Source of the DNA: Rhizobiales bacterium NRL2 | GTDB lineage: Bacteria > Pseudomonadota > Alphaproteobacteria > Minwuiales > Minwuiaceae | NCBI GenBank assembly: GCA_001664005.1 | Contig: CP016093.1 | Location: forward strand, 1,247,001 to 1,311,000 | Direction of reading: 5' to 3' | DNA: 64,000 nucleotides | Shown: positions 1-64,000 of the stretch, piece after piece | Layout of the letters: each line of letters starts with the position of its first letter | Numbering within the stretch: the first letter of the stretch is position 1 | Program-made: the position numbers and the translations under genes | Notes under the pieces: model-generated | Databases searched by the model: none | Told to the model about the DNA's origin: nothing | Seen by the model: the letters and a program-made list of their open reading frames with translations, nothing else

Positions 1-752
1 ACGCGCCGCCCGCATACGCTGTCGCCGCGGTGCAGCTCTGCAAGATCGCGCGCCTGCTGCCTGCGGCCATCGTCGCCCCGCTCGCCGCCGGTGCGGATCC
101 GGACAGCCATGGACTGATGACGGTTGCGGCCGGGGCGATCATGGCGCGGGAGGCTGATTCGGCGGCGGAGCTGAAGCGGGTGGCAGCGGCCCGGGTGCCG
201 CTGTGGGACGCGGAGAACACCCGGCTGACCGCGTTCCGGCCCGCGGACGGCGGCCTGGAGCATCTCGCCATCGTCGTTGGCGACCCGCCGCGCGACCGGC
301 CGGTGCTGACCCGGGTGCATTCCGAATGTTTCACGGGCGATCTGCTGGGCTCCATGAAGTGCGATTGCGGCGAGCAGCTTCGCGGCGCGCTGGCGGCGAT
401 CGCGGCGGAAGGCGGCGGCGTCCTGCTGTACATGGCGCAGGAAGGGCGCGGCATCGGCCTGATCAACAAGCTGCGCGCCTACGCGCTTCAGGACCAGGGT
501 TTCGACACCGTCGACGCCAATCTCAGGGTCGGTTTCGAGACCGACGAACGCCTCTTTGCGCCCGCGGCCGAGATGCTGAAGCGGCTCGGCTTCTCCGCCG
601 TGCGGCTGATGACCAACAATCCGGAAAAGGTCGCGGGTCTGGCCGCCGAGGGCATCGAGGTGGTCGAGCGCGTGCCACACAGCTTTCCCGCCAATCCCCA
701 CAACGCCGACTACCTGGCGACGAAGAAGAGCCGCACCGGGCACTTTCTTTAG
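1..752 (+). CDS. ribA: GTP cyclohydrolase II (5'-truncated by window edge)
   Basis: Catalyses the first step of riboflavin synthesis, opening GTP to 2,5-diamino-6-ribosylamino-pyrimidinone phosphate plus formate and pyrophosphate in the cytoplasm. The reading frame is open to base 3 with no stop, so the gene begins outside the window; a GTG at 30 is only an internal valine. Numbered from that GTG, the zinc ligands are Cys100, Cys111 and Cys113 (SECFTGDLLGSMKCDCGE), followed by the GRGIGL loop near residue 139 and a conserved DTVDAN segment near 159. The residues before the catalytic core look like the N-terminal extension seen in alphaproteobacterial RibA rather than a RibB (DHBP synthase) domain. 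The C-terminus at TGHFL is intact. Identification is firm; only the start is unknown. Confidence 0.95.
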   Translation, partial: APPAYAVAAVQLCKIARLLPAAIVAPLAAGADPDSHGLMTVAAGAIMAREADSAAELKRVAAARVPLWDAENTRLTAFRPADGGLEHLAIVVGDPPRDRPVLTRVHSECFTGDLLGSMKCDCGEQLRGALAAIAAEGGGVLLYMAQEGRGIGLINKLRAYALQDQGFDTVDANLRVGFETDERLFAPAAEMLKRLGFSAVRLMTNNPEKVAGLAAEGIEVVERVPHSFPANPHNADYLATKKSRTGHFL

Positions 753-864
753 GTGCCGGCCCGCCGGGGGGTGAAATTTCTGCCGGGCGACCGAATGCCG
801 CGATACCCACGGCGGCGGAATTCCGCGGTCCTTCCGCTGGCCTGCGCCTTGCTTACGGACGGTC

Positions 865-1311
865 ATGGTCATCTATCCCATGAACATGTTCCCGATGCGG
901 GGCGAGCCGCCGCCGGTATCGCCTGAGCCGGCGGCGCAGGCCGGAGGCGCGGCCGGCGAAAGCGAGCTCGGGTTCTGGGATATTCTGGACGTCGTCAATC
1001 CGTTGCAGCATCTGCCGGTGATCGGCGCGATTTACCGCCACTTCACCGGCGACGAGATCAGCGCTCCCGCGCGTATTGCCGGGGGGCTGCTCTTCGGCGG
1101 CCCGATCGGCATGGCCGCCTCGGCAGCCGATGTCGGGTTGGAAGCGGTCAGCGGCGACGATCTCGGTGGCCATGTCTTCGCCTTGCTGGACGGGCAGGCC
1201 GCACCGGCCGACGGCCGCGCCCTGGCCGAGCACCGCAGCGCGGCCAGCGCCTATGGCGCGCAGGGCGGCGGGGGCGGCGTCAGCGCCTACGAGATCGACA
1301 TCCCCGCCTGA
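865..1311 (+). CDS. conserved small protein of unknown function
   Basis: A 148-residue protein that I cannot assign to a function. It has a Pro/Ala-rich N-terminus (residues 10-30), a central conserved-looking block around residues 37-75 (NPLQHLPVIGAIYR, then a GG-LLFGGPIGM glycine-rich segment that could insert in or lie on a membrane), and a low-complexity Gly/Ala tail. The NPLQHLPVIG and LFGGPIGM segments look like a conserved family core rather than random translation. There is no clear signal peptide. The gene stands alone between ribA and the htrA-like gene with about 110 and 225 bp on either side. The start at 865 is the first of several closely spaced ATGs; 880 or 886 are alternatives. 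Confidence 0.6.
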   Translation: MVIYPMNMFPMRGEPPPVSPEPAAQAGGAAGESELGFWDILDVVNPLQHLPVIGAIYRHFTGDEISAPARIAGGLLFGGPIGMAASAADVGLEAVSGDDLGGHVFALLDGQAAPADGRALAEHRSAASAYGAQGGGGGVSAYEIDIPA

Positions 1312-1407
1312 CCGCTCAGAGCGCCTTCTGGACGCGTGAATGCACGTCCGGCCCGATCACGTTGGCGAGAAGCGATTGGCGGTGCGGGTCAACACGCCAT
1401 ATCATTG

Positions 1408-1439
1408 TCCAATTGGGTCAAGCTGACGCCACAATTGGA
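1408..1439. promoter_or_regulatory. perfect 8-bp inverted repeat upstream of the protease gene
   Basis: TCCAATTG (1408-1415) is repeated in inverted orientation as CAATTGGA (1432-1439), with 16 bp between the arms and 24 bp centre to centre, about two helical turns. It lies about 100 bp before the protease start in the only intergenic stretch of this block. The geometry suggests an operator for a dimeric regulator; no regulator is identified and it could be fortuitous. Confidence 0.35.
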
Positions 1440-1537
1440 AAGCAAACGGGGGCAAGCGCAGGCTTGAAGCGCGTGTGGGCCACTCATAAATGCGTTGAAG
1501 CCTGTTTCCCCAGATACCCGGCTAGGAGCAATACACA

Positions 1538-3064
1538 GTGACAACCAATCGCATCGATCGACCCGTCGGGCGCGGGACCGCTGTTGCGGCTCGTCCGGAG
1601 CCCGGCCGGTTGATGAGCTACGGCGTGGCCCTGCTGGTCCTGCTGTCCATGATGATGGCGGCAACCGCGAGCTTCGCCAAGTCGACGCCGGAGAGCTTCG
1701 CGCCGCTGGTCAAGCGGCTGAAGCCGGCCGTGGTCAATATCCAGGTGACCCAGCAGGCCGGCAAGACGGGCCCGCACGAGGGTTTCGAGATGCCGCAGGT
1801 GCCGGAGGGCTCGCCCTTCGAGGAGTTCTTCAAGGACTTTTTCGACCGCCGCCAGCAGCAGGGACCCAACCGTCGGCCGCTGACCTCTGTCGGTTCGGGT
1901 TTCGTGATCGACAAGGAAGGTCTGATCGTCACCAACAATCACGTGATCGACGGCGCCGACGAGATCCGCGTCTTCTTCCATGACGGTGAGAGCCTGGACG
2001 CGGAGCTGGTGGGCACCGACCCGAAGACCGATGTGGCGCTGCTGCGCGTGCAGCCGCGCGATGGCATGAACCTGACGACAGTGACCTGGGGCGATTCGGA
2101 TACGGCCGAGGAAGGCGACTGGGTCGTGGCCATCGGCAATCCCCTGGGCCTGGGCGGCACGGTCACCGCCGGCATCGTTTCCGCGCGCGGCCGTGACATA
2201 CGCTCCGGACCCTATGACGACTTCATCCAGACCGACGCCTCGATCAACAAGGGCAATTCCGGCGGACCGCTGTTCGACACCGACGGCAGGGTCATCGGCA
2301 TCAACACCGCGATCTTCTCGCAGACCGGCGGCTCCATCGGCATCGGCTTCGCCGTGCCGGCGAACCTCGCCAAGCCGGTGGTCGAGCAACTGCTGAAGTT
2401 CGGCCGCACCAAGCGCGGCTGGCTGGGCGTCCGCATCCAGACCGTCACCGAGGAACTGGCTGAAGGCCTGGGCATGAAGCAGCCGCGCGGCGCCCTGGTC
2501 GCCGGCGTCACCGACGACAGCCCGGCCGGCGCGGCCGGCATCAAGTCGGGCGACGTCATCGTCCAGTTCAACGGCCAGGAGATCGATGAGATGCGTGCGC
2601 TGCCGCGCATCGTCGCCGAAACCGCCGTCGGCAAGACCGTGCCGGTGGAGGTCTGGCGCAAGGGTGAACTGCAGACCTTCCAGGTCGAGCTCGGTGAGCT
2701 CGAGCAGGCCGAAAAGCAGCTATCCATGACCGAGCCGTCGGAGCCGCAGGAGGAGACCAGCAGCACCGTCGGTTCGCTCGGCCTGACGCTCAGCCCGATC
2801 ACCGAGGCCCTGGCCCAGGAGTTCGGCATCGAGCGCGAGACCGGCGCGGTGGTCACCGAGGTGAATCCCGATTCGTCGGCGGCCGAGAAGGGCCTGCGCC
2901 CGGGCGACGTCATCATCGAGGTGAATCAGGAAGAGGTGACCAACCCCAAGGAGGTTGCCGCCGAGGTCGACGCGGCGGCGAAGAACGAGAACCGCTCCGT
3001 CCTGCTGCTGGTGCAGCGGGGCGAGGACCGGCTGTTCATCGCGGTGCGCCTGAACCAGTCCTGA
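1538..3064 (+). CDS. DegP/HtrA (Do) family periplasmic serine endoprotease
   Basis: A 508-residue envelope protease that degrades or refolds misfolded proteins. The start is a GTG with an AGGAG ribosome-binding site at about 1525. Residues 27-47 form a hydrophobic signal segment ending in an Ala-rich cleavage region (SFA). The trypsin-like domain holds the complete triad: His135 (NNHVIDG), Asp165 (DPKTDVALL) and Ser241 (NKGNSGGPLF). Two PDZ domains follow, at roughly 295-385 and 405-500; the second contains NPDSSAAEKGLRPGD. Length and two-PDZ layout match DegP/MucD/DegQ. It appears to be monocistronic, bounded by an inverted repeat upstream and a strong terminator downstream, consistent with independent stress control, though no sigma-E or sigma-32 promoter could be defended. 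Confidence 0.95.
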   Translation: MTTNRIDRPVGRGTAVAARPEPGRLMSYGVALLVLLSMMMAATASFAKSTPESFAPLVKRLKPAVVNIQVTQQAGKTGPHEGFEMPQVPEGSPFEEFFKDFFDRRQQQGPNRRPLTSVGSGFVIDKEGLIVTNNHVIDGADEIRVFFHDGESLDAELVGTDPKTDVALLRVQPRDGMNLTTVTWGDSDTAEEGDWVVAIGNPLGLGGTVTAGIVSARGRDIRSGPYDDFIQTDASINKGNSGGPLFDTDGRVIGINTAIFSQTGGSIGIGFAVPANLAKPVVEQLLKFGRTKRGWLGVRIQTVTEELAEGLGMKQPRGALVAGVTDDSPAGAAGIKSGDVIVQFNGQEIDEMRALPRIVAETAVGKTVPVEVWRKGELQTFQVELGELEQAEKQLSMTEPSEPQEETSSTVGSLGLTLSPITEALAQEFGIERETGAVVTEVNPDSSAAEKGLRPGDVIIEVNQEEVTNPKEVAAEVDAAAKNENRSVLLLVQRGEDRLFIAVRLNQS

Positions 3065-3092
3065 GCCGGCTTTCCGGCCGGTGATCTTCCGG

Positions 3093-3124
3093 AACCCCCG
3101 GCGGTCGATGCCGCCGGGGGTTTT
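3093..3124 (+). terminator. rho-independent terminator after the protease gene
   Basis: A 12-bp stem (AACCCCCGGCGG, 3093-3104) pairs with CCGCCGGGGGTT (3111-3122) around a 6-nt loop and runs into TTTT at 3121-3124. It lies 29 bp after the protease stop and about 70 bp before ctaA, separating the two transcription units. Confidence 0.9.
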
Positions 3125-3191
3125 GCGTTTCCGGGCGGATGCGGCAATCGGCGCATCGAAGCGGGCGCGTCCCGGGGCTTAATTCCCTCCC

Positions 3192-4253
3192 ATGAGCACA
3201 ATCATCGATTCCGGAGCCGGGGTGCGCGCGGGCCGTGACCAGCGCGCGGTCGTCCTCTGGCTCTATGCCGTGGCGGCCCTCGTCTTCGTCATGATCGTCG
3301 TCGGCGGAATCACCCGGCTGACCGAGTCGGGCCTTTCCATGGTCGAGTGGCGGCCCGTCACCGGGTGGCTGCCGCCCTTGAGCGAGGCGGCCTGGCAGGC
3401 GGAGTTCGAGAAGTACAAGGCCTTCCCAGAATACCAGAAGGTCAATGCGGGGATGAGCCTGGCGGATTTCAAGACAATCTACGCTTGGGAGTTCGCCCAC
3501 AGGCTGCTTGGCCGTATCATCGGCCTCGCCTTCTTCGCGCCTCTGGTGTTCTTCCTGGCGACGGGACGGATCCGCCGCTCACAGGCGCCATGGTTCGTCT
3601 TCCTGCTTCTGGCGGGCGGCTCCCAAGGTGCGCTCGGCTGGTACATGGTCCAGAGCGGCCTGATCGACAATCCGGACGTCAGCCAGTACCGGCTGGCGGC
3701 GCACCTGTTCCTGGCCTTCGCGATCTACGCCCTGCTGATCTGGACCGCGTGGACGCTGCGCAGTCGGGGTGCCGCGCCGCCGGCCGTCACGGCGGGCTTC
3801 AGGACGGCGGCGACGGTTCTCGGCGTTCTGGTGGCTGTGCAGATCGTCATCGGCGCTTTCGTCGCCGGCACCAATGCGGGATTCGCCTACAGCACCTGGC
3901 CGACCATGGATGGCGACCTGATCCCGCCGTACATGTTCGACACCTCGCCCTGGTGGCTGGCGGCGTTCGAGGACGTCACGACGATCCAGTTCCTGCACCG
4001 GACCGTCGGCTATCTGATCGCCGCCGCTGCGGTCTGGCTGTTTTTCGCCGGCCGCCGCATCGGGCGGCCTGCGCGTTCCGCGGCGACGGCGGCGCTGCAC
4101 CTCGTTCTGATCCAGATTGTCCTGGGCATCGCCACCCTGCTGATGGTGGTGCCGGTCTGGCTGGGGGCGCTGCACCAGGCCATGGCTGTGCTGGTCTGGA
4201 CGGCTGCTGTCTACGCCCTGCGCATGGGCTGGACAGGACGCCGCTCCGCGTGA
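3192..4253 (+). CDS. ctaA: heme A synthase (COX15/CtaA family)
   Basis: An integral membrane enzyme that oxidises the C8 methyl of heme O to give heme A for aa3-type cytochrome c oxidase. The 353-residue protein is the usual length of the alphaproteobacterial/mitochondrial COX15 type. It shows GGITRLTESGLSM near residue 38, the conserved EFAHRLLGR block near residue 101 with a heme-ligand histidine, AGTNAGFAYSTWPTMDG in the second half, QFLHRTVGY and LGALHQ with further conserved histidines, and about eight hydrophobic membrane segments. The start ATG lacks a purine-rich Shine-Dalgarno (preceded by CCCTCCC). Its presence implies a heme aa3 terminal oxidase elsewhere in the genome. Confidence 0.95.
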   Translation: MSTIIDSGAGVRAGRDQRAVVLWLYAVAALVFVMIVVGGITRLTESGLSMVEWRPVTGWLPPLSEAAWQAEFEKYKAFPEYQKVNAGMSLADFKTIYAWEFAHRLLGRIIGLAFFAPLVFFLATGRIRRSQAPWFVFLLLAGGSQGALGWYMVQSGLIDNPDVSQYRLAAHLFLAFAIYALLIWTAWTLRSRGAAPPAVTAGFRTAATVLGVLVAVQIVIGAFVAGTNAGFAYSTWPTMDGDLIPPYMFDTSPWWLAAFEDVTTIQFLHRTVGYLIAAAAVWLFFAGRRIGRPARSAATAALHLVLIQIVLGIATLLMVVPVWLGALHQAMAVLVWTAAVYALRMGWTGRRSA

Positions 4254-4317
4254 TCTGGACTTTCCCTCCGTCCGCGCCAGTTTCCGTTCCCGTAAAGCAG
4301 TGAGGGAACGAAACGCC

Positions 4318-4785
4318 ATGAACGAGCGGCCGAATTTCGCCGGGTTGAGCGGACTGGAGGCGATCCGCGCCATGATGGACGGCGGACGTGACATCGCCAC
4401 CATCGGGCAGACCCTGGATTTCACCCTGGTGGAAGCGGATTTCGGCAAGGCTGTCTTCGAGGCCCGTCCAAGCGAACGGCATCTGAACCCCAACGGTATC
4501 GTCCACGGCGGCTATGCTGCGACGTTGCTGGATTCGTGCACCGGCATGGCCATCCAGTCGGCCCTGCCGGCGGGCCGTACCTTCACGACGCTGGAGCTGA
4601 AGGTGAACTATATCCGCGTGATGGCCCATGACGGCAGTCCCGTGCGCGCCACGGGGCAGACCATCCATGTCGGCCGCACGACGGCGACGGCGGAGGGCCG
4701 CATCACCGACGGCGAAGGCCGGCTGTTGGCGCATGCCACCACGACCTGCCTGATGCTGGACATTCCGTCGCCGCGCGACAGATAA
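4318..4785 (+). CDS. PaaI-family hotdog thioesterase
   Basis: A 155-residue single-hotdog protein predicted to hydrolyse acyl- or aryl-CoA thioesters in the cytoplasm. The catalytic helix start NPNGIVHGGYAATLLDSCTG is typical of PaaI/YbgC-like enzymes (HGG motif near residue 59), followed by the strand FTTLELKVNYIRVM. I choose ATG 4318, which has GAGGGAAC eight bases upstream, over an in-frame GTG at 4300. It follows ctaA by 64 bp and precedes an MFS transporter, so it may be co-transcribed with both. The substrate cannot be inferred. A second, divergent member of the superfamily lies at 6026-6502 on the other strand. Confidence 0.88.
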   Translation: MNERPNFAGLSGLEAIRAMMDGGRDIATIGQTLDFTLVEADFGKAVFEARPSERHLNPNGIVHGGYAATLLDSCTGMAIQSALPAGRTFTTLELKVNYIRVMAHDGSPVRATGQTIHVGRTTATAEGRITDGEGRLLAHATTTCLMLDIPSPRDR

Positions 4786-4816
4786 CCGGCCAGTTCGCGA
4801 GCGAGGGGGAATGCAT

Positions 4817-6022
4817 ATGACGGGGGCAACGGCGCGGCCACTCTGGCTGATGATCCTGGCGGCGGCGCTGATCGTGTTCCTGGGCATGGGCATGCGGTCA
4901 ACCTTCGGCCTTTTCATGGAGCCGATCTCCAGCCAGATGGACTGGGGCAGGGAGATCTTCGGGCTCACCTTCGCCATCCAGAACATTGTCTGGGGAATGA
5001 CCCAGCCCTTCGCCGGCGGCCTCGCCGACCGCTACGGCTCCGGCCGGGTTCTGTCGCTGGGCGGCCTGCTCTACGTCGTCGGCCTGCTGTTGATGGCGGA
5101 AGCGACGACGCCGCTGCTGATGCACCTGACCGGCGGCGTCCTGATCGGCCTGGCCCAGGGTCTGGCCTCGATGAGCATCGGCATGGCGACCGTTGCGCGG
5201 CATACGCCGGTCCATCGCCGGACGCTGGCGATGTCGATCGTCACCATGGGCGGCTCCGCCGGGCAGTTGGCCATCTCGCCGCTCGCGCCGCTGTTCATCG
5301 GCAGCTACGGCTACGTCTTCACCCTCGTCATGATGGCGGCGGCGGTTGCGCTGATCATTCCGCTGGCCCTGCCGCTGGCCGGCCGGCCCCCCGCCTACAC
5401 CGCCGGGCCCAGCCAGAGCTTCGGCGAGGCCATCCGCGAAGCCGGCGGGCATCGCGGCTACTGGCTGCTGATCGGCGGTTTCTTCGTCTGCGGTTTCCAC
5501 GTCGCCTTCATCGGCCTGCATCTGCCGGCCTATGTCGCGGATTCGGGGCTGGAGCCCTGGGTGGGCGGCGTCGCCCTGGCGACGGTCGGGGCCTTCAACA
5601 TCGGCGGCACCCTGGCCGCCGGCGCACTGGGCGACCGCTATTCCAAGAAGTACCTGCTCAGTTTCCTCTACTTCGCGCGGGCGGTGGCGATCCTGTTCCT
5701 GGTCCTGATGCCGACCACCGTCGAGGTTGTGCTGGTCTTCTCGGCCATGATCGGCGTGCTGTGGCTGTCCACGGTGCCGCTCACCACGGGACTGGTGGGC
5801 CAGATCTTCGGTCCCCAGTACATGGGCATGCTGGCCGGCGTCGTCTTCTTCAGCCACCAGATCGGCTCCTTCGGCGGGGCCTATCTGGGCGGCATGCTGT
5901 TCGACGCCACCGGGTCCTACGACATCGTCTGGTGGATGAGCATCGCGCTGGGCATTCTCGCTGGCCTGGTGCACTGGCCGATCGACGAGCGGCCGGTCGT
6001 CCGGCCGGCCGCCGCCGCCTGA
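4817..6022 (+). CDS. major facilitator superfamily transporter
   Basis: About 401 residues with roughly twelve hydrophobic segments, the two-bundle MFS layout. The loop between TM2 and TM3 carries GGLADRYGSGRVL (the conserved GxLaDrxGrkxxl-like motif A), and the equivalent loop in the second half is GALGDRYSKKYLL. The overall look (short N-terminus, MRSTFGLFMEPIS in TM1) resembles the MFS group containing oxalate/formate and monocarboxylate-type carriers, but the substrate is not predictable. ATG 4817 is preferred to ATG 4811 because the AGGGGG ribosome-binding site (about 4803) is correctly spaced only for the second. It ends 3 bp before the convergent thioesterase gene. Confidence 0.9.
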   Translation: MTGATARPLWLMILAAALIVFLGMGMRSTFGLFMEPISSQMDWGREIFGLTFAIQNIVWGMTQPFAGGLADRYGSGRVLSLGGLLYVVGLLLMAEATTPLLMHLTGGVLIGLAQGLASMSIGMATVARHTPVHRRTLAMSIVTMGGSAGQLAISPLAPLFIGSYGYVFTLVMMAAAVALIIPLALPLAGRPPAYTAGPSQSFGEAIREAGGHRGYWLLIGGFFVCGFHVAFIGLHLPAYVADSGLEPWVGGVALATVGAFNIGGTLAAGALGDRYSKKYLLSFLYFARAVAILFLVLMPTTVEVVLVFSAMIGVLWLSTVPLTTGLVGQIFGPQYMGMLAGVVFFSHQIGSFGGAYLGGMLFDATGSYDIVWWMSIALGILAGLVHWPIDERPVVRPAAAA

Positions 6023-6025
6023 GGT

Positions 6026-6502
6026 TCAACCGCCGCGGCCGGCCTTCCTCGCGGCGTCGATCCTGTCGCGCCGGGTGACCCGCGCGGTGGCCGAGGCGCG
6101 TATCAGCAGCTTGCCGTCGCCGTCGAACAGCGAACCCTCCAGGAAGGCGACCGACTTGCCCAGGCGCAGCACCTGGCCCTCGGCCTCCATCGGCCCGGGA
6201 TAGCCGGCGTTGAGGAAGCTCACCTTCAGTTCCAGCGTCGGTACGAAGACGGCGAAATCCGCCATCGCCACACAGGCGATGGCCATGGCCTCATCAACCA
6301 TGGCGGTCAGGAAGCCGCCCTGGATGACGCCCAGCGGATTGCAGAAATCCGGCTTCGCCGTATAGGCGATGCGGGCATAGCCGCGATCGGGGTCGACATC
6401 GATCGGTCTGAAACCCAGCAGTTCCGTCGCCGGCGCGAGCGGACGGCGTTCGAGAATCTCCAATACGCGCCGGGCGCGGTCCTGGACGTCGGTCATGGTC
6501 AC
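6026..6502 (-). CDS. PaaI-family hotdog thioesterase
   Basis: A 158-residue hotdog-fold protein. NPLGVIQGGFLTAMVDEAM is the catalytic-helix region; the family HGG is QGG here, and the acidic residue that activates water in PaaI-type enzymes is represented by D-E in MVDEAM. The strand VPTLELKVSFLNAG follows. It is the last gene of a four-gene minus-strand set: the GTG start overlaps the stop of the upstream methyltransferase gene (GTGA), indicating translational coupling. ATG two codons later (6496) is an alternative start. The His-to-Gln change relative to many PaaI proteins may alter activity. Confidence 0.85.
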   Translation of the reverse strand: MTMTDVQDRARRVLEILERRPLAPATELLGFRPIDVDPDRGYARIAYTAKPDFCNPLGVIQGGFLTAMVDEAMAIACVAMADFAVFVPTLELKVSFLNAGYPGPMEAEGQVLRLGKSVAFLEGSLFDGDGKLLIRASATARVTRRDRIDAARKAGRGG

Positions 6503-6990
6503 TCCGTTGCGATGGACAGGTGATAGCGGCCGGCAGCCACCCCGTCGGGCAGGGGCACGGAACGAAGGCGGGAATCCCCGAAGGGCTGGTCGGAGAGCAG
6601 CACGGCGCCCGGACGCATCAGATCGACGACCGCGCCAGCGATGGAACGGGCCAGCGCCAGGCTGGCCGCCTTGTCGCCGGTGCCGATATCGGCATGGACC
6701 AGGGCCGCGGGCTCGCCGATGCGCGCCATGGCGCCGGGCAGTTGCTCGGTGAAGTCGCCCAGAAACAGATCCGCCGCCGGCGGCACGCAGTCCGGCTGGG
6801 CCCTGACCTCGCGTTCGAAGACGAAGATGCGGCGCCCGGGCAGCAGGGCCCGGAGGTGATCGTAGGTCCGGCCATTGCCCAGGCCGAGTTCCAGTGCCGG
6901 CCCCGGCAGGTCCGCGATCATGGCGGCGGCGGCGTCGAGACAGGCGCGCTGCGCCTGCAGCCGCTGGATGAAGGAATCGAGGCGGGACAT
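6499..6990 (-). CDS. small class I SAM-dependent methyltransferase-like protein
   Basis: A 163-residue protein with a Rossmann-type SAM-binding glycine motif, ALELGLGNGRTYDHL (residues 32-46), an acidic end of strand 2 in RRIFVFERE, and a likely strand-4 acidic segment ALVHADIGTGD. It is short for a methyltransferase and seems to lack an obvious substrate-binding cap, so it may be a minimal enzyme or only a SAM/nucleotide-binding protein. It sits 10 bp after the cyclic-nucleotide-binding gene and overlaps the thioesterase gene by 4 bp. The target is unknown. Confidence 0.75.
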   Translation of the reverse strand: MSRLDSFIQRLQAQRACLDAAAAMIADLPGPALELGLGNGRTYDHLRALLPGRRIFVFEREVRAQPDCVPPAADLFLGDFTEQLPGAMARIGEPAALVHADIGTGDKAASLALARSIAGAVVDLMRPGAVLLSDQPFGDSRLRSVPLPDGVAAGRYHLSIATE

Positions 6991-7000
6991 CGGGCGGGAA

Positions 7001-7477
7001 TCAGCCGCCCTGCTGTTCGCGGACTTCGGCGAGTTCCTTCTGCGTCAACTGGAGGTCCCGCGTGGTGCGGTCCAGACGCGCCGCGATCTCACGCATGATC
7101 TCGATCGTCATCTGCGGGAACTCGGCGACCAGGCGGTAGAACAGGTCCGTGGTGATGCGCAGCGTCGTCAGCGTGGTGGTCGCCTTGACGGTCGCCGTGC
7201 GGGGGATATCGCACAGGATCGCGATCTCGCCGAAGAAGCTGTTCTTGTGCAGCTGCGCCACGGTGAGCGGTCCGGCGGGCAGGTTGACGATCACGTCGGC
7301 GTCGCCGTCGACGATCACGTACATGCTGTCGCCGGGTTCGCCCTGCTCGCAGACCACCTGACCCGGCTGGAACACCAGGCGCTCCGAGGTGAAGGCGAGC
7401 AGCTTCAGCTTCGACTGCTCCACTTTCTGGAACATCGGAATCTGCCTGAGCAGTTCGACTTCTTCATTCAGGCTCAT
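7001..7477 (-). CDS. stand-alone cyclic nucleotide-binding domain protein
   Basis: A 158-residue protein consisting of one CRP-like cNMP-binding beta-roll (about residues 12-130) and a helical, charged C-terminal tail predicted to be a coiled coil (residues 130-158). The phosphate-binding cassette FFGEIAILCDIPRTATVKA contains the canonical FGE and the arginine that contacts the cyclic phosphate, so ligand binding is likely intact. There is no DNA-binding helix-turn-helix, so it is not a CRP/FNR transcription factor. It begins 28 bp after the stop of the atypical ABC gene and is probably co-transcribed with it; the natural inference is that it senses cAMP or cGMP for that system. Confidence 0.88.
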   Translation of the reverse strand: MSLNEEVELLRQIPMFQKVEQSKLKLLAFTSERLVFQPGQVVCEQGEPGDSMYVIVDGDADVIVNLPAGPLTVAQLHKNSFFGEIAILCDIPRTATVKATTTLTTLRITTDLFYRLVAEFPQMTIEIMREIAARLDRTTRDLQLTQKELAEVREQQGG

Positions 7478-7505
7478 AGGGTCGGTCCTCCCCGAACGCC
7501 GGTAC

Positions 7506-10232
7506 TCAGGCGGCCTCGTTGTCGATCATCTCGCGCAGCGCGGTGCCGTCCTTGCTCAGTTCCTCGAACGATCCGCTCTCCACGACCTTGCCGCCCTTGA
7601 CGACGATCACGTGGTCGAACCGTTCGGCCATCGCGGCGCGGTGCACGCCCCAGATCAGGCCACCGCTCTCGAAGCGCCGCAGCAGTCCGTCCAGGATGCG
7701 CGCCTGGCTGCTGCTGTCGAGCGACGCCGTCGCCTCCGACAGGATCATCACGTCCGGACGCTTCACGACCGCGCGGGCCAGGGCCAGCCTCTGCCGCTGG
7801 GACGCCGAAAGCCGCGAGCCGCCGATACCGGCGTCGTACTCAAGCCCGACCTCGGCGACCGTGTCGACGATTTCAAGTTCCGCCATCAGCTGACGGATCA
7901 GCGCGCCGACCCGTTCCTGCGCCTGGGCCTGGCCGTAGGCGATCTTCCCGAACAGGATGTTGTCCAGGATGTTCGCGGCGGCATTGTATTCCTCCGGATG
8001 GAAGAAATCGACCGAACCCGCCAGATCGTCGGGCAGGTTCTCGGCGAAGGCCTTGCGCGCCTGCAGGATACGCTCGCGCACCGGTTCGGAGATGATGCCG
8101 AGACGATGCCGCGCCGGGATCAGCTTGAAGGGCAGGGACATCAGGCGGAGCTTCTCCTCCTCCCGCATGTCGTCGATCTGCTCCTTGCTGTACTGGGCCA
8201 GCAGGGCCTGGTACTCGGGCAGGTCATCGGCCGAGATGAAGCTGAACTGCTGGAACAGTTCGTGGTCCGGCGGCAGGTCGGAGAACAGTTCCACCATGGT
8301 CGCCGCAGCCTGATAGCCCATGGCGATCATCTCGCGTTCCATGTCGACCTTGCGCAGCACCTCGCGGATGTATTCGTGCTCGGCCAGGTTCTCGACGTCG
8401 AAGGTGTCGCCGACCGGGGTGCCGAACAGCAGGTTCTCAGCCACCGTGGCGTTGGTGTTGTAGGTTTCGGGATCGTAGCGTTCGATCAGCGCCGCGACCT
8501 CCGGGTCCGACATCCGGTCCTTCAGCGCCGCCCGGGCCTTCAGGATACCCCCGGCGACATCGGGCTGCTTGTCGGGATCGATGCGCCCGCGCAGGCCGAA
8601 CTGGTAGATGTCCTCGTCGAGTCCGACGACCTTCAGCGATTCGATGCCCTCGGCCCGCAGGCTCGCGAGGTCGCTGGCGCCGGCGGCGTCGTAGTCGGTC
8701 CAGTCGGCGGCAGGGTCGAAGTCGAGGTTGCCCGACGCCCGCGCCTCGCGGAGATAGCGCTCGTGCTCGGTCCTTTCCTCGCCCTCATAGGCGTCTTCCG
8801 ACCGCGGCCGGTGGCGCAGGCCGTAGAACAGGTTGTCGCCGAGCTTCATGTTGAAGATCACCGGCGCGCCGTCGACGAAGGATATGCGCCGGCCGGTGAC
8901 GGCTTCGGGCAGGGTCGACAGGTCGTGCTCGCCATAGGCGATGGTCCCGCGGTCGGGATCCTCCAGGCGGGCGAGCAGCTGCAACAGTTCCTCGCGCCCG
9001 GAACCGCCGCCGCCGACCAGCGCGACCCGCTTCGTCAGCGCCGTCGTCGCCGAAAGACCGTCGATCAGGTTGTTGTTCTGCTCGTCGGTCAGGGTAACGC
9101 CGGACAGCTTCATGTCGCCCCGCAGGTGCGGCACCGTCTCCGGCTCGTCCATCAGCCGCTCGTCGGCCATCAGGCCGGCCGGCTGGAACTGTTCGACCAC
9201 CTGATCGTACTTGATGCGGGCGTCCGCCTGGCGCTGGTAGTAGCCCAGCAGCTCCTTCCACGGTGCGCCGATCTCCTTGTGCGCGCTGATCGCGGCGAAC
9301 AGCGTGCCCAGGTCCAGGTCGCCGATGATCACCAGATAGCCGCCGATGGAATAGAACATCACCGGGCCGAGCTGCTGGATGAAGTTGTTCACGAACTTGA
9401 TGACGAACTTCCAGATGTAGATCTGGAGGCGCACCGTGTAGATGCCGTGCAGGTGGTGGGAGAAGTTGGCCAGTTCCAGGTTGGAGGTGTCGTTGGCGTG
9501 GATCTCGGTGACGCCGGTGACGCTCTCGCCGATCTTCTCGGACAGCTTGCGGACGCGGCGCACCCGTTCCTTGCCCATCATGTTCACGCGCTTCTGCAGT
9601 TTCGGGATGATGTAGAACTGCAGCGGGTAGAGCGCCACGGCCGCCAGCGCCAGCTTCCAGTCCGCGATCAGCATGTAGCCCAGCGACATCAGCATGATGC
9701 CGCCCTGCATCACCGGCAGGGAGAAGCACTCGCCGACAAAGCCGCCGAGCGGCTCGACCTCGGCGGTGATCATGGAGATCAGTTCGCCCTGGCTCACCTT
9801 CCGGAAGGTGCGGCGGGGAAAGCGGAGAATGCGGTTGAACAGGCTGTAGCGCAGGCGGCGCAGCATGCGCTCGGCGGTGACGCCGCGATAGACGTTCAAC
9901 GCGTACTTGATGCCCTGCAGCAGCAGGATGTTGGCCAGGAAGACGCCGACAAGGATGAACAGGAAGGTGACCTGATCGAACTCGGGGCCAATGCCGAAGA
10001 CGGCCTCGGGGAAATCGATCGGCACCTTTTCGGTCTTGGTGGCGACCTCGCCGGCGGCGTCGGTCACCTCGCGCTCGACCTTGCGGAAACCCTGGATGCC
10101 CTCGTTGACGATGTTTTCGACAAGGGTATAGCCCAGCAGGGTCAGCGGCATGTTGATCACAGCCAGCGCCACAAGCACGATCTGCTGCTTGTAGCTGTAC
10201 TTCAGAATGAAGCTGAAGACGTTCCGTTCCAT
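7506..10232 (-). CDS. atypical ABC transporter-like protein with degenerate nucleotide-binding site and large insertion
   Basis: 908 residues: an ABC exporter-type membrane domain (about 1-340, several hydrophobic segments, coupling-helix-like arginine-rich loops) fused to a nucleotide-binding domain. The NBD is recognisable but altered: the Walker A region (407-415) reads GGGGSGREE, so the invariant Lys is Arg413 and Ser/Thr is Glu414; the Q-loop region is FVDGAPVIF; the signature is LSASQ (808-812); Walker B (828-839) has Ser832 where the Mg-coordinating Asp should be, but keeps Glu833; the H-loop His864 is present. Between Q-loop and signature there are about 270 extra residues (475-745) carrying two further copies of an [FY]N...[DE]N[LI][LF][FY]G motif. 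I choose ATG 10232 (AGAGGGGAAG ribosome-binding site) over an upstream in-frame start at 10418. Substrate and direction are unknown; poor or no ATP hydrolysis is plausible. Confidence 0.85.
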   Translation of the reverse strand: MERNVFSFILKYSYKQQIVLVALAVINMPLTLLGYTLVENIVNEGIQGFRKVEREVTDAAGEVATKTEKVPIDFPEAVFGIGPEFDQVTFLFILVGVFLANILLLQGIKYALNVYRGVTAERMLRRLRYSLFNRILRFPRRTFRKVSQGELISMITAEVEPLGGFVGECFSLPVMQGGIMLMSLGYMLIADWKLALAAVALYPLQFYIIPKLQKRVNMMGKERVRRVRKLSEKIGESVTGVTEIHANDTSNLELANFSHHLHGIYTVRLQIYIWKFVIKFVNNFIQQLGPVMFYSIGGYLVIIGDLDLGTLFAAISAHKEIGAPWKELLGYYQRQADARIKYDQVVEQFQPAGLMADERLMDEPETVPHLRGDMKLSGVTLTDEQNNNLIDGLSATTALTKRVALVGGGGSGREELLQLLARLEDPDRGTIAYGEHDLSTLPEAVTGRRISFVDGAPVIFNMKLGDNLFYGLRHRPRSEDAYEGEERTEHERYLREARASGNLDFDPAADWTDYDAAGASDLASLRAEGIESLKVVGLDEDIYQFGLRGRIDPDKQPDVAGGILKARAALKDRMSDPEVAALIERYDPETYNTNATVAENLLFGTPVGDTFDVENLAEHEYIREVLRKVDMEREMIAMGYQAAATMVELFSDLPPDHELFQQFSFISADDLPEYQALLAQYSKEQIDDMREEEKLRLMSLPFKLIPARHRLGIISEPVRERILQARKAFAENLPDDLAGSVDFFHPEEYNAAANILDNILFGKIAYGQAQAQERVGALIRQLMAELEIVDTVAEVGLEYDAGIGGSRLSASQRQRLALARAVVKRPDVMILSEATASLDSSSQARILDGLLRRFESGGLIWGVHRAAMAERFDHVIVVKGGKVVESGSFEELSKDGTALREMIDNEAA

Positions 10233-10416
10233 CCGCTTCCCCTCTGATGCGGGCTGAGTGGCCCGCATCCGTACCCCTCCAGGCCGTGCGCGCCACGCAA
10301 CATTAGTTGACCGGACAGGCACCCACAATCTGTGACAGCCGACAATTTGATCATTTACGGTTCTTGCAACGATCTGGCATAGTCCGGCGAAAATCTGGGG
10401 CGTATCGGGGATTCGC

Positions 10417-11634
10417 ATGGCTACTAGCCGTGGATCGCGCGTGCTGATTTACAGTCACGACACTTTCGGGCTGGGTCATCTGCGCAGATGCCGGACGATC
10501 GCGCATTCGCTGGTCGAGAACCACAAGAACCTGTCGGTTCTTATTCTCTCCGGCTCGCCGATCATCGGCAGTTTCGACTTTCGCGCGCGCGTCGACTTCG
10601 TGCGTGTGCCGGGCGTCATCAAGCTGCGCAACGGCGAGTACACCTCGCTGAACCTTCACATGGACATCGAGGACACGCTCGACCTGCGCGCCTCGATCAT
10701 CCGCCACACCGCGGCCAGCTTCGATCCCGACATCTTCATCGTCGACAAGGAGCCGCTGGGCCTGCGCGGTGAGGTCAAGGCGACGCTGGAGATGCTGAAG
10801 AGCCGAGGCACGCGTCTGGTGCTGGGCCTGCGGGACGTCATGGACGAGCCCAAGCTGCTGGCGCCCGAATGGCAGCGCAAGAACGTCATGCCCGCGCTGG
10901 AGGATCTCTACGACGATATCTGGGTCTACGGCCTGCCCCAGATCTGCAATCCGCTCGAAGGGATGGAACTGACGCCGAAGGTGCAGTCCAAGATGGTCTA
11001 TACCGGCTATCTGCCGCGCCGGCCCGGGACGGCCGCGTCCGTCTCCCTGCCGGAGATCACGCAGCGCCCGTTCCTGCTGGTGACCACAGGCGGCGGCGGC
11101 GACGGCGAGGGGCTGATCGACTGGGTGCTGAAAGCCTATGAAAGCGACCCGCTGCTGCCCTATCCGGCGCTGCTGGCCCTGGGGCCGTTCATGCCGCCGG
11201 AACTGCAGGCCAGCTTCCACGAGCGCGCCGCCCGGCTGGAACGCGTCGAGGCAATCACCTTCGATCCGCATTTCGAGAACCTGATGGCCAGCGCCGCCGG
11301 CGTGGTGGCCATGGGTGGCTACAACACCTTCTGCGAGATACTCTCGCTGGACAAGCGCGCCATCATCGTGCCGCGCCGCGTGCCCCGGCTGGAGCAGACG
11401 ATCCGCGCCGAGCGCGCCGCCGAACTCGATCTGGTGCAGATGATTGCCGACGACGGAGAGCGCGATGCCGCGGCCATGGCGGCCGCGCTCAGGCGGATGC
11501 CGCGCCAGAAGCGTCCCTCGGAAGTGGTGGTGCCGGGTCTGCTGGAGGGGCTGACCAACGTCAACCGACTGGCCGAGCCCTGGCTGGTTCGCGCCAAGCC
11601 GCGTCTCAGCCGGGCCGAGCGGGCGGTGGGGTAA
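10417..11634 (+). CDS. MurG/GT28-like glycosyltransferase (COG4671-type)
   Basis: A 405-residue protein of two Rossmann-like halves. The N-terminus LIYSHDTFGLGHLRRC resembles the GxGH acceptor loop of MurG-type GT-B enzymes, and the C-terminal half has the donor-site block GVVAMGGYNTFCEILS followed by VPRRVPRLEQTIRAER, equivalent to the GAxTxxE and following region of GT28 enzymes. It belongs to the same family as the gene at 16083-17204. The sugar donor is unknown. It is transcribed divergently from the atypical ABC gene, with 184 bp between the two starts containing probable promoters for both; a weak match TTTACG-N18-CATAGT lies at 10354-10383. Confidence 0.8.
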   Translation: MATSRGSRVLIYSHDTFGLGHLRRCRTIAHSLVENHKNLSVLILSGSPIIGSFDFRARVDFVRVPGVIKLRNGEYTSLNLHMDIEDTLDLRASIIRHTAASFDPDIFIVDKEPLGLRGEVKATLEMLKSRGTRLVLGLRDVMDEPKLLAPEWQRKNVMPALEDLYDDIWVYGLPQICNPLEGMELTPKVQSKMVYTGYLPRRPGTAASVSLPEITQRPFLLVTTGGGGDGEGLIDWVLKAYESDPLLPYPALLALGPFMPPELQASFHERAARLERVEAITFDPHFENLMASAAGVVAMGGYNTFCEILSLDKRAIIVPRRVPRLEQTIRAERAAELDLVQMIADDGERDAAAMAAALRRMPRQKRPSEVVVPGLLEGLTNVNRLAEPWLVRAKPRLSRAERAVG

Positions 11635-11701
11635 CCGGGCGCGACGTTCCGGATCCGGCAAGATGGTTTCCCGCGCGCCCCAAAACGATTAGATAGCCGC
11701 C

Positions 11702-12445
11702 ATGGCAATCGACGATTTCATCGAACCTCAGGCCTTCGTGCCCGCCGAACCCGGTCCGGGGCTGGACGCGGCGACGGCGGGCGCGATCAACCGTGACGGC
11801 TATGTCATCCTGCGCGGCCACGTCCCTCACGAAACGCTGGCGGCGATCCGGGCCGATGTCGAGCGGTTGGTGAGCCAGAACCACCGCTCGCAGAAGGATA
11901 TCCATCTCAAGTCCGCGGCGATCGGGAACGCCATGCGCTCGGACATCGTCCAGGGCACGATCGAGCGCTTCAACGGTCCGTCCGAACTGCTGCAGAGCTT
12001 CGCCTTCACCAAGCTGCCGAACGAGGTGCGTACCAAGCACTGGCATCAGGACGGGGTCTACTGGGGGCTTTCGGATTCGCGGGTCTGCTGCCTGTTCGTG
12101 CCCATGACGGCGACGAACGAGGACAATGGCTGCATCTGGTTCGTACCGGGTACCCACAGGCTGGGCCGGATGTACCACTGGGTGGCGACCGACGAGTTCG
12201 GTCTGGAGAACCTGGAATGCGACATGAGCGCCTTCCGCGAGCCGGTGCCGATGATCCTGGAGCCCGGCGATGCGGTGCTGGCGCACACCTACACGGTGCA
12301 CGGCTCCTTCCACAACACCACCGACGAGCCGCGCATCAGCCTCGGGTTCCATTTCCGCCATCGGGACACCGAGCTTCGCTTGCCCGAGCCCTACCGCAAG
12401 GCCCGGGCGGCTCGCCTGGGGCGCAACCCCGCCACCGCCGCCTGA
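11702..12445 (+). CDS. phytanoyl-CoA dioxygenase (PhyH) family Fe(II)/2-oxoglutarate oxygenase
   Basis: A 247-residue double-stranded beta-helix oxygenase. The iron-binding facial triad is visible: His115 and Asp117 in KHWHQDGVYW and a distal His200 in HTYTVHGSFHNTT; Arg211 (EPRISLGFHFR) is placed to bind 2-oxoglutarate. PhyH-family enzymes hydroxylate many small molecules and lipids, so the substrate is open. It begins a tightly packed gene series: its TGA overlaps the ATG of the next methyltransferase gene (TGATG). Context among glycosyltransferases suggests modification of a glycan, lipid or secondary product. Confidence 0.88.
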   Translation: MAIDDFIEPQAFVPAEPGPGLDAATAGAINRDGYVILRGHVPHETLAAIRADVERLVSQNHRSQKDIHLKSAAIGNAMRSDIVQGTIERFNGPSELLQSFAFTKLPNEVRTKHWHQDGVYWGLSDSRVCCLFVPMTATNEDNGCIWFVPGTHRLGRMYHWVATDEFGLENLECDMSAFREPVPMILEPGDAVLAHTYTVHGSFHNTTDEPRISLGFHFRHRDTELRLPEPYRKARAARLGRNPATAA

Positions 12446-13227
12446 TGTCCGCGAAACCGCTGAAAAAGCTTGCGCTGAAGTTCGGCTACGACTTCACCTT
12501 CCGCAAGCTTCCCCAGCACGCACTGCGCAACCGCCAGATCAAGCTGCCGCGCGACGTCGAGCCGGAGTTCGCCGAGATCTTCGCCCGGGTCGGCGATTAC
12601 ACGATGACCACGCCGGACTGCGTCTACGCCCTGTTCAACGCCACGCGTCACATCGTCGGCCTCGGTATCAAGGGCGAGTTCGTGGAATGCGGCGTCTGGA
12701 AGGGCGGCAGCGCCATGACGATCGCGCTCACCCTGAAGCATCTGGGCGTCACCGACCGCCGCATCCGCCTCTACGACACCTTCGCCGGCATGACGAAGCC
12801 GGACCCCATCGACGTCCGCCAGCGCGACGGCTCCGACACGATCGCGCGCTGGGAGATGCAGCAGAAGGCCGATCACAACGAATGGGCCTACGCGCCGCTG
12901 GAGGAAGTGCGGCGCAACATGGCCGCGACCGGCTACCCGGCGGAGATGATCGACTATGTCGAGGGCAAGGTGGAGGACACGATCCCCGACCGCGCGCCGG
13001 CGGAGATTGCGCTGCTCAGGCTGGACACCGACTGGTACCAGTCGACCTATCACGAACTGGTCCATCTCTATCCCAGGCTGACGCCGGGAGGCTTCCTGAT
13101 CATCGACGACTATGGCGCCTATGAGGGCGCGCGGCAGGCGACGGACCGGTATTTCGATGAGCATGGCGGGCGGCCCTTCCTGCACCGCATCGACACGGCG
13201 GCGCGGATCGCCGTCAAGGCCGGCTGA
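12445..13227 (+). CDS. TylF/MycF-like O-methyltransferase
   Basis: A 260-residue SAM-dependent methyltransferase resembling macrocin O-methyltransferase (TylF). Diagnostic segments are GEFVECGVWKGGSAM (SAM-binding loop, residues 72-86), the strand-2 acidic segment IRLYDTFAGMTKPD, and the metal-binding LRLDTDWYQSTYHELV followed by GFLIIDDYGAY; TylF/MycF enzymes use Mg2+ to activate a sugar hydroxyl. The likely role is methylation of a sugar residue made or used by the neighbouring glycosyltransferases. The start codon overlaps the preceding stop by one base. Confidence 0.87.
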   Translation: MSAKPLKKLALKFGYDFTFRKLPQHALRNRQIKLPRDVEPEFAEIFARVGDYTMTTPDCVYALFNATRHIVGLGIKGEFVECGVWKGGSAMTIALTLKHLGVTDRRIRLYDTFAGMTKPDPIDVRQRDGSDTIARWEMQQKADHNEWAYAPLEEVRRNMAATGYPAEMIDYVEGKVEDTIPDRAPAEIALLRLDTDWYQSTYHELVHLYPRLTPGGFLIIDDYGAYEGARQATDRYFDEHGGRPFLHRIDTAARIAVKAG

Positions 13228-13238
13228 GCCGGCGCGCG

Positions 13239-14441
13239 ATGGCGGGGCGCACGGCGTTCATCCTGAAAGGCTATCCGCGGCTGTCGGAGACCTTCATCGC
13301 GCAGGAGATCCGGGCGCTGGAGCGGCGCGGCCTCGCCATCGATATCTGGTCGCTGCGCCATCCGACCGACCAGGCGGTCCATCCGGTCCACGATGAGATC
13401 AAGGCGCCGGTCGCCTATCTGCCCGAGTATCTCAGGGATGAGCCGGAACGGGTCAGGCGCGCCATCGCCGCCTGCCGCGGCCTGCCGGCCTACGGTCAGG
13501 TGCTGAAGCTGTGGGAGCGCGATTTCGCGCGCGACCCGACGACCAACCGTGTACGCCGGCTGGGCCAGGCCTTCGTCATGGCCGCCGAACTGCCGCCGGA
13601 CGTCGCCTGGCTGCACGCGCATTTCCTGCACACGCCGGCGTCGGTCGCGCGATACGCCGCACTGCTGCGGGGTCTGCCCTGGTCGGTCTCCGCCCACGCC
13701 AAGGATATCTGGACCAGCCCCGAATGGGAGAAGCGCGAGAAGCTGGCGGACTGCGCCTGGGCCGTGACCTGCACGGCGGTGAACGCGGACCACCTCGCCG
13801 CGCTGGCGCCCGCGGGCCGGGTGGAACTGGTCTATCACGGCCTCGACCTGGATCGCTTTCCGCCGCCGTCCGCCCCGGCGAAAGCGGCGCCCCCGGTGAT
13901 CCTCTCGGTCGGCCGGGCGGTGCCGAAGAAGGGCTATGGCGATCTGCTCGAAGCCCTGGCGCGGGTCCGGGCGCCCTTCCGCTTCGTCCATATCGGTGGC
14001 GGCGGCGAGATCGGAAAGCTGAAGGCCAGGGCCGCCGAACTCGGCCTCGCCGACCGCGTCGAATGGCGCGGCCCGCAGCCACAGTCGGCCGTGCTGGCCG
14101 CCTGCCGGGAAGCGAGCCTGTTCGCGCTCGCCAGCCGCGTCACCGAGGACGGCGACCGGGATGGGCTGCCCAATGTGATCGTGGAGGCGCAGAGCCAGCA
14201 ACTGCCGGTGGTCGCAACCGCCGTCTCCGCCATTCCGGAACTGATCCGTGACGGGGAGAACGGGCGTCTCGCCGCAGAAGGCGATGTTGCGGGCCTTGCC
14301 GCCGCGATCGAGGAATTGCTCGCCGACCCGGGACGGGCGGAGCGCATGGGCCGCCGGGGCGAGGAGATCGTGCGTCGCGATTTCGACCTGGACCGCTGCA
14401 TCGGCCGGCTGGCGCAGCGTTTCGGACTGGCGGCGGCGTGA
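13239..14441 (+). CDS. glycosyltransferase family 4
   Basis: A 400-residue GT-B fold retaining glycosyltransferase. The N-terminal half begins FILKGYPRLSETFIAQE, typical of colanic-acid and exopolysaccharide GT4 enzymes; the C-terminal half has ILSVGRAVPKKGYGDLLEAL (donor-domain start), a VEWRGPQPQ block, and DGLPNVIVEAQSQQLPVV, which carries the GT4 E-x7-E nucleotide-sugar motif. The start ATG lies 11 bp after the methyltransferase stop. Probable role: addition of one sugar to a surface glycan or glycolipid. Confidence 0.9.
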   Translation: MAGRTAFILKGYPRLSETFIAQEIRALERRGLAIDIWSLRHPTDQAVHPVHDEIKAPVAYLPEYLRDEPERVRRAIAACRGLPAYGQVLKLWERDFARDPTTNRVRRLGQAFVMAAELPPDVAWLHAHFLHTPASVARYAALLRGLPWSVSAHAKDIWTSPEWEKREKLADCAWAVTCTAVNADHLAALAPAGRVELVYHGLDLDRFPPPSAPAKAAPPVILSVGRAVPKKGYGDLLEALARVRAPFRFVHIGGGGEIGKLKARAAELGLADRVEWRGPQPQSAVLAACREASLFALASRVTEDGDRDGLPNVIVEAQSQQLPVVATAVSAIPELIRDGENGRLAAEGDVAGLAAAIEELLADPGRAERMGRRGEEIVRRDFDLDRCIGRLAQRFGLAAA

Positions 14442-15523
14442 TGCGTATTGCCTTCTACGCGCCGCTGAAGCCGCCCGACCATCCGCGTCCTTCGGGGGAC
14501 CGGGCGATGGCGCGGCAGATGATCGCCGCGCTGCGGGCGGCCGGCCACGAGGTCTTCCTGGCCAGCCGGCTGCGTTCCCGTGAGGCGGCGGGCAATGCGG
14601 CGGCGCAGGGCCGCATCGTCTCCCAGGCCCGGCAGGAGGCGGCGATGCTGGCCGCGCGCCTGCTGGAGGATCCGCCGGACCTCTGGTTCACCTATCACGT
14701 CTACTACAAGGCGCCCGACCTGATCGGCCCGACAATCTGCGAGCACCTGTCGATTCCCTATGTCGTGGCCGAGGCGAGCCATTCGGCACGGCGTCTGATT
14801 GGGCCGCACGCGGATTTCGCGCGGGCCGCGCTGGACGCCATCGCGCGCGCCGACGGCGTGCTCTGTCTGACTGCGCGCGACCGGGCCGGACTGGAAGGCC
14901 TCGTCGCGCCGGAGAAGCTGTTCGACCTGACGCCTTTCGCGCCCCTGCGCGCCGGACCGCGGCGGGGGACGGGACGTCTGCCACGGCGGCTGTTGGCCGT
15001 CGGCATGATGCGCCCGGGCGACAAGCTTCACTCCTATCGGCTGCTGGCCCGTTCCCTGGCAGGCGTACGCCATCTGCCCTGGCGGCTGACCGTGGTCGGT
15101 GATGGCGCCGCGGCGCGGCATGTGCGCCAGGCCTTCGCGCCCTATCGGGGCCGGGTGGATTTCGTCGGCGCGCTCGCCTCGGGACGTCTGGCGCAGGTCT
15201 ACCGCCAGCACGATCTGCTGGTCTGGCCGGCCGTCAACGAGGCCTATGGCATGGCCCTGATCGAAGCCTCGGCGCGGGGCCTGCCGGTAATCGCCGGCAA
15301 CGAGGGCGGCGTCTCCGAGGTCGTCCGCCATGGCGTCAACGGTCTGCTGACGCCGCCCCGCGACCCCGTCGCCTTCGGCCGCATCCTGGCGCAGGTCATG
15401 ACCCAGCGTGCGCTATACAGCCGTCTGCGCCAGCGCAGCTGGGGCCATGCCGGCGCACGCCACGGCTTCGCCGCCGCTGCGGCGCGGCTCAACAGCATTC
15501 TGGGCCGGATATGCGCATCCTGA
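14441..15523 (+). CDS. glycosyltransferase family 4
   Basis: A 360-residue second GT4 enzyme. It starts with IAFYAPLKPPDHPRPSGDR, a pattern of GT4 enzymes whose N-terminal loop contacts the acceptor, and has the C-terminal donor motif EAYGMALIEASARGLPVIAG with the two spaced glutamates, then GNEGGVSEVVRHGVNGLL. ATG 14441 overlaps the preceding TGA (TGATG); an in-frame GTG immediately before is unlikely. Its 3' end overlaps the next gene by 13 bp. It is divergent from the preceding GT4, so the two probably add different sugars. Confidence 0.88.
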   Translation: MRIAFYAPLKPPDHPRPSGDRAMARQMIAALRAAGHEVFLASRLRSREAAGNAAAQGRIVSQARQEAAMLAARLLEDPPDLWFTYHVYYKAPDLIGPTICEHLSIPYVVAEASHSARRLIGPHADFARAALDAIARADGVLCLTARDRAGLEGLVAPEKLFDLTPFAPLRAGPRRGTGRLPRRLLAVGMMRPGDKLHSYRLLARSLAGVRHLPWRLTVVGDGAAARHVRQAFAPYRGRVDFVGALASGRLAQVYRQHDLLVWPAVNEAYGMALIEASARGLPVIAGNEGGVSEVVRHGVNGLLTPPRDPVAFGRILAQVMTQRALYSRLRQRSWGHAGARHGFAAAAARLNSILGRICAS

Positions 15524-16086
15524 TGATCCGCCACGGGCGCACGGACTGGAACGCTGCGCTGCGCATCCAGGGCCGGACGGACGTGCCGCTTTCCGCAGAA
15601 GGCCGTCTGGAGCAATGCGGCCGCGCCGTGCCGGCCGATTTCGCCGGCGCCCCGGCCTTTGTCAGCCCGCTGCGCCGCGCCCGCCAGACTGCCGAATTGC
15701 TGGATCTCACAGGCGCTGCCGTCGAACCGCGGCTGACGGAAATGGATTTCGGCGCCTGGGAGGGCCGCACCCACGCCGAGCTGCGGGCCGAGGATCCGGA
15801 AGGGCTGTCGGCGCTCGAGGCGAAGGGGCTGGACATGCGCCCCCCAGGCGGTGAGACCCCGCGCGAGGTCGGCGAACGGCTGCTCGGGTTCCTCGCGGAA
15901 CTGGACGCGGACCGCGCCGTCCTCGTCACCCACAAGGGCGTCATGCGGGCGGCGCTGGCCCGCGCCTGGGGCTGGGACATGACCGCCGATCCGCCGGAGA
16001 AGATCGACTGGTCGGCGGGACAGGTCCTCGATTTCGCGGCCGGCGGGCTGCGGCCCGTCACCATCAACCTGCCGCTCCGGCGATGA
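15511..16086 (+). CDS. histidine phosphatase superfamily protein
   Basis: A 191-residue phosphoglycerate mutase-like phosphatase. The catalytic RHGRTDWN is at residues 7-14, a second basic cluster is FVSPLRRARQTAELL (residues 50-64), an acidic acid/base region is MDFGAWEGRTHAEL, and the distal histidine is in VLVTHKGVMRAAL. Members act on phosphosugars, phospholipids, cofactors or proteins. Because the gene overlaps both neighbouring glycosyltransferase genes, a role in dephosphorylating a pathway sugar-phosphate or lipid intermediate is a reasonable guess, not shown. Confidence 0.88.
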   Translation: MRILMIRHGRTDWNAALRIQGRTDVPLSAEGRLEQCGRAVPADFAGAPAFVSPLRRARQTAELLDLTGAAVEPRLTEMDFGAWEGRTHAELRAEDPEGLSALEAKGLDMRPPGGETPREVGERLLGFLAELDADRAVLVTHKGVMRAALARAWGWDMTADPPEKIDWSAGQVLDFAAGGLRPVTINLPLRR

Positions 16087-17204
16087 CGGACCGGGTCATG
16101 ATCCATGTCCAGCACCTGCTGGGCGTCGGCCATCTGAAGCGCATGGCCATGCTGGCCGGCGCCCTGGCCGAGCGCGGCGCGGCCGTCACCCTGGTTTCCG
16201 GCGGTCCGCCCGCGCCCCAGATCGGGCTGCCGTCCGACGTCGACTTCCGCCAGTTGCCGCCGGTCCGGGCGAAGGACCAGCGGTTCTCCGGCCTGATCGA
16301 TGGGGAGGGGCGGGACGTCGACGACGATTTTCTCGACCGCCGCCGCGACGAACTGCTGGCGATCTTCGAGGAACGCCGGCCCGACATTCTGGTGATCGAA
16401 CTCTTTCCGCTCGGCCGCCGCCAGCTCCGCTTCGAACTGCTGGCGCTGCTGGAGCGGGCGCGGGGACGCTGCCGTACCATCGCCTGCTCGGTCCGGGACA
16501 TCGTCAACCGCCGGCCGCATCGCGAAGCCGAAGCGCTGGACTGGCTGCAGCAGTCTTTCGACCTGCTGCTGGTCCATGGCGACGCGCGCCTGACGCCGAT
16601 CGTCGACAGCGTCGCCGGGATCGAGGCTTTCCGGGGGCGAATCGTGCACACCGGATATCTGGCTGAACCCTTGCCGGCGCCGGCCGGGGAGGGCGATATC
16701 CTGGTCTCGGCCGGCGGCGGCGCGTCCGGGGAGCGGCTATTCGGGGCTGCGGTCGGGGCCTCGGCGCTGCTGCGCGGCGAGGTTCCACAGCGCTGGCGGT
16801 TCCGGCATGGCGCAGGAACCCCATCCGCGCGGTTGAAGGAATGGCGGGCCGTGGCCGCACCGGGTTCGGTCTTCGAGGCGGTGGCGCCGGATTTCCGCGC
16901 CCGTCTGCGCGGGGCGGTGCTTTCGGTGTCCCAACTGGGCTACAACACGGCCGTGGACCTGATGCAGTGCGGAACCCGGGCCGTGGTCGTACCGTTCGAA
17001 GGCGAGGGCGAGACCGAACAGCTGCGCCGGGCGGCGGCGCTGGCGCCCTTCGGGCTGCGCGTGGTGCGTGAATCGGGCCTGGCTGCGCCGGCGCTCGCCG
17101 CCGCCGTCTGGGCGGCGCTGTCGGGCCCGGCGCCGGTCTTCGCGGGCGCCGTCGATCTGGACGGGCTGGCGCGCGCCGCCGAGACCCTTCTGGCGCGCCA
17201 ATGA
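16083..17204 (+). CDS. MurG/GT28-like glycosyltransferase (COG4671-type)
   Basis: A 373-residue homologue of the enzyme at 10417-11634: IHVQHLLGVGHLKRM at the N-terminus parallels SHDTFGLGHLRRC there, a VHTGYL segment divides the halves, and AVLSVSQLGYNTAVDLMQCGTRAVVVPFEGEGETEQ-type donor-site residues lie near 280-310 (SQLGYNT and the E-x-EGETEQ stretch). It overlaps the preceding phosphatase gene by 4 bp (ATGA) and the following gene by 4 bp. The product is likely cytoplasmic or membrane-associated. The donor and acceptor are unknown. Confidence 0.8.
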   Translation: MTDRVMIHVQHLLGVGHLKRMAMLAGALAERGAAVTLVSGGPPAPQIGLPSDVDFRQLPPVRAKDQRFSGLIDGEGRDVDDDFLDRRRDELLAIFEERRPDILVIELFPLGRRQLRFELLALLERARGRCRTIACSVRDIVNRRPHREAEALDWLQQSFDLLLVHGDARLTPIVDSVAGIEAFRGRIVHTGYLAEPLPAPAGEGDILVSAGGGASGERLFGAAVGASALLRGEVPQRWRFRHGAGTPSARLKEWRAVAAPGSVFEAVAPDFRARLRGAVLSVSQLGYNTAVDLMQCGTRAVVVPFEGEGETEQLRRAAALAPFGLRVVRESGLAAPALAAAVWAALSGPAPVFAGAVDLDGLARAAETLLARQ

Positions 17205-17713
17205 CCCCGGGGGCAGGGGAATACCGCTATCCGCCACGGGCGCTTCGCGGAGACTATCTCAGGGCGGTGATCGGCCTCACAGTCTTTGCCGGTCCGGCAT
17301 TGTTTGTCCCACTTTCTTCTGTCATGGTCTGGCTGCTCGGTGCACTTGGCCTTCTTTTTGCTGGGTTTGCGGTCAGGACGGTGGCGCGGCAGTTCAGCGT
17401 CACGATCGTCGATGCGGAGGCGGTCCGTCAGCGCGGTCCGCTGGCGAGGTCGGTGCGATGGGACGAGTTGGACGAGGTGACGTTGAGATTTTATTCAACC
17501 TGGCGCGATAGAACGTCGGGGTGGATGCAATTGAACATCAAGGGGGGCGGCTCAGCGATACGCGTGGATTCGGCGTTGCAGGACTTCGACCAGTTGGCCG
17601 AAGCGGCCTTTTCCGCCGCCGCGGGGCGCGGAATCGGTTTTGACGCCATGACACGGCAGAATGCGGGCGCCATGGGCTTGGACCTTCCCGAACCGGCTGG
17701 GGGACCGTTCTGA
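17201..17713 (+). CDS. small membrane protein of unknown function (PH-like layout)
   Basis: 170 residues. Two hydrophobic segments (about 20-42 and 43-60) are followed by a soluble beta-rich part with VTIVDAEAVRQRGPLARSVRW, reminiscent of bacterial membrane proteins with a PH-like domain, and a C-terminal extension. I do not recognise a specific family. The coding sequence is visibly less GC-rich and less codon-biased than its neighbours (runs such as TTGTTTGTCCCACTTTCTTC), suggesting a different origin or relaxed selection. It starts in a 4-bp overlap with the glycosyltransferase gene and its stop abuts the ATG of the following ABC ATPase gene, so it could belong to either set. Confidence 0.65.
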   Translation: MTPGAGEYRYPPRALRGDYLRAVIGLTVFAGPALFVPLSSVMVWLLGALGLLFAGFAVRTVARQFSVTIVDAEAVRQRGPLARSVRWDELDEVTLRFYSTWRDRTSGWMQLNIKGGGSAIRVDSALQDFDQLAEAAFSAAAGRGIGFDAMTRQNAGAMGLDLPEPAGGPF

Positions 17714-19608
<1,895 letters not shown>

Positions 19609-19612
<4 letters not shown>

Positions 19613-21522
19613 TCCGATGGCTCGCAGCCTTGTCCGTCGGGCTCTGCGCGGTCACCGGCGCGGCGGCCGAAAGCTACATCGAGACCCCGTGGTTCGAGCA
19701 GCAGGTCGAGAACCGCGAACTGCCGCCGGTCAACGAGCGGCTGCCGGACGAGCCGCTGGTGGTCAGCTATGGCGAGAACAGGTCCGCCGGCCTGCATGGC
19801 GGCGATCTCAACATCCTGATCCCGCGCGACCGCTATCTGCGCCACATGGTGGTCTACAGCTATGCCCGGCTGGTCGGCTATGATCAGAACTACGATTTCG
19901 TCGCCGACATCGCGAAGGATTTCACGGTCGAGGAAGGCCGCATCTTCACCTTCCACCTGCGCCGCGGACACAAGTGGTCCGACGGTCATCCGCTGACGTC
20001 GGATGATTTCCGCTATTTCTGGGAGGATCTGGTCCTCAACGAGGAACTCAATCCCGGCGGCGTTCCGGCCTATCTGCAGGTCGAGGGGCATTCCCCGGTG
20101 GTGGAGTTCCCCGACAAGTATACCGTCCGGTACACTTGGCCGGCGCCGAACCCGCAGTTCCTGCCGCGCCTCGCCGGCGCCTCGCCGCTGTTCATCTACC
20201 GGCCGGCCCACTACCTGAAGCAGTTCCACGTCAACCACGCCGACCCCGAAGAGCTGGCGCGCAAGGTGGAGGCGGCGCAGCGGCCCAACTGGGCCTCCCT
20301 GCACAACCGCCGCGACCGGATGTACCGCTTCGACAACATCGAACAACCGACGCTGCAGCCCTGGAAGAACCGCACCGAGGACAAGTCGACGGGCCGCTTC
20401 GAGGGGGTGCGCAATCCCTACTTCCACAAGGTCGACGAGAACGGCCGGCAGCTTCCCTATCTGGACCGCATGATCCTGACCGTCGCCTCGCCGGCGCTGA
20501 TTCCGGCCCAGGCCGGCTCCGGTCAGACCGATCTGCAGGCGCTGGGGATCCGGCTGGTGGACTGGACCTTCCTGAAGGAGGCCGAGGACCGCGGCAATTA
20601 CGACGTCTACGCCTGGGAAACGGCGATGGGCGCGGAAATGGCGCTGTTCCCCAACCTCAACTACGAGGATCCATACTACCGGGAGCTGCTCCGGGACGTC
20701 CGGTTCCGCCGCGCCCTCTCCCTCGCCATCGACCGTCAGCTGGTCAACGAGGTGATCTATTTCGGCGATGCGCGGGAACAGAACAACACCGTGCTGCCGC
20801 GCAGCCGCCTTTATGAAAAGAGTTACGCCAAACGCTGGGCGGAATACGACCCCGAGCGCGCAAGCGCACTGCTCGACGAACTCGGCCTGACGGAACGGAG
20901 CGGCGGCATCCGCCTGCTGCCCGACGGGCGCAAGCTGGAAGTGATCGTCGAGACCTCGGGCGAGGATCCGCAGCAGATCGACATCCTGGAACTGATCGGC
21001 GAGACCTGGCGCGAAGTCGGCGTGAAGCTGTTCATCAAGCCCTCGCAGCGCGACACCTTCCGCAACCGCGTTTCCGCGGGCCTGGCGATGATTTCGGTCT
21101 GGAACGGCATCCAGGCGGGCCTGGCCACGCCGGAGATGAGCCCCGAGGAACTGGCGCCGACCAGCCAGCTCGGCCTGCAGTGGCCGAAATGGGGGCTGCA
21201 TCACGAATCGGGCGGCACCATGGGCTCGGCGCCGGACATGGAACTGCCGTCGAAGCTTCTGGATCTCTACAAGGACTGGAAGCTGTCGACCGACACCGCC
21301 GAGAAACGCCGCATCTGGCACGAGATGCTGGAGATCAACGCCGAACAGGTCTACTCCATCGGCGTCGTCACCTCCGTACCGCAGCCGGTCGTGGTGCGCC
21401 GCGGCCTGCGCAACGTGCCGAAGAAGGGTGTCTACCACTGGGACCCGGGCGCCTATTTCGGCATCTACAACCCGGACACGTTCTGGTACGAGCCCGAATC
21501 CCTTCGCACCGCCACCCGCTGA
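19609..21522 (+). CDS. peptide-type ABC importer, periplasmic substrate-binding protein (family 5)
   Basis: 637 residues: a signal peptide (residues 1-19, ending TGAAAES) followed by a cluster-C solute-binding protein of the DppA/OppA type. Recognisable parts are the KDFTVEEGRIFTFHLRRGHKWSDGHPLTSDDF block near residue 100-130 (given by its key residues F-x-LR-x-G-x-K-W-S-D-G), and VRFRRALSLAIDRQLVNEVIYFGDA near 365-388. It is longer than most family members (about 520-540), with an insertion around residues 200-250. Aromatic-rich, so peptides or glyco-conjugates are possible ligands. The start ATG lies within the ATPase stop. Confidence 0.92.
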
Positions 21523-21542
21523 AGACGGAACGAGACCAGACG

Positions 21543-22568
21543 ATGTTCACCTACATCATCCATCGCCTGCTGATCATGATCCCGACACTGGTCGTGATCT
21601 CGATCGTGACCTTCGTGATCATTCAGCTCCCGGAAGGCGACTACCTGTCGAACCTGGTCAAGGAACTGCAGGCCCAGGGCGAAGCCGCGGCGCTGGAGAG
21701 GGTCGAATTCCTGCGCCAGCAATACGGCCTGGATGAGCCGGCCATCGTCCAGTACGGCATGTGGGTCGGGCTCTGGCCGGGCCCCAACGGATTCGACGGC
21801 ATTCTGCAGGGCAACTGGGGCTGGGCCTTCGAACAGGATCTGCCCGTGGCCGATGTGGTCGGCGACCGGCTGTTCCTGTCGATGCTGCTCAACTTCACCA
21901 CGATCCTGTTCATCTACATCGTCTCGTTCCCGATCGGCGTCTATTCAGCGACAAGGCAGTACTCGATCGGCGACTACGGCTTCACCTTCCTCGGCTATCT
22001 CGGTCTGGCGACACCGAACTTCCTGCTGGCGCTGATCATCATGTATTTCGGCAATCTCTGGTTCGGCGTCTCCATCGGCGGCCTGATGGACCCCGAATAT
22101 CTCTCCGAGGGCTGGTCGCTCGGCAAGGCGGGTTCCGTGCTGGCGCATCTGGTGGCGCCGGTGATCGTCATCGGCACCGCAGGCACCGCCGGAATGATCC
22201 GGCGGCTGCGCGCCAACCTGCTGGACGAATTGCAGAAGCAGTATGTCGTGACCGCACGCGCCAAGGGCGTGCCGCCCGGCCGGCTGCTGATCAAGTACCC
22301 CGTGCGCATGGCGCTGAACCCGTTCATCGCCGACATCGGCAACCTGCTGCCCGCCGTCGTTTCCGGCTCGGCCATCGTCGCCGTGGTGATGCAGCTGCCG
22401 ACGCTCGGCCCGATCCTGCTGCAATCGCTGCAGAGCCAGGATCAGTACCTGGCCGGCTCCATCCTGATGTTCCTGGCATTCCTCACCGTGGTCGGCATGC
22501 TGATCTCCGACCTTCTTCTGGCGATGCTCGATCCCCGGATCCGGCTGGGCGGGGGCGTGGCGAAATGA
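21543..22568 (+). CDS. peptide-type ABC importer permease (DppB/YejB-like)
   Basis: A 341-residue inner-membrane permease. The N-terminus TYIIHRLLIMIPTLVVISIV is the usual first membrane segment of DppB-type subunits, the first periplasmic part is long, and the EAA loop that contacts the ATPase is visible as YVVTARAKGVPPGRLLIKYP (residues about 236-255). Five or six membrane segments follow the family layout. ATG 21543 is 20 bp after the binding-protein stop; its own stop overlaps the next permease gene (ATGA). Confidence 0.93.
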   Translation: MFTYIIHRLLIMIPTLVVISIVTFVIIQLPEGDYLSNLVKELQAQGEAAALERVEFLRQQYGLDEPAIVQYGMWVGLWPGPNGFDGILQGNWGWAFEQDLPVADVVGDRLFLSMLLNFTTILFIYIVSFPIGVYSATRQYSIGDYGFTFLGYLGLATPNFLLALIIMYFGNLWFGVSIGGLMDPEYLSEGWSLGKAGSVLAHLVAPVIVIGTAGTAGMIRRLRANLLDELQKQYVVTARAKGVPPGRLLIKYPVRMALNPFIADIGNLLPAVVSGSAIVAVVMQLPTLGPILLQSLQSQDQYLAGSILMFLAFLTVVGMLISDLLLAMLDPRIRLGGGVAK

Positions 22569-23734
22569 GCGTTTCGGACTCCGAAGACAAGCTGCGCCAC
22601 TGGGTCGACGATCAGCCCTTCGATCCCCAGTCGCGCGAGACGCTGACGCCGGAGCAGGAGAAATTCTACCTCGCCTCCCAGTGGCAGCTCATGTGGTGGA
22701 AGTTCCGCCGCCACAAGCTGGCGATGATCTCCGCCGCGGTGCTGGCGCTGTTCTACCTCTCGGTGCTGATGAGCGAATTCATCGCGCCCTACGACCTCAA
22801 CACCCGCGACGCCCGGCACATCCTGGCGCCGCCGCAGACGATCCACCTGTTCCACGACGGCAGTCTTGTCGGCCCCTTCGTCTATGGCTACGACCTGGAG
22901 AAGGACGAGGTGATGCGTCAGCGCATCTACACGCCCAGTCCGGAAAAGGTGCAGCCGCTGCGCTTCTTCTGTCTGGGCGACAGCTACGATTATTTCGGCC
23001 TCGTGCCCGGCAGCTTCCATTTCGTCTGCCCGGCCGAAGGGGGCTCGTTTTTCCTGCTCGGCACCGACCGGCTGGGGCGAGACATCTTCAGCCGCATCGT
23101 CCATGGCGCGCGGATATCGCTCACCGTCGGTCTGTTCGGCATCACGCTGTCCTTCATCCTCGGCATCGTCATGGGCGGCATTTCCGGCTATTACGGCGGC
23201 TGGGTGGACAATATCATCCAGCGCGTCATCGAGATGATCCGCTCCTTCCCCGAACTGCCGCTGTGGATGGCGCTGTCGGCGGCGCTGCCGGCCAACTGGT
23301 CGCCCTTGCTGATATTCTTCGGCATTACGGTGATCCTGGCGCTGTTCGACTGGCCATCGCTCGCCCGCGCGGTCCGTTCCAAGCTGCTGGCGCTCCGCGA
23401 GGAGGACTTCACCGTGGCGGCCCAGCTCATGGGGGCCAGTCCGACCCGCGTCATCGGCCGCCACCTTCTGCCCAGCTTCATGAGCCACCTGATCGCCTCG
23501 GCGTCCCTCTCGATTCCGGCGATGATCCTGGGCGAGACGGCGCTGTCCTTCCTGGGCATCGGCCTGCGGCCGCCGATCACCTCCTGGGGCGTGCTGCTGA
23601 ACGAGGCGCAGAACCTCAACGCCGTGGTGCTGACGCCCTGGCTGCTCTGGCCCATGGCGCCGGTCATCATCATCGTTCTGGCGTTCAACTTCATGGGCGA
23701 CGGTCTGCGCGACGCCGCCGACCCCTACAAGTAG
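22565..23734 (+). CDS. peptide-type ABC importer permease (DppC/YejE-like)
   Basis: A 389-residue permease. It has a long cytoplasmic N-terminus (1-50), a first membrane segment around KLAMISAAVLALFYLSVLMS, an unusually long periplasmic segment (about 70-160) and then the conserved LLGTDRLGRDIFSRIVHGAR block. The EAA loop is DFTVAAQLMGASPTRVIGRH. The C-terminus NFMGDGLRDAADP is characteristic of DppC/OppC proteins. It overlaps the partner permease gene by 4 bp. The length above the usual ~300 is explained by the N-terminal and periplasmic extensions, as in YejE. Confidence 0.93.
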   Translation: MSVSDSEDKLRHWVDDQPFDPQSRETLTPEQEKFYLASQWQLMWWKFRRHKLAMISAAVLALFYLSVLMSEFIAPYDLNTRDARHILAPPQTIHLFHDGSLVGPFVYGYDLEKDEVMRQRIYTPSPEKVQPLRFFCLGDSYDYFGLVPGSFHFVCPAEGGSFFLLGTDRLGRDIFSRIVHGARISLTVGLFGITLSFILGIVMGGISGYYGGWVDNIIQRVIEMIRSFPELPLWMALSAALPANWSPLLIFFGITVILALFDWPSLARAVRSKLLALREEDFTVAAQLMGASPTRVIGRHLLPSFMSHLIASASLSIPAMILGETALSFLGIGLRPPITSWGVLLNEAQNLNAVVLTPWLLWPMAPVIIIVLAFNFMGDGLRDAADPYK

Positions 23735-23752
23735 CGGCAAGGCAGGCGCAGC

Positions 23753-25642
23753 ATGTGCGGTATCGCCGGCTGGTATCTGCCGGCCGGCTCCGCGCCCGGC
23801 GCCGCAGCACTGAAGGCCATGACCGACCGGATCGCTCATCGCGGTCCGGACGGCGAGGGCGCGCTGCTGGCAACCAGTTCCGACGGCGCCTGGCAGGGGG
23901 CGCTGGGCCACCGCCGGCTGGCGATCATCGATCTCTCGACTGGCGACCAGCCGATGCATTACACGGCGCCCGACGGGCGGCGGCTGTCGATCGTCTTCAA
24001 TGGCGAGGTCTACAATTTCCAGACCCTGCGCACGGAACTGGAGGCGCTGGGACACGTCTTCCGCACTACTTCCGACACCGAGGTAGTGCTCGCCGCACAC
24101 GCCGAATGGGGACCGGAATCGGCAAAGCGGCTGAGGGGCATGTTCGCCCACATCATCTGGGAGCATGAGCGGGGCCGCATGACGGTCGTCCGCGACCGCT
24201 TCGGCAAAAAGCCCTTGTTTCTCGCGCGGCGGCCGGAGGGCGGATTCTACTGCGCTTCCGAGATCAAGGCGCTGCTGTCTGCGCCGGGAGTCGGGGCGCG
24301 GCTCGACCGCTCGGTTCTGCCGCATTACCTGAACTACCGATACGTGCCCGGTCCGCACACGTTCTTCGAAGGGATCGAGAAGCTGTCGCCCGCGAGCATC
24401 GCTGTCTGCGAGGGCGGTGAAGTCACGGTCAGCCGTTACTGGACGACGCCGGACAGCCGGGTCGAGCCCCACGCCGCCGAGGGCGACCCGGTGGCCGCCT
24501 TCATGGACATGCTGCAGCAGGCGGTGGCGCTGCGCATGGTCTCCGATGTGCCCTTCGGCGCGTTCCTCTCCGGCGGCATCGACAGTTCGGCCATCGTCGC
24601 ACTGATGAGCCGGGTGAGCGACCTGCCGGTGAACACCTTCTCCGTCGGCTTCGCCGAGGGCGAATACAGCGAACTCGGCTACGCCCGCCAGATCGCCGAG
24701 CAGTTCGGCACGCGCCATCACGAACTGGAGGTCTCGGCCGATACGCTGATGGACTGGCTGCCCGAGCTCATCGGCTTTCGCGACGCCCCGGTGGCCGAGC
24801 CGTCGGACATCCCTATCCACCTGCTGTCGGCAGAGGCCCGCAAGTCGGTGAAGATGGTGCTGACAGGGGAAGGATCGGACGAGATCCTGGCCGGCTACCC
24901 CAAGCACCGCGCCGAGCGCCAGGCCGCGCGCTATCACGCACTGATACCGGGGGCGCTGCACGAAAGCCTGGTCCGTCCGCTGGTTGCGGCGCTGCCCTAC
25001 CGCTTCCGCCGCATCAAGACGCTGTTCGACAGCCTGTCGGAGCGGGATGTGCGCGACCGGTTTCCGCGCTGGTTCGGCGTGCTGGGGCCGAAGGCGCGGG
25101 CCCGCCTGCTGAAGGCCGGCATCGACCCGGCCGAACTGGACCCCACGCCGTTCGAAACCCGCGAGTGCGCCAGTCCGCTCCGCCGTCTGCAGCACTTCGA
25201 TCAGACCTCCTGGCTGCCCGACAACCTGCTGGAGCGGGGCGACCGCATGACCATGGCGGCCTCGATCGAGGCGCGCATGCCCTTCATGGACCATGAACTG
25301 GCGGAACTGGTCGCCGGCCTGCCCGACGACTGCCGCATCCGCGGCGGCGAGGACAAGTGGCTGCTGCGCGAAGGCATGCGCCGCATCCTGCCGCGCGAAA
25401 TCCTGGAGCGGCCCAAGGTCGGCTTCCGCGTGCCGGTGAACGAATGGTTCCGCACCACCATGCGCGACTGGGTGCGCGACCACCTTGCCGGGGCTGACAG
25501 CCGCTCGGCGGTGCTCTACGAAGGGGCGGAGCTGGCCCGGATACTGGACGACCACGAACAGGGCCGTCAGAATCACGAGAAGCTGATCTGGACGCTTGTC
25601 ACGCTGGAACTGTTCCTGCGCCGCTATGCCCTGAACCCCTGA
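23753..25642 (+). CDS. asnB: glutamine-hydrolysing asparagine synthetase
   Basis: 629 residues. The class II glutaminase domain begins with the catalytic Cys2 (MCGIAGWY) and has FNGEVYNF near residue 85; the synthetase domain holds the ATP pyrophosphatase loop LSGGIDSSAIVAL (residues about 276-288) and the LTGEGSDEILAGYPKH block. Such proteins make asparagine from aspartate, but homologues inside polysaccharide or secondary-metabolite clusters often amidate other carboxylates. Location between an ABC importer and a methyltransferase, in a glycosyltransferase-rich series, makes such a specialised role possible. The start lies 18 bp after the permease stop. Confidence 0.92.
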   Translation: MCGIAGWYLPAGSAPGAAALKAMTDRIAHRGPDGEGALLATSSDGAWQGALGHRRLAIIDLSTGDQPMHYTAPDGRRLSIVFNGEVYNFQTLRTELEALGHVFRTTSDTEVVLAAHAEWGPESAKRLRGMFAHIIWEHERGRMTVVRDRFGKKPLFLARRPEGGFYCASEIKALLSAPGVGARLDRSVLPHYLNYRYVPGPHTFFEGIEKLSPASIAVCEGGEVTVSRYWTTPDSRVEPHAAEGDPVAAFMDMLQQAVALRMVSDVPFGAFLSGGIDSSAIVALMSRVSDLPVNTFSVGFAEGEYSELGYARQIAEQFGTRHHELEVSADTLMDWLPELIGFRDAPVAEPSDIPIHLLSAEARKSVKMVLTGEGSDEILAGYPKHRAERQAARYHALIPGALHESLVRPLVAALPYRFRRIKTLFDSLSERDVRDRFPRWFGVLGPKARARLLKAGIDPAELDPTPFETRECASPLRRLQHFDQTSWLPDNLLERGDRMTMAASIEARMPFMDHELAELVAGLPDDCRIRGGEDKWLLREGMRRILPREILERPKVGFRVPVNEWFRTTMRDWVRDHLAGADSRSAVLYEGAELARILDDHEQGRQNHEKLIWTLVTLELFLRRYALNP

Positions 25643-25653
25643 GGCCTCGCCGG

Positions 25654-26490
25654 ATGAACGAAGAGCAAGTCGCCGATTTCTGGGAGACGCACCCCTGCGG
25701 CGATCATCAGGTCGGCGGGCTGAAGGACGACTATCTCGACTTCTTCGACCGTTACGACGCCTTCCGCTACGCCAAGGAAGGCCACATCCTGGGCTGTCTC
25801 GACGCCATCGACTGGCGCGGGAAGAAGGTGCTGGAGATCGGCCTGGGGCAGGGCGCGGATTCCGAACAGATCATCCGCCGCGGCGGCGAATGGTCGGGCC
25901 TGGACCTGACCAACGAGGCCGTCGACCGGACCCGCACGCGCCTTGGCCTGCGCGGCCTGCCCTTCGACGAGATCAGGCAGGGTTCGATCCTGGACGCGCC
26001 CTATGCGGACCGGAGCTTCGACATCATCTTCAGCCATGGCGTGCTGCACCACGTGCCGGATATTGCGACGGCCGAGAAGGAACTCCGCCGGCTGATCCGC
26101 GACGACGGCGAACTGGTCGTCATGATGTACGCGAAGTGGTCGCTGAACTACCTGCTGGCAATCGCCGTGCTGCGCCGCCTCGGGCTGGCGGCGATGGTGA
26201 CGCTGGGCATGCGCGGTTCCGGCATCTACGCCGAGCACTACGACAATGCGAAGCGGGCCGGGCTCGGCGAGTATCTGAAGATGTCGAACTTCATCCACCG
26301 CAGCACCGACGGCGCCGGCAATCCCTACAGCAAGGTCTATGACCGCGCCGGACTGGAGAAGGACTTCCCCCATTTCCGCGTCACGCGGACCTACAAGCGC
26401 TTCATGTACGCGCCGCCCCTGCCGGTGACCAACTGGCCGGGCGGGCGTCTGATGGGATGGCATCTCTGGGCCCATCTGAAGCCCCGATGA
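25654..26490 (+). CDS. class I SAM-dependent methyltransferase
   Basis: A 278-residue methyltransferase. The SAM-binding motif I is VLEIGLGQGADSEQI (residues 53-67), the acidic end of strand 2 is WSGLDLTNEAV, motif II is SFDIIFSHGVLHHVPD, and post-motif residues ELRRLIRDDGELVVMMY follow. The UbiE/COQ5-like core plus an extended C-terminus suggests a small-molecule target. It begins 11 bp after the asparagine synthetase gene and overlaps the next gene by 4 bp, so it is likely co-expressed with both. Confidence 0.9.
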   Translation: MNEEQVADFWETHPCGDHQVGGLKDDYLDFFDRYDAFRYAKEGHILGCLDAIDWRGKKVLEIGLGQGADSEQIIRRGGEWSGLDLTNEAVDRTRTRLGLRGLPFDEIRQGSILDAPYADRSFDIIFSHGVLHHVPDIATAEKELRRLIRDDGELVVMMYAKWSLNYLLAIAVLRRLGLAAMVTLGMRGSGIYAEHYDNAKRAGLGEYLKMSNFIHRSTDGAGNPYSKVYDRAGLEKDFPHFRVTRTYKRFMYAPPLPVTNWPGGRLMGWHLWAHLKPR

Positions 26491-27209
26491 GGTGGGCTGT
26501 CGGATGGCTGTCCGGTTTCGCGCTCCTTCTTGCCGCGCTTCTCGCGCCCGCCGCCGCGCAGGAGCGGATCGACATGGCGCTGGTGTTGTCGGTCGACACC
26601 TCCACCAGCGTCGACAATGGCGAGTTCCGGCTGCAGATGGCGGGGCTGGCGACGGCCTTCCGCCATCCGTCGGTGCAGTACGCCATCCTGACCGGCGCGC
26701 CGCGCGGCCTGGCGGTCACGCTGGTGCAGTGGTCGGGCGCCGGCGCCCAGGCGCAGGTCATCCCGTGGACCCTGATCCGGGAGAAGGCGGACGCCGACCG
26801 GCTCGCCAACCGCATTTCCGCGACCGGACGGCAGGTGGTCGGCGGCCGCACTGCGCTGGGGGAGGCCATGGCGCATGGCGTGGCCCTGCTGGCGGAACTC
26901 GAGCACGCGGCGCTGCGCCACGTCATCGACATTTCCGGCGACGGCGGCTCCAACGAGGGCCGGCTGCCGACCGAGGCGCGGGAACTGGCCCGCAGCGCCG
27001 GGGTGCAGATCAATGCCGTCGCCATCCTGAACGAGGAGCCGCGGCTGGATCACTATTTCAGCTCCGACGTCATCGTCGGCCCCGGGGCTTTTCTGGTCAC
27101 GGCGACGGACTATGTCGATTTTGCCCGGGCCATCCGCCTGAAGCTGGTGCGGGAGATCCTGGGCACGCCCATCGCCTTCGAGGACAGCGGACGACGCCAT
27201 TATGAATGA
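26487..27209 (+). CDS. secreted VWA-like protein (DUF1194 type)
   Basis: A 240-residue protein with a signal peptide (residues 1-25, Leu/Ala-rich, ending AAAQE) followed by a von Willebrand factor A-like domain. The metal-ion-dependent adhesion site is Asp37-x-Ser39-x-Ser41 in LSVDTSTSVD, with a Thr in GGRTALGEAM and an acidic loop in DISGDGGSN completing the site. Probable location is the periplasm or cell surface. Function unknown; VWA domains usually mediate metal-dependent protein contacts. Its end overlaps prmA by 8 bp and its start overlaps the methyltransferase stop. Confidence 0.85.
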   Translation: MRWAVGWLSGFALLLAALLAPAAAQERIDMALVLSVDTSTSVDNGEFRLQMAGLATAFRHPSVQYAILTGAPRGLAVTLVQWSGAGAQAQVIPWTLIREKADADRLANRISATGRQVVGGRTALGEAMAHGVALLAELEHAALRHVIDISGDGGSNEGRLPTEARELARSAGVQINAVAILNEEPRLDHYFSSDVIVGPGAFLVTATDYVDFARAIRLKLVREILGTPIAFEDSGRRHYE

Positions 27210-28050
27210 CGGAACGGACGGCTACTGGCAGGCGGTGACGCTCACCGACCTGGCCAGCCTGGAGGAGATCGACCGGGCGCTGGGCGAACTGCCGCTTTCG
27301 ACGGCGGTGTTCCGCGCCGACGACGGACGCTGGCGGGTAGAGGCGATCCTGGATCACGAGCCCGCCGAATGGCCGCTGCCGGGCGAGACAACGATCCAGC
27401 CGCTGGTCGAGCAGGACTGGGTGGCCCAGTCGCAGGCCGCGTTGCCGGCCATCCGCATCGGCCGCTTCCACATCCGCGGCGGCTGGGACGCGCCGCCGCC
27501 GGCCGGGATCATCGACCTGGTGATCGAGGCCGGACAGGCCTTCGGCACCGGCCGCCACGAAAGCACCTCGGGCTGTCTGACGCTGTTGCAGGGCGTGGCG
27601 CGCCGCCGGCCCGTGCGGCGTGTCCTCGACGTCGGCACGGGGGCGGGCATTCTGGCCATCGCCGCGGCGAGGCTGACCGGCGCCGTCTGCACCGGCACCG
27701 ACATCGACCGCCGCTCGGTCGAGGTGGCGCGCGAGAACGCCTGGATCAACGACGCCGCCCACCGCTGCCGCTTCGAGGTCGCCGACGGCGTCCGCCAGCG
27801 CTGGGTCGCGGCGCGCGGCCCCTACGACCTGGTCTTCGCCAACATCCTGGCGCGGCCGCTGGTCGACATGGCGGGCGGTATCGCCGTCCGGGTTGCGCCC
27901 GGCGGGGATCTGATCCTGGCGGGACTGTTGACCCGGCAGATGCCGATGGTCATGTCACGCTATCGCATGGAAGGGCTGGTGCTGGCGGAGCACTGGCGAG
28001 AAAACGGCTGGAGCGCGCTGCGTCTCCACCGCCCGGGGGAGAGACAATGA
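27202..28050 (+). CDS. prmA: ribosomal protein L11 methyltransferase
   Basis: 282 residues. PrmA trimethylates ribosomal protein L11 using SAM. An N-terminal substrate-recognition domain (about 1-100) contains the WVAQSQAALPAIRIGRF linker region, followed by GQAFGTGRHESTSGCL, the typical PrmA segment (FGTGxHxTT), motif I VLDVGTGAGILAIAA, and FANILARPLVDMA with the NxL active-site block. Somewhat shorter than the E. coli enzyme (293). It overlaps the upstream VWA gene by 8 bp and is coupled to pepP by ATGA. Confidence 0.92.
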   Translation: MNDGTDGYWQAVTLTDLASLEEIDRALGELPLSTAVFRADDGRWRVEAILDHEPAEWPLPGETTIQPLVEQDWVAQSQAALPAIRIGRFHIRGGWDAPPPAGIIDLVIEAGQAFGTGRHESTSGCLTLLQGVARRRPVRRVLDVGTGAGILAIAAARLTGAVCTGTDIDRRSVEVARENAWINDAAHRCRFEVADGVRQRWVAARGPYDLVFANILARPLVDMAGGIAVRVAPGGDLILAGLLTRQMPMVMSRYRMEGLVLAEHWRENGWSALRLHRPGERQ

Positions 28051-29813
28051 CGAAGGAACGGATCGACCGGCTGCGGGCGGAACTGGCGGCGCAGCAGATC
28101 AACGGCTTCATCGTTCCGCGCAATGACGAGCATTTCGGCGAATGGGTGCCGGCCTCGGCCGAGCGCCTGGCCTGGCTGACCGGCTTTACCGGTTCCGCGG
28201 GTCTGGCCATCGTGCTGGACGACCGCGCCGCCGTTTTCGTCGACGGCCGCTACACCCTGCAGGTGCGCGACCAGGTCGATCTGGACGTCTTCGAGCCGCG
28301 CCATGTCACCGAGGAGCCCGCGGGCGACTGGCTCCGGTCGGCGCTGAAGGCCGGCGACCGGCTGGGCTACGACCCCTGGCTGCACACGGAGGAAGGACTG
28401 AAGCGCCTGGCCAAGGCCGCCGAGGCCGCGCAAGCGGCGCTGGTGCCGGTCACGTCCAACCCCGTCGATGTCATCTGGACCGACCGTCCCGCCGCGCCCA
28501 TGGCGCCGGTCGTGCCCCACGAGGACAGGTTCGCCGGCAAGCCGTCGGCCGAGAAGCGCGCCGAGATCGCCGCCGAGCTGGCCGGGAAGGGCGTCGACGC
28601 CGCCGTGCTGACGCTGCCCGAATCCTTTGCCTGGCTGCTGAACATCCGCGGCGGCGACGTCCCCCGCACGCCCCTGCCGCTCGGCTTCGCCATCCTGCAC
28701 GCCGACGCGGCGGTCGATCTCTACATGGCGCCGGCGAAGCTGTCGGACGCGACCATCGCGCATCTGGGCGGGGCGGTGCGCCGTCACGCGCCGGGCGACT
28801 TCCTGGACGGGCTCGATCAGCTGGCGGAGAAGACCGTGCTGGTCGACAAGGCCACCGCCGTCGCCGCCGTCACCGAGCGCCTCGCCGCGGCGGGCGCGAA
28901 GCTGGTCCGGGGGAGCGACCCCACCGCCCTGCCCAAGGCGCGCAAGAACGAAGCCGAGATCGCCGGCACCCGCGCCGCCCATGTCCGCGACGGCGCGGCG
29001 GTGACGAAGTTCCTCGCCTGGCTGGACGCGCAGGCGCCGGGCACGGTCGACGAGATGACCGCGGCCGAGAAGCTGGAGAGCTACCGCCGCGAGGACAATC
29101 TGATGCGCGATCTGTCCTTCGACACCATCTCCGGCTCCGGCCCCAACGGCGCCATCGTCCACTACCGCGTGACCGAAGACACCAACCGCACCCTGGGGGC
29201 GGGCGAGCTTTTCCTGGTCGATTCCGGCGCGCAATATCTCGACGGCACCACCGACATCACCCGCACCGTCGCCATCGGCGAACCGAACGCGGAGATGCGG
29301 GAGCGCTTCACCCGCGTGCTCAAGGGCCACATCGCGCTGGCCACGGCGCGCTTCCCGAAGGGTACGACGGGCAGCCAGCTCGACACGCTGGCGCGCCTGC
29401 CGCTGTGGCAGGCGGGGCTGGACTTCGACCATGGCACCGGCCACGGCGTCGGCAGCTATCTGTCGGTCCACGAGGGGCCGCAGCGTATCTCCAAGCTGCC
29501 GAACGCGGTCCCGCTCGAACCCGGCATGATCGTCTCCAACGAGCCCGGCTACTACAGGACCGGCGAGTACGGCATCCGCATCGAGAACCTGGTCACGGTG
29601 GTCGCGGTGGAGACGCCGGGCGGCGAGCGGGAGACCTACGGTTTCGAGACCCTGACCCAGGCGCCGATCGACCGCCGCCTGATCGACGCCGACCTGCTGA
29701 CCGCGGCCGAGCGTGACTGGCTCAACGCCTATCACGCCGGCGTCCGCGAGAAGCTCGGCGCCCTCGACCCCGACACCGCGCACTGGCTGGCCGAGGCCAC
29801 CCGCCCGATCTGA
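28047..29813 (+). CDS. pepP: Xaa-Pro aminopeptidase (M24B)
   Basis: 588 residues, the three-domain type of aminopeptidase P also found in eukaryotes (two creatinase N-like domains plus the pita-bread catalytic domain). The N-terminus GFIVPRNDEHFGEWVP and WLTGFTGSAG are typical. The dinuclear metal ligands are visible in the C-terminal domain: Asp in LVDSGAQY, Asp in GTTDITRT, His in GTGHGVGSYL, Glu in VSNEPGYY and Glu in IRIENLV. It removes N-terminal residues ahead of proline in the cytoplasm. It is the last gene of the series that starts at 11702. Confidence 0.95.
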   Translation: MTKERIDRLRAELAAQQINGFIVPRNDEHFGEWVPASAERLAWLTGFTGSAGLAIVLDDRAAVFVDGRYTLQVRDQVDLDVFEPRHVTEEPAGDWLRSALKAGDRLGYDPWLHTEEGLKRLAKAAEAAQAALVPVTSNPVDVIWTDRPAAPMAPVVPHEDRFAGKPSAEKRAEIAAELAGKGVDAAVLTLPESFAWLLNIRGGDVPRTPLPLGFAILHADAAVDLYMAPAKLSDATIAHLGGAVRRHAPGDFLDGLDQLAEKTVLVDKATAVAAVTERLAAAGAKLVRGSDPTALPKARKNEAEIAGTRAAHVRDGAAVTKFLAWLDAQAPGTVDEMTAAEKLESYRREDNLMRDLSFDTISGSGPNGAIVHYRVTEDTNRTLGAGELFLVDSGAQYLDGTTDITRTVAIGEPNAEMRERFTRVLKGHIALATARFPKGTTGSQLDTLARLPLWQAGLDFDHGTGHGVGSYLSVHEGPQRISKLPNAVPLEPGMIVSNEPGYYRTGEYGIRIENLVTVVAVETPGGERETYGFETLTQAPIDRRLIDADLLTAAERDWLNAYHAGVREKLGALDPDTAHWLAEATRPI

Positions 29814-29829
29814 TCTGCTCCCGCAAGGT

Positions 29830-29918
29830 TGTCATGCCCGCCATCGTGCGGGCATTCGGCGATCCAATCGATTCGCGGCGAAGCCGCTCCGGACCCCCGC
29901 ACGGGGGCGGGGGTGACA
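29830..29918. repeat. dispersed palindromic repeat, copy 1
   Basis: An 89-bp element with three hairpins: ATGCCCGC/GCGGGCAT, GCGGC-GAA-GCCGC and ACCCCCGC/GCGGGGGT, bounded by TGTCA and TGACA. A closely matching copy lies at 63850-63939. It follows pepP and could act as a transcription terminator or mRNA end. Such elements are common in GC-rich alphaproteobacterial intergenic DNA. Confidence 0.85.
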
Positions 29919-30013
29919 GAGATGACGTGCCTGAAGTGCCCCATCGAGGGACCCCCATGACAGCCGCGCGGCTTCCTGAAAGAATGGGGCGGTCAATCTC
30001 GGGGGAGGGGACC

Positions 30014-30772
30014 ATGACCACGAAACACATCATCGACATGTCCGGCAAGGTGGTGGTGATCACCGGCGGCAGCCGCGGGCTGGGCCGGGAGATGGCGCTG
30101 GGCTTCGCCCATGCCGGCGCCGACCTGGTCATCGCCAGCCGCAAGCTGGAGAACTGCGAGGCCGTGGCCGAGGAGATCCGCGCGCTGGGCCGCCGCGCCC
30201 TGCCCGTCGGCGTCCACGTCGCCGACTGGGAGGACTGCGACCGTCTCGCCGACGCCGCCTATGACGAATTCGGCCGTGTCGACGTGCTGATCAACAATGC
30301 CGGCATGTCGCCGCTCTACGACCGGCCCGTCGGCATCACCGAGACGCTCTACGACAAGGTGCTCGACCTCAACCTGAAGGGCCCCTTCCGCCTGATGGCC
30401 AATATCGGCGAGCGCATGATCGAGGCCGGCGGCGGCGCCATCGTCAACGTCTCCTCGGTGGCCGCGATCCGGCCGAAGAAGAACGTCATCACCTACGCCG
30501 CGGCCAAGGCGGGGCTGAACGCCATGACCGAGGCCATGGCCGACGCGCTGGGCCCGACGGTCCGCGTCAACTGCATCATGCCCGGGCCGTTCCTGACCGA
30601 CATCTCGAAGGCCTGGGACATGGAGGCGTTCAACGAGCGCGCGCGCAGCTCCATCGCGCTGCAGCGCGGCGGCAAGCCCGACGAGATCGTCGGCGCCGCG
30701 CTCTATCTCGCTTCCGAGCATGCCGGCTACACCACCGGCGCGATCATCCGTATCGACGGCGGCAGTCATTGA
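30014..30772 (+). CDS. short-chain dehydrogenase/reductase (SDR)
   Basis: 252 residues, classical SDR: the cofactor glycine motif is TGGSRGLG (residues 16-23), NNAG near residue 94, catalytic Ser in VNVSSVAA and Tyr/Lys in YAAAKAG near residue 157-161, and a C-terminal TGAIIRIDGGS. The Arg after the glycine-rich strand (ASRKLEN) favours NADP(H). Start chosen at ATG 30014 because of the GGGGAGGGG ribosome-binding site; the open frame extends upstream through the palindromic repeat and should not be used. Substrate unknown. Confidence 0.93.
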   Translation: MTTKHIIDMSGKVVVITGGSRGLGREMALGFAHAGADLVIASRKLENCEAVAEEIRALGRRALPVGVHVADWEDCDRLADAAYDEFGRVDVLINNAGMSPLYDRPVGITETLYDKVLDLNLKGPFRLMANIGERMIEAGGGAIVNVSSVAAIRPKKNVITYAAAKAGLNAMTEAMADALGPTVRVNCIMPGPFLTDISKAWDMEAFNERARSSIALQRGGKPDEIVGAALYLASEHAGYTTGAIIRIDGGSH

Positions 30773-30790
30773 GTGATCGGGTCGCGTGTT

Positions 30791-30886
30791 CCTCCCCCTT
30801 GTGGGGGAGGTGGCTGCGCAGCAGCCGGAGGGGGTCCAAAGGCCACCCCCACCCCCACCCCGTCCCTCCCCCATCGAGGGGGAGGG
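30791..30886. repeat. GC-rich palindromic intergenic element
   Basis: Two hairpins made of related arms: CCTCCCCC-TTGT-GGGGGAGG (30791-30810) and CCCTCCCCC-ATCGA-GGGGGAGGG (30864-30886), with a GCTGC-GC-AGCAGC type palindrome between. This is the widespread CTCCCCC/GGGGGAG intergenic element of alphaproteobacteria. It fills most of the gap between the SDR and CoA-transferase genes and may stop or attenuate transcription between them. Confidence 0.8.
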
Positions 30887-30962
30887 AGAGATGCTTCAAT
30901 CATCTGACCGGACGGGCTAGAAACGAGTTGGACTGGGCCCTGCAGCAAAGGAAATTTCGCGG

Positions 30963-32165
30963 ATGACCACCGAACCCCGCGCCTTCGACGGCGTCAACGT
31001 GCTCGACTTCACCCAGGGCATCGCCGGCCCGCACGCCACCATGCTGCTGGCCCAGCACGGCGCCAACGTGATCAAGGTGGAGCCGCCGGAGGGCGACTGG
31101 GGACGCGGGCTCGGCGCGGTCTATGGCGATCAGTGCGCCCACTCCATCGCCTTCAACCGCGGCAAGCGCTCGCTGGCCATGGACATGAAGAACCCGGACG
31201 CCCAGGCGGTCGCGCGCCGCATCGCGGAGAAGGCCGACGTCATCGTGGAGGCCTTCCGCCCCGGCGTGATGGCCAAATTCGGTCTCGGCTACGAGCAGGT
31301 GCGCGCATTCAACCCCGACGTCATCTACCTCTCGGTGACCGGCTTCGGCCAGCAGGGCCCGTACGCGAACCGGCCCGTGACCGACGCAGTGATCCAGGCC
31401 TATTCCGGGCTGATGACCGTCAACCGCGACAAGGACGGCCTGCCCCAGCGGCTCAACATGATCCCCGTCGACGTCATCACCGGCCTCTACGGCTTCCAGG
31501 CCTTGTCCACGGCGCTGGTGCGCAAGTTCCGCTTCGGCGGGGGCTGCTACATCGACAACAACCTGATGCAGTCGGCCGCCGCCTTCCAGGCCGCCAAGAT
31601 CATGGAGTTCCATCTGGAGAAGGGGCCGAGCCAGCCGCTCTACGTCCCCGTCGGCACCATGCCGACCACCGACGGCTTCATCAACATCACGGCGATGCGG
31701 GAGGCGCATTACCGCACGCTCTGCGACGTCATGGGCAAGCCGGAATGGAAGGACGACCCGCGCTTCGACAGCCGCGAGAAGCGCCTGGAGAACGAGGCCG
31801 TGCTGATGCCCATGATCCGGGAGGTCTTCGCCACCCGCTCCACCGCCGACTGGGCCGAGACGCTGACCGAGGCCGGGCTGATGAACGCGCCCGTCCAGAC
31901 CTATGGCGACCTGATGGCGCATGAGCACGTCAGGGCGGTCGAGGCCATCGCCTGGGTCGAGCACGCCCAGACCGGCACGGTGCCCATGCCGCACATCCCC
32001 GGCCAGCCGCGTATCGACGGCCCCGGCCCGTTCACCCGCGCGCCCGCCATCGGCGAGCACGGCGCGGCGATCCTGGGCGAATGGGGCTACACGGACGCCG
32101 AGATCGCCGGCTTCCAGGCCAGCGGCGCGGTCCGGGGCGGGGAAGCGGCCCAGGCGGCGGAGTAG
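30963..32165 (+). CDS. class III CoA-transferase (CaiB/BaiF family)
   Basis: A 400-residue CoA-transferase. Family III enzymes form interlocked dimers and move CoA between carboxylic acids through an aspartyl-CoA intermediate. The N-terminus GVNVLDFTQGIAGPHATMLLAQHGANVIKVE-type segment (key residues LDFTQGIAGP and A-x-GA-x-VIK-x-E), NRGKRSLAMDMK, and PYANRPVTDAVIQAYSGLM are characteristic. The substrate cannot be named. Its stop lies 40 bp before the 3' end of the retron reverse transcriptase gene, so it marks the left edge of the retron island. Confidence 0.92.
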   Translation: MTTEPRAFDGVNVLDFTQGIAGPHATMLLAQHGANVIKVEPPEGDWGRGLGAVYGDQCAHSIAFNRGKRSLAMDMKNPDAQAVARRIAEKADVIVEAFRPGVMAKFGLGYEQVRAFNPDVIYLSVTGFGQQGPYANRPVTDAVIQAYSGLMTVNRDKDGLPQRLNMIPVDVITGLYGFQALSTALVRKFRFGGGCYIDNNLMQSAAAFQAAKIMEFHLEKGPSQPLYVPVGTMPTTDGFINITAMREAHYRTLCDVMGKPEWKDDPRFDSREKRLENEAVLMPMIREVFATRSTADWAETLTEAGLMNAPVQTYGDLMAHEHVRAVEAIAWVEHAQTGTVPMPHIPGQPRIDGPGPFTRAPAIGEHGAAILGEWGYTDAEIAGFQASGAVRGGEAAQAAE

Positions 32166-32205
32166 GAGGGATGCACCTTAAACAAGTGGCGTGGCTCAAG
32201 GCCAA

Positions 32206-33153
32206 TCATTCTGATCGGCGGTTTGAGGAAAAATGCTGAATACTTTCTATGGTGCCAGAGCCATATTTCCGTTTCATCGAGACGATAAAGTACGGTTCGT
32301 TTGCATTCGCAAAAGATAACAATCCTCTCAATTGTACTATTTCACTGTCTTCAAGTTGACTGATTGAAAATTTATGTATCATTGCTGAAATTTTCCGCTT
32401 ACGCTCCCGTCCAATAGATATCTTCCCGGTCGGAGTAACAACAAGTCCGGTGACCATTCGCCTCTGCCCGCGCGCGTATATTCCCCTTTTTTGTTCGTTA
32501 ATAGTTATTCGAGGGCTTCGCATTCTCTTAATACGGTTTCGTATATTATTTTCGATATCTATTAGGACGTCCTTACTATGTGCCGATATTGTGATATCAT
32601 CCGCATACCTAGAGTATTTCGCTTCTCTTTTTTCACATAATACCTTTACGTATTCATCAAAATCATAAAGAACGAGATTCGAGATAAGCGGCGAGGATGG
32701 GGCACCGATAGATAGACAATTGGGTGTATTGGATCCGCATCCCCAGAATATTAGCGGAATAATTTGGCGAAAGAATATTCGGTCAGATCTTGATAAATTC
32801 TGTTTGAAGATATACCGTTCCCAGTCTCTTGGAACTATTGAATTGAAAAAATTTTTGAAGTCGAGTTTCAAATAGACAGGATTATTTGAGTGAATTGAGG
32901 CGTTGTCTTTTATGCTGACGCCCTTCCTGTAGGCCATAGCCGCCTCATGGACCGGAAGGTGTTCCAAGTAGTTGTCACAGATATGACGCTGAACTATCTT
33001 CAGCTCGCGAGAGGGCTGAGCAATTATTCTCTCGCCACCTGATCTTTTTTCAATTGGATAGGTTTTGTATCTCTTTGGTGCTGTTGATAGTAATATATCT
33101 AAATAATAGCGATTGAGGCCTAATTCATAGGCCATTTTATCGAGTGTATTCAT
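32206..33153 (-). CDS. retron reverse transcriptase
   Basis: A 315-residue RNA-directed DNA polymerase that makes the branched msDNA from the adjacent msr-msd RNA. Retron hallmarks are all present: region X NAxxH at residues 84-88 (DNASIH), LDFKNFF at 97-103 (RT motif A with catalytic Asp98), GAPSSPLISN at 150-159, the catalytic RYADD at 182-186, and the region Y VTG at 234-236. The length is typical of small retron RTs. The ATG overlaps the effector stop by 4 bp (ATGA), so effector and RT are translationally coupled. Base composition is strongly AT-rich with ATA, TTA and AGA codons that neighbouring genes avoid, indicating horizontal acquisition. It ends 40 bp from the CoA-transferase stop, tail to tail, with no visible terminator. 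Confidence 0.97.
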   Translation of the reverse strand: MNTLDKMAYELGLNRYYLDILLSTAPKRYKTYPIEKRSGGERIIAQPSRELKIVQRHICDNYLEHLPVHEAAMAYRKGVSIKDNASIHSNNPVYLKLDFKNFFNSIVPRDWERYIFKQNLSRSDRIFFRQIIPLIFWGCGSNTPNCLSIGAPSSPLISNLVLYDFDEYVKVLCEKREAKYSRYADDITISAHSKDVLIDIENNIRNRIKRMRSPRITINEQKRGIYARGQRRMVTGLVVTPTGKISIGRERKRKISAMIHKFSISQLEDSEIVQLRGLLSFANANEPYFIVSMKRKYGSGTIESIQHFSSNRRSE

Positions 33154-34097
33154 CGATCCAGCCTCTTTCGTTCAATGATTTTATTTTCAATGTATTTAGG
33201 TATATTTATGTCTTTTGAAAGTTCTGTATGAAATAGTGATTTCCAGCGAATTGTGTCTTTAATTTTGGCGCCGTCATGATACGAAATCTGTATTGGATCG
33301 GCTTCAAACGTCGTAATATAAAACTCCCTGTTACTATAGCCCTCCTTGACAATCCATTCTGCTAACATCAGGCAATATAATACCTGTGTAAGGCGTGTTT
33401 TGGATACGGGATGACCGAAGAACTGCATATAGTCCCTAATTTTTTCAAATGGAATAGCGCGACAAAAGTGAATAATTGAAATAACAAGGCAAAATTCCAG
33501 CAGGTCTGATCGAGCTGAAAGTCTGGAGCGCTTTTCTGCTTTTTTGATGTTAGTATTTATAAAGCTGACAATATCAGAAAAATGTGGCTTTACTTTTGAT
33601 ACCACGATTTTGCCATTATTCTTATGTGTTTCCCACGGATAATAGCCAACTCGTACCTGATCATCATTTTCAAGTCGTTTAACGGGACCAAATCTCAGAA
33701 ATGATTCAGCGGTACGAAATTTTTCTTGAATCAATATTGCCAGTGAAGATCGAATTTCGGAAATGGATGCAAATGCCCCAAGTTCTGCAAATGACCCAAC
33801 ACTCTCTACAATTATCAATACCACAGAGGATATTTTTGCAATATCTTCTTCAAAAGAAATTAGGTCTTTGTAATCAGAATCCCTGTATAGCTGCGTGGCA
33901 TTTTCCGCCAAAATAGTATCGCCTTGAATTTTTTTGTCGATTCTCCTTTCGCATATCAGGTATTGTCTCAGACTGTTTCGAGAGTTGCCGTTCTCAGGCA
34001 TCTGGCCGCCACAGAAAAACACAAACTTCCGTGGGCGAACAAATCGAGATTCATTTAGATTGATCGCCGCGGCAAATTCTCTAAATGTCTCGACCAT
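33150..34097 (-). CDS. retron effector, nucleoside 2-deoxyribosyltransferase-like (St85/Ec86 type)
   Basis: 315 residues, the predicted toxin of the retron. The N-terminal part (about 20-180) fits a nucleoside deoxyribosyltransferase-like fold: KFVFFCGG (24-31), an ILAENATQLY segment, and VESVGSFAELGAF (97-109), in which Glu98 and Glu105 occupy positions expected for catalytic residues. The C-terminal part (about 190-270) is helical and could be a winged helix (KIRDYMQFFGHPVSKTRLTQVL). This two-part layout, and the order ncRNA-effector-RT, match the effectors of the Sen2/St85 and Eco1/Ec86 retrons, known from published work as anti-phage or toxin-antitoxin systems in which RT plus msDNA restrains the toxin. 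Family assignment is from motif recognition. The start codon lies five bases after the a2 end of the ncRNA. AT-rich like the RT gene. Confidence 0.85.
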   Translation of the reverse strand: MVETFREFAAAINLNESRFVRPRKFVFFCGGQMPENGNSRNSLRQYLICERRIDKKIQGDTILAENATQLYRDSDYKDLISFEEDIAKISSVVLIIVESVGSFAELGAFASISEIRSSLAILIQEKFRTAESFLRFGPVKRLENDDQVRVGYYPWETHKNNGKIVVSKVKPHFSDIVSFINTNIKKAEKRSRLSARSDLLEFCLVISIIHFCRAIPFEKIRDYMQFFGHPVSKTRLTQVLYCLMLAEWIVKEGYSNREFYITTFEADPIQISYHDGAKIKDTIRWKSLFHTELSKDINIPKYIENKIIERKRLDR

Positions 34098-34102
34098 AAG
34101 GA

Positions 34103-34299
34103 CTCTTTACCCTTGGTAGGCAGGTATAGGGCCTTGAGTTTATCGGCCGACAGGCGAGCGAAGAGCAATGAGCGATGAGCGAGAGATGAACTCAAGGCCC
34201 TATACCTGCCGATAAACCCACACAATAACGTTGCGTCTGGCTAAACGCCCGACGGGACTCCTTCGACGAGTTAGAGTCCGAATCGCGTAAAGAGGCTTT
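34103..34299 (-). ncRNA. retron msr-msd non-coding RNA
   Basis: Read on the minus strand: the a1 end CTCTTTAC (34294-34287) is complementary over 8 bp to the a2 end GTAAAGAG (34110-34103), with further partial pairing outward. A guanosine directly after a1 (34286, in GCGATTCGG) is the candidate branching G. The msr part has a hairpin GGACTC/GAGTCC (34279-34274 with 34260-34255) and a weaker GCGT/ACGC one (34248-34245 with 34236-34233). The msd part is a perfect 22-bp stem (34210-34189 with 34140-34119) closed by a 48-nt loop containing heptad repeats. Location directly upstream of the effector gene is the expected place. The exact ends, branching G and template stop are inferred. Confidence 0.82.
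34119..34210. repeat. perfect 22-bp inverted repeat (msd stem)
   Basis: GGCAGGTATAGGGCCTTGAG+TT at 34119-34140 is exactly complementary to 34189-34210, with a 48-nt loop. In context it is the long hairpin of the retron msd, which would appear as double-stranded stem in the msDNA. Without the neighbouring genes it could be mistaken for a terminator, but it has no T tract on either side. Confidence 0.95.
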
Positions 34300-34344
34300 T
34301 ATGTTCGCTGTCGGGTGCGCCCTCCGTCAAGGTGAAATCCGACT

Positions 34345-34431
34345 TGGTCCGGGCGGCCGGGATCGAACCGGCACGGGCATTCGCCCAACAGATTTTAAGT
34401 CTGTTGCGTCTACCAATTCCGCCACGCCCGG
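34345..34431 (-). tRNA. tRNA-Leu (anticodon UAA), CCA encoded
   Basis: Acceptor stem CCGGGCG (34431-34425) pairs with CGCCCGG (34355-34349); discriminator A at 34348 and CCA at 34347-34345. The D-arm region GGCGGAATTGGTAGACGC is typical of Leu tRNAs. The anticodon stem CAGAC/… contains loop CTTAAAA, giving anticodon UAA (about 34396-34394), a long variable arm (GGGCGAATGCCC-like hairpin) identifies a class II tRNA, and the T arm GGTTCGATCC is canonical. It is transcribed toward the retron, whose ncRNA begins about 45 bp past the tRNA 3' end. Confidence 0.96.
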
Positions 34432-34743
34432 TTGCCATGACGCCGGCGGGAAGCCTGCCCCCGCGCCCGCGATTTGCCAAGGGGTGGCGCGCAGCAACAG
34501 ACGGCGCCCCGGCCTTGAGCCGGGACCCATGCCGGAGCGGCTCCGGCGAACTGGGCGGCGGCGGCGAGGCTCAGGCGTGGGTCCCGGCTCAAGGCCGGGA
34601 CGCCGTATTGTGGTGGCGGTGCGGAGCGGTTCCGGATGGTTTGGTGGCAGGAGTCAGAAGGCGCGCGGGCCAGCCCAACCAACCCCCGCGCGCCAACCGG
34701 TAGTGCCAGCCCAACCATCCCCGTCGCGCTGCACCGCCTCCGC
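34432..34743. other. gene-free stretch between tRNA-Leu and the parA-like gene
   Basis: About 310 bp, GC-rich. It holds the long palindromic element described separately (34501-34606) and must contain the promoter of the minus-strand tRNA gene near 34440-34480; no clean -35/-10 pair could be picked out there. I see no protein-coding gene in it. Confidence 0.6.
34501..34606. repeat. 106-bp near-perfect palindromic element
   Basis: Arms of 29 bp (34501-34529 and 34578-34606) are complementary at 28 of 29 positions; the core is CCCGGCCTTGAGCCGGGACC. The loop contains a smaller hairpin GCCGGAG-CGG-CTCCGGC (34531-34547). It is an intergenic palindrome of the kind found scattered in alphaproteobacterial genomes. 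An 11-base part, GGCTCAAGGCC, recurs at the other edge of the retron island (32193-32203). Confidence 0.88.
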
Positions 34744-35373
34744 CTATTGCTCCTCGATCAACCTTATCAGCGGCAGCCAGTCGTCGACCGCGCCGGCGCG
34801 GCGGGAGGGGGCGAGGTCGAAGATGCCGAGGCCGCGCCGCGCCACGTCCTGGTAGAGCGCGCGGTCGGCCAGCCGCGCCGCCGTCTCGTGGCCGAGCCCG
34901 GCCAGGAATTCGTCCAGCTCCTTCGCCGCGCGGGTATTGGCGCGCACCCGGTTGGCGACCACGGCCAGCGGCTTGCGCCCCTTCGCGATCGGCTTGATCT
35001 CCTCGACCTTCTTCACGAAGCGCTTCGTCGCGGCCTCGTCGAAGACCGAGGGCAGCACCGGCATCACCACCAGGTCGGCCTGTTTCAGCATCTCCTGCAC
35101 CGCCTTCGAGGTGACCCCGGCCGGCGCGTCGATCACCAGCCGCTCGATCCCCTTCGGCACGTCGCCCGGCCCCTTGCGCCAGTCGAGGCCCTCGATCGCC
35201 GCGGCGTCGGCCGGCCGGCGCTTCAGCCATTGCAGGGCCGAGCGCTGCGGGTCGCCCTCGGCGATGGCGGTCCTGAGCCCGGCGGCGGCGAAGCAGGCGG
35301 CGAGATTGGTCGCCAGGGTGGTCTTGCCGCAGCCGCCCTTGGCGTTGGCCACCAGCACGGATATCAGCGCCAT
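34744..35373 (-). CDS. orphan ParA/MinD-family ATPase
   Basis: A 209-residue P-loop ATPase of the ParA type. The deviant Walker A motif is AKGGCGKTTLA (Lys12 signature lysine and Lys17), switch I has EGDPQRSALQW (the Asp-Pro-Q-x-S pattern), and VIDAPAG is the Walker B/switch II region. Length fits short ParA proteins that position cargo on the nucleoid or membrane rather than plasmid ParA with an N-terminal HTH. There is no ParB gene nearby. It starts 13 bp after the CYTH-CHAD gene and is probably co-transcribed with it, which suggests the partner or cargo could be linked to that protein. Confidence 0.9.
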   Translation of the reverse strand: MALISVLVANAKGGCGKTTLATNLAACFAAAGLRTAIAEGDPQRSALQWLKRRPADAAAIEGLDWRKGPGDVPKGIERLVIDAPAGVTSKAVQEMLKQADLVVMPVLPSVFDEAATKRFVKKVEEIKPIAKGRKPLAVVANRVRANTRAAKELDEFLAGLGHETAARLADRALYQDVARRGLGIFDLAPSRRAGAVDDWLPLIRLIEEQ

Positions 35374-35386
35374 TCGCTCGTCCCCC

Positions 35387-36874
35387 TCATTCGCGCCAGA
35401 ACGGCGCCGTCGCCCGGAAATCGTTCCAGGCCGCGATCATGTGCGGCTCCACCGCCTTCAGCCGGTGGGTGTACCAGCCCTTGACCAGCGCCGCGCCGAC
35501 CATCGCTTCCGGCTGGCCGGCGGCGAGATCCTCGGCCAGCCCCTCGGCCACGGTGGCGTCGTTCATCCGCCCCAGGTCGTCCTGCAGCGCGCGCAGGCTC
35601 TCGCGGAACGTGCCGATGCGGCCGTCCGGGTACAGCGATTGGAAGAAGTCCAGCGCGTAGCGGAACTTCTTCACCGCGATGCGCACCTCGTGGCGCTGCG
35701 CCGTCGGCATGGTCTCGAAATCGCGGCCCTTCTTCCGGGCCTTGCGGAAGCGCTTGTCGAGCACCCGCGCGGCGAAGGCGGGCAGCGGCTCGCTCCAGTC
35801 GCCGGGCCCGGCCATGTTCTCGGCCAGCAGCATGACCGCGACCACCAGCCGGCTGAGCTCCCGCCCGGCGCAGAGCGCGCGCACCGCCTCGTAGGCCGCG
35901 GCCTGGCGGGCCTCGGCGGCCTCCGTCAGCAGCTTCAGCCCGCGCGCCTCGCCATGCGCGGCGGCGACCGGCGGCAGGGTCTCGGCCAGGAAGACGTCCA
36001 GGTCCCGCGCCGGACCCAGCGCCTTCAGCACCGGCCGCGCGCGCTCGTCGAGGCGCTCCGCCTCCGCGCCGATGGCCTTGCCGAAGACCTTGAAGGCCGA
36101 GCGCAGGCGGCGCAGCGCGACGCGGAGCTGATGCACGCCCTCCGGGTCGCGCCCGTCGGCGGCGGCGGGGATGTTGGCCATGATCTGGGTCGCGGTCTCG
36201 CCCAGGATGCGGGCGATGGCGCCGTTCACCGTGTCGCCGGGGCCGAGCGCCGGCTTGCGCGCCTTGCGCCAGGCCGGCGGCGCGTCGCCGGCGAGTTCCA
36301 TACCGCGGGCGGCCTTGGAACGCGGCTCCAGCGCCAGCGCGTGCTTCGACAGCAGCATCTCCGCGGCGGCCAGCACGGCGCGCGGCTCGCCCTTCAGCAG
36401 TTCCAGCTCCAGCTCGCCCACGGGCATGCGGCGGTCCCCGGCCTCGATCCGGCCCTCGTCCAGCGAGGCCTCGATGACCGCGCCGTCGAACTCGACGATC
36501 TTCTTCGTGCGGCGGACGACGGTGCGGTGCCGCTCCGACAGCTCCTCGGGCAGGACGACGCCCAGCTCGCCCCGCGGCGCGCCCGCGGGCAGCAGGCCGG
36601 GATCGGCGGCAGGCGCGTCCAGCGTGGTCTCCCATTCGCCGCGCGCCAGCTCGCCCTGGCCCTCGCGCTTCAGTGTCAGGATGTGCTCGCCGCCCTTGTC
36701 GCGCAGGCGGAAGGTGAAGCCCTTGCGCCAGAGGCGGTCGTCGTCGGTGTCGTGATAGACGCTGACCACGTCCGAGCGCTTCGCCTCGCCGGGACCCAGA
36801 TCGCCCAGCGCCGCCTTCAGCACGCGCGCCGGGCCCGTCAGCTTGATCTCCACCTCGACCGGCGCGTCCGTCAT
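35387..36874 (-). CDS. CYTH and CHAD domain protein (inorganic triphosphatase-like)
   Basis: 495 residues. The N-terminal CYTH domain (about 1-205) begins with the diagnostic E-x-E-x-K motif (EVEIK, residues 7-11) of the triphosphate tunnel metalloenzymes, which hydrolyse tripolyphosphate or nucleoside triphosphates. The C-terminal CHAD domain (about 225-495) is alpha-helical with conserved basic/histidine positions in GVHQLRVALRRLRSAF and in EVRIAVKKFRYALDFF; CHAD domains bind polyphosphate and several localise to polyphosphate granules. Start at ATG 36874, with CAGGGAGG as ribosome-binding site; an in-frame start at 36937 is less likely. Followed by the ParA-like gene after 13 bp. Confidence 0.92.
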   Translation of the reverse strand: MTDAPVEVEIKLTGPARVLKAALGDLGPGEAKRSDVVSVYHDTDDDRLWRKGFTFRLRDKGGEHILTLKREGQGELARGEWETTLDAPAADPGLLPAGAPRGELGVVLPEELSERHRTVVRRTKKIVEFDGAVIEASLDEGRIEAGDRRMPVGELELELLKGEPRAVLAAAEMLLSKHALALEPRSKAARGMELAGDAPPAWRKARKPALGPGDTVNGAIARILGETATQIMANIPAAADGRDPEGVHQLRVALRRLRSAFKVFGKAIGAEAERLDERARPVLKALGPARDLDVFLAETLPPVAAAHGEARGLKLLTEAAEARQAAAYEAVRALCAGRELSRLVVAVMLLAENMAGPGDWSEPLPAFAARVLDKRFRKARKKGRDFETMPTAQRHEVRIAVKKFRYALDFFQSLYPDGRIGTFRESLRALQDDLGRMNDATVAEGLAEDLAAGQPEAMVGAALVKGWYTHRLKAVEPHMIAAWNDFRATAPFWRE

Positions 36875-37079
36875 CTCCGCCTCCCTGGGCGCCATCCGGC
36901 CGCTGTGCGGCAGCCGATCCGGGGACGCCCTGACCAATCCCGTCCGTTTACCCCGGGTTTCGCGGTCCTGTCAGCCTGAATCGGCATCGCAACCCGAACA
37001 GCCGCGCTGTCACAAAAGTGAAACATTCACGGTGTTCAGTAATCGGTGGCATGGACAAGGATTGTTCAGGCGCGCGCCT

Positions 37080-38081
37080 TCAATAGCGCGTGGTCAGGGA
37101 AATCGCGGCGAAGTAGTGGGGATCCTGCTGTGTGTCGAACTCCCGGCTGCGCCGCACCATGGTATAGGCCAGCCGGAAACCGCCGATGTGAACGGCGACG
37201 CCGGCCTCCGCCTCGTGGACGAAGTTGCGCTTGTCGACCCGCGCGCTCTCGGTGAAGTTGTTGCCGTCCAGCACGAGGTTCTTGGCCACGCCGCGGGCCT
37301 GGAAGCCGGTGAAGAAGTACCAGTTGAAATCCGGCGCCCCGGCGATGAAGCCGCCGCCGGCGAGGCTCGGGCGGATGCGCGGCGGTCCCAGGTCGTCCTG
37401 CAGGTCAGGGCCGAAGCGGGCGATGAAACCCAGCCGGCCCTCGGTGCGCAGATTGCCGACGCTGACGCCCGCCGTGGGCAGCAGGTCGAAATTGTACTTC
37501 CGGCTTTCGCGCCAGAGCCGCCAGGTGCGGTCGAAGCTGAGCATCAGGACCGGTTCGTTCTCCAGCTGGTTGTTCCAGCCCTTGGCGATCTGGCTGGCGA
37601 TGAGCTGGTGCACCGAATTCTGGGTGAACTCGCCCAGGGCCAGCGGGCCGACGACGCCGATCTGAGTGGTCAGGGTGTCGACGGCGAAGGTGCGGTCGAC
37701 CACGCCGGCGAACTCCAGATAGAGATAGCCGGCATAGGGGTGCTCGCCGGGCTGCGGGTTGGGGTCGGTGATATCGCGCGGGGTGAACAGGTTCTGGCCG
37801 ATGGAGACGCCCTCGTAGATGCGGGTCTCGTCATCCACGTCCAGGAAGGTCTTGCCCAGCCAGTCGGTAAGGTCGCTGACCGCGCCCTTGGGGCGCAGAT
37901 ACTGCAGGCGCCAGCCATTGGTGTAGTTCTGGTCGGTGCGGGCAAAATAGTCGTTCTCGATCACGACCGACAAGGTGCCGACCTCGGTCTCGGGCGCCTG
38001 CGCGCGCGCGCCCTGCAGGACGGCGGACAGCGCCAGCAGGGCCAGCAGGGTCAGCCAGATACGCGAAGCCTGGGAAATCAT
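37080..38081 (-). CDS. LpxR-family outer-membrane lipid A deacylase
   Basis: 333 residues: a signal peptide (1-27, ending GARAQAPE) followed by a protein of the LpxR/DUF2219 family, beta-barrel enzymes that remove the 3'-acyloxyacyl chains of lipid A in the outer membrane. Family segments are VIENDYFARTDQNYTNG (33-50, with the Asn/Asp catalytic-site region), GVSIGQNLFTPRDI, HPYAGYLYLEF, and alternating beta strands throughout. It ends in an aromatic residue (LTTRY), as outer-membrane barrels usually do. The start ATG overlaps the stop of the upstream hotdog-like gene (ATGA), so I use 38081 rather than the longer open frame. Activity is inferred from the family. Confidence 0.88.
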   Translation of the reverse strand: MISQASRIWLTLLALLALSAVLQGARAQAPETEVGTLSVVIENDYFARTDQNYTNGWRLQYLRPKGAVSDLTDWLGKTFLDVDDETRIYEGVSIGQNLFTPRDITDPNPQPGEHPYAGYLYLEFAGVVDRTFAVDTLTTQIGVVGPLALGEFTQNSVHQLIASQIAKGWNNQLENEPVLMLSFDRTWRLWRESRKYNFDLLPTAGVSVGNLRTEGRLGFIARFGPDLQDDLGPPRIRPSLAGGGFIAGAPDFNWYFFTGFQARGVAKNLVLDGNNFTESARVDKRNFVHEAEAGVAVHIGGFRLAYTMVRRSREFDTQQDPHYFAAISLTTRY

Positions 38082-38884
38082 GCACTCATCCGAACCTGTC
38101 TCGGTTCGTATATGGCGACATGGTCGATGCGCGCAATGGCGCGGCCTTCCGAGAACAGGGCGACGTCCAGTTCGACGAAGCCATGGCCCTTGTGGTCGTA
38201 GCGCCGCGCGACCCGGGCGCGGGTCTCCAGATCGCCGCCGGCCTGCAGGGGCGCGAAATGGCGCACCGTGCTGCCGACATGGATCCACGGGCCCAGCCGG
38301 ACATTGTCCTTCAGCGCGCTGTTCGCGCGGCGCAGCAGGAAGCCCGGATGCACCGCCCCGGTCTCCGTGTAGAGCGGATGCGTCTCGCGCACGTCGGCGC
38401 GGTAGCTCTGCTGGCCCGCGCCGTCGGCGGTCTCCCGGATCGTGCCCAGCGCCGCGCCTTCGGGCAGGGACTGCGCTGACGCCGGCGGCCGCGCGTCCGG
38501 CGCCGGCAGCTCGGCTGTCGGGTACTGCTCCGGCAGAGGCGGCTCCGCCGGCTCGGCCAGCCAGGCGGTGGCATGCGCCAGCTCCGTGTCCCGCGCCGAG
38601 AGCGCGATGGCCAGCCGGCCGTCCGCGTCGTCCCGGGCCTCGATCCGTGCGGTCTCGCCGTCATAGAGCGGCTTGCCGAAGCGGCACTCGATCATGCCCC
38701 GGGCGAGGAAAGCGGCGCCGAAACGGATCACCGCCGCCCGGGTCATGTAGGCGTAGACGTCGACGCCCGGCACCAGGCCGCCCTGGAAACCGAACTTCTT
38801 CGCCACCGAATCGTCATGGATACGGTTCTCGCTGGCCGTGGCCGTGTTGAAGGCCGCCACCTCGTAGGCAATCGCGCCGCTCAT
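38078..38884 (-). CDS. MaoC/hotdog-like dehydratase-family protein
   Basis: 268 residues. The N-terminal half contains DDSVAKKFGFQGGLVPGVDVYAYM, similar to the MaoC/hotdog pattern (x-A-x-x-x-G-F-x-G-x-L-x-P-G), and the C-terminal half ends HKGHGFVELDVALFSEGRAIARIDHVAIYEP, a second hotdog-like strand set, so it may be a double-hotdog acyl-thioester binding or hydratase protein. The catalytic Asp/His pair of hydratases is not clearly visible, so activity is uncertain. Start taken at ATG 38884 with AGGGAGG upstream. It is translationally coupled to the LpxR-family gene downstream. Confidence 0.72.
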   Translation of the reverse strand: MSGAIAYEVAAFNTATASENRIHDDSVAKKFGFQGGLVPGVDVYAYMTRAAVIRFGAAFLARGMIECRFGKPLYDGETARIEARDDADGRLAIALSARDTELAHATAWLAEPAEPPLPEQYPTAELPAPDARPPASAQSLPEGAALGTIRETADGAGQQSYRADVRETHPLYTETGAVHPGFLLRRANSALKDNVRLGPWIHVGSTVRHFAPLQAGGDLETRARVARRYDHKGHGFVELDVALFSEGRAIARIDHVAIYEPRQVRMSA

Positions 38885-39210
38885 CGAATTCCTCCCTGTC
38901 ACGCCGGCCCGAGCATATCCGCTCGCGTCTGAGGGGTCACGGGCCGCCGCCGCCGGGGCTCCCGCTTGTTAGGCGGTTTCTTCATGATGGAAACAGAAAC
39001 GGAACATGTGTGCGCCGTTTTTCTCCACTTGTTGGCGGTCATCACCATCCGAATCCGGTCGATTCCATTGACGCCCCATTTTTTTCCACGTATATCCATT
39101 TTTGCCCCAGAAAATTCCGTGTATTTCCGGTGACATCCAGAAGCCTCGGAGGGGAGAAGGCGTAACGGGCGGCGCGCAGGAAGCCAGAGCAGCGGAGCAT
39201 CAGGCCGGGC
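38885..39210. other. intergenic region upstream of the dcw cluster
   Basis: About 325 bp between the divergent hotdog-like and mraZ genes, more AT-rich than its surroundings. The right half holds the mraZ promoter and box array; the left part must contain the promoter of the minus-strand gene pair, of which I see no clear match. No additional gene is supported. Confidence 0.6.
39063..39109 (+). promoter_or_regulatory. dcw operon promoter overlaid by a phased MraZ box array
   Basis: A -35 TTGACG (39068-39073), 17-bp spacer and -10 TATATC (39091-39096) form a convincing sigma-70 promoter with a start near 39103, giving a leader of about 108 nt before mraZ. On the opposite strand five TGG(G/A)N boxes occur at 39109-39105, 39098-39094, 39088-39084, 39078-39074 and 39067-39063, spaced 11, 10, 10 and 11 bp; further TGG triplets at 39047 and 39027 keep the phase. 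MraZ is known to bind repeated TGGGN boxes of 10-bp period upstream of its own gene, so this is the likely autorepression site. Confidence 0.75.
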
Positions 39211-39678
39211 ATGAAGTTCTTCCTCGGCACATATGTCCGAAAGGTGGACCGGAACGGACGGGTCTCCATTCCCGCCAAGTTCCGCACGCTGCTGGGCGAG
39301 AGCGACGAGTCCGCCGAAGTTCACATCTTCCGCTCGCGCCACGACGACAACGTCCTCATCGGCTGCGGCGACGCCTTTCTCGAAAAGCTGTTCGAGCGGC
39401 TGGAGCGGGAAGACCCCACCAGCCAGGCCTATGAAGACATCAGCTATTCCATCTTCGGCGGCGTCAGCACGCTGACCATCGACGGCGACGGCCGCATCGT
39501 CCTGCCGCCCGAACTGCGCGAAGCGGTCGGCGTGGAGAAGGAGATCGCCTTTGTCGGCCGGGGCGACCAGTTCTCGCTGATGCATCCCGACGTCGCCTCC
39601 GGCAAGGTTGAGGAGGGCCGCGTGCGTTCCCGCAGCGCCCATGAGGGCATGCTGTCCAAACGGGGGCGGGACGAATGA
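39211..39678 (+). CDS. mraZ: transcriptional regulator MraZ
   Basis: 155 residues with two SpoVT-AbrB-like halves: VRKVDRNGRVSIPAKFR (residues 9-25) and TIDGDGRIVLPPELR (about 89-103). MraZ forms ring-shaped oligomers that bind repeated DNA boxes before its own gene and represses the cluster. It is the first gene of the dcw operon, preceded by the phased box array at 39063-39109, and overlaps rsmH by 4 bp (ATGA). Confidence 0.97.
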   Translation: MKFFLGTYVRKVDRNGRVSIPAKFRTLLGESDESAEVHIFRSRHDDNVLIGCGDAFLEKLFERLEREDPTSQAYEDISYSIFGGVSTLTIDGDGRIVLPPELREAVGVEKEIAFVGRGDQFSLMHPDVASGKVEEGRVRSRSAHEGMLSKRGRDE

Positions 39679-40643
39679 GCGCGCATCTGCCCGTCATGCT
39701 GGACGAGGTGACCGCGGCGCTGCGCCTGCGCGACGGCGGCCGCTATGTCGACTGCACCTTCGGCCTGGGCGGCTACACGGCGCACTGGCTGGCCGCGGCC
39801 GACTGCCAAGTCTACGCCATCGACCGGGATCCGGACGCCATCGCCGCCGCCGAGGTCATGGCAGAGGCTCATGGCGGACGGCTGACGCCCCTGCACGGCG
39901 CCTTCGGCGACATGGAGACCCTGTTGCGGGATGCGGACGCCGGCGCAGTCGACGGCGTGGCCATGGATCTGGGCGTCTCCTCGCCGCAGCTCGACCGCGC
40001 CGAGCGTGGTTTCAGCTTCCTGCGCGACGGGCCGCTGGACATGCGCATGAGCCGAAGCGGCGAGACCGCCGCCGACATCGTCAACACCTGGGAGGAGTCC
40101 CGGCTGGCGGACCTGTTCTACCATTATGGCGAAGAGCGCCGCTCGCGTCCGGCGGCCCGCGCCGTGGTCCGCGCTCGCGACGAAGCGCCCATCGACACCA
40201 CGGGCCGGCTGGCGGAGATCATCGCCGCCGCCATCCCCGCGCCGGGCAGCCGCATTCATCCGGCGACGCGGGTCTTCCAGGCACTCCGCATCGCCGTCAA
40301 CGACGAGCTGGGGGAACTGCGACGCGGTCTCCGCGGTGCGGAACGCGTGCTGGCCGAAGGCGGCCGGCTTGCCGTGGTGAGCTTCCACAGCCTTGAAGAC
40401 CGGCTGGTCAAACGCTTCCTGACCGAACGCGCGGGCGCGGAGCCCAGGGGGTCGCGTCACCGCCCCGAGGCAGTGGACGGGCGGGAGCCGTCCTTCCGGC
40501 TGCTCAAGCGCGGGGCGATCAAGCCCGGCGACGCCGAAATCGAACGCAATCCGAGGGCCCGGTCGGCGCGGCTGCGGGTGGCCGAAAGGTCCGCAGCCGC
40601 GCCGTGGCCGCCTGGCGCGGGCACTGAGGACGAAGCCGCATGA
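39675..40643 (+). CDS. rsmH: 16S rRNA (cytosine-1402-N4)-methyltransferase
   Basis: 322 residues. RsmH (MraW) methylates N4 of C1402 in 16S rRNA. Family segments are HLPVMLDEVTAALRL at the N-terminus, the SAM-binding DCTFGLGGYTAHWL (residues 31-44), IDRDPDAIAAA, MDLGVSSPQLDRAERGFSF (the DLGVSSxQ motif) and VSFHSLEDRLVKRFL near the C-terminus. It is coupled by 4-bp overlaps to mraZ and ftsL, the classical dcw arrangement. Confidence 0.97.
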   Translation: MSAHLPVMLDEVTAALRLRDGGRYVDCTFGLGGYTAHWLAAADCQVYAIDRDPDAIAAAEVMAEAHGGRLTPLHGAFGDMETLLRDADAGAVDGVAMDLGVSSPQLDRAERGFSFLRDGPLDMRMSRSGETAADIVNTWEESRLADLFYHYGEERRSRPAARAVVRARDEAPIDTTGRLAEIIAAAIPAPGSRIHPATRVFQALRIAVNDELGELRRGLRGAERVLAEGGRLAVVSFHSLEDRLVKRFLTERAGAEPRGSRHRPEAVDGREPSFRLLKRGAIKPGDAEIERNPRARSARLRVAERSAAAPWPPGAGTEDEAA

Positions 40644-40969
40644 AGGGCTATATCGCCATCGCTTCGGTGCTCGCCGGTCTTTCCGTGGTCGGCGGCGTCT
40701 ACGAGATCGAGCGCCGCCATGACGCCGCGGACAGCCACGCCCGTGAGATCGAGCGCCGCATTGAGAACGCCCGGCGCGAGATCCATGTCCTGGAGGCGGA
40801 GTGGAGCTATCAGACCCGCCCGTCGCGGATCGAGGACCTGGCGGCGCGGCACCTGCCGCTGAAGCCGACCGCGGCGGACCGCATCCTGGCCGATCCGGCG
40901 GCGCTGCAGACGGTCATCGACCGCATGGGCGGCATTGTCGAAGCCCGATCGACGGAGGCACTGAAATGA
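40640..40969 (+). CDS. ftsL: cell division protein FtsL
   Basis: 109 residues: one N-terminal membrane segment (about 3-20) and a periplasmic helical region rich in charged heptads (ERRHDAADSHAREIERRIENA), the coiled coil that pairs with FtsB in the divisome. The following RPSRIEDLAARHLPLKP is typical of alphaproteobacterial FtsL. Sequence identity in the family is low, so the assignment rests on size, topology and position between rsmH and ftsI. Confidence 0.88.
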   Translation: MKGYIAIASVLAGLSVVGGVYEIERRHDAADSHAREIERRIENARREIHVLEAEWSYQTRPSRIEDLAARHLPLKPTAADRILADPAALQTVIDRMGGIVEARSTEALK

Positions 40970-42726
40970 GCCGCACCCTGTTCGATCCGGCGCCCTCTGC
41001 GGAGCTTACGGGCCGTGACCTGAAGTCCCGGCTGCCCTCCAGCGACGCCGCGCGCGTGCGCCGCCGGCTGGTGCTGCTGGCCGTGGCTTTCGCCATCGGG
41101 TTCTTCGGGCTTTCCGCGCGGACGGTGCAGCTTTCACTGCCCGCGCAGCCCCTGCTGGCCGACGCCGCCCGGGCGGCGGAGTCCGAGGCGCCGGCTGCGG
41201 CATCCGAGGCGCTGCCCTGGCGCAAGCGGGCTTCCATCGTGGACCGCAATGGCGGCCTGCTGGCCGTCGACCTGCCGACCCATACGCTGCTGGTCCACAA
41301 GCGGCGGGTGAAATCGATCCCGCAACTGGCGGAACGGCTGGCCGTGGCCCTTGGCGAAGACGACGCCGCCGGGATCCGCGAGCGGCTGGAATCGGCCCGC
41401 GCCAGCGTCATCCTGCGCCGCCGGCTGACCCCCGATCAGGTGGCCGCGGTCTACCGGGTCGGCGATCCGGCCATCGAGATGCTGCCCACGGTCACCCGCA
41501 ACTACCCGGCGGGCGCGCTGACCGCGCACGTGGTCGGCTTCCTGGACGGCGAGCACCGCGGCCGCGCCGGCATGGAGCGGGGACTGGAGACGCGTCTGCA
41601 CGATCCCGCCGCGGGGCCGGTCGCCCTTTCCATCGATCTCGGCGTGCAGCATGTCGTGCACCGGGAACTGAAGCGGGCCATCGAGACCTTCTCCGCCATC
41701 GGCGGCGCCGGCGTGGTGATGGACGTGGATACCGGCGAGGTGATTTCGCTGGTCTCCCTGCCGGATTTCGACGCCAACATGCGCGAGGCGATGCGCGAGG
41801 ACGCGTTCTTCAACCGCGCCACCTATGGCCGCTACGAAATGGGCTCCACCTTCAAGGCCTTCACCACGGCCATGGCGCTGGAGGTGGGGCGCCTGCGCCT
41901 GACCGACGGCTACGACGCGACACATCCGATCCGTTATGGCCGTTTCACCATCCGCGACCACCACGCCAAGGCGCGCTGGATGACGGTCGCCGAGATCTTC
42001 ATGTACTCGTCCAATATCGGCGCGGCGAAGATGGCGGTGGACGTCGGCACCGAAGCCCAGCGCCGCTTTCTCGGCTCGCTTGGTCTCCTGGACCGGTCGC
42101 CGCTGGAACTGCCGGAGGTGATCGATCCCCAGGCCCCGGCCCGCTGGAAGGAGCTTGAGACCATGACCATCGCCTTCGGGCATGGTCTCGCGGTCTCGCC
42201 GATGCAGGTCACCGCCGCCATGGCCGCCATGGTCAATGGCGGACGCTACGTCACGCCGACGCTGCTGCGCCGCGGACCCGGCAACCCGGCCACCGAGCGC
42301 GAGGTGATCTCCCCGGCGACCTCGGAGAAGCTGCGCAAGCTGTTCCGGCTCGTCGTGGCGGAAGGCACCGGCCGCAAGGCCCAGGCGCCGGGCTATGTCG
42401 TCGGCGGCAAGACCGGCACGGCCGAAAAGCCGAAGGCCGGCGGCTATTCCCGCAAGGCGATGATCACGTCCTTCGCGGGCATCTTCCCGATGCACGACCC
42501 GCGATACGTCATTCTCATCATGCTGGACGAACCGAAAGGCACCAAGGAAACCTTCGGCTACGCCACCGCCGGCTGGAACGCCGCGCCGACCGCGGGGCGC
42601 ATCATTCCCGAGATCGCGCCCATCCTGGGCGTGCGCCCTGTCGCACCCGACGATCCGCGTGTCATCGAGGCGCTGTCCCTCCCCGCCAACGCCGAACGGA
42701 CAGCGAGGCGGAATGAAACTCTCTAG
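40966..42726 (+). CDS. ftsI: septal peptidoglycan transpeptidase (PBP3)
   Basis: 586 residues: cytoplasmic basic N-terminus, one membrane anchor (about 42-60), a pedestal domain with RGSIVDRNG-type start (here RASIVDRNGGLLA), and the penicillin-binding domain with catalytic Ser in GSTFKAF (S-x-x-K), the SSN motif in MYSSNIGA, and KTGTAEK. It crosslinks septal peptidoglycan together with FtsW. Start codon overlaps the ftsL stop (ATGA); its 3' end overlaps murE by 14 bp. Confidence 0.97.
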   Translation: MSRTLFDPAPSAELTGRDLKSRLPSSDAARVRRRLVLLAVAFAIGFFGLSARTVQLSLPAQPLLADAARAAESEAPAAASEALPWRKRASIVDRNGGLLAVDLPTHTLLVHKRRVKSIPQLAERLAVALGEDDAAGIRERLESARASVILRRRLTPDQVAAVYRVGDPAIEMLPTVTRNYPAGALTAHVVGFLDGEHRGRAGMERGLETRLHDPAAGPVALSIDLGVQHVVHRELKRAIETFSAIGGAGVVMDVDTGEVISLVSLPDFDANMREAMREDAFFNRATYGRYEMGSTFKAFTTAMALEVGRLRLTDGYDATHPIRYGRFTIRDHHAKARWMTVAEIFMYSSNIGAAKMAVDVGTEAQRRFLGSLGLLDRSPLELPEVIDPQAPARWKELETMTIAFGHGLAVSPMQVTAAMAAMVNGGRYVTPTLLRRGPGNPATEREVISPATSEKLRKLFRLVVAEGTGRKAQAPGYVVGGKTGTAEKPKAGGYSRKAMITSFAGIFPMHDPRYVILIMLDEPKGTKETFGYATAGWNAAPTAGRIIPEIAPILGVRPVAPDDPRVIEALSLPANAERTARRNETL

Positions 42727-44143
42727 GCTTGCAGGCGGGAGCGCGGGCGAACATGGCGATATCGACATCGCCGGACTGACAGCGGACAGCCGGGAAGTAC
42801 GTCCCGGCTTTCTCTTTGCCGCGCTGCCGGGCGTCCGCCATGACGGCGCGGAGTTCGTGCCACGGGCCGTGGCGAGCGGCGCCGTCGCCGTGCTTGCCGG
42901 ACGCAGCCTGGACGCCGGCGTACCGCTGATCACCGGTCAGGACCCGCGACGCTGCCTGGCGCGCATGGCGGCCCGTTTCTACCGTTCCCAGCCGGAAACA
43001 GTCGTCGCCGTGACCGGCACCAACGGCAAGTCCTCGATCGTGTGGTTCCTGCGCCAGATCTGGGCAGCGGCGGGGATCAACGCCGCCTGCCTCGGCACGC
43101 TGGGCGTGACCACCCGGAACGGCCACTATCCCGGTTCGCTGACCACACCGGACCCGGTGGCGCTGCAGCGGCAGGCGGCGGCGCTGGCCAATGACGGCGT
43201 GACCCATCTGGCGCTGGAGGCCTCCAGCCACGGGCTGGCCCAGCGCCGCCTCGACGGGCTGTGTCTGACCGCCGGCTGCTTCACCAATCTCAGCCATGAC
43301 CATCTCGACTATCACAGCTCCGTCGAGGACTACCTCGACGCCAAGTGCCGGCTGTTTGCCGAGCTGTTGCCGAAGGGCGCGCCGGCGGTGATCTGCGCCG
43401 ATTCCGAACATGGCGCCACGGTCGCCGGCCGCGCCCGCGAGGCCGGGCTGCACGTGGTCACCTATGGCCGGGGCGACGCCGACGTCACCTACCGCGTGCT
43501 GGAGGCCGACCTGGACGGCCAGCATCTCGAGATCGACGCCGCCGGAGTGCGGGCGCAGGTCCGCCTGCCTCTCGTCGGCGCGTTTCAGGCCGAGAACGCG
43601 ATCGCGGCCTTCACCCTGGCGACCGTCCTGGACTCCGGGCGCCGGGGTGCTCTGGCGGCGCTGGCCGGACTGACGGGGGCGCCAGGCCGGCTGCAGCCGG
43701 CCGGCAGCTCCGCCGGCGCCGCCGCTTTCATCGACTACGCGCATACGCCCGAGGCGCTGCGCGCGGCGATCGCCGCCCTCCGGCCCCACACGGCGGGCCG
43801 CATCGTCACCGTCTTCGGCTGCGGCGGCGACCGCGACCGGGCCAAGCGGGCGGTCATGGGACGGATCGCGGCCGAGCTGTCGGACGTCGCCATCGTGACC
43901 GACGACAATCCCCGCAGCGAGGATGCCGCCGCCATCCGCGCCGAGATCATGGCGGCCTGCCCGGGCGGAATCGAGATCGGCGACCGCCGCGAGGCGATCG
44001 TCCGCGCCGTTTCCATGCTGCGCCAGGGCGATGCCGCGCTGATTGCCGGAAAAGGCCATGAAACCGGCCAGATCGTGGGCGATCAGGTGCTTCCGTTCGA
44101 CGACCTGTCGGTGACGGGCGAGGCAATGGAGGCGCGGACATGA
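42713..44143 (+). CDS. murE: UDP-N-acetylmuramoyl-L-alanyl-D-glutamate--2,6-diaminopimelate ligase
   Basis: 476 residues. Adds the third amino acid of the peptidoglycan stem in the cytoplasm. The ATP loop VTGTNGKSS is near residue 101, LEASSHGLAQRRLDG lies in the central domain, and DDNPRSED holds the DNPR motif that selects meso-diaminopimelate rather than lysine. The frame is open further upstream, but ATG 42713 gives the normal MurE N-terminus (LAGLTADSR-like GLTADSREV). It overlaps ftsI by 14 bp and murF by 4 bp. Confidence 0.97.
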   Translation: MKLSRLAGGSAGEHGDIDIAGLTADSREVRPGFLFAALPGVRHDGAEFVPRAVASGAVAVLAGRSLDAGVPLITGQDPRRCLARMAARFYRSQPETVVAVTGTNGKSSIVWFLRQIWAAAGINAACLGTLGVTTRNGHYPGSLTTPDPVALQRQAAALANDGVTHLALEASSHGLAQRRLDGLCLTAGCFTNLSHDHLDYHSSVEDYLDAKCRLFAELLPKGAPAVICADSEHGATVAGRAREAGLHVVTYGRGDADVTYRVLEADLDGQHLEIDAAGVRAQVRLPLVGAFQAENAIAAFTLATVLDSGRRGALAALAGLTGAPGRLQPAGSSAGAAAFIDYAHTPEALRAAIAALRPHTAGRIVTVFGCGGDRDRAKRAVMGRIAAELSDVAIVTDDNPRSEDAAAIRAEIMAACPGGIEIGDRREAIVRAVSMLRQGDAALIAGKGHETGQIVGDQVLPFDDLSVTGEAMEART

Positions 44144-45564
44144 TCGATCTCTGGCATGCGGACGAGGTGGCGGCGGCCACGGAAGGGCAGGCGGCCGGCG
44201 GCTGGCGGGCCGGCGGCGTCTCCATCGACAGCCGCACCGTGACCGCGGGCGATCTCTTCGTGGCCCTGGAAGGGCCGAACTTCGATGGCCACGACTATGT
44301 CGAAGACGCGCTCGCGAAGGGCGCCGCGGCGGCCATGGTCCACCGTGCGCCGGCCGGCGCCGATCCGGCCCGGCTGGTCGTCGTGGGCGATACGCTGAAG
44401 GGGCTGCAGGATCTCGGCCGCGCCGCCCGCCAGCGGACCTCGGCGAAGGTACTGGCAGTGACCGGCTCCGCCGGCAAGACCGGCGCCAAGGAGGCGCTGC
44501 GCCACTGTCTTGCCGCCTGCGGGGTGCGGGTCCACGCCTCGGACAAGAGCTTCAACAACCATTGGGGCGTTCCGCTGACACTGGCGCGGATGCCGCGCGA
44601 TGCCGAGTACACCGTCCTGGAACTGGGCATGAACCATCCCGGCGAGATCTCGGCGCTGGTCGAGATGGCCCGGCCCGACGTGGCGCTGGTCACCACCATC
44701 GCGCCAGCGCATATGGCGGCGTTCGAATCCCTGGATGCCATCGCCGACGCCAAGGCCGAGATCTTCGAGCGCCTCGGCCCTGATGGCGCAGCGGTCATTC
44801 CCGCCGACCTGCCCCAGACCGCACGTCTGACCGCGGCGGCAAAGCGGGCGGGCGCCGGGCGGATCGTCACCTTCGGCGCGGCGGACGCGGCGGACGTCCG
44901 GCTGATCTGCGCGAAGGTCAAGGCCGACCGCTCCTGCGTCCGCGCCGATCTCGCCGGCGTGGAGGCCACGTTCTGCGTCGGCCTGCCCGGCGAACACTGG
45001 GTGATGAATGCGCTGGGCGTGCTGGCCGCGCTGCAGGCCGCCGGCGCAGACATCGGCCGTGCGGCGCCGGCGCTGGCGCGGCTGCGGCCGCTGGCCGGCC
45101 GGGGCGCGCGCGAACAGGTGTCAATGCGCGGCGACCGCTCCTTCACCCTGATCGACGACAGCTACAACGCCAATCCGGCCAGCATGCGCGCCGCCTTTTC
45201 CGTGCTCGGCGCCGCCGAGCCGGCAGGGCGCGGCCGCCGTGTCGCCGTTCTGGGCGACATGCTGGAACTGGGCCGCGAAACGGGCCGGATGCACGCCGGC
45301 CTGGCCGATGACCTCGCCGAAAGCGGCGTCCGGCTGGTCTTTCTCTGCGGCCCCGAGATGGCCCGGCTGGAGGCGGCGATGAAGGACCGCGCCGAGGTCA
45401 CGCACGCGCCCGACTCCGAGACACTGGCGCCTAAGGTGGCCGCCGCGGTCGGCGACGGCGACGTTGTGCTGGTCAAGGGCTCGCTCGGCAGCCGCATGGC
45501 GGTGGTCGTGGAGGCGCTGAAATCCCTGGGCGAGGGCGGCCGCGCAGCCGCCGCCCGCGGCTGA
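44140..45564 (+). CDS. murF: UDP-N-acetylmuramoyl-tripeptide--D-alanyl-D-alanine ligase
   Basis: 474 residues. Joins D-Ala-D-Ala to the UDP-MurNAc-tripeptide. The N-terminal domain has [20 protein letters not shown], the ATP loop is [14 protein letters not shown] (the family usually has GKTT/S; here GKTGAK), then [13 protein letters not shown] and [10 protein letters not shown] are diagnostic, and [11 protein letters not shown] is the C-terminal domain marker. ATGA overlap with murE; 11 bp before mraY. Confidence 0.97.
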
Positions 45565-45575
45565 AGGGGGCGAGC

Positions 45576-46664
45576 ATGCTCTACAACCTCCTTTCGCCGC
45601 TTTCGGAGCAGTTCCTGTTCTTCAACCTGTTCCGCTATCTGACCTTCCGGACCGGCGGCGCGGTCATCACGGCGCTGCTCGTCTGTTTCATCGTCGGGCC
45701 CTACTTCATCCGCTGGCTGCGGTCCCAGCCGCGCTACGCCCAGCCGATCCGCGAGGACGGGCCCCAGGGCCACATCGTGAAGAAGCAGGGCACGCCGACC
45801 ATGGGCGGGTTCCTGATCCTGTTCTCCGTCACGGTGGCGACGCTGCTCTGGGCGGATCTGTCGAACCAGTATGTCTGGATCGTCGTCATGGTGACCCTTG
45901 GCTTCGGTCTGGTCGGCTTCGTCGACGACTATTCCAAGGTGAAGGGCGGCACCCATCGCGGCCTGCCGGGCCGGTTGCGACTGGGCGTCGAGTTCGGGAT
46001 CTGCCTGGTGGCCACCGTCTGGCTGGCGCTGATTGCGCCGGAGAACCTGTCCAACCAGCTCGCCTTCCCGTTCGTGAAGGACTTCATGCTCGATCTCGGC
46101 TGGTTCTTCGTGCCCTTCGGCATGTTCGTCATCGTCGGCACGGCGAATGCCGTGAACCTGACCGACGGGCTGGACGGCCTCGCCATCGTGCCGGTGATGA
46201 TCGCCTCCGCCACCTTCGCGCTGATCGCCTATGTCAGCGGTCACACGGTCTTCGCCGAGTACCTGCAGATCAACTTCGTGCCCGGCGCGGGCGAGCTGGC
46301 GGTCTTCACCGGCGCGCTGGTCGGCGCCGCTCTGGGGTTCCTGTGGTTCAACGCGCCGCCGGCGATGGTCTTCATGGGCGACACCGGCAGCCTGGCGCTG
46401 GGCGGCGCGCTCGGCGCCATCGCCGTCGTGGTGAAGCACGAGTTCGTGCTCGCCATCGTCGGCGGCCTGTTCGTTCTGGAAACCGTTTCCGTCATCGTTC
46501 AGGTGGCCAGCTTCAAGCTGACCGGCCGCCGCGTCTTCCGCATGGCGCCGCTGCACCACCATTTCGAACAGAAAGGCTGGGAAGAGCCCACCATCGTCAT
46601 CCGCTTCTGGATCATCGCCCTCATCCTGGCGCTGATCGGCCTCGCCACGCTGAAGCTGAGGTGA
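45576..46664 (+). CDS. mraY: phospho-MurNAc-pentapeptide translocase
   Basis: 362 residues, ten membrane segments. Transfers phospho-MurNAc-pentapeptide to undecaprenyl phosphate, giving lipid I. Conserved blocks: [22 protein letters not shown] (first catalytic Asp pair), [13 protein letters not shown], and the [14 protein letters not shown] motif (here [11 protein letters not shown]) near residue 325. The position between murF and murD is the standard one. Confidence 0.98.
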
Positions 46665-46668
46665 GCCG

Positions 46669-48045
46669 ATGATCGCATTGAGGGGGATGGAGGGGAAACG
46701 GATCGCGGTCCTGGGCCTCGGCAAGAGCGGCCTTGCCACTGTCCGCGCCGCCCGCGCCGGCGGCGCCGAGGTCGTCGCCTGGGACGACAGCGCCGAACGC
46801 CGCGCCGCGCTGAAGGACGCCCCGGTTGAAGCGCTCGAGCGTATCGACTGGGCCGCCGTCGACATGCTGGTGCCCGCGCCGGGCATACCGCTGACCCATC
46901 CCGAGCCGCATCCGGCGATCCGCGCGGCCACGGCCTCCGGCGTCGAGATCGCCGGCGACATCGAGCTTTTCGTCCGCGCCTGTCCCGAGGCGCGTGTTAT
47001 CGGTGTGACCGGCACCAACGGCAAGTCCACGACAACGGCGCTGATCGGCCATGTCCTGAGCGCCTGCGGCGTCGACGCCGCGGTCGGCGGCAATATCGGC
47101 ACCGCCGTGCTCGACCTGCAGCCGCCGAAGCCGGAGCAGGTCTGCGTCCTGGAGCTCTCCTCCTATCAGCTCGACCTCACTGAATCGCTCAAGCCGAAGG
47201 TGAGCGTGCTGCTCAACATCACCCCCGACCATCTGGACCGGCATGGCGGCATGGCCGGCTATGTCGCGGCGAAGGAGCGGCTGTTCGCCCGGGTCGGCCA
47301 GGGCGACACGGCGGTGATCGGCGTCGACGACGACTTCGGCGCGGATCTGGCGCAGCGCCTCGCCGACCGCCACGACGTCCATGTCGTGCCCGTCGCCGTC
47401 GGCCGGCCGCTGGCCGATGGGGTCTATGTCCTGAAGGGCCAGCTCTTCGATGGCGGGCTGAAGGTCATGGACCTTGCGGCGGCCAGGGCGCTGCCGGGCG
47501 CGCACAATCACCAGAATGCCGCCGCCGCCTACGCAGCCTGCCGCGCCATCGGCTGCCGGACCGCCGATATCGCCCGCGCCATCGCGAGCTTTCCCGGTCT
47601 GCCGCACCGGATCGAACGCATCGGCGAGCGCGAGGGCATAACCTTCTACAACGACTCCAAGGCCACCAACGCCGAGGCCGCGGCCCGGGCGCTGGGCGCC
47701 TTCGCCGGCATCTACTGGATCGCCGGGGGCAAGCCGAAGCAGGGCGGACTGGGCCCGCTTTACCCGTTCCTCGAGCGGGTGCGCCGCGCCTATCTGATCG
47801 GCGAGGCTGAAGCCGCCTTTGCGGACGAGCTGGAGGGCCGCGTCGAGACCCGGCGCTGCGGTACGCTGGCCGCGGCGGTCGAGACCGCCTGGTCCGACGC
47901 CCGGCAGGCCGGTTCCGGCGTGGTGCTGTTGTCGCCTGCCTGCGCCAGCTTCGACCAGTTCCCGAACTTCGAGGCGCGCGGCGACGCATTCCGCGCCGTG
48001 GCGTCCTTCATCATCGAACGGTCGGACGCGGAGGGCGCGTCATGA
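46669..48045 (+). CDS. murD: UDP-N-acetylmuramoylalanine--D-glutamate ligase
   Basis: 458 residues. Adds D-glutamate to UDP-MurNAc-L-Ala. N-terminal Rossmann domain AVLGLGKSGLATVRAA, ATP loop VTGTNGKSTTTALIG (about residues 112-126), VLELSSYQLD and NITPDHLDRH in the central domain, NDSKATNAEA in the C-terminal domain. It begins 4 bp after mraY and overlaps ftsW by 4 bp. Confidence 0.97.
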   Translation: MIALRGMEGKRIAVLGLGKSGLATVRAARAGGAEVVAWDDSAERRAALKDAPVEALERIDWAAVDMLVPAPGIPLTHPEPHPAIRAATASGVEIAGDIELFVRACPEARVIGVTGTNGKSTTTALIGHVLSACGVDAAVGGNIGTAVLDLQPPKPEQVCVLELSSYQLDLTESLKPKVSVLLNITPDHLDRHGGMAGYVAAKERLFARVGQGDTAVIGVDDDFGADLAQRLADRHDVHVVPVAVGRPLADGVYVLKGQLFDGGLKVMDLAAARALPGAHNHQNAAAAYAACRAIGCRTADIARAIASFPGLPHRIERIGEREGITFYNDSKATNAEAAARALGAFAGIYWIAGGKPKQGGLGPLYPFLERVRRAYLIGEAEAAFADELEGRVETRRCGTLAAAVETAWSDARQAGSGVVLLSPACASFDQFPNFEARGDAFRAVASFIIERSDAEGAS

Positions 48046-49163
48046 TCGGCTTCGGACGCACCGACCGCTCGACCCTGGGCCGCTGGTGGTGGACGGTGGA
48101 CAAGTTCACCCTGGTCGCCTTCGTGCTGCTGATCGGCATCGGCATCACCCTCACCCTGGCGGCGGGGCCCGCGACCGCGCACCGCAAGGGGCTGGACCAC
48201 TTCTTCTTCGTGCAGCGCCAGATGATCTTCCTCGCGCCCGCGCTGGCGGCGCTGGTCGGACTCTCGATCCTTTCGGTCGCGCAGGTGCGGCGCCTTGCCA
48301 TCATCGGTTTCGCGCTGGCCTTCCTCGCCACGCTGGCGACGCTGTTCATGGGCGTCGACGTCAACGGCGCCACCCGCTGGCTCCGCCTGGGCGGTCTTTC
48401 GGTGCAGCCCTCGGAGTTCATCAAGCCGACCTTCGTCGTGGTCACCGCCTGGCTGATCGCCGCCGGCCGCCGCGAACCCGGCGGACCGCCGGGCGTCGGC
48501 ATTTCCGCCCTGCTCTGCCTGCTGATCGTCGGCGTTCTGGCAATGCAGCCGGACATCGGCATGTCGCTGGTCGTGGCCTGCGTCTGGGCCGCCCAGTACT
48601 TCGTCGCCGGAATGCCCATGCTGCTGGTCGGCGTGCTGGCGGCGGCGGGGGCGGGGGCGCTGTTCGGCGCCTATCACCTGTTCGAACATGTCCGGGAACG
48701 CTTCGACCGGTTCCTCGATCCGTCGGCCGAGAACTACCAGGTCGAGCGCGCGCTGGAAGCCTTCGAGGCCGGCGGCCTGACCGGCCGCGGTCCGGGGCAG
48801 GGGGAAGTGAAGTACCTGCTGCCCGACGGCCATACCGACTTCGTGTTCGCCGTCGCCGCGGAGGAGTTCGGCGCCCTGGCCTGCGTCGTCGGCATCGCCC
48901 TGTTCGCCCTGATCGTGGTGCGCGGACTGATGCGCATGCGCCGCGAGGACGATCTGTTCGTCGTGCTCTGCTGCACTGGCTTCCTCGCCATGTTCGGCCT
49001 GCAGGCGGCGGTCAATATCGGCGTCAATCTCAATCTGCTGCCCACCAAGGGCATGACCCTGCCATTCATCTCCTATGGCGGCTCCTCGCTGGTGGCCCTG
49101 TCGATCGGCGCGGGTTTCCTGCTGGCGCTGATGCGCCGTCAGGCGCCGGGAGGCGGCGGCTGA
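48042..49163 (+). CDS. ftsW: septal peptidoglycan polymerase (SEDS) FtsW
   Basis: 373 residues with about ten membrane segments. FtsW is the glycosyltransferase that polymerises septal glycan from lipid II with FtsI. Family features: VNGATRWLRLGGLSVQPSE (NGaxRWi-type motif with the EFxK-like ending), LLPDGHTDFVFAVAAEE before the large periplasmic loop end, and NLNLLPTKGMTLPFISYGGSS near the C-terminus, the SEDS signature. ATGA overlap with murD and one-base TGATG overlap with murG. Confidence 0.97.
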   Translation: MIGFGRTDRSTLGRWWWTVDKFTLVAFVLLIGIGITLTLAAGPATAHRKGLDHFFFVQRQMIFLAPALAALVGLSILSVAQVRRLAIIGFALAFLATLATLFMGVDVNGATRWLRLGGLSVQPSEFIKPTFVVVTAWLIAAGRREPGGPPGVGISALLCLLIVGVLAMQPDIGMSLVVACVWAAQYFVAGMPMLLVGVLAAAGAGALFGAYHLFEHVRERFDRFLDPSAENYQVERALEAFEAGGLTGRGPGQGEVKYLLPDGHTDFVFAVAAEEFGALACVVGIALFALIVVRGLMRMRREDDLFVVLCCTGFLAMFGLQAAVNIGVNLNLLPTKGMTLPFISYGGSSLVALSIGAGFLLALMRRQAPGGGG

Positions 49164-50281
49164 TGGCGGCGCGGAAGAAATTCGTGCTGACCGCCGGCGG
49201 GACCGGGGGCCACCTGTTCCCGGCGCAGGCGCTGGCCGAGCAGCTCGCGCGCCGTGGCCATGGTCTGGCGCTGATGACCGACCGGCGCGGAGCGCAGTTC
49301 GGCCAGCGGTTCCCCGACGCCGAGATCGTCACCGTCGAAGCGGCGTCTCCGGCCGGCGGAATCGGCCAGAAGCTGCGGTCGGCGGTACGCATGGGGCGTG
49401 GCTGCATGCAGGCACTGGCGGCCCTGCGGCGTCTGGCGCCTGCGGCCGTCATCGGCTTCGGCGGTTACGCCTCCCTGCCCGCGCTCTGGGCGGCGGGGCG
49501 GCAGCGCCGGCCCATCGTCCTGCATGAGCAGAACGCGTTCGCCGGCCGCGCCAACCGGCTTTTCGCCGGCCGCGCCGCTGCGGTCGGTCTCTCCTTCGCG
49601 GCGACCGGCGGGCTGGAGCGGTTCGAGGACACGCGCACCGTGGTGGTCGGCAATCCGGTTCGTGACGCGATCCTGACCCTGCGGGATGCGCCCTATGAAA
49701 GCCCCGGTCATGACGGCCCGCTGAACCTGTTCGTGTTCGGCGGCAGTCAGGGCGCGGCGGTCTTCGCCGAGACGGTGCCCGAGGCCCTGGGCGGCCTGCC
49801 CGAGCGGCTCAGGTCGCGGCTGAGCGTCACCCAGCAGGTTCGCCCGGAGAACATGGATGCCGCCCGCGCCGCCTATGCCGCCGCCGGGATGGAAGCACGG
49901 CTGGAGCCCTTCTTCGAGGACATGGCGGCGCTTCTGGGTACGGCGCATCTGGTGCTGTCCCGCGCCGGCGCATCGACCGTGAACGAACTCGCCGTTGCCG
50001 GGCGGCCCTCGGTCCTGGTGCCCTATCCCCACGCCGCCGACGACCATCAGACGGCCAACGCCCGCGCCATGGCCGATGCCGGCGGGGCCTGGCTGGTGCC
50101 CAACGAGAGATTCGACGTGGCGACCTGCCGCCGCACGCTGGAGGCATTGCTGGAGGATCCGGCGGCCCTGTCGCGCATGGCGGCGGCCGCACGGCAGATC
50201 GCGATGCCCGACGCGGCCGAGCGGCTCGCCGATCTGGTCGAAGAAGTTTCCGGCGTGCGTAGTGTGGAGGACCGGACATGA
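49163..50281 (+). CDS. murG: UDP-GlcNAc:lipid I N-acetylglucosaminyltransferase
   Basis: 372 residues, GT28. Converts lipid I to lipid II on the inner face of the membrane. The N-terminal [17 protein letters not shown] carries the GxGGH loop, [13 protein letters not shown] follows, the donor domain has FVFGGSQGA, and [27 protein letters not shown] is represented by its GAST-x5-E core. C-terminal HQT-A-N segment [10 protein letters not shown] is typical. Coupled to ftsW and murC by overlaps. Confidence 0.97.
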
Positions 50282-51696
50282 CCCAGATGCCCCTGGATAT
50301 CGGACCCATCCATTTCGTCGGCATTGGCGGCATCGGCATGAGCGGCATCGCCGAGGTGATGCACACGCTGGGTTACCGCGTGCAGGGCAGCGACATCGCC
50401 GAGAGCGCCAATGTCGAGCGGCTGCGCGGTCTCGGCATCGGGATTTCGATCGGCCACCGCGCCGAGAACCTGGGCGAGGCGCAGGCGCTGGTCGTCTCCT
50501 CGGCGGTCAAGGCCGACAACCCGGAGGTTCGCGCCGCCCGCGAACGGCACGTGCCGGTGGTCCGCCGCGCCGAAATGCTGGCCGAGCTGATGCGGCTGAA
50601 ATGGGCGCTGGCTGTCGGCGGCACCCATGGCAAGACGACGACGACTTCCATGGTGGCGCAATTGCTCGACCATGCCGGCTTCGATCCGACCGTGATCAAC
50701 GGCGGCATCATCAACGCCTACGGCACCAACGCCCGTCTGGGCCGCGGCCAGTGGATGGTCGTGGAGGCTGACGAGTCCGACGGCAGCTTCGTCAGGCTGC
50801 CGGCCGCTGCGGTGATCGTGACCAACATCGACGCCGAACACCTGGATCACTACGCCGACTTCGACGAGATCCGCGATGCCTTCGTCACCTTCGTCGAGAA
50901 CATCCCCTTCTACGGCGTCGCCGTGATGTGCATCGACCATCCGGAAGTGCAGTCGCTGATCGGCCAGATCACCGACCGCCGCGTCATCTCCTACGGCTTC
51001 AGCCGCCAGGCCGACGTGCGCGCGGTCGACGAGAGCTTCAGCGAAGGCGCGGCCCATTTCGCCGTCGAGTTCCACGACCGCCGCACCGGTGCGGAATCGC
51101 GCGTCGATGGCCTGACGCTGCCGATGCCGGGCCGCCACAACATCCTCAATGCCCTGGCCGCGATTGCTGTCGCCCGAGAGATCGGCATCGGCGACGAGGC
51201 GATCCGCGACGGGCTCGCCGCCTTCTCCGGCGTGAAACGGCGCTTCACGAAGACCGGTGAGGCCGGCGGCGTCACCGTAATCGACGACTACGGTCATCAT
51301 CCGGTGGAGATCGCCGCCGTGTTGAAGGCCGCGCGTGAGAGCACGGCCGGCCGCGTCATTGCCGTGGTCCAGCCGCACCGCTACTCGCGGCTCGCCGCGC
51401 TCTTCGGCGACTTCTGCTCCTGCTTCAACGACGCCGACACCGTGCTGGTGGCGCCTGTCTATCCGGCCGGCGAACAGCCGATCGAAGGTTTCGACCGCGA
51501 CGCCCTGATCGAGGGGCTGAACGCCCGCGGACATCGCCGCGTGCGCGCGCTCGCCGGACCGGAAGCGCTGGCGGCGATGGTGCTGGACGAAGCGGAAGGG
51601 GGGGACATGGTCGTCTGTCTCGGCGCGGGCTCCATCACCCAGTGGGCGAACGCGCTGCCCGGGCAGCTCCAGGCGCTGCAGGACGGAACGGCATGA
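50278..51696 (+). CDS. murC: UDP-N-acetylmuramate--L-alanine ligase
   Basis: 472 residues. First Mur ligase, adding L-alanine to UDP-MurNAc. [16 protein letters not shown] (residues 13-28) is the N-terminal signature, the ATP loop is [12 protein letters not shown] (about 118-129), EADESDGSF and [10 protein letters not shown] are typical of MurC, and [11 protein letters not shown] marks the C-terminal domain. Overlaps both murG and murB by 4 bp. Confidence 0.98.
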
Positions 51697-52631
51697 GGGC
51701 GGCGGTGATGACACGACGGGCCACATCGCTGATCGACCGTCTGCCGCAGGTGCGCGGCAGCTACACGGCCGAGGCGCCGATGAGGGACCTGACCTGGTTC
51801 CGCGTCGGCGGTCCGGCGGAGGTGCTGTTTCGGCCCGCCGACCTGAACGATCTGGTTCACTTCATGGCGAACCGGCCGAAGGACGCGCCGCTGACCTTCA
51901 TCGGCGCGGGCGCGAACCTGCTGGTGCGCGACTGCGGCGTCCCCGGTGTCGTCATCCGGCTGGGCCGGGGCTTCGGTCATATCGAGGACGACGCGCGCGG
52001 CCTGCGCGTGGGCGCGGGCTGCAGCAACGTCTCGGTGGCGCTGCGGGCGCGCGACCGCGGGCTGAAGGGCTATGAATTCCTGCGCGGCGTCCCGGGCACC
52101 ATCGGCGGCGCGCTGCGCATGAACGCCGGCGCCTATGGTCAGGAGATGAAGGACATCGTGCTCGCCGCGCGCTGGGTGGACGGGGACGGCTTCCTGCAAT
52201 GGTCTTCGGTCGAGGAACTCGGCTATGGCTATCGGCACTGTTCGCTGCCCGAGGACCGGATCTTCGTGGAAGCGGTCCTGCGCGCCGAGCCGGGCGATCG
52301 GGAGGCCATCCGCCGCCGGATGGACGAGATCAGCGCCGAACGCACCACCACGCAGCCGGTGAAGACCAGCACCGGCGGCAGCACTTTCGCCAACCCGCCC
52401 GCACACAAGGCCTGGGAACTGATCGACCGCGCCGGCTGCCGCGGCCTGGTGATCGGCGACGCCCAGGTTTCGGAGCAGCACTGCAATTTCCTGATCAACC
52501 GCGGTGCGGCCACGGCCGCCGACCTCGAGACCCTGGGCGAGACGGTGCGCGAACGCGTGAAGGCCGTCACCGGCATCGAACTCCGCTGGGAGATCCGGCG
52601 CATCGGCGTCGCCCGGGAGGCCCGCTCATGA
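51693..52631 (+). CDS. murB: UDP-N-acetylenolpyruvoylglucosamine reductase
   Basis: 312 residues, FAD enzyme that reduces UDP-GlcNAc-enolpyruvate to UDP-MurNAc. [15 protein letters not shown] and [12 protein letters not shown] are FAD-binding segments; [20 protein letters not shown] (given by its GTIGGA and NAGAYG core) and the catalytic Ser in [11 protein letters not shown] are type I MurB features, and the glutamate-bearing C-terminal [11 protein letters not shown] completes the site. Start ATG 51693 overlaps the murC stop; ATG 51708 is an alternative. Confidence 0.96.
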
Positions 52632-53533
52632 GCCGGATCGCGGTCATCATGGGCGGCTGGTCGGCCGAGCGCGAAGTTTCGCTGGTCACCGGCGAGGCCT
52701 GCGCGAAGGCGCTGGAATCGCTGGGCCACGACGTGGTCCGCATCGACGTCGACCGGCGCATTGCCGAGACCCTGAACGCCGCGAAGGTCGATCTGGTCTT
52801 CAACGCCCTGCACGGCCGCTACGGCGAGGACGGCACGGTGCAGGGGATGCTGGAAATGATGGGTATTCCCTACACGCACTCCGGGGTCCTTGCCTCGGCC
52901 CTGGCGATGAACAAGCCCGAAGCGAAGATCCTGTTCCGCGACGCCGGCATCGCCGTGCCCGACGGCGAGGTCATGACCCGCAAGGCGCTGGCCGCGAGCC
53001 GGAAATACGCGCCGCCGCTGGTGCTGAAGCCGCTCAACGAGGGCTCTTCGGTGGGCGTCGAGATCATCCTGGAAGGCGACAATTTCCGCCCGCTCGATCA
53101 GGGCGAACCGGATGAGCGCCTGCTGGTCGAAAAATACATCCCCGGCCGGGAAATCCAGGTCGCCGTCATGGGCGACCGGGCGCTGGGCGCCATCGAGATC
53201 GTCTCGCCGGGCCGCTTCTACGACTACGAAGCGAAATACGCGCCGGGCGGGTCGAAGCACCTGATGCCCGCGCCCATGCCGGAGGGAGACTACAAACTGG
53301 CGCTCGACTATTCGCTGCGCGCTCACAAGGCGCTCGGCTGCCGCGGTCTGACCCGGAGCGATCTTCGCTACGACGACACCGGTGCGGGCGGCGCGGAACT
53401 CTACCTGCTGGAGGTCAATACCCAGCCGGGCATGACGCCCACGTCCCTGGCGCCGGAAATCGCCGCGCACCAGGGACTCAGCTTCGAGGACCTCTGCAGG
53501 GAACTGGTGGAGGACGCATCATGCGACCGTTGA
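52628..53533 (+). CDS. ddl: D-alanine--D-alanine ligase
   Basis: 301 residues, ATP-grasp ligase. MGGWSAEREVSLVTGEA at the N-terminus contains the family Glu/Ser substrate-binding residues; LHGRYGEDGTVQGMLEMMGIPYTHSG is represented by its HG-x4-DG core; VLKPLNEGSSVGVEI is the ATP-binding strand pair; LLEVNTQPGMTPTSL holds the Mg ligands and C-terminal signature. Overlaps murB by 4 bp and ftsQ by 13 bp. Confidence 0.97.
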   Translation: MSRIAVIMGGWSAEREVSLVTGEACAKALESLGHDVVRIDVDRRIAETLNAAKVDLVFNALHGRYGEDGTVQGMLEMMGIPYTHSGVLASALAMNKPEAKILFRDAGIAVPDGEVMTRKALAASRKYAPPLVLKPLNEGSSVGVEIILEGDNFRPLDQGEPDERLLVEKYIPGREIQVAVMGDRALGAIEIVSPGRFYDYEAKYAPGGSKHLMPAPMPEGDYKLALDYSLRAHKALGCRGLTRSDLRYDDTGAGGAELYLLEVNTQPGMTPTSLAPEIAAHQGLSFEDLCRELVEDASCDR

Positions 53534-54408
53534 TGGCGGACAGCGCCGACCGCGTGCTGGGCGGCGGCGAGAAGAGCAAGGGCGCGGCGGGCCGCAAGGC
53601 GCCGGTGGAGCGGGAACTGTTGCGGCGCCAGCGTCATCGCAAGCTCGGCCGCTTCGTCATCGCCGGAGCCTTCGCGGTCGCCCTGGCCGGTGGCTATGTC
53701 GGCCTGCAGCGGGACTGGCACGGCGCGGCGCTGGCGGCGATGGACCAGGGCCTCGACACTGCATTCCGCGCCGCAGGGCTGGGTGTCGCCGAAGTGACGC
53801 TGGAAGGCCGCCGCCGGGCCGGCCCCGAGGCGCTTCGCCGCGCGCTGGGCGTCGCCGTCGGCGACCCGATCCTGCGCCTCGACCTGGAGGACCTGCAGCA
53901 TCGCGTGGAGGGTGTCGGCTGGGTCGAGACCGCGACGGTCACCCGCCGTCTGCCGGACCGGCTGCACATCGCCATCGTCGAACGCGAGCCCTTCGCGCGC
54001 TGGCAGCTCGATGGCCGCACCGCGCTGATCGACCGTACGGGCCAGGTGATTCTGGCCGATGTGGGCGCGCGCTACCTCACTCTGCCGCGGCTGGTGGGGC
54101 CGGGCGCGAACCTCCGAGCGGCCGAACTGTTCGCCCTGCTGGACAGCGCGCCGGCGCTGAAGCGCCAGGTGAGCACCGCCAGCCTGATCCGGGAACGCCG
54201 CTGGGACATCGGCATGGAAAGCGGCGTCACCGTGCGCCTGCCGGAGACCGATCCCGGCGAGGCGTGGGCCCGCTTCAGCGAGGTCAACCGCCGGGACGGG
54301 CTGTTGGAGAAGCGTCTGAATCTTATCGATCTTCGCGTGCCCGGACGGGTGATCGTGCGGCTGGAGCCGCCGGCCGCCGAACCCGGCGCGGTTGAGCGGG
54401 AGACCTGA
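53521..54408 (+). CDS. ftsQ: cell division protein FtsQ
   Basis: 295 residues: cytoplasmic basic tail, one membrane segment (about 42-60), then a POTRA domain (VAEVTLEGRRRAGPEALRRAL and VGWVETATVTRRLPDRLHIAI) and the FtsQ beta domain (LIDRTGQVIL, LPRLVGPGAN). FtsQ anchors FtsB/FtsL in the divisome. The N-terminal part is charged and poorly conserved as usual. It overlaps ddl by 13 bp; ftsA follows after 4 bp. Confidence 0.95.
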   Translation: MRPLMADSADRVLGGGEKSKGAAGRKAPVERELLRRQRHRKLGRFVIAGAFAVALAGGYVGLQRDWHGAALAAMDQGLDTAFRAAGLGVAEVTLEGRRRAGPEALRRALGVAVGDPILRLDLEDLQHRVEGVGWVETATVTRRLPDRLHIAIVEREPFARWQLDGRTALIDRTGQVILADVGARYLTLPRLVGPGANLRAAELFALLDSAPALKRQVSTASLIRERRWDIGMESGVTVRLPETDPGEAWARFSEVNRRDGLLEKRLNLIDLRVPGRVIVRLEPPAAEPGAVERET

Positions 54409-54412
54409 AAGC

Positions 54413-55660
54413 ATGGCCAGTTCGCGTTCCCACATCATCGCCGCGCTCGACGTTGGTTCCGCCAAGGTGGCCTGCGTCGTCGCCCGGCCCGGCGAGGACG
54501 GCTACCGCGTCCTCGGCGCCGGCACGCGGCGCGCGCACGGGCTGCGCAAGGGCGTGGTGACCGACATGGACGCGGCGGAAGCCGCGATCCGCGCCGCCGT
54601 GGATACCGCCGAGAAGATGGCCGGGATCGCCATCGACGAGGTCTTCGTGGTGCTCTCGGGCGGCCATCCCGCCTCCCACATGGTGGGTGTCGAGGTGGCT
54701 GCCCCGGACCGTCCGATCGGCGATCATGACGTGCAGCGCCTGCTGAAGCAGGCCGGCGCCCGCTCGGAGCCGGGCGAACGCTCCGTGCTGCACGCCATTC
54801 CCGTGGGCTTTTCCCTGGACGGCGCCGGCGGCATCCACGATCCGCGCGGCATGGAAGGCCGGCGGCTGGGCGTCGACGTTCACATCGTCACCGCCGCCAC
54901 CTCGGCCCAGCGCAACCTGGACATCTGCATCGGCCGTGCGCACCTGACGCCGGTCGACCTGGTGGCCGGCGCCTACGCGGCCGGACTCGGCGCGCTGACC
55001 TGGGACGAGCGGGACCTCGGCGCGGTGGTCGTCGACATCGGCGCCGGCGTCACCAAGATCGGCATCTTCCGCGACGGGCACCTGATCCACGTCGATTCGG
55101 TGCCGATCGGCGGCGCGCACGTCACCAACGACATCGCCCGCATTCTCGCCACCTCGATCGATGCCGCCGAGCGGCTGAAGACCACACGCGGCGGCGTCTT
55201 CGTCGGCCCGCATGACGACGACGAGACGATCCCCGTGCCCGCGATCGGCGACGGCTGGACCGAGAGCGCCTCCAGCCGCATGCCGCTGTCGCTGCTGATC
55301 GGCGTCATCCGACCGCGCGTCGAGGAAATCCTGGAGACCGTGCGCGAACGCATCGAATCGAGCGGCCATGCCGCCATGGCCGGGCGCAAGATCGTGCTCA
55401 CCGGCGGCGGCAGCCTGCTGTCGGGAATCGACCGCCTCGCTCACGACATCCTGGACAAGCCGGTTCGTATCGGCCGCCCCCAGAACGTCACGGGTCTGCC
55501 CGAGGCCATGCTGAGCCCCGCCTACTGTGCGCTGGCCGGCAGCCTGGCCTTCGCCGACCGCAGGCTGGAGGCCAGGGCGCAGCTCGCCGGCGGCCCCACG
55601 GCGCAGCGCCGCAGCGGCGGGCTGATCCGCATCGGCCGCTGGCTCAGGGAGAACTTCTGA
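54413..55660 (+). CDS. ftsA: cell division protein FtsA
   Basis: 415 residues, actin-like ATPase that tethers FtsZ to the membrane. Phosphate-1 segment ALDVGSAKVACVVA, the 1C-domain region, phosphate-2 VVVDIGAGVTKIGIF, adenosine motif IVLTGGGSLLSGI, and a C-terminal amphipathic helix (RIGRWLRENF) for membrane attachment. ATG 54413 is preferred over an in-frame upstream GTG at 54392, since homologues begin shortly before the AALDVGS strand. Confidence 0.96.
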   Translation: MASSRSHIIAALDVGSAKVACVVARPGEDGYRVLGAGTRRAHGLRKGVVTDMDAAEAAIRAAVDTAEKMAGIAIDEVFVVLSGGHPASHMVGVEVAAPDRPIGDHDVQRLLKQAGARSEPGERSVLHAIPVGFSLDGAGGIHDPRGMEGRRLGVDVHIVTAATSAQRNLDICIGRAHLTPVDLVAGAYAAGLGALTWDERDLGAVVVDIGAGVTKIGIFRDGHLIHVDSVPIGGAHVTNDIARILATSIDAAERLKTTRGGVFVGPHDDDETIPVPAIGDGWTESASSRMPLSLLIGVIRPRVEEILETVRERIESSGHAAMAGRKIVLTGGGSLLSGIDRLAHDILDKPVRIGRPQNVTGLPEAMLSPAYCALAGSLAFADRRLEARAQLAGGPTAQRRSGGLIRIGRWLRENF

Positions 55661-55805
55661 TGGCCCGGGCCGATCGAATCCACACGCAATTCCCCCGGTC
55701 GGGGAACCGACGGGAAGGCGCGCCCGCGAACAGCGCCACGGGACCGGCAAACCGGCTCCGCAACCCTGAACCCCTCTGTCGAGCATTGAGCAAGGAGGCA
55801 TCAAC

Positions 55806-57470
55806 ATGCCCATCAATCTGACTTATCCGGAACTGACGGAAACGCTGCCCCGGATCGTCGTCTTCGGCGTGGGTGGCGCCGGCGGCAACGCAGTCAACAA
55901 CATGATCGAATCCGAACTGCAGGGCGTGGAGTTCGTCGCCGCGAACACCGACGCGCAGGCGCTGAACAAGTCCCGCGCCTCCAAGCAGATCCAGCTTGGC
56001 GCGGGTCTGACCCAGGGGCTGGGCGCCGGCGCCCAGCCCGATGTCGGCCGCCAGGCCGCCGAGGAGGCCATGCCCCAGCTCATGGAGCATCTCGAAGGCG
56101 CGCACATGTGCTTCATCACCGCCGGCATGGGCGGCGGCACCGGCACCGGCGCCGCACCCGTGATCGCCCGCGCGGCCCGCGAGGCCGGCGTGCTAACCGT
56201 CGGCGTGGTCACCAAGCCCTTCCAGTTCGAAGGCAAGCGCCGCCTGGCGATCGCCGAGGAGGGCGTCAAGGAACTGCAGCGCAATGTCGACACGCTGATC
56301 GTCATTCCGAACCAGAACCTGTTCCGCGTGGCCAACGAGAAGACCACCTTCGCCGACGCCTTCAAGATCGCCGACGAGGTGCTGCACTCGGGCGTGCGCT
56401 CCATCACCGACCTGATGGTGCAGCCCGGCCTGATCAACCTGGACTTCGCCGACGTCCGCACCGTGATGAACGAGATGGGCAAGGCGATGATGGGCACCGG
56501 CCAGGCCGAGGGCGAGGAGCGGGCGCGGCGCGCGGCCGGCGACGCCATCGCCAACCCGCTGCTCGAGGATCTCAGCCTGAAATCCGCTCGCGGCGTGCTG
56601 ATCAATGTCACCGGCGGCATGGACCTGACACTGCACGAGGTCGACGAGGCCGCCAGCCTGATCCGCGAGGAGGTGGACGAGGACGCCCACATCATCATCG
56701 GCTCCATCCTGGACCCGGAACTGGACGGCCAGATGCGCGTGTCCGTGGTCGCCACCGGCATCGACGCGATCGAGGAAGAGGCCGCCGAGCCCATGGCCGG
56801 CTTCACCCCGCGCGTGGTCGCCTCGACGGGTCAGACGGGCCGTCCGGCCGCCACGGCGGCGCAGCAGGCCGCCGCCAATCCGCCGCAGCCGCAGCCTTCC
56901 ATGCCCCGCATGCCGTCATTCGGCGCCGGCGCGACGGCGCTGAAGATGGAGCCGGAGGACCATGCCGCGCCCGACGAGGAAGCCCGCGTTCAGCCTCCGG
57001 TGGTCGATGACGTCGCCGAAGCGGCGGCGCGTCCCGAACCCCGGGCCGAAGCCGCCGAACAGCATGCGGACAAGCAGAACTACGAGTTTCCGACCTTCCC
57101 GACCAACCGCAACGGTCCGCCGCCGGCCCGTCCGGTGATTGGCAGCAAGGCGCCGGTCGAGCCCGAGCCGAAGCCCGCCGTTGCCGCGCCGCGTCATGCT
57201 GCGGGTGCGGAAAGGGATGACGCCCCGAAGGCGCGGTCGCTGTTCGACCGGCTGACCGGTCGCGCACCGAAGCAGGAGGAGGCTTCGAAACCCGAACCGC
57301 GACGCGGTCTGTTCGGCGCCAGGACCGGCGGTTCCGCCGAAGACGAGGCCCGCAGCGAGCCCCAGATGGGCGCGCCGCGTCTGGATCTGGGCGAACCGGA
57401 ACAGAAGCGCAGCCAGGCCGTCGAGGACGACCTCGACATTCCCGCTTTCCTGCGGCGTCAGGCGAACTGA
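55806..57470 (+). CDS. ftsZ: cell division protein FtsZ
   Basis: 554 residues, tubulin-like GTPase forming the Z ring. [13 protein letters not shown] at the start of the GTPase domain, the tubulin signature [10 protein letters not shown] (about residues 104-113), [11 protein letters not shown] with the T7 loop, then a globular core to about 320. A long Pro/Ala/Glu-rich linker (about 330-535) precedes the conserved C-terminal peptide [12 protein letters not shown], which binds FtsA and other partners. The linker length is typical of alphaproteobacteria. A strong AAGGAGG ribosome-binding site precedes ATG 55806; the 145-bp ftsA-ftsZ gap may hold its own promoter. Confidence 0.98.
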
Positions 57471-57526
57471 AGACCGCCCCGCCAGAGGCTTGGCAGGGTA
57501 ACAGAGGGTAACAAAGAGTGACTTGA

Positions 57527-57570
57527 GCGCTGTCAGGGCCGTTCATATAACCCTGACAGCGCCTTTCTTT
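57527..57570 (+). terminator. rho-independent terminator after ftsZ
   Basis: GCGCTGTCAGGG (57527-57538) pairs perfectly with CCCTGACAGCGC (57551-57562) around a 12-nt loop and is followed by CTTTCTTT. It closes the dcw operon and implies that lpxC has its own promoter. Confidence 0.92.
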
Positions 57571-57589
57571 AAGTGATTCAGTCGCTTAA
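57569..57589. promoter_or_regulatory. 21-bp palindrome before lpxC
   Basis: TTAAGTGA-TTCAG-TCGCTTAA, arms matching at seven of eight positions (the mismatch is a G-T pair). It directly follows the ftsZ terminator and is about 95 bp upstream of lpxC, a position suitable for an operator. It does not have the TTAA-N7-TTAA spacing of CtrA boxes. Confidence 0.4.
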
Positions 57590-57682
57590 TCGAGGCGACA
57601 GCATGGCCGGCGAGGGGCTTTTTTTCACCCGGCCGACAGATTGGATGAGTACCGGTATCGGGTCACGATAGGGGCATTACGC

Positions 57683-58585
57683 GTGAGCTTTCAGAAAACC
57701 ATCGCGAAGGGCGTCGAGCGCAACGGCGTGGGTCTCCACTCCGGCGTGGATGTGCGCCTTGCCCTCAGGCCCGCCCCGGCGAATACAGGCGTCGTTTTCC
57801 GCCGTACCGACCTGGAAGGCGATGCCGCCGTGATTCCGGCGCGCTTCGATCATGTCGCCGACACGCGGCTCTGCACGGCGATCGCCAACGCGGACGGCGC
57901 GTCGGTCGCCACCATCGAGCACGTCATGTCGGCGCTGTCCGGCATGGAGATCGACAACTGCTTCGTGGACGTCTCCGGCCCGGAAACCCCGGTGATGGAC
58001 GGCAGCGCCGCGCCCTTCGTGGAGATGATCCGCGAGGCCGGCATCAAGCAGCAGGACATGCCGCGCCGGGTCATCCGCATCCTCCGCGAGGTGCGCGTCG
58101 GCGACGACCGGACCTGGGCACGGCTGTCGCCGGCGGACGAGTTCCGGCTGAGCTTCAACATCGCCTTCGACAATGCGCTGCTCGCGGCGCAGTCGACGCA
58201 GTTCCATCCCGGCTTCCACAGCTTCGAGCAGGATGTCGCGCGGGCGAGGACCTTCTGTCTCTACGAGGAGATCGAGGGGATGTGGGCGGCCGGACTCGCC
58301 AAGGGCGGTTCGCTGGACAACGCTGTCGTGGTGCAGGGCGACAAGGTGCTGAATCCCGAGGGGCTGCGCTACGAGGACGAGAGCGTGCGCCACAAGGCGC
58401 TCGACGCGATTGGCGATCTCTATACCGCGGGCCATCGCATCGTCGGCGCCTATCACGGCGAACGCGCTGGTCACGGGCTCAACAACCGGTTGCTGAAGGC
58501 CCTGTTCGCGGACCGGGCCAACTATGTCATCGAACAGGAAACGGCTGACTGGGAAGAGCTCAGGCTGGTCGACGCAGCCGACTGA
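57683..58585 (+). CDS. lpxC: UDP-3-O-acyl-N-acetylglucosamine deacetylase
   Basis: 300 residues. The committed step of lipid A synthesis, a zinc deacetylase. SFQKTIAKGVERNGVGLHSG is the usual N-terminus; zinc ligands are the His in IEHVMSAL, and the His and Asp in RHKALDAIGDL; the catalytic His lies in RAGHGLNN. ETPVMDGSAAPFVEMI is also conserved. Start is GTG 57683 with AGGGG upstream; the frame continues upstream without support. The following XRE gene is convergent. Confidence 0.96.
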   Translation: MSFQKTIAKGVERNGVGLHSGVDVRLALRPAPANTGVVFRRTDLEGDAAVIPARFDHVADTRLCTAIANADGASVATIEHVMSALSGMEIDNCFVDVSGPETPVMDGSAAPFVEMIREAGIKQQDMPRRVIRILREVRVGDDRTWARLSPADEFRLSFNIAFDNALLAAQSTQFHPGFHSFEQDVARARTFCLYEEIEGMWAAGLAKGGSLDNAVVVQGDKVLNPEGLRYEDESVRHKALDAIGDLYTAGHRIVGAYHGERAGHGLNNRLLKALFADRANYVIEQETADWEELRLVDAAD

Positions 58586-58624
58586 CCGTCGGCATCCCTT
58601 CGGACCCGCATTGCCGCGGTGCGG

Positions 58625-59032
58625 CTATTCCGCCGCGATCCGGTGGGCCGCGGCCTGAATGTCGGTTTCCTCGCCGTCGGCCAGCGCGCGCACCAGGCTG
58701 CTGATCGCCCCCTTCACGGTGCCGGTCGGCAGGCGATTGAAATTGCGCGCCAGTTCGATCGTGGTCCGGTTCTGACCGCCATGACCGAGTTCCGGCATCA
58801 CGGTGGACGGTTCCAGCCCGTCGAAGAAATATCCGACATGGCAGCCGAGCCGCTGGGAGAGGTCATAGAGCCGTCCCGCGCTGACGCGGTTGGACCCGGT
58901 CTCGTATTTCTGAACCTGCTGGTAGGAGATGCCCAGCGTCGACGCCAGATCGTGCTGCGTCAGGCCCAGTTCGGCCCTGCGGCTGCGGATCCGCTCCCCG
59001 ACATGCCGGTCGACGCTTCGGTCGTGTTGCAT
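58625..59032 (-). CDS. XRE-family transcriptional regulator
   Basis: 135 residues. A Cro/CI-type helix-turn-helix occupies about residues 10-65 (GERIRSRRAELGLTQHDLASTLGIS then QQVQKYETGSNRVSAGRLYDLS, key residues LTQ and YETG), with a C-terminal tail of about 60 residues lacking a recognised domain. This size class is common in alphaproteobacteria. I take ATG 59032 since homologous regulators start shortly before the DRHVGERIR helix; ATG-equivalent 59053 is possible. Target genes unknown; it faces lpxC tail to tail and is divergent from bamD. Confidence 0.88.
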   Translation of the reverse strand: MQHDRSVDRHVGERIRSRRAELGLTQHDLASTLGISYQQVQKYETGSNRVSAGRLYDLSQRLGCHVGYFFDGLEPSTVMPELGHGGQNRTTIELARNFNRLPTGTVKGAISSLVRALADGEETDIQAAAHRIAAE

Positions 59033-59205
59033 TTGGTCTCTCCCTGTCACCAATTGTGATCCAGTTGGGGACTTGGCTCCGGCCGGGCTCGGTCGGCGTC
59101 TGGTCCGCAGCCGGAAGCTTCAAGTCCCGTGCCGTCTTCCGTTACGGCGCGCGGACGGGCTCGGGGCCGCTTGATTTCGCTCATCCGTCGTGAGAATAAG
59201 CCCCT

Positions 59206-60057
59206 ATGGAATCCAGATTTCCGATCGTGCGCTCACTGGGCGCGCTGACGCTGTTGACCCTGCTTGCCGCGTTTCTCGCCGGCTGCTCGGGCGGCGAGGA
59301 CGAGACTCCGGTCGCCGGCGCGCAGCCAGCCCCGGAACCCCCCGTCGAAGTGCTCTACAACAGTGCGCTGGATGCGCTCGTGGCCGAAGATTACGAACAG
59401 GCGGCGGCTGGCTTCGATCTGGTCGAGCGGCAGTATCCCTATTCGGTCTGGGCCACCAAGGCGCAGATCATGGCGATCTTCTCCTATTACATGACCAACG
59501 ATTACGACCTCGCCATCGGCGCGGCCGAACGCTTCATTCGCCTGCATCCGGGCAGCAAGGACACGCCCTATGCCCACTACATGATCGCGGTCTCCAACTA
59601 CGAGCAGATCGCCGATGTGGAGCGCGACCAGGGCCGCACGCGCGAGGCGCTGAACAAGTTGCAGGAGGTTCTCCAGCGCTATCCGCGCTCGGCCTACGCG
59701 CAGGATGCCCAGGCCAAGCTGGCGCTGACCCGCGATCATCTGGCGGGCAAGGAGATGACGGTCGGCCGCTACTACCTGCAGCGCGGTCACTACGTCGCGG
59801 CCATCAACCGGTTCCGCAATGTCGTGGAGCAGTTCCAGACCACCAGCCACACGCCCGAGGCGCTGCACCGGCTGGTCGAATCCTATCTGTCCCTCGGTGT
59901 GACCGACGAGGCGCAGGCGACCGCGGCCGTGCTGGGCCACAATTACCCGCAGAGCCAGTGGTATCGGGACTCCTATGCCATGCTCCAGGGCGAGGACCTG
60001 GAGCCGGAGGCCAGCGAGGGTTCCTGGATTTCGCAGGTCTGGAACAGCATTTTCTGA
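59206..60057 (+). CDS. bamD: outer-membrane assembly lipoprotein BamD
   Basis: 283 residues. Component of the BAM complex that inserts beta-barrel proteins into the outer membrane. Lipobox LAGC with lipidated Cys27 after a hydrophobic signal; then five TPR-like repeats, visible as YNSALDALVAEDYEQAAAGFD, YPYSVWATKAQIMAIFSYY (given by key residues), DLAIGAAERFIRLHPGS and YYLQRGHYVAAINRFRNV. A possible promoter TTGATT-N17-GAATAA at 59171-59199 lies immediately before the start codon. The downstream recN begins after 12 bp. Confidence 0.95.
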   Translation: MESRFPIVRSLGALTLLTLLAAFLAGCSGGEDETPVAGAQPAPEPPVEVLYNSALDALVAEDYEQAAAGFDLVERQYPYSVWATKAQIMAIFSYYMTNDYDLAIGAAERFIRLHPGSKDTPYAHYMIAVSNYEQIADVERDQGRTREALNKLQEVLQRYPRSAYAQDAQAKLALTRDHLAGKEMTVGRYYLQRGHYVAAINRFRNVVEQFQTTSHTPEALHRLVESYLSLGVTDEAQATAAVLGHNYPQSQWYRDSYAMLQGEDLEPEASEGSWISQVWNSIF

Positions 60058-60069
60058 TGTATATGGGCG

Positions 60070-63809
<3,740 letters not shown>

Positions 63810-63849
63810 ATCGTTCCGGTGTTAGATTGAATCGCCACCGCCGCTTGGG

Positions 63850-63939
63850 TGTCATGCCCGCCCCCGTGCGGGCATCCGGCCAGGATCATCGACTTGCGGC
63901 GAAGCCGCTCCGGACCCCCGCACAGAGGCGGGGGTGACA
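63850..63939. repeat. dispersed palindromic repeat, copy 2
   Basis: 90 bp, closely matching the copy at 29830-29918 with the same three hairpins and the shared core GCGGCGAAGCCGCTCCGGAC. Located about 40 bp after ligA. The remaining bases to 64000 show nothing further that I can support. Confidence 0.85.
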
Positions 63940-64000
63940 CGCCGAGTGAGTGGCGGTCCCGTAATTGGCGAATCGATCTGGCCGGTTGACCGTTTAATCG

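Follow-up and report, generated by a model that had tools for sequence, protein, structure and literature searches.

An alphaproteobacterial family of ABC-exporter-like proteins with altered ATPase motifs, an enlarged NBD and a linked cyclic-nucleotide-binding protein

What might a protein do that has the build of an ABC exporter but not the residues with which such exporters hydrolyse ATP? The question is raised by one gene in the window, by which we mean the whole 64,000-nucleotide stretch of DNA analysed here. The gene lies on the minus strand, with its ATG at 10232 and its stop at 7506, and translates into 908 amino acids. A purine-rich GAGGGGAAGCGG precedes this start, and sequence comparison places the start of relatives at the same point. 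Pfam matches ABC_membrane at residues 86-316 and ABC_tran as two pieces, and nothing besides; there is no N-terminal C39 peptidase domain. The features of the gene on which the argument turns are the following.

7506..10232, minus strand: degenerate ABC-exporter gene, 908 aa (translation; Pfam ABC_membrane and split ABC_tran; AlphaFold)
9153..10232, minus strand: transmembrane domain (TMD), residues 1-360 (Pfam; AlphaFold helices; strong purifying selection)
8991..9014, minus strand: altered Walker A, residues 407-414 (translation; family alignment)
8850..8885, minus strand: Q-loop region, residues 450-461 (translation; family alignment)
7797..7814, minus strand: altered signature, residues 807-812 (translation; alignment)
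7734..7751, minus strand: altered Walker B VMILSE, residues 828-833 (translation; alignment)
7641..7643, minus strand: H-loop His864, retained here and gone from most family members (translation; alignment)

A sequence-only reading of this DNA had already pointed to the altered residues, and the translation bears it out at each of them. Walker A reads 407-GGGGSGRE-414, with Arg413 for the Lys and Glu414 for the Ser/Thr; Walker B reads VMILSEA, with Ser832 for the Asp followed by a retained Glu833; the Q-loop stretch SFVDGAPVIF has Gly where Gln is expected; the signature is RLSASQ, the LSASQ of that reading; and His864 is kept. Judged by what a functional ATPase has, Walker A, Walker B, LSGGQ and the Q-loop Gln are all non-canonical and the H-loop His is present. 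The other exporters of the same genome carry ordinary GKS/T, LSGGQ and DE motifs. The fold itself, an ABC_membrane TMD followed by an ABC_tran-fold NBD, is found by Pfam, AlphaFold and VIA-align alike. The 908-aa protein is thus a type IV exporter by fold and fails the functional definition by its ATPase motifs. On the opposite strand, a 952-codon open frame (window 7389-10247, plus strand) runs antisense to the gene; it probably reflects the codon usage of high-GC DNA, and we do not take it as evidence of a gene.

The altered motifs belong to a family. Relatives at E <= 1e-100 occur in 97 of 289 genomes sampled from the class, and scanning named genomes yielded 80 loci, most of them in Alphaproteobacteria such as Minwuia, Sneathiella, Azospirillum, Tistrella, Inquilinus, Thalassospira, Reyranella, Kiloniella and Nisaea, together with some metagenome bins labelled gamma- or betaproteobacterial. 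Every full-length match in a phylum-wide sample fell within the same class, and plasmid and chromid records add members from Rhizobium, Sinorhizobium and Azospirillum. Identity to the relatives runs from 76% down to about 32%, with the same kind of motif change throughout; the two nearest (L031 and L032, 75-76% identical) have R413-D414 and T832-E833. The only names given to members in public records are "ABC transporter ATP-binding protein" and "ABC transporter transmembrane domain-containing protein", and among the best 25 matches of the exporter-like protein no curated NCBIfam cut-off is reached.

A family alignment, which the sequence-only reading had proposed as the check for lineage-wide substitutions, gives a clear answer: none of 175 aligned members keeps all eight canonical residues, the maximum being six. 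The S/T at 414 is kept in 21/175, the Walker B Asp in 31/175 and the H-loop His in 46/175; these residues, as well as the Q-loop Gln and the second signature Gly, are each missing from most members. Other positions are better preserved, with K or R at 413 in 147/175 and E833 in 93/175. The form [K/R][D/E] is found in Walker A of 113 members, and K together with S/T in 11/175. A 70-member alignment gives a similar account: Lys/Arg at 413 in 68/70, Glu/Asp at 414 in 57/70, and Walker B Asp changed to Asn or Ser in 51/70. A type still more degenerate, f71 (L220-L224), has a divergent TMD, no Walker A Lys/Arg and no signature, and retains the duplicated NBD insertion described below. In a TMD tree whose deep branches are weakly supported, this type falls outside the main clade; the loss of motifs therefore appears to be old, with modest deep support. 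The family is widespread in Alphaproteobacteria, and no sampled member has a complete ATP-hydrolysis site.

Numerous active-site substitutions might suggest a decaying pseudogene or a sequencing artefact. This explanation is scarcely credible: the frame of 908 codons is open, relatives as little as about 32% identical share the same kind of altered motifs, and dN/dS is below 1 in every region, so that family alignment and dN/dS together rule it out. Among the closest relatives, dN/dS is lowest in the TMD (0.06-0.20) and the C-terminal NBD (0.05-0.19), intermediate in the NBD insertion (0.12-0.32) and highest in the Walker A half (0.25-0.55). The gene is under purifying selection, with the P-loop half least constrained; given the values for the Walker A half, simple drift may be at work in part of the NBD.

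The NBD is also enlarged. Between the Q-loop and the signature lies an insertion that is conserved across the family in alignments, and within it two segments resemble one another.

7878..8792, minus strand: conserved insertion of ~300 aa within the NBD, residues 481-785 (family alignments; own AlphaFold model, pLDDT 93)
8316..8564, minus strand: internal repeat copy A, residues 557-639, ...YNTNATVAENLLFG... (HHalign to copy B; column-shuffled controls)
7839..8087, minus strand: internal repeat copy B, residues 716-798, ...YNAAANILDNILFG..., running into the signature (HHalign; column-shuffled controls)

Residues 557-639 match 716-798 with an HHalign probability of 98% and an E of 3e-14, and segments 580-735 and 735-850 score 70, where 30 column-shuffled controls reach at most 16. 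A third copy at the canonical Q-loop/ENI segment (446-472) is suggestive only, with HHalign scores of 30-32 against shuffled maxima of 17-20. The TIxENI segment comes after the Q-loop in ordinary exporters. The repeat bears an ENxLFG motif resembling this segment, and we therefore infer from the sequence that the insertion arose, at least partly, via tandem partial duplication of the helical subdomain of the NBD. For the insertion modelled alone (pLDDT 93), Foldseek gave no significant match. The best PDB matches by VIA-align are mostly ABC NBD segments, weak (Z 3-4, up to 4.2), which by our reading of the residue ranges would be the helical subdomain; we take them as no more than support for the repeat seen in the sequence.

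The AlphaFold model of the 908-aa protein is confident (pLDDT 90.1, pTM 0.85). VIA-align matches it at Z about 26 to PCAT1, TM287/288 and Sav1866, spanning residues 2-908, and the modelled NBD core superposes on 239/239 residues of the ComA NBD at 1.7 A. The confident model and the match to ComA therefore describe the NBD as a folded domain and not as a ruin.

Directly downstream of the exporter-like gene is the gene for a small cyclic-nucleotide-binding protein (cNBD), and a methyltransferase gene follows it.

7001..7477, minus strand: stand-alone cyclic-nucleotide-binding protein, 158 aa (Pfam cNMP_binding, E 6.7e-19)
7193..7231, minus strand: phosphate-binding cassette of the cNBD, residues 83-95, GEIAILCDIPRTA (conservation of Gly83, Glu84 and Arg93)
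6499..6990, minus strand: Methyltransf_17 methyltransferase, third gene of the apparent operon (PF12692; in 62/128 loci)

A cNBD is adjacent to, or fused with, the exporter-like protein in 119 of 129 distinct loci. The cNMP_binding domain is the sole Pfam match of the 158-aa protein, which has no DNA-binding domain by this search. It has the Gly-Glu pair and the Arg of the cassette, and cNMP binding is predicted. Gly83, Glu84 and Arg93 are found in 146, 137 and 146 of 147 stand-alone cNBD sequences (best match per locus, so that a few could belong to different cNBD genes) and in 12, 11 and 12 of 12 fused cNBDs. At the level of sequence, these C-terminal fusions are a Rosetta-stone link to the exporter-like protein, and the linked cNBD suggests that a regulatory element has been added to it. 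The same genome has 13 class III nucleotide-cyclase domains. Since the cNMP-type domain of HetC bound ppGpp and no cAMP (PMC10986499), the ligand of the cNBD may likewise be something other than cAMP.

On the other side of the exporter-like gene, the divergent strand carries a cluster of which several genes recur in related loci.

10417..11634, plus strand: GT28-like glycosyltransferase A, divergent upstream (Glyco_tran_28_C; homologue in 92/129 loci)
13239..14441, plus strand: GT4 glycosyltransferase of the conserved cluster (97 of the 129 loci)
15511..16086, plus strand: histidine phosphatase of the conserved cluster (67 of the 129 loci)
16083..17204, plus strand: GT28-like glycosyltransferase B (homologue of the second GT28-like gene in related loci, 65 of 129)
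17714..19612, plus strand: importer-type tandem-NBD ABC ATPase, Opp/Gsi type (the only ABC ATPase match of the window apart from the exporter-like gene)

As the count for glycosyltransferase A tells, the linkage is conserved and not universal. Glycosyltransferase B had no Pfam or NCBIfam match at the threshold used. In Rhizobium etli the order is an Opp-type peptide importer, three glycosyltransferases, the exporter-like gene and the cNBD, and the order in Sinorhizobium meliloti is alike, including the Opp-type association. Between the GT28-like and GT4 genes of the window (11702-13227) lie genes for a PhyH dioxygenase and a TylF-like methyltransferase; the PhyH is common to close Minwuia-type relatives. 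The minus-strand orientation, the NBD insertion, the cNBD gene and the glycosyltransferase cluster are all additions to the sequence-only reading. Its statement that no second ABC half-transporter is nearby was right, the ATPase at 17714..19612 being importer-type and not a partner half-transporter.

Relatives of the TMD also exist that have no NBD at all. Two TMD-only paralogues of the exporter-like protein are encoded in the same genome, and one of them (L119:6787-7986; own genome C1, about 696,786-697,985) lies beside the copper-resistance genes CopA, CopB and CopI. The second and more distant one (L237:7185-8123), of 312 aa, has an acyl-CoA dehydrogenase-like gene as its neighbour. The association of a TMD-only protein with copper genes recurs, in the same or a similar form, in two other genomes and on a conjugative Sulfitobacter plasmid (L235:5540-6781, L236:5531-6730 and L241:4848-6152, besides L119). 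The neighbours in these copper-resistance clusters are CopA multicopper oxidase, CopB, and CopI or plastocyanin-like proteins, and public records annotate the TMD-only relatives as ABC transporter proteins. Given their place in copper operons, it seems that the TMD of such kin can function with no NBD.

How does the family compare with systems already described? It has the TMD-NBD half-transporter fold in common with homodimeric type IV exporters of the MsbA/Sav1866 type, but Walker A, Walker B, the Q-loop and the signature are altered throughout, and the 908-aa protein has in addition the ~300-aa NBD insertion, with its duplicated helical-subdomain segment, and the cNBD partner. The 908-aa protein stays below the curated cut-off of the TIGR02203 equivalog for the MsbA lipid A flippase, scoring 195.5 bits where 602 are needed. 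With SbmA, an ABC-TMD-like transporter driven by protons (PMC13316013), and with SbmA/BacA (SLiPT) proteins generally, the family shares an exporter-like TMD, would likewise work without ATP hydrolysis, and has TMD-only relatives; SbmA, however, has no NBD, whereas the 908-aa protein keeps a folded, enlarged one, and the NBD core seen by Pfam and VIA-align rules out SbmA/BacA identity. HetC is an ABC exporter with a C39 peptidase, in which both the cNMP domain and the ATPase residue are required (PMC10986499). In HetC-type exporters, too, a cNMP-type domain is attached to an ABC exporter, but the present family has no peptidase domain, has its cNBD at the C-terminus or as a separate protein, and has lost the ATPase motifs; HetC/PCAT-type identity is ruled out by Pfam, which finds no peptidase domain. 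MsbA2 of S. meliloti (SMb21191; a lead from PMC12239276) is also a different gene, since the family member of S. meliloti 2011 maps at 841.7-844.3 kb of pSymB and the msbA2 operon fragment at 938.3 kb (about 938 kb). In the open-access literature, to which the search was confined, we found no description of a family in which both sites are degenerate or a cNBD gene is linked, and nothing on the S. meliloti member, for which tags in the range SMb2127x-2128x were guesses and none is claimed.

Degenerate NBDs are known to function in heterodimers, as in exporters of the TM287/288 type (PMC7756269), and the 908-aa protein could be the degenerate half of such a pair, with the functional partner encoded elsewhere in a genome that does have further exporters with intact motifs. 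The likeness is real, as TM287/288, TAP, CFTR and MRP1 also have non-canonical NBD residues in an intact exporter fold (PMC7756269). These proteins, however, combine a degenerate with a canonical site, whereas a homodimer here would have no canonical site. Neither the window nor the annotated loci of Rhizobium and Sinorhizobium show a canonical partner half-transporter linked to the gene, and the conserved linked partner is the cNBD, so we regard a heterodimer as improbable. It is somewhat easier to imagine, though still unlikely, that the protein transports nothing and is a sensor or scaffold, its ABC fold tethering the cNBD and the glycosyltransferases to the membrane and relaying cyclic-nucleotide signals. 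The conserved linkage to both and the lost ATPase motifs would suit such a role; a strongly conserved TMD, found NBD-less in copper operons, fits transport better. The sequence-only reading went in this direction when it proposed a pseudo-transporter with a structural, sensory or lipid-binding role. Inasmuch as it denies an ordinary ABC pump, that proposal stands, with NBD motifs altered family-wide; a purely structural, sensory or lipid-binding role is not established, and the constrained TMD, the full type IV fold of the model and the stand-alone TMDs fit a working transporter independent of ATP hydrolysis at least as well.

A transporter may still use nucleotide. The acidic residue after Lys/Arg, together with the Walker B Glu, could make a new nucleotide site at which ATP closes the NBDs, either with no hydrolysis or by an unorthodox ATPase. 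The basic residue at 413 in most members, E833 in about half, a P-loop fold intact in the AlphaFold model, and a [K/R][D/E] pair that is a conserved derived motif, unlike random decay, all point this way, and ATP binding or slow unorthodox hydrolysis may occur. Against it are the five canonical residues each lost from most members and the f71-type relatives, without even the Lys/Arg; we consider it possible and rather doubtful.

We think it quite possible, without calling it probable, that the protein is an NBD-dead ABC-fold transporter or flippase, regulated by cNMP and with cargo from the neighbouring glycosyltransferases. The NBD, enlarged through tandem partial duplication of its helical subdomain, would have no ordinary Mg-ATP hydrolysis cycle; its core, still folded, would act as a scaffold and coupling domain, with a conformation set by the adjacent or fused cyclic-nucleotide-binding protein. 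Alternating access of the TMD would most likely still move cargo; an ion or substrate gradient would supply the energy, and cNMP binding would gate transport. The cargo, only guessed from the neighbours, would probably be a glycan, a glycolipid or a similar product of the adjacent glycosyltransferases. More tentatively, we picture a cyclic-nucleotide-gated, ATP-hydrolysis-independent transporter or flippase in which the NBD dimer, presumably of two identical chains, serves as a regulatory clamp to which each monomer contributes an extra helical-subdomain segment, a cNMP-binding partner reads the clamp, and an ion or substrate gradient drives transport.

Degenerate sites are otherwise known from heterodimers whose other site works. 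If the reading as an NBD-dead transporter is true, apparent homodimers without a canonical site would separate the ABC exporter fold, with its alternating access and scaffolding, from ATP hydrolysis. The bridge from primary to secondary transporters that SbmA represents would then extend to proteins still bearing an NBD, and the family would be an example of an NBD taken over by cyclic-nucleotide signalling. With a member on pSymB of Sinorhizobium meliloti, a laboratory strain lends itself directly to deletion and complementation.
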